This document shows positions 1-36,381 of a stretch of 36,381 bases of DNA, piece after piece. Location: NCBI GenBank assembly GCA_947628035.1, contig CANQYL010000012.1, positions 1 to 36,381 on the forward strand, in the 5' to 3' direction. A program made the position numbers and the translations under genes. Below the pieces are notes generated by a model. It was not told the origin of the DNA and searched no databases. It saw nothing but the letters and a program-made list of their open reading frames with translations. This DNA comes from an uncultured Akkermansia sp. GTDB lineage: Bacteria; Verrucomicrobiota; Verrucomicrobiia; Verrucomicrobiales; Akkermansiaceae. Every line of letters starts with the position of its first letter. The first letter of the stretch is position 1.

Positions 1-17
1 AAAATGCTATGCTCTTG

Positions 18-71
18 GGTGACCGTTTATTTTGAGGCATCGGCCTTCGGTGACTTTTTCTTTTGAGGCAT
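18..71 (+). repeat. Left-end tandem repeats of the insertion sequence
   Basis: Two 23-base copies lie at 18-40 and 49-71. Both begin GGTGAC and end TTTTGAGGCAT, and they match at 20 of 23 positions. The second copy lies inside the 3' end of the transposase frame. Duplicated terminal motifs of this sort usually serve as transposase binding sites in integrase-type elements. Confidence 0.7.
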
Positions 72-1308
72 TACGCCATATCGTTTCGCTATTTCGTCCC
101 GCTCTATTTCGCAATCCGGTGCCTCCTTATCCATCTCTCGTATCATCTGCCATACCCTTCGTAGCCCATTCTGGTTCATTTTAACCATCTTAAATGGATC
201 ATTGGTCTGTAATGCCCTTTCAATTGCTTGCTTTGTCTGCTCTCCCGTGCCTTCCCATCGCATGATCCTTTCCGCCGGCGTTAGCGGACAGTCTTCATGT
301 CTCCTCTTCTCTTTGCTTCCTATTCTCTCCCGTGAGATTTGTTTAAGCTGCGGGCGATACAAGTTGTTGTAGAGTGACCAGCATTCGCACAATTCTTGCA
401 TCATTTCCATGACCTGCTGGTAACCGTACCTATCATACCCGAAAAAGTCGCGACAATGCGTCAAATTCTTCTCCTCGACGTACGCCTGGTCATTCTTCAC
501 TCCTGCTCGTGAGCGCGTCAAATGCAATCGCTCGCCCATTGTTTCTCTCATCAATGACCACCTTATTATCTCCCAGTTCATAAACTCTCCCCCCATTGTC
601 TGTATCTATTCCTAGCCACTTGAATGGGCAGCTCTCTTCTGCCCCTCCATAATGATCTATCACCTTGCGCGCTGAGCGATTCCACATCGCTCTCACCTCT
701 GTCCATCCACTCCATACGTCCGTCACCGTTAACAACCACACAAATGACCCACTCATATCCCCTCCGCATAACGCTACGCAATCCGCCTCCAACCATCCCG
801 GCTCATGCACGTCCCACTTCTCACTGCGTTGTTCTATGAGTCCCTTCACTGCATTCACGCTATGCCCTATGCGCCAGTTCTTCTCCCGTGGTTCTCTCTT
901 GTGATACTCTCTGATATATCTGTCTATCTGCGCTGCGCTTATGTTGCATATGCGCTCCTTTTCTTCCTCCTCTAAATACTCGCGCCTTTTATCGTTATTC
1001 CATGACTTTAACCACACTCTTAACGCTCCTTTTAATCTCCTCCCGCTCCAATAACCTGTCATATTCCATACCGTTCGTATGACTCTCTTGTCTTTATCTG
1101 TGTATTTGCGTGGTCTGCCCTTATTTTTTCTCCTTCCCTCTCCACTCCCATCTCTTTTCCCGGTAAGAAGTTTTTGTGCATATTTGCGCGTATATTCTGT
1201 TATTTCGCAGTATTGTGTGAGTATTTCGCCTCGGGCTTTCTTGTATCTGAGCCTTGCGTACTTGTTGCGATACTGCTCGGTGAGTTCTTGTATGGTTTCT
1301 TTTTTCAC
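27..1308 (-). pseudogene. Frameshifted integrase-type DDE transposase
   Basis: Read from 1308 leftward, the first frame encodes a basic N-terminal helix-turn-helix region, a linker and the first part of an rve integrase core, with a first catalytic Asp in LEADCVALCGG and a second in GIDTDNGG. The reading then has to move to another frame, which supplies EFMN, the TRSR...KNDQAYVEEKN block with the catalytic Glu, and the usual C-terminal LYNNLYRP segment, ending at 27. The break lies at a run of six G (plus-strand CCCCCC at 589-594). Removing one G would restore one continuous protein of about 425 residues. All catalytic residues are present across the two frames, so the lesion is recent, or a homopolymer sequencing error, or (less likely) recoding. 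A simple -1 slip would not join the frames. Confidence 0.85.
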
Positions 1309-1323
1309 GGCTTTTTTTTGTTC

Positions 1324-1411
1324 TTTTTTCGGCGTCCTCTATTTTTGAGGTAACCGATCCTAACTCATTGTACCATTCCTTCTTTTCGGCGTCCTGAATT
1401 ATGAGGTAACG
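1324..1411 (+). repeat. Right-end repeats of the insertion sequence
   Basis: Two related copies lie at about 1324-1355 and 1380-1411. Both contain TTTTCGGCGTCCT followed, a few bases on, by TGAGGTAAC. They resemble the left-end motifs through the shared TGAGG core and can be aligned with them in either orientation because the motif is partly palindromic. They lie between the transposase start and the flanking DNA, as expected for the right terminus. Confidence 0.65.
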
Positions 1412-1691
1412 CGTTTGCCCTGAACACAAGCCTGATGAGCTTGACTGGTGGAGAGCGACGTGGTAGAATGCGACAGTTCCGTTCAGGGATAACAAGCTGC
1501 TACCTATCCGCCCGTCCTAACGAGAGGTTGCGCATACCGGAGCAGCGCGTTCACGATGATGGAACGAACAGACACGAACGTGTTCGGGTGCAGGATGACG
1601 GCGAAAGCGTTGGAATCAAAATGCCGGACGCAGGCACATCGTATGACATGACAAATCTGCAGTAAAAACAAACGCTTAACGCCTGAGACCC
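1412..1691 (+). other. Spacer between insertion sequence and the 1692 gene
   Basis: This stretch holds a good rightward promoter (1441-1469) and then about 215 bases of apparent leader before the ATG at 1692. A 76-codon open frame (1435-1665) runs through it, but it begins upstream of the predicted transcription start and has no recognisable composition, so I do not call it a gene. No clear terminator or known riboswitch core is recognised. The leader is long compared with the roughly 10-20 base leaders elsewhere in this window. Confidence 0.5.
1441..1469 (+). promoter_or_regulatory. Sigma70-type promoter for the 1692-7465 gene set
   Basis: A -35 box TTGACT (1441-1446) and a -10 box TAGAAT (1464-1469) are separated by exactly 17 bases. 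It is the only strong promoter seen before the 1692-7465 set, whose members have gaps of 9 bases or less. It lies immediately outside the right end of the insertion sequence, so the element has not displaced it. Confidence 0.7.
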
Positions 1692-4232
1692 ATGTCCTAC
1701 CAGATTATCCACACCAACGTGTATCACCGGCAAGGGGAGATCGCAACCGATGCCGAGGTACTGGCTCGCAGCGTCCGTTTCCCCGTCCAATTGGAGGAGA
1801 AACTCCTCAAGAAAGCAGGACGAGCTGTTTCGGATGAGATGGGGCTGTGCGGACCTTGTTACAGCTATCATTGCGTAGGTGAGGCCTCAGAGCGGCTGCA
1901 TATACTCACCTGCTCGACTTGCAAGGGGGGAGGAGAAGCCGCGACAACTCTCGTGCATCATATCGTTCTCACAGAAGCGGAGATCTTGACGTTAAGAGCT
2001 GCAAAAAGACCCGTTACACCGGCAGGAATCGCCCTCCTCTTGGAACGGCAAGGAATATGGATACATAGAGAACATGATCTGATGCAGAGGGAGTCGGATA
2101 CCTCCGTTCTGAGGCTTGCGGCCTCCTGTCCTGATTCGGACAATCAGCCCGCGTGGTTCATCTTTACCGGAGACAACGCGAACGCACACATTTTGACGAA
2201 TCCGCCTTACTCGGAAGGCTGCCTTCTGCTCGTTCCCCCAGGAACGTGGACACGAGATCTACTGCGTCTCGTGCACGAGAGTGATTCTCTTGACGGACAA
2301 TGGGGCTGGGGAACACCCTTCTGCACCAATGCGAACAAAACTGATGCCACCTGCGTCAAGCAACGGCTTTTCTGCGCTGTGCAAGTTCCCTTACGTGAGC
2401 TTGAACAAGCCACACACCTGCCCGTGCTGGAGATAAAGCGCGGGATCCGTGGGCAGGAAACGGTCAGCGCGAAGCCTTTACAAACTGTACCGAGGGAATC
2501 GACACCAATGGCAAAACCGCTCGAGGGATCAACGGGACACGTCTCACCTCCTTCAACAAGCCGTTTGGAGTCTCTTCCTCAACCCTTCTGTCGTTACACC
2601 GAATACACGAACGAGAATCTCATTGAGTTGTCCTCGCCCGATCAACTCGCCTCCTCACGAAGTTGGCTGTTCAGCACCGTTGTGACGACGGCTGTTGCCT
2701 CCATCATCATCGGCACGGCGCTATGGTTTTTCTTAGGCGGAGGGAACGATGGAGAGGAGGAAGAATGGAGCAACATCCCTTTTCTTCATCACCAAGCAGC
2801 TTCCGAACTCCAAACCGAGGAACAAACTGAGGAAGTAACCCTTGAGGACAATATCGAAACGAGTCGGCAGGAAGCGCCATCCGCTCACCCCTCTGTCCCT
2901 CCCGAAGTGCCTACCCCAGAGACAGCGACTGCCTCCACGCAACTGGGTTCTGTCCAACCCCCAGACGACACAAGCACGGAACAGGTATCCTCTCCGAATC
3001 CATCCCCGTCCCCCCTTCCGGGAAAGATGAAAGCCTATTTTCCCGGGGACACTTTGCCGAGCGAGCTCCTGCCGGGGGACACCGCGGAGTTCACAAGCGG
3101 GCGATTGATCCTGTGGTACCACACGGATGCCTCCGGTTCCGAAATTCCGAAACAACAGATCGTCACTCTCAGGGAAGGAGAAAACTCTCTCAGAATCAAA
3201 AAATCAGGAGGGGGCTTCTATCAATTCACGGTTATGCGGGGGAAAGAACGCGACACCGAATATCCGGAGATCCTGGTAAGCGTTTCCCACGGCAAGCTGA
3301 AAGAATGCAGCGTCAAGAATATGCCCGCAGCTGTCCAAATCCCCGTCCTCGATGCTCAGGGGAGCTCTCTGAATTGTTTTCTGCTCATCCCGGAGGTGAA
3401 GACGCGCATCTACCCCACTCAGCGGAACGACCTGCCACAAGCAGATACCCCCTTACACGTCTCCCACCTCGACTCTTGCCTCACTGTCTCCAAATACGAG
3501 CTCAAACCCATTCTGCGCGGTAAAAATTATCCATGGATATCCATGCTCTCCCAGCAGACCTGCGAGTTCGAACCGGAGATGACGCTCTACCTGCCTCTCT
3601 TCGACGCGCCAAACCGCATTGTGGTGGCACCAACAAAAGGAGCCTATACCTGCGATCTTCGTCCCTACCCGACAGATGAATCAGGCGTACAAACGGTGAG
3701 CTGTCGGGTGAAGCAGGTGTTTGACTGCCGTGCAGCCGTACGCGCGGCACTGCGTTCCTACGCTCACTCGGTACGACAAGGTCATGCAGCGGAGAACACT
3801 GTGGCGCACCTCTACTACGTACTCACCGAGCTGAATGAGGCTCGCGGGAAAGAGCGACGCGAGCGGATCATCGATTATTACGCCTCCCTCTTTCGTGCCA
3901 CCCAATTTGGTGATTTCCTGCGTGAAAATGTTCTCAAGGGGTATGAAGAACTCATGCCGACCCGCAGGGACATCCGCGAAAACATGGACTCCGTGCATGC
4001 AGCTTCTCCAACACTGCGAAACAAGCTTATGGTGCGTGAAAACGATGAATTGCTCCTTAAAGCCGTCAAAAAATCATTTGCAGATATCATTCAGAGTGTC
4101 TATGATGATGAGCGCAAAAAATTCACAGAATCTTCTCTCCCGTCGTTCAACATCAAACTCACAAGAGTACAGTTCAACAAGAAAGGTGAGTTGATCTGGT
4201 TTTTTGAACTGAGTGTTTTATCGTCCGCCTAA
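1692..4232 (+). CDS. Large single-pass membrane protein with GAP1-N-like N-terminal domain
   Basis: An 846-residue protein of no assigned function. Residues 1-235 resemble the N-terminal domain of GTPase-associated protein 1 (GAP1-N2-like). The similarities are an opening IIHTNVYHRQGE, then LARSVRFP near 24-31, LVHHIVLT near 87-94 and a WGWGTPFCT block near 204-212. These families are known from NTPase-linked conflict or signalling systems, but the match is from memory of motifs. A proline/serine linker follows (about 255-320), then one membrane helix (about 324-348), an acidic stretch with EEEE, and a long Pro/Ser/Thr-rich linker to about 445. A larger C-terminal region (450-846) is probably periplasmic and has a helical part from about 675. 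The stop overlaps the next ATG by one base, so the two proteins are probably made together. No Shine-Dalgarno is visible before the ATG. The assignment to GAP1-N is moderate and the biological role is unknown. Confidence 0.8.
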   Translation: MSYQIIHTNVYHRQGEIATDAEVLARSVRFPVQLEEKLLKKAGRAVSDEMGLCGPCYSYHCVGEASERLHILTCSTCKGGGEAATTLVHHIVLTEAEILTLRAAKRPVTPAGIALLLERQGIWIHREHDLMQRESDTSVLRLAASCPDSDNQPAWFIFTGDNANAHILTNPPYSEGCLLLVPPGTWTRDLLRLVHESDSLDGQWGWGTPFCTNANKTDATCVKQRLFCAVQVPLRELEQATHLPVLEIKRGIRGQETVSAKPLQTVPRESTPMAKPLEGSTGHVSPPSTSRLESLPQPFCRYTEYTNENLIELSSPDQLASSRSWLFSTVVTTAVASIIIGTALWFFLGGGNDGEEEEWSNIPFLHHQAASELQTEEQTEEVTLEDNIETSRQEAPSAHPSVPPEVPTPETATASTQLGSVQPPDDTSTEQVSSPNPSPSPLPGKMKAYFPGDTLPSELLPGDTAEFTSGRLILWYHTDASGSEIPKQQIVTLREGENSLRIKKSGGGFYQFTVMRGKERDTEYPEILVSVSHGKLKECSVKNMPAAVQIPVLDAQGSSLNCFLLIPEVKTRIYPTQRNDLPQADTPLHVSHLDSCLTVSKYELKPILRGKNYPWISMLSQQTCEFEPEMTLYLPLFDAPNRIVVAPTKGAYTCDLRPYPTDESGVQTVSCRVKQVFDCRAAVRAALRSYAHSVRQGHAAENTVAHLYYVLTELNEARGKERRERIIDYYASLFRATQFGDFLRENVLKGYEELMPTRRDIRENMDSVHAASPTLRNKLMVRENDELLLKAVKKSFADIIQSVYDDERKKFTESSLPSFNIKLTRVQFNKKGELIWFFELSVLSSA

Positions 4233-6370
4233 TGTCACGCGCCTCCCATCAATCACCCTGGCGAACGCTTCGCCGTCTTGCTTTATCCGGAAAAAAGGAT
4301 GAGGCGGAAGCATTCTTGTTGCGCATGCTCAAGGACAACCCGGACGACAGAGAGGCCAGAGCCGAACTGACCCGTCTCCAAGCAGGGCAGAGTTTGCTCT
4401 GCACGGAAAGCAAAAAAGAACGCAAAAAGCGGGTTTCCCAGGAAGTACGGGAATCCATCGACAAAGTCATCCAACGTTACGGGGAACCTCATATCCTCTC
4501 TTGCTCTTCCTCCGACGACCTCCATGCTCTCCGTAAGCAGTTAAAAAATCAACTCAGCCTTCTCAAAGAAAACAAGACACCGGCACCTCAAGGCACGGCG
4601 GATTTTTGTCAAATGCTTGAAAGGGAACTGAGTCGGCGACGAAAGAAAGGCTCGCGCGTCTTGTTCCGATGGCTCGGCGGCTGCTTTTTCGTTCTTCTTG
4701 CGGCAGGGGGCGCCTTGTGGCTACTGCACCGACGGGCTCTCTCCCTCTGCGACCAGCTGGAAGCCTCCCTCAGAGCGAACGAATGGGGAAAAACAGAACA
4801 ACTTCTGCAGGCAACGGATACAGGCATTAATCGACTACTTGCCAAAAGAATAGAGACCCTGGCGGGAAATGTGAAGCGTTGGCAACAGAGCGTGCCACGT
4901 CGAGCTGCCGAATTCGCCCAGAAAATCAGCCTCTACAAAAAACACCATGCCGTCTCTTCCATCAGCATGGAGGAGCGGAGTGAACTCCTGAGAGAAATAC
5001 GTGCCTTGCCGGAACCCTTTTCCAAGAAATTATTGGCCGATTGGGATGAGCTGTGTCGTCCGGAGCGCGAAGTGCTTGAACGGCAAAAACAGGAAACTGT
5101 CGCCCGCCTTACACTCCCCTACCCTCAGCCAAAACTCAGCGGGAATCTGGATGAGGACCTCCCCGTGTTACGTACCGCTGACAAGGAACTCTCCGCCCTA
5201 CTGAAAGACTTTTGTAACGCCCAGACCCTCTTCGATCTCGATTCGTCCATCATCGCCTCGAACAAAGACATTGCTGACAGCGTAGCGCAATGCCTATCTG
5301 ATGCTGAGCAACTGAAGCGCGCTCAGGTTCTTCTTGGCACTGCCCGCACTTATGGAGAACATCTCCACTCGCTGAAGGGATTCAAACCTGCCCTGTACGC
5401 GCCGGCTCGGCAAGCGTACACCAGCAGCCGGGAACTCCCGGCGACGGAAGAGGAGATGCAGGCCATGCTGCGTTCCATGCGGCATAACATCCCCCGACAC
5501 CTCCCGGACCACGTTCTGAAGGCCATCCTGCACAGAGGACCCAGTTTTGGTCAACACGCCCCGGCCTCTGTGGAGCACCTGCATATCATGGAGGAACTCT
5601 TCACCTCGGCCTCCTTGCGGCAAGTTCTTTACGAGATCGTGGCTCTCGATGGTCGCGTCATCTACTCCAATGAGGCGCCGAAATTGACAGAAAAAGGAGG
5701 CGCACACCTGGTACGCTCAGACATCGATCCTCAATACAAGCCCGGAGAGAACGCTCAAATCTTTCTGCCGATAGCAGCCGGCATGAGAGTGCGTTGTATC
5801 GACCCCCGTCCGCTTCTCAAAGCCGTGCGCCTGGAACGCGCCACGTTTTTCCTCACGGCGAACCTGCCGGATCTGCTCGGACGCCTCACCTGCATTCAAG
5901 ATGAGAACTGCCCAGCCCTGGCGAAAGCATACACCTTCAACACATTGCTGAAAATTATACACACGCATCCCAAGCAGAAAGTCCTCGGACTCCGTTTTGC
6001 TCCTACCATGGAGAGAGACATCCGTTCCTTCTTGGAGCTAGAAAAGAGTCTGAATTACCCCCTTACTCCGAACTGCTGGCTGAGTCGCTCCACGGCAGCA
6101 ACCGCCGCCGAACTAGCGTTCAATGAATGGTTTCGTGATCACGCACGGCGTGACTACTCAGCCGAAATGAAGCGTAACTTCGAGATTGTCCTGAAAGGAC
6201 GTTCCCACTACATCGGCTTCATCGATATCAACTCCAAGCCCAATTTCAAAGCATTTTATTCTCCTAAATCCGACACCTTGCGTTACTTCTCCAAGGGTCA
6301 GCTTGTCGCCTCCCCCGCCGGGGAACCTCTCCAATCTCCGGATCCTTTTTCACCCATCTTCCGTGATTAA
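4232..6370 (+). CDS. Single-pass membrane protein, partner of the GAP1-N-like gene
   Basis: A 712-residue protein I do not recognise. The N-terminus (about 10-50) looks like a TPR-type helix pair with KDNPDDREARAEL. It is followed by a basic helical cytoplasmic segment, one membrane helix (about 142-165) preceded by ELSRRRKKGSR, and a long region that should lie across the membrane. The part from 170 to 420 is predicted by eye to be mostly helical and charged. The part from about 450 to 690 is more mixed, with aromatic and beta-like stretches such as RSHYIGFIDINSKPNFKAFY. Its topology mirrors the upstream protein: cytoplasmic N-domain, one helix, large outer part. The start codon shares one base with the preceding stop (TAATG), implying coupled translation. 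It is followed after 6 bases by a phosphoesterase gene. No catalytic motif is evident. Confidence 0.8.
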   Translation: MSRASHQSPWRTLRRLALSGKKDEAEAFLLRMLKDNPDDREARAELTRLQAGQSLLCTESKKERKKRVSQEVRESIDKVIQRYGEPHILSCSSSDDLHALRKQLKNQLSLLKENKTPAPQGTADFCQMLERELSRRRKKGSRVLFRWLGGCFFVLLAAGGALWLLHRRALSLCDQLEASLRANEWGKTEQLLQATDTGINRLLAKRIETLAGNVKRWQQSVPRRAAEFAQKISLYKKHHAVSSISMEERSELLREIRALPEPFSKKLLADWDELCRPEREVLERQKQETVARLTLPYPQPKLSGNLDEDLPVLRTADKELSALLKDFCNAQTLFDLDSSIIASNKDIADSVAQCLSDAEQLKRAQVLLGTARTYGEHLHSLKGFKPALYAPARQAYTSSRELPATEEEMQAMLRSMRHNIPRHLPDHVLKAILHRGPSFGQHAPASVEHLHIMEELFTSASLRQVLYEIVALDGRVIYSNEAPKLTEKGGAHLVRSDIDPQYKPGENAQIFLPIAAGMRVRCIDPRPLLKAVRLERATFFLTANLPDLLGRLTCIQDENCPALAKAYTFNTLLKIIHTHPKQKVLGLRFAPTMERDIRSFLELEKSLNYPLTPNCWLSRSTAATAAELAFNEWFRDHARRDYSAEMKRNFEIVLKGRSHYIGFIDINSKPNFKAFYSPKSDTLRYFSKGQLVASPAGEPLQSPDPFSPIFRD

Positions 6371-6376
6371 AAGATT

Positions 6377-6877
6377 ATGCTGGTAGCTGTCTTATCAGAT
6401 GTCCACGATGAGGAAGAGACCCTGAAGCGAGCCCTGAATCTGGCAGAAGAGGTCGGTTGCACACACCTTTTGTACCTGGGAGATTTTGTGGGCACGGACA
6501 CCCTGCGCTGTATGCGGGCAACGTGGAGACACCCTATGGACATCGTCGCGGGAAACAATGACTATCCACGCTATGCCTTTCACAACCTCGTGAGGGAGTA
6601 CCCCGTCACGCGATTCAGCGACGAAAGCGCAGAACTTGAATTGGATGGAAGAAGGTTATACATGGCGCACGTGCCGGGTTATTCCCTGCGAAAAGCTGCA
6701 ACCGACGGACTCTACGATGCCATCTTTTACGGGCATACCCACCGAGCGGATGTCCAACATATCGGACACACCATCATCGCTAATCCCGGGGATATTCAGG
6801 GCAGGTTCGGCAATCCTTCTTTTGCCATCTACAACACCGCTGATAACTCCCTGAGATTTTTTTCTCTCTCTGACTGA
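6377..6877 (+). CDS. Calcineurin-like metallophosphoesterase (YfcE/MJ0936 type)
   Basis: A 166-residue protein covering the whole small metallophosphoesterase fold. The metal-binding motifs are in order: SDVH (Asp8, His10), LGDF (Asp36), AGNND (Asn60-Asn61), AHVPG (His98) and YGHTHR (His120, His122). Members of this family hydrolyse phosphodiesters such as bis-p-nitrophenyl phosphate in vitro with a dinuclear metal centre, and natural substrates are usually unknown. It has no signal peptide, so it is cytoplasmic. It lies 6 bases after the large membrane gene and 9 bases before the phosphopantetheinyl transferase gene, consistent with one transcript. It may be unrelated in function to the two membrane proteins. 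Confidence 0.88.
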   Translation: MLVAVLSDVHDEEETLKRALNLAEEVGCTHLLYLGDFVGTDTLRCMRATWRHPMDIVAGNNDYPRYAFHNLVREYPVTRFSDESAELELDGRRLYMAHVPGYSLRKAATDGLYDAIFYGHTHRADVQHIGHTIIANPGDIQGRFGNPSFAIYNTADNSLRFFSLSD

Positions 6878-6886
6878 TTTTTCATC

Positions 6887-7465
6887 ATGCACTACCTCGT
6901 CTATGATATGCACACCGTGCAGATTCCCCTGCCGGATCCGCAACAACTGGACGCCGTTGAGCGTGTTTTCTTCGCGACGCGGGGAGAAATTTTTCTTCGT
7001 CAAAGAGCTCTGCTGCGGACGGAATTATCCCGTCTCACCGGACAAGAACCATGGAAAATCGAGTTAACTTATTCCGAGCTCGGGAAACCGGAGTGCACTC
7101 TTCAACCCTTCAATCAAAGTCATTCCGGAGACCTTTTGAGCATGGCCTTCCACGACAAGGCTGTTGGCATTGATATTGAGCGGGTACGACCGCGAGCTTC
7201 CATGCGTAAAATAGCTCGGCGGTTCCTGTCTCCCGAGCAATGGAAAATCTGGAATATGCACGGCTGTTTGGAGAAAGAGTTTTATGACAGTTGGTGCGTG
7301 GCGGAGGCCTTAGTAAAGTTGGATGGCGGCAGTATCTTGCAAGCGTCCGATCATCTCTTTTTCTTGGAAGATGGACACGTACGCCTTCTTCAGGACGACG
7401 GGATCAACGTCGAGCTCTTCACCCCTGCGAACGGGTATTGTGGGGCGGTGGCGTACCGTTTGTAA
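6887..7465 (+). CDS. 4'-phosphopantetheinyl transferase, Sfp type
   Basis: A 192-residue enzyme that moves the phosphopantetheine arm of coenzyme A to a serine of carrier proteins. The superfamily signatures are present: NQSHSGDLLSMAF near 76-88, VGIDIE (Asp96, Glu98, Mg binding) and FYDSWCVAEALVK near 132-144 (Glu140, Lys144). The usual W..KEA is W..AEA here, losing one common Lys. Its likely substrate is the acyl carrier protein encoded at 22534-22779, since no other carrier domain or separate AcpS-type gene is visible in the window. It is the last gene of the rightward set and meets a leftward gene tail to tail 2 bases on. Confidence 0.9.
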   Translation: MHYLVYDMHTVQIPLPDPQQLDAVERVFFATRGEIFLRQRALLRTELSRLTGQEPWKIELTYSELGKPECTLQPFNQSHSGDLLSMAFHDKAVGIDIERVRPRASMRKIARRFLSPEQWKIWNMHGCLEKEFYDSWCVAEALVKLDGGSILQASDHLFFLEDGHVRLLQDDGINVELFTPANGYCGAVAYRL

Positions 7466-7467
7466 AC

Positions 7468-8592
7468 TCAGCGAGAAAAAAAGCGAGAGGATATATCACT
7501 GCCGAAGCGGCGGCGTTTGTCGTCCACGACGGCATTCCACCCTGCATCCACCATCTCTGCCACGTTGATGTGTACTCCGTCAGCTTTCATCCGCACGAAT
7601 AGAACCACGGAGCGCTTGCCATCCTGTACGGTGAAGAATCGCGTCCGGCTCTCAAAAATCGCGTCCGTGGATGCAAGTGGGAGATCCGCATCATCTCTGA
7701 GGATGGCGCGATAATTCGCCGGAGCTCGATCGAGCTGCAGCCATTCCTCAGCCTCTTGCACGCTCTTTCCTGTGAATAAATCCCCATCTGCCACCTTGCG
7801 CAAAACTCTGCAAGCAGCGTGCACGGCTCCACGGGTCGCCATGAGCCTTCCGTTCGGTTTCTGCACGTGCTCATACATACGGGCCCTATCCCTGTTGAGG
7901 GCCTGTTCTTCGGAAGGCTGGGGATAGAAAAAGAACCAAGCGACCAACATGAGAGCGAGAGAGAGGAAGAAAGCCCAGCGGCGCAATCTGGAGATACCAA
8001 GTCGATGCATGAGCTCCAGGAAACGAGCCATAGCCGAACCATCCGGAGCCGCAAAAAGAAAACGCGGAGCCTCACGTTGAGGAAGGGCAATGATCTCCTG
8101 AACCGTGAGAGCCGCCGAGGGATCCAACACATCTGCTTCCACCGTGCCGCTTTCATCCTCTTGTTGTTTTTTTTCACGGAAAAGATAGACAAAGAGACCA
8201 CATCGGAAAATGTAGCTGACGAAAAGGATGATGGCGAAATAGAACAGACCCATCGTCAGTTTGCCGTCCTCATACCCAAAGGTGGGAGAGACCCACTCCG
8301 GCGCCCATGCCTTGAGCACAGGGTACACGATCACGCCACTGAGCAACACGAAGAGCATCCCAGAGAACCACACAAAATTTCGTCGTCTGCCGCAAATGCT
8401 TACCAATTCCATGAAGAGCATCGGCAACACCCATATGATCGGTTTGAGCTCATACAGAGTAAATCCCCGCACGTAGGCTATGTTAGGGTTCGGAGGCAGG
8501 ATACTGTCCGGATACGAGAGAAAGTAAAGCAAGCCCAATGCCCCCACTACTGAAAGCAGGCAGCGGATTGTCATTGTGAAAGCAGTGAGCAT
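7468..8592 (-). CDS. Multi-pass membrane protein of unknown function
   Basis: A 374-residue protein with no family I recognise. Hydrophobic segments lie at about 8-26, 47-66, 73-93, 112-138 and 205-222. A cytoplasm-like charged loop with EKKQQEDE sits between the fourth and fifth, and a soluble C-terminal region of about 150 residues follows. The C-terminal part contains MYEHVQKPNGRLMATRGAVH and two beta-rich segments ending in a basic tail. The start at 8592 is 15 bases after the stop of the esterase gene, and a second ATG six codons in (8574) is also possible. It is the last gene of the leftward four-gene operon, so it may assist glycan or envelope processing, but that is only a guess from position. 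Confidence 0.75.
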   Translation of the reverse strand: MLTAFTMTIRCLLSVVGALGLLYFLSYPDSILPPNPNIAYVRGFTLYELKPIIWVLPMLFMELVSICGRRRNFVWFSGMLFVLLSGVIVYPVLKAWAPEWVSPTFGYEDGKLTMGLFYFAIILFVSYIFRCGLFVYLFREKKQQEDESGTVEADVLDPSAALTVQEIIALPQREAPRFLFAAPDGSAMARFLELMHRLGISRLRRWAFFLSLALMLVAWFFFYPQPSEEQALNRDRARMYEHVQKPNGRLMATRGAVHAACRVLRKVADGDLFTGKSVQEAEEWLQLDRAPANYRAILRDDADLPLASTDAIFESRTRFFTVQDGKRSVVLFVRMKADGVHINVAEMVDAGWNAVVDDKRRRFGSDISSRFFSR

Positions 8593-8607
8593 GAGGCGTG
8601 TTTTTTT

Positions 8608-9990
8608 TCATCGGGCGGGTGTTGACTGCACCACAAGTTTAGGACCTTTTTCCCCTGTTTTAATGAAATCCGCTGACGAACCTTCCTTGAGGAAAACGGT
8701 AACGAGAGCATCATCGGCTCCCTTGATGGAAACCTCACCTGAACCGACGAGTGACACCGGGTGATCGGGAGACCCAATGAAGAGCCTCCTACCGCGGGAA
8801 AGTTCCCACGACTGAGGAGCTGTGATCTTCACATCGCAAAGCAGCTCGAGATCGGCTCCCTTCACACGGATCCCCTTGGAACCTACGGCTACCATCGGAT
8901 TAGCCTTCTCCTCCTTGGAAACAATTTTTACGACGCCCCCAGGAGCATCTTCTACCATGATGCCCGCGAAAGCCAGATCTTTCGTCAGCACATTGTTTCC
9001 GCGCAATGAGGACAAATCCCACGAGACCACAGTCTCCTCTCCGGGTAGTTTATTTCCCCACCATGCCGACGGACTGTTCAGCGGAGTATCCGGATCATCA
9101 TTACGGACAACACCCATGGGCATTTTCTGCAACACTGCTACGGCGTACGCGAAGCGCGCTCCAATGGTGAGCTGAGATGCACCATCGTAGTGCACTCCTA
9201 GGGCATCACCTGAGGTAATTTTGGTGAGGTCACGCGTGCGCACAAACCCGATATTTTTCTTTTTTTTGGCGAGTTCTTCCATGAGCATTGCGCTGGTGTT
9301 GCCCTGAGCATCTTCATTGTCCTTCCCGTTCCACGTGGCGCATTGTCCGACCACTGCCAGCTTGAATCCTTTTTTGGCATCCTTGGAGACGCGACTGAGC
9401 AGGTCGAGGAAACGCGACTGGGTCTCCGTGATTTCTATGCCTCGATTTGATTCACCTTGCAGGTAGAGCAACGCGTGCACCTGAGTTTTTCCCTTGAGAG
9501 CGGCAAGAGCAACCTTCACCGTGTTGATGAGGGAAGAGTAGCCCGGGGAGTCACTCAGCCAACAGCTGTTGCCCCCTCCGTCCAGAGAGGCCTTGATGAC
9601 GCAGAGATTCTTGCCATCGCCCGTATGCCAACCGCGGCGTTCCATCATGGAGCAAAAGCCGTACTCCGGGCCCATGCAGAAGTTGCCGGAGGCGGCAGGA
9701 TAACAGGGTTCCTGAGGAGCGACCTGGCTCCATGAGGGATTATGATCAAAGCACTCGCCGGTGTCGCGCACCATGTTACCATTCCAGAGCATCCCTTTGC
9801 TGGAGTACTTTTCAAGTTGTTCAGGCGAGGCCGGCGATCCCTTCACAGCGCCCAAAGAATTGGATTGTCCGGTCAGGATGTACACGTGGTTGGTCGGAAC
9901 TGCCTGAGTGACGCAGCCGAGAAGCCAGCCCACGAGAGCTAACAACGAAATGATTTTTGAAAAAGGGACTGTCATCGATAAATTGCTCAT
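8608..9990 (-). CDS. SGNH-type carbohydrate (sialate O-acetylesterase-like) esterase, lipoprotein
   Basis: A 460-residue predicted lipoprotein. Its signal segment ends in WLLGC with Cys26 as the lipidation site, so it is anchored in the envelope. The catalytic fold is the SGNH/DUF303 (SASA) type. It shows YILTGQSNSLGA with nucleophile Ser43, a YLQGESN block, and GVHYDG with the probable catalytic His267. The family removes acetyl groups from sialic acids or from plant and host glycans. The C-terminal 150 residues look like a beta-rich accessory domain. I chose the ATG at 9990 because it overlaps the preceding stop as ATGA, typical of coupled translation; other ATGs lie at 10014 and 9975. Lying next to a GH84 hexosaminidase, it probably de-acetylates mucin-type glycans, an inference from context. 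Confidence 0.85.
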   Translation of the reverse strand: MSNLSMTVPFSKIISLLALVGWLLGCVTQAVPTNHVYILTGQSNSLGAVKGSPASPEQLEKYSSKGMLWNGNMVRDTGECFDHNPSWSQVAPQEPCYPAASGNFCMGPEYGFCSMMERRGWHTGDGKNLCVIKASLDGGGNSCWLSDSPGYSSLINTVKVALAALKGKTQVHALLYLQGESNRGIEITETQSRFLDLLSRVSKDAKKGFKLAVVGQCATWNGKDNEDAQGNTSAMLMEELAKKKKNIGFVRTRDLTKITSGDALGVHYDGASQLTIGARFAYAVAVLQKMPMGVVRNDDPDTPLNSPSAWWGNKLPGEETVVSWDLSSLRGNNVLTKDLAFAGIMVEDAPGGVVKIVSKEEKANPMVAVGSKGIRVKGADLELLCDVKITAPQSWELSRGRRLFIGSPDHPVSLVGSGEVSIKGADDALVTVFLKEGSSADFIKTGEKGPKLVVQSTPAR

Positions 9991-12470
9991 TTGAAAATAA
10001 CCTCGCCCATCCATTGACCTGCCGCCTGAGGAGCGGTGAGATGGATGTATTTTACCGGTTTTGACAAAATGAAACGGTGAAGATTCTTACCTTTCTCTTG
10101 CCGTTGAAGGGAGGCTCCCTCGATGTTGCTCTTTGCAGAACCCACGACGAGAACCTCCTCTGTCCCGGCGGGGCACGGCAAATGGACATCCACCGCCGCC
10201 TCTCCACAATCGACAAATGTTGTCAAATCACGATCCGTCAGCAATCGGCGAACCTCTTTTTCCTCGTCTACGGAGAGTGCCACCCGAAATTGGGTGAGAG
10301 CGACTTGGTGGGGCGAATCATCTGCCTGGACAAGCCGTACGGCGCAGACAGGCTGCGAAGAAGGATTCTTGAGGGTCAGCTGAGAACCGGCAACAACAGG
10401 CTGAAGGTGAATTCTTTCTCCGGTCGGTGTGATGAGTTCAAGTCGAGCCCATTTCGCTATCTCATCATCTTCCAGATTGACCTCCACGAGATCAAGCCTC
10501 ACCGGATCAGGGAACACGGTCTCTATGAAATTTCCCGGTTGCATGCTATACACCTCCATGACACGGCTGATCTCCACACCGTCGTCTCTCTGTTTGACAT
10601 GAAATGCAGGCGCATCACGTATGTCATGCCTCACAAAGGGAGCGTCCATTTCCCTTATGGCGGGAGAGAACAACTCATCCACCTTCTCACCGCAAAGAGA
10701 GGCGTAAGCCCGCTTGCCCACATAATAAAGCGCCGCTTGCATCGTTGGCGTCAGCGCATAAGATGCCACCTCGACATCTGCCACCGGCGTCTTTCCTGTG
10801 CCGTTCCAGCGTTCCCGCTTGATGCCACGCAGTCGCACGAGAGTCTCCAGCAAACCTCCCAATGGAGGCACGCACTCATCGTCACTTTTTACCAAGCACA
10901 AACGGACAGCCTTGCCTCCGATCTCGCCAGTAAGGGCAAAACTTTCCAACCATGGCTTGATTTCTTCGCTGAGCGCAAGCCCGGCGCTCAACAATCGCAG
11001 CCCGCACTCGCGCATCATGCCATATTCTCCGATGAGTTGCTCTGCCGCGACAGAATCCGGTTTGCCCTCTTTCAAACTTTTGTTAAAAGAATCAGCCACG
11101 TGAGCTGAACGAACAGATTCCTCACGGTCATATCCATGTGTGTTCGGCAGGAGGTAAGAGTTGTGTTCGCAAAAACACTGCATTTCTTTGGAGTATTGCG
11201 GATAGAGGCGACAGATGGCCTGTTCCCATGAGGTTTGTGAATCAAATCGTGTGATATTCCATGTATAATCCGCCACACTGAAGAGTCCTACTTTAGAAGC
11301 CTCCTCCTGTTCCATAGGATTGGCAACGAAGCCTGAAAGTAGTCGTTTCATGTCCGGCACCTGATCCAGACCGTAGGTACGTCCCATAGAAAGACGATTG
11401 GATTTGAAGTCGTTGCACGGCCAGTTCCACCACACGAAGGTAGGACGTCCCAACTGCTCCATTGCCCACTGCTGCCCCTCCATCGTAATATCGTGCACAA
11501 CCGTGTCACCTGTCCAAAGGACAAGAACTTCCGGTGCGAGTCCTTGACCGAGTATTCGGAGATCCTCCTCTTTAGCCCACGAGCGGTTATAGCCCGTGGG
11601 GCAAACGATGAGCTGCTGCGTCACGTCTGGATGCCTACGGATAAAATTCTCCACGACGTGATTGGCAACCTGAACCTGACGCTGAGCTTTGCCGATTTCT
11701 CCTCCCGTATCATCAAAAAGCACCGCAAAATCACGCACCCCAAGGTCGTACATCCACTTCAATTTGCGACAGAGGGCATCCAACTGAACCTTGCCGTCAT
11801 TTTCCTGCCAACGTACAGTATTAGCGGGGTGGACGGCCCAGACAAAACGAACGTGATTGCTTCGAGCACACTCCACGAGATCACGCAGCTCTCGCGCCCT
11901 TTCCGAGGGATAGGGTTTGTAACAGCCCTCACCGTGATGAAAAGGGTCATCTTTAGGGGCGTAAATATAGATATTCATCTTATTGCGCCCACAGAACTCA
12001 ATTTGCGAACGCCGCGCAGCCGCACTCCATGGCGCACCGTAGTAGCCTTCTACGACACCACGGTGAGGCACATCCGGCCAGTCGATCACCTCTCCCATGC
12101 GCAACCGCCCCAGCTTGGCCACCTCAAAAATTTCCATGTCAGGGAATGGATCGCGCTGTGCTGTACCGGCGTTGCTCACCTCATCACTTAACAACTGACT
12201 GAGGGTTTGTTTTGCATAGTAGAGACCATCCTCATCGTTAGCCCACACCTCAAGTTTCCCTGCAGTGATGAGCAGAGCATAGGCTCCGACGACATCGGCC
12301 GGCAACTTGTTCCATATACATCCGCCGCAAGACGAATCGCGCAAGTGAATCACGCTCGAATTCACATGAGTCATCCCTCCACTCAGAGCAATTTTCCGGG
12401 GGACGGGATAGACCACAGAAGGCTCCGCCGCGCGGCTCATGAAAAAACTCATCAGCATCATCGTCACCAT
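9987..12470 (-). CDS. GH84 beta-N-acetylglucosaminidase, secreted
   Basis: An 827-residue glycoside hydrolase. It has a short hydrophobic N-terminus resembling a signal peptide, then a GH20_N/GH84-type N-domain (YPVPRKIALSGG, then DGLYYAKQTL), then the catalytic domain. The catalytic signatures are RGVVEGYYGAPWS, YIYAPKDDPFH and FAVLFDDTGG, where the Asp-Asp pair (253-254 with this start) matches the substrate-assisted catalytic pair of the family. A helical bundle and a beta-rich C-terminus follow. The enzyme removes terminal beta-linked GlcNAc, for example from mucin O-glycans or O-GlcNAc proteins. The start at 12470 gives a signal-like segment 20 bases after the upstream gene. An in-frame ATG at 12524 would overlap the HAD gene but add a charged leader. 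It is in an operon with an esterase and a phosphatase. Confidence 0.92.
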   Translation of the reverse strand: MVTMMLMSFFMSRAAEPSVVYPVPRKIALSGGMTHVNSSVIHLRDSSCGGCIWNKLPADVVGAYALLITAGKLEVWANDEDGLYYAKQTLSQLLSDEVSNAGTAQRDPFPDMEIFEVAKLGRLRMGEVIDWPDVPHRGVVEGYYGAPWSAAARRSQIEFCGRNKMNIYIYAPKDDPFHHGEGCYKPYPSERARELRDLVECARSNHVRFVWAVHPANTVRWQENDGKVQLDALCRKLKWMYDLGVRDFAVLFDDTGGEIGKAQRQVQVANHVVENFIRRHPDVTQQLIVCPTGYNRSWAKEEDLRILGQGLAPEVLVLWTGDTVVHDITMEGQQWAMEQLGRPTFVWWNWPCNDFKSNRLSMGRTYGLDQVPDMKRLLSGFVANPMEQEEASKVGLFSVADYTWNITRFDSQTSWEQAICRLYPQYSKEMQCFCEHNSYLLPNTHGYDREESVRSAHVADSFNKSLKEGKPDSVAAEQLIGEYGMMRECGLRLLSAGLALSEEIKPWLESFALTGEIGGKAVRLCLVKSDDECVPPLGGLLETLVRLRGIKRERWNGTGKTPVADVEVASYALTPTMQAALYYVGKRAYASLCGEKVDELFSPAIREMDAPFVRHDIRDAPAFHVKQRDDGVEISRVMEVYSMQPGNFIETVFPDPVRLDLVEVNLEDDEIAKWARLELITPTGERIHLQPVVAGSQLTLKNPSSQPVCAVRLVQADDSPHQVALTQFRVALSVDEEKEVRRLLTDRDLTTFVDCGEAAVDVHLPCPAGTEEVLVVGSAKSNIEGASLQRQEKGKNLHRFILSKPVKYIHLTAPQAAGQWMGEVIFK

Positions 12471-12490
12471 GGTTATGTTTTGAAAAGCTC

Positions 12491-13153
12491 TCACGGTGTC
12501 ATCAGGTTTTTCACCAAGGTACAAAGTTCACTCACATGAGTGAGGCGGAAATCCGGTTTGAGAGCGAGACATTCCTCGCGCCACCGCTTTGCCTCCGTCG
12601 CCCAGGCAGCATTGATGATGCGAACGCCCGCCTCGTGCGCCATACGGATATCACTGGGCATATCTCCCACGTAAATGATCTCGGAGGCAGAGAGCTTCCA
12701 AGTATCCAGGAGTGAGGTGAGCTGCTCAGCCTTGTTGTTGTGGGTCGGAGTTCCGTAGAGCACTTGTTGGAAGGAATTTTCCATACCGTAGCGACAAAGG
12801 GTAGGAAGCGCCGTGTAGTGTTCTTTCCCGGTGATGACAGCGAGGAGCAATCCCATGCTACGAAATTCCGCCAAGGCCTCGCGCATACCCTCTACAGGTC
12901 CGGGAGCCATGCGATTATGCAACCTTTCATAGACCTCCACCAATGTCGCAATCGGGAGTCGTTCATCCTCCGGATCCATCCCCAAAAGTTGTCCCAACAC
13001 CCCCCTATCGCTCACACCAAACTTCTCTTCCACTTCCCGAGCACTCGGCAGCCACCCCGTTAATTCCTGTGTGCAGCGGCGATACGCCTCCACGCACAAT
13101 GAATGGGTATCCCCCAATGTCCCGTCCATATCGAATGTTAAAGCTCGCAACAT
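12491..13153 (-). CDS. HAD-family phosphatase (phosphoglycolate phosphatase-like)
   Basis: A 220-residue protein with the haloacid dehalogenase motifs in order: FDMDGTLGD (nucleophile Asp and acid/base Asp) at the N-terminus, VITGKE (motif II Thr), NNKAEQ (motif III Lys) and VGDMPSDIRMAHEAG (motif IV acidic pair). A helical cap lies between motifs I and II. The type is close to Gph/PGMB-like sugar phosphatases, but the substrate cannot be read from sequence. An upstream extension of the frame to 13345 exists, but the start at 13153 puts the nucleophile motif at the usual distance and fits the promoter about 10 bases upstream. It is the first gene of the operon with GH84 and the esterase. Confidence 0.9.
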   Translation of the reverse strand: MLRALTFDMDGTLGDTHSLCVEAYRRCTQELTGWLPSAREVEEKFGVSDRGVLGQLLGMDPEDERLPIATLVEVYERLHNRMAPGPVEGMREALAEFRSMGLLLAVITGKEHYTALPTLCRYGMENSFQQVLYGTPTHNNKAEQLTSLLDTWKLSASEIIYVGDMPSDIRMAHEAGVRIINAAWATEAKRWREECLALKPDFRLTHVSELCTLVKNLMTP

Positions 13154-13169
13154 ACGCACTATCCGCTGG

Positions 13170-13198
13170 ATGGTACCACAAAATTCACTCATCATCAA
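13170..13198 (-). promoter_or_regulatory. Promoter for the HAD-GH84-esterase operon
   Basis: On the minus strand TTGATG (13198-13193) and TACCAT (13175-13170) are 17 bases apart. The expected transcription start is about 13163, giving a leader of only about 10 bases before the ATG at 13153. Confidence 0.7.
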
Positions 13199-13269
13199 GC
13201 TTCCATCATGACTTCTTCCGTGTTCTCGCACCAAAATTTGCTTTTCAAGGCAGAGAGGAGAATGATATA

Positions 13270-14121
13270 ATGCATGCGCCGAAGAGCTATGCCATGTTAG
13301 AAAATAAACGCCGCACCAAGGAGCGCAAACCCGTGGAGAAAGCATCTCCCTGGGGGAGCCTGCTTCGTCGCTCTTCGCGGGAAGCCCCTTCGCGCAATCT
13401 CCTTCCGGAAGATGACAACGAGACCGGTTATATGGGGGGGAGAGACTCTGGATACACGAGGAACCTTTGGAGTCGCCTCAATTTCTGGTCAATCTTTGCA
13501 ACCGCCATCTTTCTGCTGTTCGCAGGGAGCGTGGTTTTTCTCGTTATACAGATGTGGAACCCGCAAGACACGAGCGATATAGCTGGTTTCTCGGACAAGG
13601 GAGCTCCAAAGGATCTCACGCTAGCCCTCAAAAATGCGGGGGGGGCGGAAATTTCTTTCACTGAAGGTGAAATCAACCGCTACCTAAGAGACTCCTGCAG
13701 TATGCGCCAGGGGGGGATATTCTCTCTCATTGCCCACGAACACGGTACAGCCATACGTATTCAAGACGGATACGCAGAATTAGTAATCGATCGTCTGCTG
13801 AGTACTCACCTGCACCAGACGACGTCCGTATACCTGAGCTTTGCGCGCGCGATGCGCGACGGGGTACCCGCACTGCGTGTTGATTTTCGTGGAGGCCCCC
13901 CCATACTGGGTTCTCTGCCGTGTGGCGGGAGCATCGGGAAGGCAAATATGCCTCAGAGACTGATGGAGATGCTCCGTCCCGCTTTCAAAACCATGCTGGA
14001 CTGCTACCCCGATTTCCTGCGTCTTGTTGAGCAGTACGGGTACTACCCGGAATTCACCGCAGGTCGTAACGGCGAGGAAGGACGTGTTCGCCTCATTCCC
14101 TTTTCTTCTTCCCCTTTTTGA
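13270..14121 (+). CDS. Bitopic membrane protein of unknown function
   Basis: A 283-residue protein starting at an ATG with a good upstream ribosome site (AGGAG at 13256-13260). Residues 1-70 are basic and proline-rich (RRTKERKPVEK, LLRRSSREAP), probably cytoplasmic. One membrane helix spans about 72-95 (FATAIFLLFAGSVVFLVI). The remaining 185 residues should be periplasmic and contain ISFTEGEINRYLRDS, resembling the start of lipid-binding-like envelope domains, though I cannot confirm this. It has no catalytic signature. It is 28 bases before the acyltransferase gene and probably co-transcribed, suggesting an envelope role. An open extension back to 12943 exists but overlaps the opposite-strand HAD gene and lacks a start signal. 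Confidence 0.75.
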   Translation: MHAPKSYAMLENKRRTKERKPVEKASPWGSLLRRSSREAPSRNLLPEDDNETGYMGGRDSGYTRNLWSRLNFWSIFATAIFLLFAGSVVFLVIQMWNPQDTSDIAGFSDKGAPKDLTLALKNAGGAEISFTEGEINRYLRDSCSMRQGGIFSLIAHEHGTAIRIQDGYAELVIDRLLSTHLHQTTSVYLSFARAMRDGVPALRVDFRGGPPILGSLPCGGSIGKANMPQRLMEMLRPAFKTMLDCYPDFLRLVEQYGYYPEFTAGRNGEEGRVRLIPFSSSPF

Positions 14122-14149
14122 CACACCGAAAGCTTTACCCTCAAGCGCC

Positions 14150-15583
14150 ATGACGGAACCTCCCACGGATGAATCAAGTAACGTACCGAAAAAAACAGAG
14201 GCATCCTTGTTTCATTACGTTTCTTATTACCTCTACAAACTGCTATGCATTTTCCTCAAATGCACGGACGTTCGATTGGTAGCTCTGAGCGGAAGATGCC
14301 TGGGCTACATCGTATGGGTCTGTGCGTCTCGGCGACGGCGTATCGTGGCTCGCAACCTGCGCATCGTGATTGATCCGACCCTGCGCGGACGCAAGCTATC
14401 TTCCATGATTCGTCGCAACATGGTTCGTACCACGATGAACCTTGCTTGTTCCCTCAAAACGGGACTCATGAAGCAACGAGAAATGGAAAAGTTCATCCAC
14501 GTGGAAGGAGGAGAACATTTTGAGCATTGTGGATCGAACGGCCATACCGTGGTCTCCTGCATTCCTCACGCCGGCAACTGGGAGGTACTCGCCCGCATCC
14601 GTCCCCTGTTCCACCGAGTGCCTCGTTACGCCTCCATGTACCGACGCCTCGCCAATCCGCTTCTGGAAGAGTTTGTGTATCAATCTCGTACTCGCTACGG
14701 GTGTGAGATGTATAGCAAAGAAGATGGACTGAAGGAGATACTTAAACTGGCGCATAACGGTGGATTGCTGGGCGTACTCAGTGATCAATTTACGGCAGAG
14801 GGCATCTATGTGCCCTACTTCGGAAAGGTGACGGGGGTAACTCCCCTGCCCGCCCTCATTTACAAACGCTGTAAGGGCAAAGGACATCTCTTCTCCGTAT
14901 TCACCCGCAACACGGCACTTGGGCACTGGGATGCCGTACTGGGACGCGAGATCTACCTCCCGGAGAATTGCGAATCTCTCCCCTCCATTACCATGCAGGT
15001 GAATCTCGCTCTGGAAGAATGCCAAAACGAAAATATTTTGGATGGTCTATGGATGCACCACCGCTGGAAAACGACCGACCTGATAGCCCCGGAGATGGAC
15101 GACGACACGAAGGAGGCTGTGCGCACTTATGCACGGCTGCCTTTCCGCATGATCGTGGTATCTCCAGAAGATTTGGTGGCAGCCGAAGAATTGACCGAGG
15201 TCGTGCAAATTCTGGCATCGTGTCGCCCGGATGCTGAGGTTACCCTGTTATGCCCCGGGGAACAACTCCCCTTCTGGCAGGGGAAATATGGGGTGGCTCG
15301 CGTCATCTGCTCTGATTCTGCCGCACATGCCTATCGGATTCTGGACTCATACGATGTTTACAAACGCGGTCCATTTGACGTCCTCTTCATGTTTGGCGGC
15401 AGCAGGAAGTTGTGGAGAAAGCTTACTGCGTTTTTCCCTCTGCACGTAGTTGGATGGGATGACCACGAACTGGCTCGCAAATTCCGCACCCGTTACAAAC
15501 GAAGTAGCTCCTCTGCCTTTCCCACAAAGAAAGAATACATGACTGCTCTAAAGGAGTATCATCACATCGCCGCTCCGTCTTGA
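14150..15583 (+). CDS. LpxL/HtrB-type acyltransferase fused to GT9-like C-terminal half
   Basis: A 477-residue protein. Residues 20-310 match lipid A late acyltransferases, which add a secondary acyl chain to lipid A at the inner membrane. They show PHAGNWE with the His140-x4-Glu145 catalytic pair, GGLLGVLSDQ, and WMHHRWK near 301-307. An N-terminal hydrophobic stretch around 25-57 anchors it. Residues 330-445 (MIVVSPEDLVAAEELTEVV, then DAEVTLLCP and GVARVICSD) resemble the N-terminal Rossmann half of GT9 heptosyltransferases. No second GT9 half is seen, so the unit may be a regulatory or donor-less remnant. A typical LpxL is about 300 residues. The ATG at 14150 is preferred over an open extension to 14024 that overlaps the preceding gene. 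No Shine-Dalgarno is visible. Confidence 0.85.
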   Translation: MTEPPTDESSNVPKKTEASLFHYVSYYLYKLLCIFLKCTDVRLVALSGRCLGYIVWVCASRRRRIVARNLRIVIDPTLRGRKLSSMIRRNMVRTTMNLACSLKTGLMKQREMEKFIHVEGGEHFEHCGSNGHTVVSCIPHAGNWEVLARIRPLFHRVPRYASMYRRLANPLLEEFVYQSRTRYGCEMYSKEDGLKEILKLAHNGGLLGVLSDQFTAEGIYVPYFGKVTGVTPLPALIYKRCKGKGHLFSVFTRNTALGHWDAVLGREIYLPENCESLPSITMQVNLALEECQNENILDGLWMHHRWKTTDLIAPEMDDDTKEAVRTYARLPFRMIVVSPEDLVAAEELTEVVQILASCRPDAEVTLLCPGEQLPFWQGKYGVARVICSDSAAHAYRILDSYDVYKRGPFDVLFMFGGSRKLWRKLTAFFPLHVVGWDDHELARKFRTRYKRSSSSAFPTKKEYMTALKEYHHIAAPS

Positions 15584-15837
15584 ATGAAGACGCGATGCTG
15601 GTTGATACTCACGCAGATTTGATGCGTAAAATCAAGTTTTATGCCCCGTCTTCGGTGGAAGAGTAAATGTGTACAACTATTGCAAAAAGTTCAGTCCCAT
15701 AAATTGCATCGAATATATTTGTACGAAAGAATATTGAAAAAAACGGTTAAATTTGAGAAGAAAAAATTCAATTGACATACGGGTTGTGCTATGATTAGAT
15801 AGATTCGCTTACCAGATAACATATTAAGCGTACCTAA
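15584..15837 (+). other. AT-rich spacer upstream of the AP2-like gene
   Basis: A 254-base spacer that becomes AT-rich from about 15650. A TTGACA (15772-15777) lies near a -10-like TATGAT (15790-15795), but only 12 bases apart. A TTCAAT at 15767 gives the right 17-base spacing to the same -10. A rightward promoter is therefore likely, but its exact -35 is unclear. A short open frame of about 28 codons (15580-15666, ending MLVDTHADLMRKIKFYAPSS..E) follows the acyltransferase stop. It looks protein-like but is too short to claim. Confidence 0.4.
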
Positions 15838-16146
15838 ATGCCAAAAAGAACAAAGAGAAGAAGATCAGACAAGAACCTGACGAGATACACCCGTGAGAAG
15901 ACTTCATTTTTAGGCTGGCGAGTTAGCATCAGCCGCGAGGGGTCTATGTTCACGAAGTACCTGCCGGATCGCACTTACGGTGGGGAGGAGGGAGCAAAAA
16001 AAGCAGCGATACAACTCCGTGATGAAATACTGGAGGCGTGTTCCAAGCGCTCTCCTAAAGAGGTACTGGAAGAGTATCGCGCTCTATATGCACCCAAAAA
16101 GAAACTCAAGGACGAAAGTGACTCTGCCGTGGACGTCCTCGAATAA
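15838..16146 (+). CDS. Small AP2-like DNA-binding protein
   Basis: A 102-residue protein with a basic N-terminus (KRTKRRRSDK) and a middle segment, GWRVSISREGSMFTKYLP then YGGEEGAKKAAIQLRDEIL. This has the layout of bacterial AP2/ERF-like DNA-binding domains: three strands with Arg residues, a Gly-Gly turn, then one helix. In bacteria and phages such domains often accompany homing endonucleases or integrases, but here no nuclease or integrase domain is attached. The protein is nearly all domain plus a short charged tail, so it could be a stand-alone regulator or a leftover of a mobile gene. It sits alone between an acyltransferase gene and the M16 peptidase gene, in AT-rich surroundings. The family assignment is by eye. 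Confidence 0.65.
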   Translation: MPKRTKRRRSDKNLTRYTREKTSFLGWRVSISREGSMFTKYLPDRTYGGEEGAKKAAIQLRDEILEACSKRSPKEVLEEYRALYAPKKKLKDESDSAVDVLE

Positions 16147-16266
16147 AGGAGGGGTGTTCGTGGAAGAGATTCGAATCCGATAAATCAGAAAAATATCACG
16201 CCGAGAGGTGTAAGGGTCTACGTCCTACCGTTTCCTGCGGTGCAGGGGACTGACGAAAAAGGCGGA
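16147..16266. other. Convergent spacer with small hairpin
   Basis: This 120-base gap lies between convergent genes. It contains an inverted repeat CCTGC-GGT-GCAGG (16234-16246) that can be extended with wobble pairs. No T-run follows on either strand, so I do not call it an intrinsic terminator. No gene is seen. Confidence 0.35.
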
Positions 16267-18786
16267 TCAAGCCTTGGGTGAGGTGGCGCGTACGCGAGCT
16301 CGTGCTGGCGGTTGCCCCAGGGAGGAGCTGATGAACTGACGCATCTGCTCTGGGGTTATCCTCTGCACAGAGTCGCAAATGAGTCGGTTATAGTCCACTC
16401 CTAGCCCGAGCAACTCATTGACTGCGTACGAAAGCGAAAGCTTTCCGGGAGATTGATCCGACAAAAGACATGAAGAAAGGACCGTGGCTTGGACACGGGA
16501 GAGCTCATCTTGACTCATCCCCTGACTGGCTATCATCTGCAGCTGTTTATCGAGGGCGGTTGAGGCTCGATCGAGCAACTCTGGTGCGGTTTCCAATTCA
16601 AAGATGAGCGAACCTGTATCCATCCCCTGCAAAACGGAGGAGGAAACGTGATACACGAGACCCTGACGCTCTCGAAGCTCCGAGTAAAGAGGACCTGACA
16701 TATCTGAACACCAATCAGTGAGCAGCAACAGCATGGGATAATCCGGGTGAGCCACCGGGAGGGAGGGCAGAGCGAGAGCCATAGCAGCCTGCTGCACTGG
16801 TTTCGGAGTTTGTACGCAGAGGTCACCGCCGTGCATGGGAGGGGTAGCAACACCTTGGAGGGATTTTCCAACAGGCATGTCAGCGAAGAACTTTTCAAGC
16901 TGCGGAAGAAGAACAGACGGTTCGAAATCACCAACGAGGGATAGGACAGCGTTGGAGGAACAGAAGAGGCGCGCGTGCAATCGTACCACCTCCCCCCGTG
17001 AAATGGAAGTAAGGCTTTCCGGTGTACCGGATGGGGGCAGTCCGTATGAGACATCCCCGAAACAGAGGGAACGCAGTTTTCTTTGTGCGAGGGCGGCGGG
17101 ATTCTGCAATTCCTCCTGAACGACGGCGAGCTGATCAGTAAGAGCTGCCGCCACCACTCCAGTTGGAAAAGCCGGATGCAGAGCCGTGTCCGCCAACATT
17201 TCAAGGAGAGATAAGCTATCCTCAGTCAAACAACGGAGAGACAGCAATATCGAATTATTACCTGAAGAGGCTTGGAGAGATGCACCACAATTTTCGACCT
17301 GTTCGGCAATTTTCTGCGCCGTACGGGTTACGGTTCCCTTCGGCAAACACTCAGCCAAGATGGCTGAAATACCAGCACTAGAGGACGATTCTGCACGACA
17401 CCCTGCACCGATTGCGAGGGTGGTATGCAGCATGGGTATGCTTTTATCCACTCTGGTGATGCACCGCAAACCATTGGCAAGAAGGTGCTCTTGGGGAACG
17501 GACGAAGTGGATATCACCCTGATCCTGTCATCGGTAACAGGATTCACCCCGAGGGGGTCAATGCTGATTTGAGCAAGGGAGTCCGGAGTGAGGTAACGAC
17601 GAGCGACGCGTGCGAGATCCCGTGCAGTGACGCGGTTAAGTGCGTCTCCCCACTCATCATAAGCATCCGGGTTGTGAGAGATGACCCAGAGTGAACATAT
17701 CGCCTCCGCCGCCGAGGATACAGTCAGCATATCCTTCATGCGATGCACACGAGTGCGTCGGAGGGCACGTCGGAGGGCAGAAGAAAAGTCCTGTTTCGGC
17801 AAAATGCGCACGAAGTCGAGGATGGAAGAGCAAAGTGTTTCACGCTCCGAGGGCTCCACTTCGGCTTCAATGACAAATGCCCCTTCTCCTTGGGAGTCGG
17901 ACATGAGCCACGCTCCTATCTCATGCGCTGCGTGGGTGTCCTCGTGGAACCTGCGGTAGAGCCAAGCCGTGCGTCCGGAACCTAACACGGATGACAACAG
18001 GGCGAGTGCCGGCATATCTCGATGGTTTCTGTCAGGTACCCGCCACGCAAGTACGAGAGAAGAAGAAGGTTGTGCAAAATGTTCCCGCACCACTCGGGAA
18101 GACCATTGTCTGATATCAATCGACACAGGGGGCTGAGGATGGATACGCGGAGGGACAGAAGCGAGTTCATGCTCCGCCGCAGAAATCACCTGATCCACCT
18201 CGACATCTCCGACAATACAGATGAACATATTCCCGGGCACGTAGCGCTCCCTGTGGTAACGCAGGAGGTCCTCGTAGGTGAGCGCATCAAAGAGAGCGCG
18301 TTCCCCTATCACCGGGAAACGGCGAGGACTTGATTTGTAAAGAGTTTGGACGAGTATCCTGTATGCAAATTCTTCTGGGTCGTCGTTGCACATTTCCATC
18401 TCTCGACGGATCACGTTGCGCTCCTTATCCCACTCCTCGCGCGGGAAAACGGGGTGTAGAGTGAGTTGGATGAGAAGGTGCAGAAAATTCTTCCATTGCT
18501 GAGAGCAACCTTCAATGTGAAAAATGGTAGAGTCCGTGCCCGTATAGGCATTCCAGATACCGCCCCATGCAGCCACTTGCTCATTGAGCTGCTCAGCGCT
18601 GTATTCCTCTGTCCCCTTGAACACAAAATGCTCCAGCAGATGAGAGATGCCGGTGCCTCCGTACTCCCCTTCTCTAGCGGAACCCGTTTCCACTCCCACC
18701 CTTACAGAAACGACTTCCGCGCGGTACTGCGGAAGGATCAGCAGAGGAAGCCCATTGGCACAAGTATGGACGACGGGACGAATCAT
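16267..18786 (-). CDS. Tandem M16 zinc metallopeptidase (insulinase/pitrilysin family)
   Basis: An 839-residue protein built of two M16 units. The first has the inverted zinc motif HLLEH (His49, Glu52, His53) and the distal ligand in NVIRREMEM (probably Glu129). The second unit (from about 430) has the same fold signatures, such as GISAILAECLPKGT and LSLVGDFEPS, but lacks the HxxEH residues, so it is the usual inactive half that closes the chamber. No signal peptide is visible, so the enzyme is probably cytoplasmic, or exported by a route I cannot see. It follows the DJ-1 gene by 7 bases and continues the leftward smpB operon. The substrate is unknown; the family digests peptides or processes short propeptides. 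Confidence 0.9.
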   Translation of the reverse strand: MIRPVVHTCANGLPLLILPQYRAEVVSVRVGVETGSAREGEYGGTGISHLLEHFVFKGTEEYSAEQLNEQVAAWGGIWNAYTGTDSTIFHIEGCSQQWKNFLHLLIQLTLHPVFPREEWDKERNVIRREMEMCNDDPEEFAYRILVQTLYKSSPRRFPVIGERALFDALTYEDLLRYHRERYVPGNMFICIVGDVEVDQVISAAEHELASVPPRIHPQPPVSIDIRQWSSRVVREHFAQPSSSLVLAWRVPDRNHRDMPALALLSSVLGSGRTAWLYRRFHEDTHAAHEIGAWLMSDSQGEGAFVIEAEVEPSERETLCSSILDFVRILPKQDFSSALRRALRRTRVHRMKDMLTVSSAAEAICSLWVISHNPDAYDEWGDALNRVTARDLARVARRYLTPDSLAQISIDPLGVNPVTDDRIRVISTSSVPQEHLLANGLRCITRVDKSIPMLHTTLAIGAGCRAESSSSAGISAILAECLPKGTVTRTAQKIAEQVENCGASLQASSGNNSILLSLRCLTEDSLSLLEMLADTALHPAFPTGVVAAALTDQLAVVQEELQNPAALAQRKLRSLCFGDVSYGLPPSGTPESLTSISRGEVVRLHARLFCSSNAVLSLVGDFEPSVLLPQLEKFFADMPVGKSLQGVATPPMHGGDLCVQTPKPVQQAAMALALPSLPVAHPDYPMLLLLTDWCSDMSGPLYSELRERQGLVYHVSSSVLQGMDTGSLIFELETAPELLDRASTALDKQLQMIASQGMSQDELSRVQATVLSSCLLSDQSPGKLSLSYAVNELLGLGVDYNRLICDSVQRITPEQMRQFISSSLGQPPARARVRATSPKA

Positions 18787-18793
18787 GGATAGG

Positions 18794-19372
18794 TCAGAAC
18801 TTGTACGGTGGGTAGCACATTCCCTCCTGAAGAGAGGACGTTCTTTGCTTCCCCACTAAGAGATTTGCGATGGTGTAACCAAACTCAAGAGCCGCAGCAG
18901 GTCCTCGTCCCGTGATAAGCATGCCATCCGTCACGGCGGGTGCTTCTTGCAACTCGGCTCCCGCATCGAGCACTGCCTGCCGCACGTCAGGCGCCGGGTA
19001 ACAAGTCACCTTGCGACCACGTAGAATACCGGCCTTCGCCAGCACCATGGGCGCCGCACAAATAGCCGCCACAAGCTTCCCGGCGGCATCCATCTCTCGC
19101 GCCAATGTCAATACCTCCTCAGTTTCCTTCAGAACCCACGAAGCCGGTCCCCCGGGCAGGATCACGCCACTCAGCTGACGAAAATCAACTCCACTCAGCA
19201 GGCTATCCGCCTGCACAGACAAACCGTGAGCGCCGGTGACCATAGGTTGTTTGAGTGCGGCGGTGAGCACTTTAATCCCGAGACGTCGCAGAATATCCAG
19301 GGGCGCACTCATCTCTATTTCCTCAAAGCCATCGGCTAAGACCATCATTATGGGTGATTCATTCGCATTCAT
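18794..19372 (-). CDS. DJ-1/PfpI family protein
   Basis: A 192-residue protein with the DJ-1/YajL fold. The conserved nucleophile is Cys105 in AAICAAPMVL, the partner Glu20 lies in DGFEEIE, and the GGPASW loop is present. The His found next to the cysteine in human DJ-1 is replaced by Tyr in VTCYPAP. Family members include redox sensors and chaperone-like or glyoxalase-like enzymes, and the activity here is not predictable. The C-terminus is slightly longer than usual. It lies 27 bases downstream of smpB and 7 before the M16 gene. Confidence 0.9.
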   Translation of the reverse strand: MNANESPIMMVLADGFEEIEMSAPLDILRRLGIKVLTAALKQPMVTGAHGLSVQADSLLSGVDFRQLSGVILPGGPASWVLKETEEVLTLAREMDAAGKLVAAICAAPMVLAKAGILRGRKVTCYPAPDVRQAVLDAGAELQEAPAVTDGMLITGRGPAAALEFGYTIANLLVGKQRTSSLQEGMCYPPYKF

Positions 19373-19399
19373 AAAAGGGTATGGGGAAAATATTAAAGA

Positions 19400-19888
19400 T
19401 CAGGAGAAGCGTTTATTGAAACGAGCTACCTCACGCCGTGCCTCAAGCATCTCCTCTCTCGCCTTGAGATCATAGCGTCGATCCCGATGAGTCTTGCCGC
19501 GTCCGCAGCCAAGTTCCGCTTTTACTTTTCCATTCTTCCAGTACAGTCTCAGGAGGGGCAAAGAAAAACCTCGCTGAACCTGACGGAGCTCCATTCGGAG
19601 AATTTCTTTCTTGTGAGCCAGGAGACGTCTAGGACGGCGTGATTCATGTTGAAACCAGCTGCCGGCCGTCTCCCATGGCTGGATGTCACAACCATACAGG
19701 AAGAGTTGCCCCTTTTCAACGCGGGCAAAGGCGTCTGCTACATTGACCTTACCGGCACGAATGGATTTTACCTCGGTACCCCGCAGTTCCATACCGCATT
19801 CGTACTTCTCAAGTATCTCATAATCGCGACCGACCTTTTTGTTGCTCGCAATAAGACGGACAGGCTCGCTGATTTTCCCGGAGGACAT
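19400..19888 (-). CDS. smpB: SmpB, tmRNA-binding protein
   Basis: A 162-residue protein that binds tmRNA and carries it to stalled ribosomes for trans-translation. The family features are seen in order: IASNKKVGRDYEI near the N-terminus, GMELRGTEVKSIRAGKVN, and the C-terminal GKTHRDRRYDLKAREE region followed by a basic tail that enters the mRNA channel. Length fits the family (about 150-160). I chose the ATG at 19888; a TTG at 19903 in frame would add five residues. It lies downstream of rpoZ (gap about 77 bases) on the same strand. No tmRNA gene is recognised in this window. Confidence 0.95.
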   Translation of the reverse strand: MSSGKISEPVRLIASNKKVGRDYEILEKYECGMELRGTEVKSIRAGKVNVADAFARVEKGQLFLYGCDIQPWETAGSWFQHESRRPRRLLAHKKEILRMELRQVQRGFSLPLLRLYWKNGKVKAELGCGRGKTHRDRRYDLKAREEMLEARREVARFNKRFS

Positions 19889-19965
19889 GATCGTGTGTGA
19901 CAAAATATGCCCGGGTCCTTCCTCAACAGCACCCGAGAGACAGGAAATCAGTTACCCCGGTTCCT

Positions 19966-20226
19966 TTAATCATGGAGTACGGCGGAATTTTCCGCCAACG
20001 AGGCAAAGGGATCCTGAGGAGTCTTTTCATCATCGACCTCGTGCCAAACCAATTTTCCCTCAATGATTTCTAAGAGTGCTATGTCTCCGGCTCCCATCTC
20101 CGGCGTCGTGGGGACGAAAGGATCCGAACCGTGATTGAGCTGCTGCACGCGCTTCGAAACGATGTTAATGAGCAGTTGATTGTCCCCTACGAGGCGGCTG
20201 GCTTTTTCGATAAGTTCTGTTTTCAT
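19966..20226 (-). CDS. rpoZ: RNA polymerase omega subunit
   Basis: An 86-residue protein. The N-terminal helices contain LVGDNQLLINIVSKRVQQL, matching the omega signature that clamps the beta-prime subunit. IALLEIIEGKL matches the conserved alanine/leucine-glutamate-isoleucine segment near the C-terminus. The rest is short and acidic. It stabilises and assembles RNA polymerase. It has a good promoter about 40 bases upstream and a moderate AGGAA ribosome site. It is the first gene of the leftward rpoZ-smpB-DJ-1-M16 series. Confidence 0.9.
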   Translation of the reverse strand: MKTELIEKASRLVGDNQLLINIVSKRVQQLNHGSDPFVPTTPEMGAGDIALLEIIEGKLVWHEVDDEKTPQDPFASLAENSAVLHD

Positions 20227-20265
20227 GATGGAAAGTTCCTGCTTCCCGGAGCAGCTCGGTCAAGC

Positions 20266-20294
20266 ATGGTATCACATTTCTTTCTCGAAATCAA
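20266..20294 (-). promoter_or_regulatory. Promoter for rpoZ
   Basis: On the minus strand TTGATT (20294-20289) and TACCAT (20271-20266) are 17 bases apart. The expected start near 20259 gives a leader of about 33 bases containing AGGAA about 9 bases before the ATG. Confidence 0.7.
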
Positions 20295-20346
20295 GTCCAA
20301 ACCCTGCTTCATCTCCTAAAATCTTCATTTGTTTTCCAAATTTGAC

Positions 20347-20374
20347 TTGTCAAGCAGACAATTTATGCTATGAT
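20347..20374 (+). promoter_or_regulatory. Promoter for tRNA-Gly
   Basis: TTGTCA (20347-20352) and TATGAT (20369-20374) are 16 bases apart and lie just upstream of the tRNA. The -35 region is half of a palindrome, TTGACTTGTCAA (20342-20353), in the divergent spacer with rpoZ, so both strands carry a -35-like sequence. Confidence 0.6.
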
Positions 20375-20387
20375 ACCCCCGTCTTGT

Positions 20388-20458
20388 GCGGGTATAGCTT
20401 AATGGCAAAGCTCCAGCCTTCCAAGCTGATTATGCGGGTTCGATTCCCGCTACCCGCT
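20388..20458 (+). tRNA. tRNA-Gly (anticodon UCC)
   Basis: A 71-base cloverleaf. The acceptor stem GCGGGTA pairs with TACCCGC, with T as discriminator. The D-stem is GCTT/AAGC. The anticodon arm CCAGC-CTTCCAA-GCTGA carries TCC in the loop. The T-arm is GCGGG-TTCGATT-CCCGC. The outermost pair of the anticodon stem is a C-A mismatch, the only irregularity. CCA is not encoded. The anticodon UCC reads glycine codons GGA and GGG. Confidence 0.95.
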
Positions 20459-20536
20459 CTCCGCTGAGTCCGAGAAGGTGACTTCAAGGGAAGAGAGTTC
20501 GAGGCTCACGGCAACGCCTGCCCTGCTTTCTCAGCC

Positions 20537-21664
20537 ATGCAAAAAGCGCGAAGAAAGGTTCTGCTGCTCAGCATAGGATACGGACGAGGGCATCACTCTG
20601 CGGCCATCTCTCTGGCTCAGGAATTGAGAAATCGAGGGTACGAGGTGCACATACAGGATCCCTGCGCTCAAGCAAGCCCGCGTCTCTTCCATCTCACCCA
20701 GTTATTTTACCGGGAATGCGTACGCCGTATGCCTTGGGTATGGGGAATTGCCTACAACCAGATAGACGGTACAGACTGGAATATGATGCTGGCTACGCCT
20801 GGCATAGCCGCTACGATGCGTATGCTCCGCACGCAACTGCGAGAACAACAACCTGATCTTATCGTTTGCTCCTACCCCCTCTACGCCTATATGCTGGATG
20901 CATTTGCCGACGAGGGTTGGCTGCGCTCACCCTACGCCGTCGTTGTAACGGATGCTCTGCGTGTAAACAGCGCCTGGGTTCTCTCCCACGCTCCGCTCGT
21001 GTGTATGCCGGATGAGCAGAGCTGCCATGAAGCACGCACCCGTTTTTCTCTACCGGAAGAAAGGCTACGTGCTACGGGGTTCCCTGTACGCATGGAATTC
21101 CACCCGGGAAAGAAGGATCCGGTACCGGGTCCTCGAGGAGAGGGTCTGCGCGTCGTGTATGGAGCGCATGGCTCCATGCACCGCATCAAGGCTGACGTGG
21201 AAGGAATGCTTCGCCTCTTCCCCGAGATCCATCTCACCCTTCTGGCAGAAGACAGGGAAGATCAAATACGCCGTGTTCTCGGAGAAAAAACAGCCTCACA
21301 GTTACACTTCTTCGGATCCGAAGGGGGAGATATCTCAGACGTGCTCAACAACGCTCATCTTTACATAGGGAAAGCCGGTGCCTCCACCGTATTTGAAGCC
21401 TATTGTGCCGAGACCCCTGTACTCGTCAATTACATTCTACCGGGGCAGGAGGAAGGAAATATGCAGCTACTCCTACGAGATGGGGCCGGAAAACGCGTAG
21501 AGGGAACCGGAGAGCTTCTGCGTATGATACACCGACTCTTGAGCAACCGATCCGCCGGTCTCAAGCGGATGCAAGTCGCCATGCGCCGAGCTTCCCGAAA
21601 CGGGGGCGCGGCTTCCACGGCTGATGCCCTCGAAGCTCGTTTCTTTCCCTCTCGCACCCCCTAA
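20537..21664 (+). CDS. GT28 MGDG synthase/UgtP-like lipid glycosyltransferase
   Basis: A 375-residue glycosyltransferase resembling monogalactosyl- or diglucosyl-diacylglycerol synthases. The N-terminal half begins LLLSIGYGRGHHSAA, with the family's paired His residues, followed by a membrane-associated helix-rich acceptor region. The C-terminal half carries the nucleotide-sugar site, GKAGASTVFEA with the next block PGQEEGN. Such enzymes transfer galactose or glucose to diacylglycerol or related lipids at the inner membrane face. It starts 78 bases after the tRNA and precedes coaX by 13 bases, so these two are probably one transcript. The sugar and acceptor are not predictable here. Confidence 0.85.
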   Translation: MQKARRKVLLLSIGYGRGHHSAAISLAQELRNRGYEVHIQDPCAQASPRLFHLTQLFYRECVRRMPWVWGIAYNQIDGTDWNMMLATPGIAATMRMLRTQLREQQPDLIVCSYPLYAYMLDAFADEGWLRSPYAVVVTDALRVNSAWVLSHAPLVCMPDEQSCHEARTRFSLPEERLRATGFPVRMEFHPGKKDPVPGPRGEGLRVVYGAHGSMHRIKADVEGMLRLFPEIHLTLLAEDREDQIRRVLGEKTASQLHFFGSEGGDISDVLNNAHLYIGKAGASTVFEAYCAETPVLVNYILPGQEEGNMQLLLRDGAGKRVEGTGELLRMIHRLLSNRSAGLKRMQVAMRRASRNGGAASTADALEARFFPSRTP

Positions 21665-21677
21665 CCTCTTCGACCCC

Positions 21678-22460
21678 ATGTCCGACTCACCCTCCATCCT
21701 GCTCATCGACAATTCAAACACTCGCACCAAGTTTGCACTCGCGAGGAACGGAGTCATCGGTCCTGAAATTCGGCTCCTGCCCACGAAAGAATTGGATACA
21801 AATCGAGTGAGGGGTTTGTTGGAGGATTGGAATTTTAATGAGGCTATTTTATGTTCAGTAGCAGATACGGAAAAGAGGCTTGCTCTGCGAGCCTCCATCC
21901 CATGCCCACTGCACGAAGTGAACGCGTCCAGCACACCCGAATTACTGCGTCTTTTTCACGAACCGGAAAAGGTGGGATCTGACCGCATTGCGAACGCCGC
22001 TGCCTTGGCCGCACTTGCACCGCTGCCTGCCATCGCTGTCGATCTGGGCACGGCCTGCACCTTCGACGTAGTTGGTCTGCATCAAGGAACCCCGGCTTTT
22101 CTCGGGGGAACCATTGCCCCCGGGATGACTGCGCTGAGTCAAGCCCTCTGCGAGCGTGCGGCCATGCTCCCGCCGGTACAGCTTCCCTCCCCGTGTCCGG
22201 CGCACCTGAAACCGAATCCCGTTGCCCGCAATACTCAGGATGCGATGCTTTCCGGTGTCGTCAATGGCTACAAAGGTCTCGTACAGTACATTCTCCATGA
22301 TATCTCTCGAAGGATGGGCTGTCCTCTTTTTGTCGTCCTCACGGGTGGCGATGCCTCGCTTGTGGAATCGAATGAGATTAAGATTGACAAAGTTGACAAC
22401 TTACTCACCATGAAAGGGATGCTTGTTTTACGCGGAAAACGGACAAACGTTTTTTTGTAA
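21678..22460 (+). CDS. coaX: Type III pantothenate kinase
   Basis: A 260-residue cytoplasmic kinase that phosphorylates pantothenate, the first step of coenzyme A synthesis. The ASKHA-fold motifs are visible: LLIDNSNTRTKF (phosphate-1, normally DxGNT, here Asp11-Asn-Ser-Asn-Thr), GSDRIANAAAL (Asp102-Arg103, pantothenate site), DLGTACTFD (Asp122) and GGTIAPG. The Gly to Ser change in the first motif is unusual, but the catalytic Asp is kept. The start at 21678 is chosen because the upstream in-frame extension would overlap the glycosyltransferase gene. It lies upstream of acpP, which needs CoA-derived phosphopantetheine, a functional link although acpP has its own promoter. Confidence 0.9.
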   Translation: MSDSPSILLIDNSNTRTKFALARNGVIGPEIRLLPTKELDTNRVRGLLEDWNFNEAILCSVADTEKRLALRASIPCPLHEVNASSTPELLRLFHEPEKVGSDRIANAAALAALAPLPAIAVDLGTACTFDVVGLHQGTPAFLGGTIAPGMTALSQALCERAAMLPPVQLPSPCPAHLKPNPVARNTQDAMLSGVVNGYKGLVQYILHDISRRMGCPLFVVLTGGDASLVESNEIKIDKVDNLLTMKGMLVLRGKRTNVFL

Positions 22461-22477
22461 GACCGTGCAAATTAGAG

Positions 22478-22506
22478 TTGATTTTCAGCGAACTCTTCTG
22501 TAAAAT
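22478..22506 (+). promoter_or_regulatory. Promoter for acpP
   Basis: TTGATT (22478-22483) and TAAAAT (22501-22506) are 17 bases apart. The start near 22513 gives a leader of about 21 bases before the acpP ATG. Confidence 0.7.
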
Positions 22507-22533
22507 GGAGCCACTTCAAATCAGTCACATATT

Positions 22534-22779
22534 ATGTCCGACAATATTGAATCCCAGGTAATCGATGTCATCGTTGAACAACTCGGCGTTGACCGCGAAA
22601 AAGTGACCCCTGATGCCAAGTTCATTGATGACCTCGGCGCAGACTCTCTTGACACAGTTGAACTCGTCATGACTTTCGAGGAAAAATTTTCCGTGAGTGT
22701 ACCTGATGAGGATGCTGAGAAGCTCAAGTCTGTGGCTGATGTCGTAGCTTACATCAAGAAGGCTCACGAGGAAGCCTGA
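22534..22779 (+). CDS. acpP: Acyl carrier protein
   Basis: An 81-residue acidic helical protein. The phosphopantetheine attachment motif [10 protein letters not shown] has Ser38 as the modified residue, and the preceding [10 protein letters not shown] and following [12 protein letters not shown] are typical of type II fatty acid synthase ACPs. It carries growing acyl chains in fatty acid and lipid A synthesis. It stands alone between its promoter and a strong terminator. The Sfp-type transferase at 6887-7465 is the only activating enzyme seen in the window. No Shine-Dalgarno is seen. Confidence 0.97.
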
Positions 22780-22803
22780 TCCTCAGGAATCTTGTTCAGA
22801 AGC

Positions 22804-22845
22804 CGGGCGGTTTCCTCCTTGTTGGACGGAACCGCCCGTTTCATC
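22804..22845 (+). terminator. Intrinsic terminator of acpP
   Basis: A 9-bp stem CGGGCGGTT (22804-22812) pairs with AACCGCCCG (22830-22838), followed by TTTCATCTTTT. The hairpin is GC-rich and lies 25 bases after the acpP stop. It also ends the acpP transcript before the 22887 gene. Confidence 0.7.
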
Positions 22846-22886
22846 TTTTCAACCGTACGCAAACCCTCCACGTCCTCACGTCCGCA

Positions 22887-23411
22887 ATGACCTCCTCCAA
22901 CTTCGAATACGCTGTGAATCACACGCGCGTGCTTTACGCGCCCTATCGGCGTATTGAATCCTTTGGGGAAACGAGGTTTCATTTTCTGATGGTGAGCGAA
23001 TCGATGGATGCTGTCGGAGAATGCAGGGTACGCAGTGGGTATGTTGAGGCGGGCAGACCGTGCATCCTCAAACCAACTCACTTGCGAGGGATAGAGACGG
23101 AGGGATTCAGCGCTGAGGCGGCCAAGCTCTTTGAGTGGATGCATGAGCGGGGAATGCCACTGAGAGCCTTGGTGCAATATGGATTTCAATTCAGCAGGTC
23201 GGAGGTGCACGAAGAATACCTGCATGAGGACGTGAGAGATGTAGCCGAGCGTTTGGTGCGTGAGGCGGAGAGTTCGGGCGATATGCTGAGAGCAGTCATT
23301 GAGGGCGTTGACGACGCTTGGGAAGTTTCTCTACTCTGTTTTATGCTCGAAATGATTCAACAATCCCATGAGATTAATCTTTTCGATTTTAAGCGTCGCG
23401 GTCTGTTGTAA
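22887..23411 (+). CDS. Conserved protein of unknown function
   Basis: A 174-residue protein that I do not place in a named family. It is probably cytoplasmic: no signal peptide or membrane helix is seen. The sequence shows VNHTRVLYAPYRRIESFGET, then ECRVRSGYVEAGRPCILKP, then a helical part around ETEGFSAEAAKLFEWMHER, and a C-terminal VIEGVDDAWEVSLLCFMLEM. It overlaps the next gene by 44 bases in another frame, and both frames look genuine. It might be related to cofactor or nucleotide metabolism, but nothing in the sequence shows it. Confidence 0.8.
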   Translation: MTSSNFEYAVNHTRVLYAPYRRIESFGETRFHFLMVSESMDAVGECRVRSGYVEAGRPCILKPTHLRGIETEGFSAEAAKLFEWMHERGMPLRALVQYGFQFSRSEVHEEYLHEDVRDVAERLVREAESSGDMLRAVIEGVDDAWEVSLLCFMLEMIQQSHEINLFDFKRRGLL

Positions 23412-24195
23412 CCTCTCGGTCACAGCCCAAGACAATTACTCCTTATGGCCACGTCGCCCGGCTGAGCTGGAGCAGGCTCAACGCCTGATCAACAATCATC
23501 AGTACGACCAAGCTCTCTCCCTGCTCTCTCCTTTCGTGAACAAGCGAAGTCTTGCCGGTCATGAAGCCCGGCACATCGTCAGCGAGATCCTCAAGAGACG
23601 CTATCTATCTGCCCGACATCCGCACGTACGACGACATACCGTACGGCGTGGAGAAAATATTGAAAAAATTGCGGCCTCTTACGGAAGCTCCAGTGATTTT
23701 CTTATACTCATCAACGGCATGCTTAATCCCTCCAACCTCCGGGTTGGTCAACACATTTACGTGGCCCCCCTCAACCTGAGAGCCGAGCTCGACATAGAGG
23801 AGCGAGAAATTACTACATGGGACGGTAATCGTCTTGTGGCTTGCTACGACGTAATCCCGGAACAAAACCTCAATCAAGGTGAAAATGAAGAAACACAAGT
23901 TAAGGAACGGGAGGGGGAACTGAATGGTGCACGCATCCCACGCAGCTCCTCCATCTTCGCCTCCAGTAACCGTATCTTGCGCCTTGCAAATGGGATCGTC
24001 TTTATGAATCCCTCTCAGAGCATTCAAGGTGGAAGCCACGTCCAGATGAAGCCCAAAGATCTGAATGAGCTCTCCCTGCTGTTGCGCAATGGTGCCAGGG
24101 TTTCCATTGTCCGCAAGCCTGATCAATTTGATCCCTACGCGACGCAGAACGGGGTACCCTCTCCTCAAGTGACAACGGGAAGTGCATCTCGCTAA
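23368..24195 (+). CDS. Exported LysM protein with degenerate L,D-transpeptidase-like tail
   Basis: A 275-residue exported protein. A signal peptide covers residues 1-20 (MRLIFSILSV..., cleavage after SVTA). A LysM peptidoglycan-binding domain spans about 89-133 (HTVRRGENIEKIA, then LRVGQHIYV). From about 140 to 249 the sequence has the strand pattern of a YkuD-type L,D-transpeptidase domain (TTWDGNRLVACYDVI and LSLLLRNGARVSIV). The usual SxGCxR catalytic site is replaced near 220-226 by GGSHVQM, lacking the cysteine. It may be a non-catalytic wall-binding protein. The start overlaps the previous gene, but the signal peptide supports it. A disordered, charged stretch separates the two domains. 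Confidence 0.8.
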   Translation: MRLIFSILSVAVCCNLSVTAQDNYSLWPRRPAELEQAQRLINNHQYDQALSLLSPFVNKRSLAGHEARHIVSEILKRRYLSARHPHVRRHTVRRGENIEKIAASYGSSSDFLILINGMLNPSNLRVGQHIYVAPLNLRAELDIEEREITTWDGNRLVACYDVIPEQNLNQGENEETQVKEREGELNGARIPRSSSIFASSNRILRLANGIVFMNPSQSIQGGSHVQMKPKDLNELSLLLRNGARVSIVRKPDQFDPYATQNGVPSPQVTTGSASR

Positions 24196-24233
24196 CGCTC
24201 TCCTCTTTTGTATTCATTCAGGGAGGATTTTTT

Positions 24234-24344
24234 TTGGAAGCTCAGCAACAAGCCGAGGAAATTTTCTATCCCCATGGAGGAGAAGGACCGGTGCATCTCA
24301 CACTGCACTTTCTCGAATTCACCGCTATCGTGTCATTGAAATGA
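24234..24344 (+). CDS. Possible 36-codon small protein
   Basis: A GGGAGG ribosome site (24221-24226) is followed 7 bases later by TTG at 24234, opening a 36-codon frame: EAQQQAEEIFYPHGGEGPVH and then LTLHFLEFTAIVSLK. The frame has protein-like codon use and a strong ribosome site, rare in this window. It is followed by the convergent NAGPA gene. It could also be the tail of an eroded gene. No homologue is recognised. Confidence 0.3.
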   Translation: MEAQQQAEEIFYPHGGEGPVHLTLHFLEFTAIVSLK

Positions 24345-24370
24345 GGAGCATCAATCACGCCTCACTTCCA

Positions 24371-25150
24371 TTATTTCTTCTCTCCATGTGAAGCCGGATG
24401 ACGAGGACGAACTCCGATGTAGTTGCGCACAGCCTTAAAGCCGGGGCGACTGACGCCCGCTGCTCTATCCCAAAAAGAACATGAGCTGCCCCCGTCCAAA
24501 TTCAGGGCGGCAGCAACACGAAAATCTCCAAAAGCTTTCTCGGTTGTGAGCCACGTCGCCAACTCCCGGAGCGTGAGTGGAGAAGTAACAGCTATGCACC
24601 ATAGCCCTGCTCCGTTCGTAGCAATAAAAGTGCGCATAGCTCGGCGAGTGCTCTCCAGTCCGGAGACTGCCTTGCCTTGCTCCACGAGAAAGGGTCCCCC
24701 CTGAATAGCTTCCCTCATACTGCGCACAGGCATACTCATGTTACGGCTGCGCTCTAAACGAATACCCTTCCCTGTATCGTACACAACGCCGGCTACCGTG
24801 AAAGAACCATAGGCCGGTGGTGAAATTGAGAAGCCCTCATGACAGACTAGGCCAATGGGCGTTCGTGCCGGATCCGTTCCGAAATACCCCCCATTGATAC
24901 CAGCCACACAGCGATGGCGGTGCATGGCCGTTTCCAACGAGCCGTAACGGGGAGTGGTCCTCCCTTCGTCAACGATACAGAGTCCCATCTCCGAATCCCG
25001 AAAAAGGTGCATTTCGATTCGCTGCTGATCAGCTCCAAGCAAGCCCAAAATACCTCCCCCTTGTGTCTTTGAATCCCGGGTAAAGGCGCGATATTCGGCC
25101 GCACACATCCCTGTGAGCAGCAATATAACAGCGATAATCCTACCTATCAC
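24371..25150 (-). CDS. Phosphodiester glycosidase (NAGPA domain), secreted
   Basis: A 259-residue protein with a short hydrophobic signal (VILLLTGMCAA) followed by a NAGPA-type domain. The conserved blocks are GINGGYF, IQGGPFLV and LNLDGGSSCSFW. The family includes the uncovering enzyme that cleaves GlcNAc-1-phosphodiesters and bacterial exopolysaccharide-linked proteins. The protein is probably periplasmic or outer-surface and may act on phosphodiester-linked sugars in the wall or in mucin. The start is GTG at 25150, with an AGGAG immediately upstream but too close to be ideal. It has its own promoter 7-35 bases upstream. It stands alone, converging on the spacer after the LysM gene. Confidence 0.85.
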   Translation of the reverse strand: MIGRIIAVILLLTGMCAAEYRAFTRDSKTQGGGILGLLGADQQRIEMHLFRDSEMGLCIVDEGRTTPRYGSLETAMHRHRCVAGINGGYFGTDPARTPIGLVCHEGFSISPPAYGSFTVAGVVYDTGKGIRLERSRNMSMPVRSMREAIQGGPFLVEQGKAVSGLESTRRAMRTFIATNGAGLWCIAVTSPLTLRELATWLTTEKAFGDFRVAAALNLDGGSSCSFWDRAAGVSRPGFKAVRNYIGVRPRHPASHGEKK

Positions 25151-25402
25151 TCCTGCACTCTACCATATTTTCCACCACAACGCAAGCCACCCCGTTCGAG
25201 CAATCGAATTTGCGTATATGCTCCCAAAGTATATGTTTCAAGAATTCATCGCCTGAGTCACATCATTACCCTTCCCGTTTCGAGCCAAGCAATTCCCGGA
25301 CGCCACATGTGCAAACAAACAGGAAAGCTGAATCTGCTAACCCTGTGCCGACAAAACGCCTTCAAAACGCATCGTCAAGGGAATAAAAGCCGTGATGCCC
25401 CA
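25151..25402 (-). other. Spacer upstream of the NAGPA gene
   Basis: A 252-base region containing the NAGPA promoter near 25157-25185 and otherwise no gene or hairpin that I can support. It also receives the end of menG transcription from the right, and no obvious intrinsic terminator is seen there. Confidence 0.4.
25157..25185 (-). promoter_or_regulatory. Promoter for the NAGPA gene
   Basis: On the minus strand TTGCGT (25185-25180) and TAGAGT (25162-25157) are 17 bases apart, with the -10 only 6 bases from the GTG start. The transcript may be nearly leaderless. Confidence 0.55.
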
Positions 25403-26110
25403 TCAACCAACCCGCAATGATGGTCGCGTTGACTTACACGATTGTTCCGCCGTATAGATAACGGCAATACCTCCACAGAGAGATAGTGAAATCGGGTTTG
25501 AATAGCCGGTACTGCGAAGCAATTGAAACATTTTCCCCTCGCGAGGGAATTGTTCAATGCTCCGTCCAAGGTACGCATACGCTCCCTTCCGGGACGTGAG
25601 CCAACCCGCCATCAGCGGCAATATGCGATGCAAATACAACCGGTACGCTTCTAAAACAATGCCTTGGGGCATGGAAAAGTCCAAAATGAGGAGGTGACCG
25701 CCCGGACTCAAAACACGACGAAACTCCCTCAGAGCTGCCGCATAGTTCTCCATGTTGCGCAGTCCGAACGCCACCGTGAGAACATCAAAACTCCCGTCTT
25801 TAAAAGGGAGCTGCATCGCATCCGCACAGATAGTTTGCTCCAAACCTCTCCGACGGGCTATTTGCAGCATGGATTCGCAAAAATCCGTGCCGACGACATC
25901 AATCTCCGGAAACTCTCGTTTGATGGAAAGAGCCAAGTCACCCGTTCCCGTTGCTACATCCAGCAAATGGACAGGCTTCCACTCAGAGATACATTCCAGC
26001 ACTCTCAAGCGCCAGAGGATATCCATCCCCAGTGAAAGCACATGATTCGCCAGCACGTAACGCTCCGCTATGGAGCTGAATAAAGAATGAACGTATCCAG
26101 AATCCGGCAT
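25403..26110 (-). CDS. menG: Demethylmenaquinone methyltransferase (UbiE/MenG)
   Basis: A 235-residue SAM-dependent methyltransferase that completes menaquinone. The family marks are present: LFSSIAERYVLANHVLSLG at the N-terminus, the SAM-binding LDVATGTGDLA (Asp51 to Asp58), GTDFCESML, and AFGLRNMENY in the middle. The C-terminal part is helix-rich, as in UbiE/MenG, with a slightly longer basic tail. It starts 9 bases after the icd stop on the same strand, so the two form an operon linking the TCA cycle and the respiratory quinone pool. UbiE in other bacteria also methylates ubiquinone precursors, so the choice between the two depends on the organism; for an Akkermansia-like host menaquinone is expected. 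Confidence 0.93.
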   Translation of the reverse strand: MPDSGYVHSLFSSIAERYVLANHVLSLGMDILWRLRVLECISEWKPVHLLDVATGTGDLALSIKREFPEIDVVGTDFCESMLQIARRRGLEQTICADAMQLPFKDGSFDVLTVAFGLRNMENYAAALREFRRVLSPGGHLLILDFSMPQGIVLEAYRLYLHRILPLMAGWLTSRKGAYAYLGRSIEQFPREGKMFQLLRSTGYSNPISLSLCGGIAVIYTAEQSCKSTRPSLRVG

Positions 26111-26119
26111 GACTCTTAC

Positions 26120-27349
26120 TTACCGTTCCATACGCACCTTGAGAGCTTCAGCAAACGCACTCGTGGAGAGTTCCGTGGCGCCGCACATCATTGAAGCCAG
26201 GTCAGCAGTGACCTGTTTATCCGCAATGGTTCGCTGAATGGCACTCTCAAGCACGTGGGCCGCCTCCTCCCAGCCGATGTAACGGAGCAGCATCTGCGCG
26301 GAAAGAAGGAAGGAGCATGGATTCACCTTATTGAGTCCGGCGAGTGAAGGTGCTGTACCATGGGTAGCTTCAAAGATTGCGTGTCCTGTATCATAATTAA
26401 TATTAGCTCCCGGAGCAATGCCTATACCACCTACCTGCGCTGCAAGAGCATCCGAACAGTAATCCCCATTCAAATTGAGTGTAGCTACTACCGAATGCTC
26501 CGCAGGGTGCAGTATAATCTCCTGCAAAAAAGCATCACAAATGCAATCCTTCATGATCATGCCATCCGGCAACTTGCGCCAAACTCCATTATCCATCCGC
26601 TGTGCTCCGAACTCGCGTTCTGCCAGTTCATAGGCCCAATCGCGAAAGGCGCCTTCTGTGAACTTCATTATATTGCCTTTGTGAACGAGAGTGACAGACG
26701 GGAGAGAATGCCGTTGTGCATATCGAATGGCGGCTCGCACAAGTCGTTCCGTCCCTTCTTTAGAGACGGGTTTGATACCGAAACCGGAAGTCATAGGGAA
26801 ACGCACCTTCGCGGCTTGCTGCGGGTAATGAGAGGAAAGCCACTCCCAAAGGGCAGCCGCCTCATCACTGCCGGCGGCAAACTCGATGCCGGCATATATA
26901 TCCTCCGTATTCTCGCGAAAGACAACCATATTGACCTTGCCCGGTTCCTTAACCGGAGTCTCTACCCCCTCGAAATACTTCACAGGGCGCACACAACAGT
27001 AAAGATCTAAATTCTGGCGGAGTGCCACGTTCAATGAGCGGATTCCCCCGCCCACGGGTGTAGTGAGAGGTCCCTTGATGCCCACTAGACACTCCCGAAA
27101 GGTCTGCACCGTCCCATCCGGTAACCATGTACCGAACTTGTCGAACGCCCTCTTCCCCGCGTATACTTCCATCCACTCCAATCGTCGGGTCTCTGAATAG
27201 GCGACTCTCACGGCCTCTTCAATGACCCCTTGAGCCGCATTCCAAATGTCCGGTCCAGAGCCATCGCCTACAACGTAAGGAATGATCGGCACATCTGTCA
27301 CACGGAGTGTCCCGTCACTCTGCATAGAAATTCGTTCCGGTTTCTTCAT
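26120..27349 (-). CDS. icd: Isocitrate dehydrogenase, E. coli-type fold, probably NAD-preferring
   Basis: A 409-residue TCA-cycle enzyme that decarboxylates isocitrate to 2-oxoglutarate. It aligns with bacterial Icd over its full length. The substrate loop [13 protein letters not shown] contains the phosphorylatable Ser105 (E. coli Ser113), [13 protein letters not shown] is present, and [21 protein letters not shown] leads to the coenzyme site. The NADP-specifying residues of E. coli (Lys344, Tyr345, Tyr391, Arg395) are Ser335, Leu336, Ala382 and Ser386 here (GTAPSLAG and VTADLASMM). This suggests reduced NADP preference. A consensus-like promoter lies about 58-86 bases upstream. The N-terminus is normal and no Shine-Dalgarno is close to the ATG. 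Confidence 0.93.
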
Positions 27350-27650
27350 TTTGTATAACTTTGAAGATTAGTCCCTCTCCTTTTTTTTGCAGCTCTCATG
27401 CGTGGTATTGTATCACTTTTCTGTCATGATGGCAAGATGATCTTGTTTCGTTGCGGCTCGTTGGGTCCACGCGTCCCAACAAAAACGCTACCCCGGAGGC
27501 ACCTGACGATGACAATTTACGGTTTGATTTAGACATTAGCGTGACGGGGTCGCTGCGATCTACCTCCTCTCAAAATTAAATGATGTCGCACTTCCGACTT
27601 GACGAAATCGGAGGAGTGATGCTTTTAATAAAACGACTTTCTCAAATCTC
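27350..27650. other. Divergent spacer between icd and topB
   Basis: A 301-base spacer. It holds the leftward icd promoter. It also has a 6-bp inverted repeat GTTGGG...CCCAAC (27460-27480) without a T-run, possibly a regulatory site. A rightward TTGACG (27599-27604) with a weak -10 (TTTAAT, 27624-27629) could serve topB. A GGAGGAG (27610-27616) precedes an out-of-frame ATG at 27619, so it is not the topB ribosome site. No gene is seen. Confidence 0.4.
27407..27435 (-). promoter_or_regulatory. Promoter for icd-menG
   Basis: On the minus strand TTGCCA (27435-27430) and TACAAT (27412-27407) are 17 bases apart. The predicted leader is about 50 bases and contains an AGGAG far (about 30 bases) from the ATG, so it is unlikely to be the ribosome site. 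Confidence 0.7.
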
Positions 27651-30506
27651 ATGCCGAAACAACTCATCATTGCAGAGAAGCCGAGCGTGGCAGCCGATCT
27701 GGCTCGAGTGCTTGGGAAAAAGTATGGGAAAATGACGAAGGACGAGACTGTGGGCGGTTTCTCAAATGACAAGTTCATCGTAACCTCAGCCGTGGGTCAC
27801 CTCGTGGAACAAAAGAAGCCTCAGACGAAGGAGGGGAAGAGCTTGCCATGGAAGATGGAATATCTTCCGGTGATGCCGGAAGAAATGGAACTGGAGCCCA
27901 TAGCCCGATCTGCCGACCGCCTGAGGAAAATTTTAAAACTTGCGCGCAGCAAGGAAGTGACCTCCCTCGTCAATGCCTGCGATGCCGGTCGCGAGGGGGA
28001 GCTTATCTTTCGCAACATCGTGCGTTTCGGCGGCATCAAAAAGCCTCTCTTCCGCCTATGGATGCAGAGTATGACGGATGAGTCTATCCTCGAAGCCTGG
28101 AAAAGTCTCAGAAACAATGAAGATATGTTGGCGTTGGCGGATGCTGCGGTTTGCCGATCAGAGGCCGACTGGCTGGTTGGGTTGAACAGCACCCGTGCCC
28201 TCACTGTCCTGCAATCAGCCGCCGGCGGATTCCACGTGACCCCCACGGGGCGAGTGCAGACCCCGACCCTGGCCATATTGGCGGCACGACAGAAAGAAAC
28301 TCTCGCCTTTGAACCGGAAACCTACTACGAAGTACATGCCGAATTCCATGTCAAGGGGGGGACCTACAACGGCAAGTGGGTAGATCCTGACTTCAAACGC
28401 GATGAGACACAGTCGCAAAAAACTCGTGAGCGCATCTGGAATGCCAAGCTAGCTGCAGAAATAGCAGAGCGTTGTAGAGGCAGAGAGGCCGAAGTCCAGG
28501 AAACCAAGAAACCGGTCTCCATGCCTGCTCCCCTGCTCTTTGATCTCACCTCCCTGCAGAAAGAAGCAAGTAACCGCTTCGGTTTTTCTGCCAGTCGCAC
28601 CCTTCAACTCGCCCAGGAATGTTATGAGAAGCACAAGGTCCTCACGTACCCGCGTACGGATTCCAAATTCCTGCCGAACGATTATCTGCGCATCGCTGGT
28701 GCAACAGTACACTCCATTGCAGAACATCTTCCTGAGTACGCTCCCTTCGCCCACAGCATTTTGGAGCACAAGTCCATCCGTCCTTCCAAGCGCGTATTTG
28801 ACAGCTCCAAAGTGAGCGACCACTTTGCCATCATCCCCACCGGACGCTTTGTCAATCTCAGTGGAGATGCCGCGCGCATCTTCAACCTCGTCGTGCAGCG
28901 CTTTCTCGGCGTCTTTATGCCGAATGCCGAATATGAGGATACGGAGCGCTTAAGCATCATCTCCGGTCCGGAGACGAAAGATTGCTTTGTGACGCACGGT
29001 CGCGTGTTGCTCAATGCGGGCTGGCGCACCCTCTATTTTGCCTCCGACCGCAAGAAAAAAGATGAACTCTGCGCCGTCGAACCGGGCGAGAAAGCCGCCG
29101 TCTATGCTCTTGAAGTCGTAGAAGATCAAACGAAGCCTCCCGCAGCCTACACGGAAGCTACATTGCTTACAGCTATGGAAAACGCTGGCAAACTCGTCGA
29201 GGACGATGAACTTGCTTCCGCCATGAAGGAGCGAGGACTGGGCACTCCCGCCACGCGGGCATCTATCATTGAGGGGCTACTCGCCCAAGAATACATTGCT
29301 CGAGATGGCAAGGATCTGGTTGCCACGCGCCGGGGGATGGAACTCATCGATCTGCTTGCCAAGATCGGCATTGAAGGGCTCTCCAGTCCGGAGCTCACAG
29401 GGGAGTGGGAATACCGCCTCAAGCAGATGGAAAACGGCAAACTGAAGCGCAAGGACTTCATGCGAGACATCCGCACCTATACGCAGGACATCGTTACCTC
29501 CGTGAAGAACTATATGCAGAACGGCAAGAATCCGGATCTGCCCATTGTCTGTCCCTCTTGCGGTGAGAAGGGTCTCAGCAGCCGTGTGGATTCCGTCATT
29601 TGCCGCCACTGCAAATTCAAATTACGCCGCAACTTGGCAGGGATGAACCTTTCCGATACACTTATTGAGCAGCTCATTACTGAGGGCTCGCTCCCGGTGA
29701 TGGATGGCTTCCGCTCCAAATTCGGCAAAAACTTCCGCGCCGGTATCAAACTGATCAAACCTTCCTCCGAAAAACGCGCATGGAAAACGGAATTCTACTT
29801 TGACAAGGACGATAAAAAAGATGCCTCCGACGAAACGGATTCCCGCATCTCACTCGGTGAGGTGGAAGTACAAGGCTTCGGCAAAAAGGAGCTCTTCGAG
29901 ACGGAAAAGAATTGGGTCATCCCCGACCTGCCTAAAAAGTCCGGCAACGGGGGATTCAGCGTGGCGCGCTTCATCCTGGGGAAAGAAATCACTTCGGAGC
30001 AACTCCTCTCCATCCTCTCCACGGGAAAGAGCGAACTCATTTCCGGATTCATTTCCCAGCGCACTCAGAGACCCTTTGATGCCTTTCTTGTGCTGGATGT
30101 AGCCCGCGGCGGCGTAAGCTTTGAATTTCCTCCTCGTGAGAAGATTCGGAAAAGTTCCCCTAAAACTGGTAACGGTGAAGAAGTTGCCCCGTTGGATATC
30201 TCCAAGGCAACCGACCACGGTTCAATCCATGTAAAAGGCAAGGGGGAACACAGGCTTCTCTCTGCAGACGATGGCTGGCACGTGCAGGGGCTCTCCTATG
30301 CCAAGGGTCGCAAACCTCTCGTTATTCCACGCATGATGTGTGAAGTTGAACTCACAGCGGAGCTGGTCATTCATCTCCTCACCAAGGGCAAGAGTCCGCT
30401 CATTAAGGATTTTGTGAGCCGAAAGAGTGGCAAAAAATTCGAGGCCTATCTCGTGTTCAACTCCACTTCCGGCCGCATTTCCTACGAATTTCCGCCGAGA
30501 AAATAA
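27651..30506 (+). CDS. topB: DNA topoisomerase III (type IA, TopB-like) with three C-terminal repeats
   Basis: A 951-residue type IA topoisomerase that relaxes or decatenates DNA through a covalent tyrosine link. The Toprim domain begins QLIIAEKPSVAADLARVLG (Glu9) and contains DAGREGELI (Asp111). The active tyrosine is Tyr333 in VLTYPRTDSKF, and GLGTPATRA is the later conserved block. A single zinc finger (Cys634, Cys637, Cys651, Cys654) follows, then three copies of the topoisomerase C-terminal repeat, at about 660-720, 730-835 and 855-951. The second and third end in FEFPPRE and YEFPPRK. The length (951) exceeds E. coli TopB (653) because of the repeats. The membrane transporter gene follows after one base. 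Confidence 0.9.
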   Translation: MPKQLIIAEKPSVAADLARVLGKKYGKMTKDETVGGFSNDKFIVTSAVGHLVEQKKPQTKEGKSLPWKMEYLPVMPEEMELEPIARSADRLRKILKLARSKEVTSLVNACDAGREGELIFRNIVRFGGIKKPLFRLWMQSMTDESILEAWKSLRNNEDMLALADAAVCRSEADWLVGLNSTRALTVLQSAAGGFHVTPTGRVQTPTLAILAARQKETLAFEPETYYEVHAEFHVKGGTYNGKWVDPDFKRDETQSQKTRERIWNAKLAAEIAERCRGREAEVQETKKPVSMPAPLLFDLTSLQKEASNRFGFSASRTLQLAQECYEKHKVLTYPRTDSKFLPNDYLRIAGATVHSIAEHLPEYAPFAHSILEHKSIRPSKRVFDSSKVSDHFAIIPTGRFVNLSGDAARIFNLVVQRFLGVFMPNAEYEDTERLSIISGPETKDCFVTHGRVLLNAGWRTLYFASDRKKKDELCAVEPGEKAAVYALEVVEDQTKPPAAYTEATLLTAMENAGKLVEDDELASAMKERGLGTPATRASIIEGLLAQEYIARDGKDLVATRRGMELIDLLAKIGIEGLSSPELTGEWEYRLKQMENGKLKRKDFMRDIRTYTQDIVTSVKNYMQNGKNPDLPIVCPSCGEKGLSSRVDSVICRHCKFKLRRNLAGMNLSDTLIEQLITEGSLPVMDGFRSKFGKNFRAGIKLIKPSSEKRAWKTEFYFDKDDKKDASDETDSRISLGEVEVQGFGKKELFETEKNWVIPDLPKKSGNGGFSVARFILGKEITSEQLLSILSTGKSELISGFISQRTQRPFDAFLVLDVARGGVSFEFPPREKIRKSSPKTGNGEEVAPLDISKATDHGSIHVKGKGEHRLLSADDGWHVQGLSYAKGRKPLVIPRMMCEVELTAELVIHLLTKGKSPLIKDFVSRKSGKKFEAYLVFNSTSGRISYEFPPRK

Positions 30507-30507
30507 G

Positions 30508-31488
30508 ATGGAAACGAGCCATGCGCGCAGATTCCTGCCGGATATTTTCACCGGCGGTATTGTTTTGAGCATCTTGCTAGGACTTTTTCTGCCGTGCGGT
30601 GGATCCGTGGGTACCCTCTTTGCTTGGCTCACGGAAATAGCCATCGTGTTGCTCTTTTTCCTGTATGGAGTAAAGCTCTCGCGCCAATCCGTCATTGACG
30701 GCATTCTCCACTGGCGCTTGCAACTTCTTGTTTTGCTCTCAACGTTTGCGCTATTCCCTGTCATGGTCTGCCTCAGCCGTCCCCTGTTGGAGCAACTCGT
30801 GGGACCCGCTCTTTTCGCCGGGCTCCTCTACGTGGCATGTCTCCCATCCACCGTGCAGAGCAGTATCGCATTCACTTCCATCGCCGGGGGCAACATACCC
30901 GCCGCCGTCTGCTCCGCATCCATCTCCAGCCTCGTCGGTGTCTTTGTCACCCCCCTGCTCGTAGGAATCCTCTTCTCTACGAACGGCGGGAACGGCGCTC
31001 TTGTCGGTCTCAACGCTGTCCTCACCATCAGTTATCAGATTCTCCTCCCCTTTGTTCTCGGACAATTCGCTCAGGGCTGGCTCGGATCCTGGGCCTCTCG
31101 TCACCGCTCTCTCATCAACAACAACGATCGCCTCACCATCTGGCTCGTAGTCTATACCTCCTTTTCCTCGGCCACCGTCCAGAACTACTGGCAGCAACTC
31201 GACTTCCGCCACCTGCTGGGTCTCATCGCCGCCTCTCTCCTCCTACTTGTAGTTATTCAGAGTCTCATCTGGGTTACCTGTCGATTCCTCCATTTTGGTC
31301 AAGTAGACTCCATCACCATCCTTTTCTGCGGCTCGAAAAAAAGTCTTGCCGTGGGCGCTCCCATGATGCTCGCTATCTTCGATTATGCAGACAATAACCT
31401 GCTGCTTCCTCTCATGGTTTTCCACCAAGTGCAACTCATGGTCTGCGCCCGACTTGCTGCCAGATGGCATAAACATATCGGCGAGTGA
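30508..31488 (+). CDS. Bile acid:sodium symporter-like transporter (SBF/YfeH type)
   Basis: A 326-residue polytopic membrane protein with about nine to ten hydrophobic segments. Motifs of the SBF-like (YfeH) family appear: FLYGVKLSRQSVIDGI, CLPSTVQSSIAFTSIAGGN with the following AAVCSASISSLVGVFVTP, and FCGSKKSLAVGAPMM. Family members are thought to move organic anions with sodium, but the substrate is unassigned. The ATG at 30508 starts just 1 base after the topB stop, so expression is probably linked to topB, although no functional connection is known. An in-frame extension inside topB is not needed. Confidence 0.85.
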   Translation: METSHARRFLPDIFTGGIVLSILLGLFLPCGGSVGTLFAWLTEIAIVLLFFLYGVKLSRQSVIDGILHWRLQLLVLLSTFALFPVMVCLSRPLLEQLVGPALFAGLLYVACLPSTVQSSIAFTSIAGGNIPAAVCSASISSLVGVFVTPLLVGILFSTNGGNGALVGLNAVLTISYQILLPFVLGQFAQGWLGSWASRHRSLINNNDRLTIWLVVYTSFSSATVQNYWQQLDFRHLLGLIAASLLLLVVIQSLIWVTCRFLHFGQVDSITILFCGSKKSLAVGAPMMLAIFDYADNNLLLPLMVFHQVQLMVCARLAARWHKHIGE

Positions 31489-31690
31489 ATATATGAAGCA
31501 AATCACTTCACGTCTCTCCGGCGACAACAAACAGGAAACCGTTACCCTCTCGCCACACTATCAAACGGGAATTTGTGTGCTGAACAATCACTCCAACATA
31601 ACTCGAAACGAATGGAGTGGCTGAGATTCACCTGTTTGCTGTGGCTTGAAATGGTGCAGGGAGTTTGCTATAATGCGAGAAGCTTAGAAT
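31489..31690 (+). other. Spacer upstream of ligA
   Basis: This 202-base spacer contains the ligA promoter and a 7-bp inverted repeat CACTCCA/TGGAGTG (31589-31619) with no T-run. A 43-codon open frame from an ATG at 31494 ends at 31624. It lacks a ribosome site and resembles nothing I know, so it is not called. Confidence 0.35.
31646..31674 (+). promoter_or_regulatory. Promoter for ligA-pfkB
   Basis: TTGAAA (31646-31651) and a consensus TATAAT (31669-31674) are 17 bases apart. The start near 31681 gives a leader of only about 10 bases before the ligA ATG at 31691. Confidence 0.75.
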
Positions 31691-34012
31691 ATGGAAGATT
31701 TGTTTTCATACGTGGAAAGGGAGCAAGGGGACGGGGAATCGAGCGAGAAAGCCCGGTATAAGGAATTGTGTGAGATAATCCGGAAAAATAATGAGCTCTA
31801 CTACGCGAAAGCTCAACCGGAAATAACGGACGCAGAATACGACCGATTGTACCGAGAACTGGAGGATATCGAGGCGGAGCATCCAGACTACATCACGCCG
31901 GCATCACCAACACAGCGCGTGGGGAATGACCTGTCGGAAGGCTTTGCAAAAGTGACCCATCCTCAACCGATGCTGAGCATCGATGATATCTTCGAGCAGG
32001 AACCCACCCCAGGAGCGGAGTCGGATCAGGCACTCATTGAGCTGTACGAACGCCTCAGCGAAGCTCTGGGGGAGGAGAAACCTCACGTTGTCATTGAACC
32101 AAAGATCGATGGTTGCGCGGCGACTCTCTACTACCGCAAAGGACGGCTGCTGTACGCTGCAACGCGCGGCGATGGGAAAGCGGGAGATGACATCACGGCG
32201 AACGTACGCACGATAAGCAGCGTTCCTCAGCAATTGCCGGAGGGTGCTCCGGAAGTACTGGAAGTTCGCGGAGAAATCTATATGCCATCCGCAGAGTTTG
32301 ATGCCCTCAATGAGCAGCGGGATGCGGATGGATTGCCATCCTTCGCCAACCCTCGCAACGCCACTGCCGGCACCATCAAGTTGCTGGACCCCGCGGAGGT
32401 GGCACGCCGTCCCCTTCGCTTCCTTGCGCACGGAATCGGAGCTTACGAGGGAGAAGAACTTCGCTGCATGGATGACTATGAGCGCCTGCTAAGCCGCATG
32501 GGAATTCCGTACAACAAGCCGATCCTGCACGCGCGGAGTCTGACAGAATTACGCCTTGCTGTGAAAGACATGGATACCCTGCGCCGCAAACTCGGATTCG
32601 GCACAGACGGAGCAGTGATCAAGCTGGATTCCTACGCTCAACGCGCACAGCTGGGCGCCACCGCACGGGCTCCCCGCTGGGCGGCGGCATTCAAATACCT
32701 ACCGGAACAAAAAGAGACGAAACTGCTCAACATCATTATCCAAGTGGGACGTACCGGCGTGCTCACACCGGTGGCCGAGCTGGCGCCCGTGCTCGTCTCC
32801 GGCTCCACGGTCTCACGCGCCACCCTGCACAATCAGGATGAGATCGCGCGTAAAGACATTCGCATCGGCGACACCGTTCTCATTGAAAAAGCGGGCGAGA
32901 TTATCCCCTCCGTGGTAAAGGTCATTAAGGAAAAGCGATCAGCAGACGCCCTGCCGTACAACCTCGTTCAGGCCGTGGGGAGCGCCTGTCCGAGTTGCGG
33001 GGCGCCCATCGCACAGGAAGAGGGGCAAGTTGCATGGCGTTGCACCAATTTTACCTGCCCCGCGCAGATTGTCACGCGCACGACATACTTCTGCTCCCGT
33101 GCTGCGCTGGACATTGAAAACCTCGGAGGCATCGTGGCAGAATCGCTCACGAAACAGGGGCTCATCCACTCGCCGTTAGATCTCTTTCGTCTCACGAAGG
33201 AGGAGCTCGGCGCTCTGAATCTGGGCACGGCGGAGGAACCTCGCCGCTTCGGTGAGAAAAATGCGGCTAAGGCGCTTGAAGCCTTACAACGTGCACGCAC
33301 CCTTCCACTGGAACGCTGGCTCACAGCCTTCGGCATCTCATCCATCGGAGCCGTAAAGGCACATGACGTCTCTATTTACCACGCAAACCTAAGGCAGGTA
33401 GCAAACTCCGATTTCCTGCGGATCGTGGTGCAGTTGGAAGACGACATCGACACGTACAACAACCTCAACCCCGGAGCCGCAAAAAACAGAGGAAAGGATA
33501 AAATCGAATTGGAGAATAGGCGACAGGAACTTCGCCGAGACAAAATTGATGCTGTTGCCTCCCCTTATCTCAAGCGCGGATACATCAGGATCGAGGCGGA
33601 CGGTCCCAACAAGCTGCACCTTGTAAATCCCATCGGCTCTCTTTCAAGTCGCAAGTTGCTCGCCTACTGGCAATCCTCCGCCGGGAAACAGGTGATGGAA
33701 ACTCTCCGAGAACTTGATATCAACCCGGTATCGTCCTGCTATGAGGAGGACAGAGGAGCGGCGGAATACGGTCCGTTGCAGGGGAAAACATTTGTGCTGA
33801 CAGGAAGTTTGAGTATACCGCGCGACGAGATGGAACGGCTCATCACAGCGGCGGGGGGCAAAGCCACCGGTTCCGTGACAAAAAAGACCCATTACCTCGT
33901 AGCGGGAGAGGGAGGAGGGAGCAAACGAGAAAAAGCCCTTTCTCTCGGAATTCCGATCATCGACGAGGCGACTCTGCGCAGCATGATGAAAAATGATTTC
34001 CCCACCCCATGA
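31691..34012 (+). CDS. ligA: NAD-dependent DNA ligase
   Basis: A 773-residue ligase that seals nicks with NAD as cofactor. It has the Ia domain (YYAKAQPEITDAEYDRLYRE), then the adenylation domain with the AMP-linked Lys138 in EPKIDGCAATL, the OB fold, and a zinc finger (Cys433, Cys436, Cys451, Cys456). A helix-hairpin-helix region starts at about 500 and the BRCT domain lies at about 693-770 (GKTFVLTGSLSI, then ITAAGGKATGSVTKKTHYLV). The family average is about 670 residues. The extra length lies partly around 565-645 in the HhH region, a charged, lysine/arginine-rich insertion. The promoter with TATAAT lies upstream, and the stop overlaps the next start as ATGA. Confidence 0.95.
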   Translation: MEDLFSYVEREQGDGESSEKARYKELCEIIRKNNELYYAKAQPEITDAEYDRLYRELEDIEAEHPDYITPASPTQRVGNDLSEGFAKVTHPQPMLSIDDIFEQEPTPGAESDQALIELYERLSEALGEEKPHVVIEPKIDGCAATLYYRKGRLLYAATRGDGKAGDDITANVRTISSVPQQLPEGAPEVLEVRGEIYMPSAEFDALNEQRDADGLPSFANPRNATAGTIKLLDPAEVARRPLRFLAHGIGAYEGEELRCMDDYERLLSRMGIPYNKPILHARSLTELRLAVKDMDTLRRKLGFGTDGAVIKLDSYAQRAQLGATARAPRWAAAFKYLPEQKETKLLNIIIQVGRTGVLTPVAELAPVLVSGSTVSRATLHNQDEIARKDIRIGDTVLIEKAGEIIPSVVKVIKEKRSADALPYNLVQAVGSACPSCGAPIAQEEGQVAWRCTNFTCPAQIVTRTTYFCSRAALDIENLGGIVAESLTKQGLIHSPLDLFRLTKEELGALNLGTAEEPRRFGEKNAAKALEALQRARTLPLERWLTAFGISSIGAVKAHDVSIYHANLRQVANSDFLRIVVQLEDDIDTYNNLNPGAAKNRGKDKIELENRRQELRRDKIDAVASPYLKRGYIRIEADGPNKLHLVNPIGSLSSRKLLAYWQSSAGKQVMETLRELDINPVSSCYEEDRGAAEYGPLQGKTFVLTGSLSIPRDEMERLITAAGGKATGSVTKKTHYLVAGEGGGSKREKALSLGIPIIDEATLRSMMKNDFPTP

Positions 34013-34974
34013 ACCCGAGCATACTGATCTACGGCACCATTGCCATCGACACGCTCATTACCCCGGAGGGTCGGGCAGACTCGGTGGCTGGAGGCTCCGG
34101 TTTGTACGCTGCGCTGGCGGCGCGGCTTCTGACGGAAGATTTGGCAATGTTGGGCGTAGTAGGGGAAGATTTTCCCAAGGAGTGGAGGAAAGAGAGCGAG
34201 GAGAAAGGAGTTAGCTTCCAACACGTCGTCCAACTCCCCGGCAAAACCTTCTCCTGGGTTGGGCAGTATGAGAGTGATATGAATCTGCGCACCAGCCTGC
34301 GCACAGAGGAAGGGGTGCAAGCCGAGTGGCATCCTTTGTTACCGGAAGACCTTCGAGAGAACTGCCGCATCATTGCGGCGGCGAATGTGACGCCTCCTCT
34401 GCAATACGCCCTGCTGGAGCAGGATGAGCCACGTCACTGTTTGCGTCTGGCAGACTTCATGAAGAGTTGGATCATCCGCGAACGCAACTACACCGAGAAA
34501 TTGCTCAGTGTCGTGGACATAGCTCTCATGAATGACGAGGAAGCACGAGAATACGCACAGTGCGACAATCTGCAAGAAGCAGGCTGCCGCCTGCTGCAGA
34601 GCGGTCCGACCTACGCCATCATCAAACACGGAAGCAACGGCTCATCTCTCTTTTGTCAGACGCCTGACGGTTCCCTTCGCACGTTTCACTGTCCTGCACT
34701 TAAAATACCGCGAGCGGTGGATCCGACCGGCGCCGGGGACTCCTACCTGGGCGCACTGTGCGGCTACCTTCTACCCCTTTGCAAAGATGGGAAACTGCCG
34801 AGTGAAGATGCTCTGCGGCGCGGGATGGAGTACGGAAGTGTCGTAGCGGGAGTTACCTGTTGTGCATTCGGTATAGAATCTTTGCGGAGACTGACACCTC
34901 CACGGTTAGGCATACTCATGAAAGAGTATCTGTCTCAGAAGGATGAGACTCCATCTTCTCCTCCTGTTTTCTGA
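34009..34974 (+). CDS. PfkB-family carbohydrate/nucleoside kinase
   Basis: A 321-residue kinase of the ribokinase fold. The N-terminal sugar-site glycine motif AGGSGLYAALAA and the C-terminal ATP and anion-hole motif DPTGAGDSYLGALCG, with the catalytic Asp, are both present. The substrate could be a sugar, nucleoside or aminoimidazole-type compound; nothing decides it. Its ATG overlaps the ligA stop by 4 bases (ATGA), so translation is coupled to ligA. Its 3' end overlaps the opposite-strand membrane gene by about 59 bases. Confidence 0.88.
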   Translation: MNPSILIYGTIAIDTLITPEGRADSVAGGSGLYAALAARLLTEDLAMLGVVGEDFPKEWRKESEEKGVSFQHVVQLPGKTFSWVGQYESDMNLRTSLRTEEGVQAEWHPLLPEDLRENCRIIAAANVTPPLQYALLEQDEPRHCLRLADFMKSWIIRERNYTEKLLSVVDIALMNDEEAREYAQCDNLQEAGCRLLQSGPTYAIIKHGSNGSSLFCQTPDGSLRTFHCPALKIPRAVDPTGAGDSYLGALCGYLLPLCKDGKLPSEDALRRGMEYGSVVAGVTCCAFGIESLRRLTPPRLGILMKEYLSQKDETPSSPPVF

Positions 34975-35674
34975 TTCTGCTGAGTTCTTGACGCTTAAGG
35001 GCAATATCTCTCTGTCCCAATTTATCAGCCCGAATCTTAGCGAGACGGTACACAAAGTAGAGCATGCAGCACCCGATGCCAATGAGAACCAGACCGGAGG
35101 AAAACATACTCAGGCTGTAAAGCAACGGGATACTCAATACAGAGGTAAACCCGAGAGCGCAGGAGGCAGAAACCGCCACGGGACTCTCGTAAAAAGCACC
35201 GTACCACAAAAACGCTAACGAATACGCCAAGGCAATGAATGGTCCCGATGGCAGCAGTAAAATGGAAGGCAGGATGACCAACGCCGGCAGAACCAATGTG
35301 TTGGCGGCAAGAAAGACGATAAAAGGAGTGGAGAACGTCTGAAGTCCTCGTCTGCGTGTCCAATAAAGATGCCCTGCCGTAAACAGGAGCGGGACAGCGA
35401 GGAAAGTGATGAGAAGGCGTTCCCAGCTACTGCCATCCTGTCGGCTATCCCACAGAGCATACAGCTCACACAACGCGCCGAGCAAAATCAGCAGCGCAGA
35501 CATCCCCATCACGGTCTGCAACAAACTGCGAGGAACCCCTCCGACCGTTGCTTCCCCGGACTTCTTTCCTCCATCCGATTGAGGGACAACCACCGGCGCA
35601 AGGCTCTCCGACTCATCGATCTGCAGGGGTTCCGCATCAACGGCTTCCTTGCCCTCTGCTTTTCTCTCTTCCAT
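34916..35674 (-). CDS. Multi-pass membrane protein of unknown function
   Basis: A 252-residue protein. The N-terminal 48 residues are charged and probably cytoplasmic. Six hydrophobic segments follow at about 52-74, 85-105, 115-137, 140-160, 165-187 and 190-210. The C-terminus is a basic, helix-forming tail (LAKIRADKLGQRDIALKRQE then RIRKQEEK) likely to form a short coiled coil. No family is recognised. It starts 21 bases after the stop of the small basic-tailed lipoprotein on the same strand. Its tail overlaps the 3' end of the PfkB gene antisense. Confidence 0.75.
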   Translation of the reverse strand: MEERKAEGKEAVDAEPLQIDESESLAPVVVPQSDGGKKSGEATVGGVPRSLLQTVMGMSALLILLGALCELYALWDSRQDGSSWERLLITFLAVPLLFTAGHLYWTRRRGLQTFSTPFIVFLAANTLVLPALVILPSILLLPSGPFIALAYSLAFLWYGAFYESPVAVSASCALGFTSVLSIPLLYSLSMFSSGLVLIGIGCCMLYFVYRLAKIRADKLGQRDIALKRQELSRIRKQEEKMESHPSETDTLS

Positions 35675-35695
35675 GACGCGACTCTGTTGCTACTT

Positions 35696-36085
35696 CTACC
35701 GACGACGAGTTGCTTTCTTGCGGGCTGCCACGCGCCGCTTGGAGACATTTACCTTACGCACGACACGCGCACGTTTGCCGGATGTCCTCGTCCGTTGAAC
35801 TACCTTGCGAGAGGAGCTGGGTCTGTAATCTGAATCACGCACCGGTGTACGAGCCGTCTGAGCGGCAGCGATGTACGCCTTGCGTTGGTCGCTCAGAGAG
35901 TAGTTTGCCGCATTCTGATCGCGAAAATAAGCACGGTAGGCAGGATCGACCTGCCCGATGTGAACCACGGCGTCATTGTAATTGCGTACACCGACACTCC
36001 CCCCCGAAGGAAGAGTCTGCTGACAAGCCGCGCATGCCATACTCGCAACAACCACCAAAAAAATCTTTCTCTTAGCAGTCATCAT
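35696..36085 (-). CDS. Small lipoprotein with Lys/Arg-rich C-terminal tail
   Basis: A 129-residue protein beginning MMTAKRKIFLVVVASMACAAC, a lipoprotein-type signal with a weak lipobox (Cys18 or Cys21). The middle has DPAYRAYFRDQNAANYSLSD. The C-terminal 45 residues are very basic (GKRARVVRKVNVSKRRVAAR then KKATRRR), resembling histone-like or LPS-binding tails. The ATG at 36085 overlaps the preceding stop by 4 bases (ATGA), so this start is well supported; an in-frame frame reaching 36157 is only an extension into the upstream gene. Function unknown. The tail could bind anionic polymers such as LPS or teichoic-like material. Confidence 0.75.
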   Translation of the reverse strand: MMTAKRKIFLVVVASMACAACQQTLPSGGSVGVRNYNDAVVHIGQVDPAYRAYFRDQNAANYSLSDQRKAYIAAAQTARTPVRDSDYRPSSSRKVVQRTRTSGKRARVVRKVNVSKRRVAARKKATRRR

Positions 36086-36231
36086 GGAGCAACAGCATTG
36101 TAGAGGTTCCCCGGCAAACTCGTAAAATAGCGCAAAATGCCCTCTGCAGTACCGCAACTATCCAATAGGCAGACACAGGATAGAAGGCTTATCATGACTA
36201 ATATCTTACGCATAAATTTTTGTCGGTACAT
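36082..36231 (-). CDS. Very small lipoprotein (49 codons)
   Basis: On the minus strand an ATG at 36231, preceded by AGGA seven bases upstream, opens a 49-codon frame. It reads as a lipoprotein: basic MYRQKFMRK, hydrophobic ILVMISLLSCVCLL, then lipobox LDSC (Cys26) and a short mature part GTAEGILRYFTSLPGNLYNA followed by VAP. An internal ATG at 36213 would give 43 codons. It stops at TGA 36084-36082, overlapping the next ATG as ATGA, so the two lipoproteins are coupled. A promoter with 17-base spacing lies just upstream. It is below common gene-calling length limits. The role is unknown; small entericidin-like lipoproteins are a loose comparison. Confidence 0.7.
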   Translation of the reverse strand: MYRQKFMRKILVMISLLSCVCLLDSCGTAEGILRYFTSLPGNLYNAVAP

Positions 36232-36249
36232 CCGCTTGTCCTGTTTTCT

Positions 36250-36278
36250 ATTCTATCATAGTATCTCCGTCCTGCCAA
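36250..36278 (-). promoter_or_regulatory. Promoter for the lipoprotein-membrane protein cluster
   Basis: On the minus strand TTGGCA (36278-36273) and TAGAAT (36255-36250) are 17 bases apart. The expected start near 36243 gives a leader of about 12 bases before the ATG at 36231. Confidence 0.65.
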
Positions 36279-36332
36279 CTCTAAATCAACGGTTCTTCAA
36301 AATTTGTGGATCGCAAAATTAAATGCAACAGG

Positions 36333-36379
36333 TTCTTGGCACAAAAAAGGGTGCCAAGAAGTTCAAAGTATGCTAGAGT
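36333..36379 (+). promoter_or_regulatory. Inverted repeat overlapping a possible rightward promoter
   Basis: A perfect 10-bp inverted repeat, TTCTTGGCAC (36333-36342) and GTGCCAAGAA (36351-36360), encloses AAAAAAGG. The right arm overlaps GTGCCA (36351-36356), which is 17 bases from TAGAGT (36374-36379), a possible -35/-10 pair for a gene beyond the window edge. No T-run follows, so it is not a terminator. The layout suggests a repressor operator. Confidence 0.4.
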
Positions 36380-36381
36380 AA

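Follow-up and report, generated by a model that had tools for sequence, protein, structure and literature searches.

The window analysed here is a stretch of 36,381 nt, contig C12 of a genome of 2.36 Mb (G000). Two large genes on its forward strand, A (1692–4232, 846 aa) and B (4232–6370, 712 aa), were read from the ORF list and their translations, and they join at TAATG, a one-base overlap of stop and start codons. Both are present as a first-pass annotation of the sequence had given them. The single membrane helix it had placed in each protein agrees with hydropathy, which gives one strongly hydrophobic segment in A (~324–349, best 19-residue window 330–348) and one in B (~143–166, best window 147–165). 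Basic residues stand ahead of the segment in A and acidic ones behind it, and RRRKKGSR stands ahead of the segment in B; these flanking charges are consistent with a topology in which both N-termini are inside. Full-length homologues of A and of B occur throughout the genus and the pair is syntenic. Hence, the pair represents more than a chance arrangement. Indeed, a neighbourhood survey of related genomes found the two genes adjoining in most of them, as expected from their proposed linkage.

The nearest named relative in the collections searched is a MAG from rabbit gut, uncultured Akkermansia sp. Lapin-004 bin12 (L155), one relative returned by a contig scan with a single B protein as the query. 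It is 93.5% identical to window positions 1408–6575 and lacks the insertion sequence that precedes the pair in the window. This element had been described as lying directly upstream. It is real, but it ends 284 bp before A. The intervening DNA holds the former operon promoter and what is left of a deleted gene (Table 1), so that the two are not directly adjacent. The insertion sequence is incidental to the A–B system. At the very start of the window, positions 1–75 hold a 75-base sequence with 15 further copies in the genome. Almost all of these sit at contig ends, and unrelated sequence follows each copy; the 75 bases are the terminal part of an element that is present many times and breaks up the assembly.

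Table 1. Features of the A–B locus, in window coordinates. X is the gene upstream of A in relatives, G025 is one such relative and L155 is the rabbit-gut MAG.
Feature	Position	Strand	Basis
Insertion sequence, overlapping transposase ORFs 27–596 and 490–1308	27..1308	-	ORF list
Insertion sequence boundary	~1408		alignment: the match to L155, which lacks the element, starts at 1408
Upstream region and decayed 5ʹ end of X (codons ~1–44)	1436..1617	+	DNA alignment to G025 X
Predicted σ70-like promoter, TTGACT-17-TAGAAT with TG	1441..1469	+	promoter scan; alignment to G025; same in L155
A residues 1–250, cytoplasmic GAP1-N2 (+M-like) domain, predicted longin/DENN-like fold	1692..2441	+	leave-out HMM, hhalign, AF2, VIA-align
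A transmembrane helix core, residues 330–348, low-complexity linkers on either side	2679..2735	+	hydropathy, AF2
A ectodomain	3012..4229	+	AF2 pLDDT mostly >90; weak Ig-fold matches
B residues 1–146, cytoplasmic helical part, TPR-like start	4232..4669	+	TPR_14 E 0.0035, AF2
B transmembrane helix core	4670..4726	+	hydropathy
B ectodomain, helical, SH3-like barrel, conserved C-terminal domain	4727..6367	+	VIA-align, class conservation

The A protein of the window has no Pfam match of its own, and direct comparison with Pfam, NCBIfam and PADLOC gave no usable match. Among 38 members of the A family, 20 match PF20013 (GAP1-N2; best E 1.5e-22) and one matches PF20014 (GAP1-M), and the region after GAP1-N aligns with GAP1-N2 proteins. 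A leave-out profile built from only ten GAP1-N2 proteins outside the window's lineage found the window A at E 7.4e-20, and hhalign of the A N-domain against GAP1-N2 proteins gave 99.85% over 235 columns. Furthermore, the window A keeps all 13 of the columns that are invariant across the class in the GAP1-N2 alignment. The motifs on which a GAP1-N-like domain had been proposed (LARSVRFP, LVHHIVLT and WGWGTPF) are in the A translation, and the proposal can be sharpened: residues 1–250 correspond to GAP1-N of subtype N2. Judged by these comparisons, A is a divergent GAP1-N2 protein.

The AF2 model of A (mean pLDDT 80.9) is confident outside the linkers, with a helix at 316–349. It shows a β-rich ectodomain, Ig-like at least at 443–568, followed by a helical bundle at 680–813 and a terminal hairpin. 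Ig-fold matches of this ectodomain in VIA-align are weak (Z 2–3.5), and Pfam gave no effector or FNIII match. For B, the mean pLDDT is 89.7. The TPR_14 match at its start lies below the curated Pfam cut-off, VIA-align finds an SH3-like barrel of the DUF903/YgdR type at residues 464–529 (window 5621–5818; Z 6.0–6.8 over 51–56 residues, rmsd 1.9–2.9), and the C-terminal domain is conserved throughout the class. A PADLOC match of B to JetC (E 2e-4) was rejected as low-complexity helix similarity in a coiled-coil stretch.

In relatives, a third gene, X, of ~580 aa lies immediately upstream of A. Pfam matches DO-GTPase2 in 15 of 22 X members and FHA in one of 22; two CxxC pairs are invariant in the X alignment, and a P-loop, DxxGE and KxD are present in most members. 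By its sequence, X belongs to DO-GTPase2, begins with an FHA-like part and carries zinc ribbons. Among 47 related genomes of the genus, 34 carry X, and A directly follows it in all 34. Of the 33 loci that could be judged, 29 have B next after A; it is missing there in G007 (main locus), G009, G023 and G027, and the locus of G018 is divided between contigs. X and A are both missing in G008, G014 and G047. Genes for a phosphoesterase and a PPTase usually come next after X-A-B. Gene coordinates place X-A-B in four further families of this order and class as well (f4, f2, f13 and f39). B is therefore the constant third component of the verrucomicrobial version. In genus g8 the operon runs on into genes for a GYF protein, a MotA/ExbB protein and two small single-TM proteins (L067 153–2859, L068 656–3347 and L076 3–2833), which suggests coupling to a proton-driven motor. 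B also occurs without X and A (L077 7960–10080 and L078 5468–7588), where the preceding ORF begins like phosphoglycerate kinase.

GAP1 domains had been attributed to MoxR/vWA-type conflict systems. They belong instead to GTPase-centric systems, in which GAP1 is the partner of DO-GTPases (Kaur 2020 eLife, PMC7159879). No MoxR AAA+ or vWA gene was seen among the scanned neighbours of A–B in the window or in the annotated related loci. Nor is a membrane-spanning GAP1-N protein a new architecture, as had been suggested, since GAP1-N2 is often fused to C-terminal TM helices and sometimes to extracellular cadherin domains (PMC7159879). The likeness to these published systems extends to a GAP1-N2 gene downstream of a zinc-ribbon DO-GTPase, a TM helix with an extracellular β-sandwich, and reported occurrence in verrucomicrobiae. 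In contrast, the system described here has a constant third gene and a fixed syntenic position, has no recognisable effector, tubulin, HSP70 or kinase theme, and has lost its GTPase gene in the window's lineage. What is new here is the conserved gene B, a state without GTPase that is nonetheless selected and, with moderate probability, a DENN-like fold.

The deletion of the GTPase, the system's normal third gene, in this lineage was missed by the first-pass annotation. A DO-GTPase gene stands directly upstream of A in all 34 other main loci of the genus that have A, and is absent for the window A. Searches of the window's genome with the X protein, the X profile and Pfam family PF19993 gave nothing over cut-off. 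Window 1436–1617, between the insertion sequence and A, aligns with the G025 X gene at its 5ʹ end and in the region ahead of it with a local score of 115 (shuffle maximum 55), and the X protein profile reaches on this stretch a score equalled by one of 2000 shuffles; the 3ʹ end of G025 X has no match in window DNA. L155 carries the same remnant beside A, and hence the same deletion, with no insertion sequence. X was therefore lost before the insertion sequence arrived. Because the contig ends in the insertion sequence, X might lie hidden in an assembly gap; the remnant and L155 speak against this. The PSD gene, usual upstream neighbour of X, is elsewhere in the genome with no X beside it. By computation, X has been deleted in the window's lineage and the rest of it is gone. 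Of a bacterial GTPase switch made up of three genes, A and B are left. The predicted promoter that overlaps the remnant corresponds in the DNA alignment to the region upstream of the G025 DO-GTPase gene, is unchanged in L155, and is now the nearest predicted promoter upstream of A. The A–B pair is presumably transcribed from it.

Are A and B still functional? Their loss may simply be incomplete, with both proteins non-functional since the loss of X and the mutations still to come. The piecemeal losses of X with A, or of B, in the genomes listed above are what a dying system would leave, as are the eroded GTPase motifs of other genomes. X has lost its catalytic glutamate in G032 and in five out of six relatives of the window's clade. 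DxxG is missing in G022, G002, G042, G029 and G006, and the P-loop also in G002, G042 and G029. The GTPase is eroding elsewhere in the genus. However, two species keep A and B at full length, and the comparison of the window with L155 gives an omega of 0.26 for A (bootstrap CI 0.19–0.35) and of 0.23 for B (0.16–0.34), values from one species pair by a simple method whose intervals lie well below 1; some of the substitutions could predate a late loss of X, although the shared remnant implies a shared loss. Within A, omega is 0.22 (CI 0.13–0.39) for the GAP1-N part and 0.54 (CI up to 1.1) for the linker. For B, omega is 0.15 between G008 and G014, two species in which the locus has neither X nor A. 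The 283 bases upstream of A (window 1408–1691) have 12 differences from L155, where ~37 are expected at the synonymous rate, and are thus conserved above synonymous sites. Synonymous sites in A and B differ by 13–16%; the promoter explains part of the conservation of 1408–1691, and the leader does not. A and B are under purifying selection, and a system already dead is an improbable explanation. The genomes instead form a series, from an intact GTPase to one without the catalytic glutamate, then without the P-loop, and finally to no gene, with A–B or B alone kept. This stepwise series is a natural experiment in which the membrane parts are left without the switch.

What might the N-domain of A contribute? 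To our knowledge, the GAP1 name rests only on adjacency to GTPases, and the domains have no assigned role. In the AF2 model the first eight elements of A are E3–10, E20–26, H32–42, E56–64, E67–78, E85–94, H95–102 and H110–119, an order that presumably fits the longin order of elements. VIA-align matches residues 1–306 to the DENN domain of DENND1B (3tw8) over 229 residues with rmsd 4.9 and Z 8.5, a value from one predicted model of a long protein that is barely over the typical chance best of 7–8. The second fold match, C9orf72 (7mge), is also a DENN protein (Z 4.7), the next unrelated chain scoring 3.5; the Foldseek TM-score of A against C9orf72 is only 0.10–0.20. A profile of the N-domain found no DENN protein among PDB sequences. 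Two other candidates were rejected: STAM-binding protein, the sole PDB profile match (E ~0.6), and ygiF, the top Foldseek match (E 5.5e-4), with TM-score 0.08 and rmsd 30. The fold of the A N-domain is predicted, with moderate probability, to be DENN-like.

DENN has been treated as eukaryotic, and longin as derived from prokaryotic Roadblock (Zhang 2012, PMC3521125). Neither fold is mentioned for GAP1 in PMC7159879, and a partial literature search, in which absence is weak evidence, found no paper joining GAP1-N2 to DENN or longin. The predicted A would resemble the Rab-GEF/Arf-GAP modules of DENND1B and C9orf72-SMCR8 in the fold of residues 1–306, in the strand/helix order and, in relatives, in partnership with a GTPase. 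Unlike them, it would be a bacterial module without detectable sequence similarity, fused to a TM ectodomain, and the partner in its system is a TRAFAC DO-GTPase rather than Rab or Arf. Like the proposed pair of X and A, MglA/MglB, a Ras-like GTPase with a Roadblock GAP, is a bacterial GTPase with a longin/Roadblock-related regulator (PMC3521125), whereas Roadblock is a circular permutation relative to longin and MglB is soluble. Tentatively, then, GAP1-N2 (with GAP1-M) may truly be a longin-DENN module of bacteria, a regulator of DO-GTPases and counterpart of the eukaryotic Rab/Arf regulators, that has become a GTPase-independent transmembrane device in this Akkermansia lineage; we regard this as possible, somewhat short of probable. 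If true, the fold would give GAP1 a role, that of a GTPase regulator tied to the cell exterior through a membrane-anchored ectodomain, and a bacterial version would make the origin of the DENN module testable.

Around the family membership, operon, deletion and selection established by computation, we propose the following. In relatives, the X-A-B operon would encode a cytoplasmic FHA-like/zinc-ribbon DO-GTPase (X), a GAP1-N2 protein with one TM helix and a periplasmic Ig-like/helical ectodomain (A), and a protein with a TPR-like domain, one TM helix and an ectodomain that contains the SH3-like barrel (B). The N-domain of A, predicted to be longin/DENN-like, may bind and regulate the GTPase, and A and B would link the state of the GTPase to the envelope. 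In the window's lineage, with X deleted and the surviving operon promoter apparently now upstream of A–B, the two proteins would work without the GTPase, as a GTPase-independent envelope scaffold or sensor. A–B is probably the membrane half of a verrucomicrobial GAP1-N2/DO-GTPase2 system that lost X and, kept by selection, works GTPase-free; its function is most likely that of a GTPase-less envelope-spanning complex. Alternatively, A and B could by now rely on a different GTPase whose gene lies somewhere else in the genome, which would account for the constraint on the GAP1-N part of A and for its retention of the residues invariant across GAP1-N2. We consider this improbable: in the genome no other DO-GTPase passes the curated cut-off, and the remaining matches are to generic P-loops, with E values of 0.04 or worse.

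An anti-phage conflict system, with A as the sensor of an invader, a threshold set by the GTPase and killing or containment left to an effector, would fit the assignment of the GAP1-N2/DO-GTPase2 families to biological conflict (Kaur 2020, PMC7159879). It would also fit the fast evolution of A, which is 42% identical between the window and G025, compared with 56% for B, 64% for MPE and 67% for the downstream membrane protein. However, PADLOC found nothing credible, no effector domain is recognisable, and the locus is single-copy at a fixed syntenic position by the phosphoesterase and PPTase genes and is not mobile. There is no phage match, A is not encoded by any phage record, and A–B persist without the GTPase switch. 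A conflict role is therefore unlikely, and we favour the GTPase-less envelope-spanning complex.

Sequences related to A also occur away from the main locus. In the window's genome, C115 (L062, 4196–5593) encodes a paralogue of the A ectodomain with its own TM helix and no GAP1-N domain, directly behind a 1307-aa protein with a pilin-like N-terminus; G025:C77 holds a similar copy. G007 has a second, canonical GAP1-N2 locus (L063, 3099–12660), after which come a Sel1/ankyrin protein and a GYF protein. Solo A-like proteins of ~780 aa, with no adjoining X or B, occupy a different, conserved position (L069 6616–8988, L081 6557–8914, L111 5013–7331, L112 4915–7266 and L113 5406–7757), and are another GTPase-less GAP1-N2-like state.
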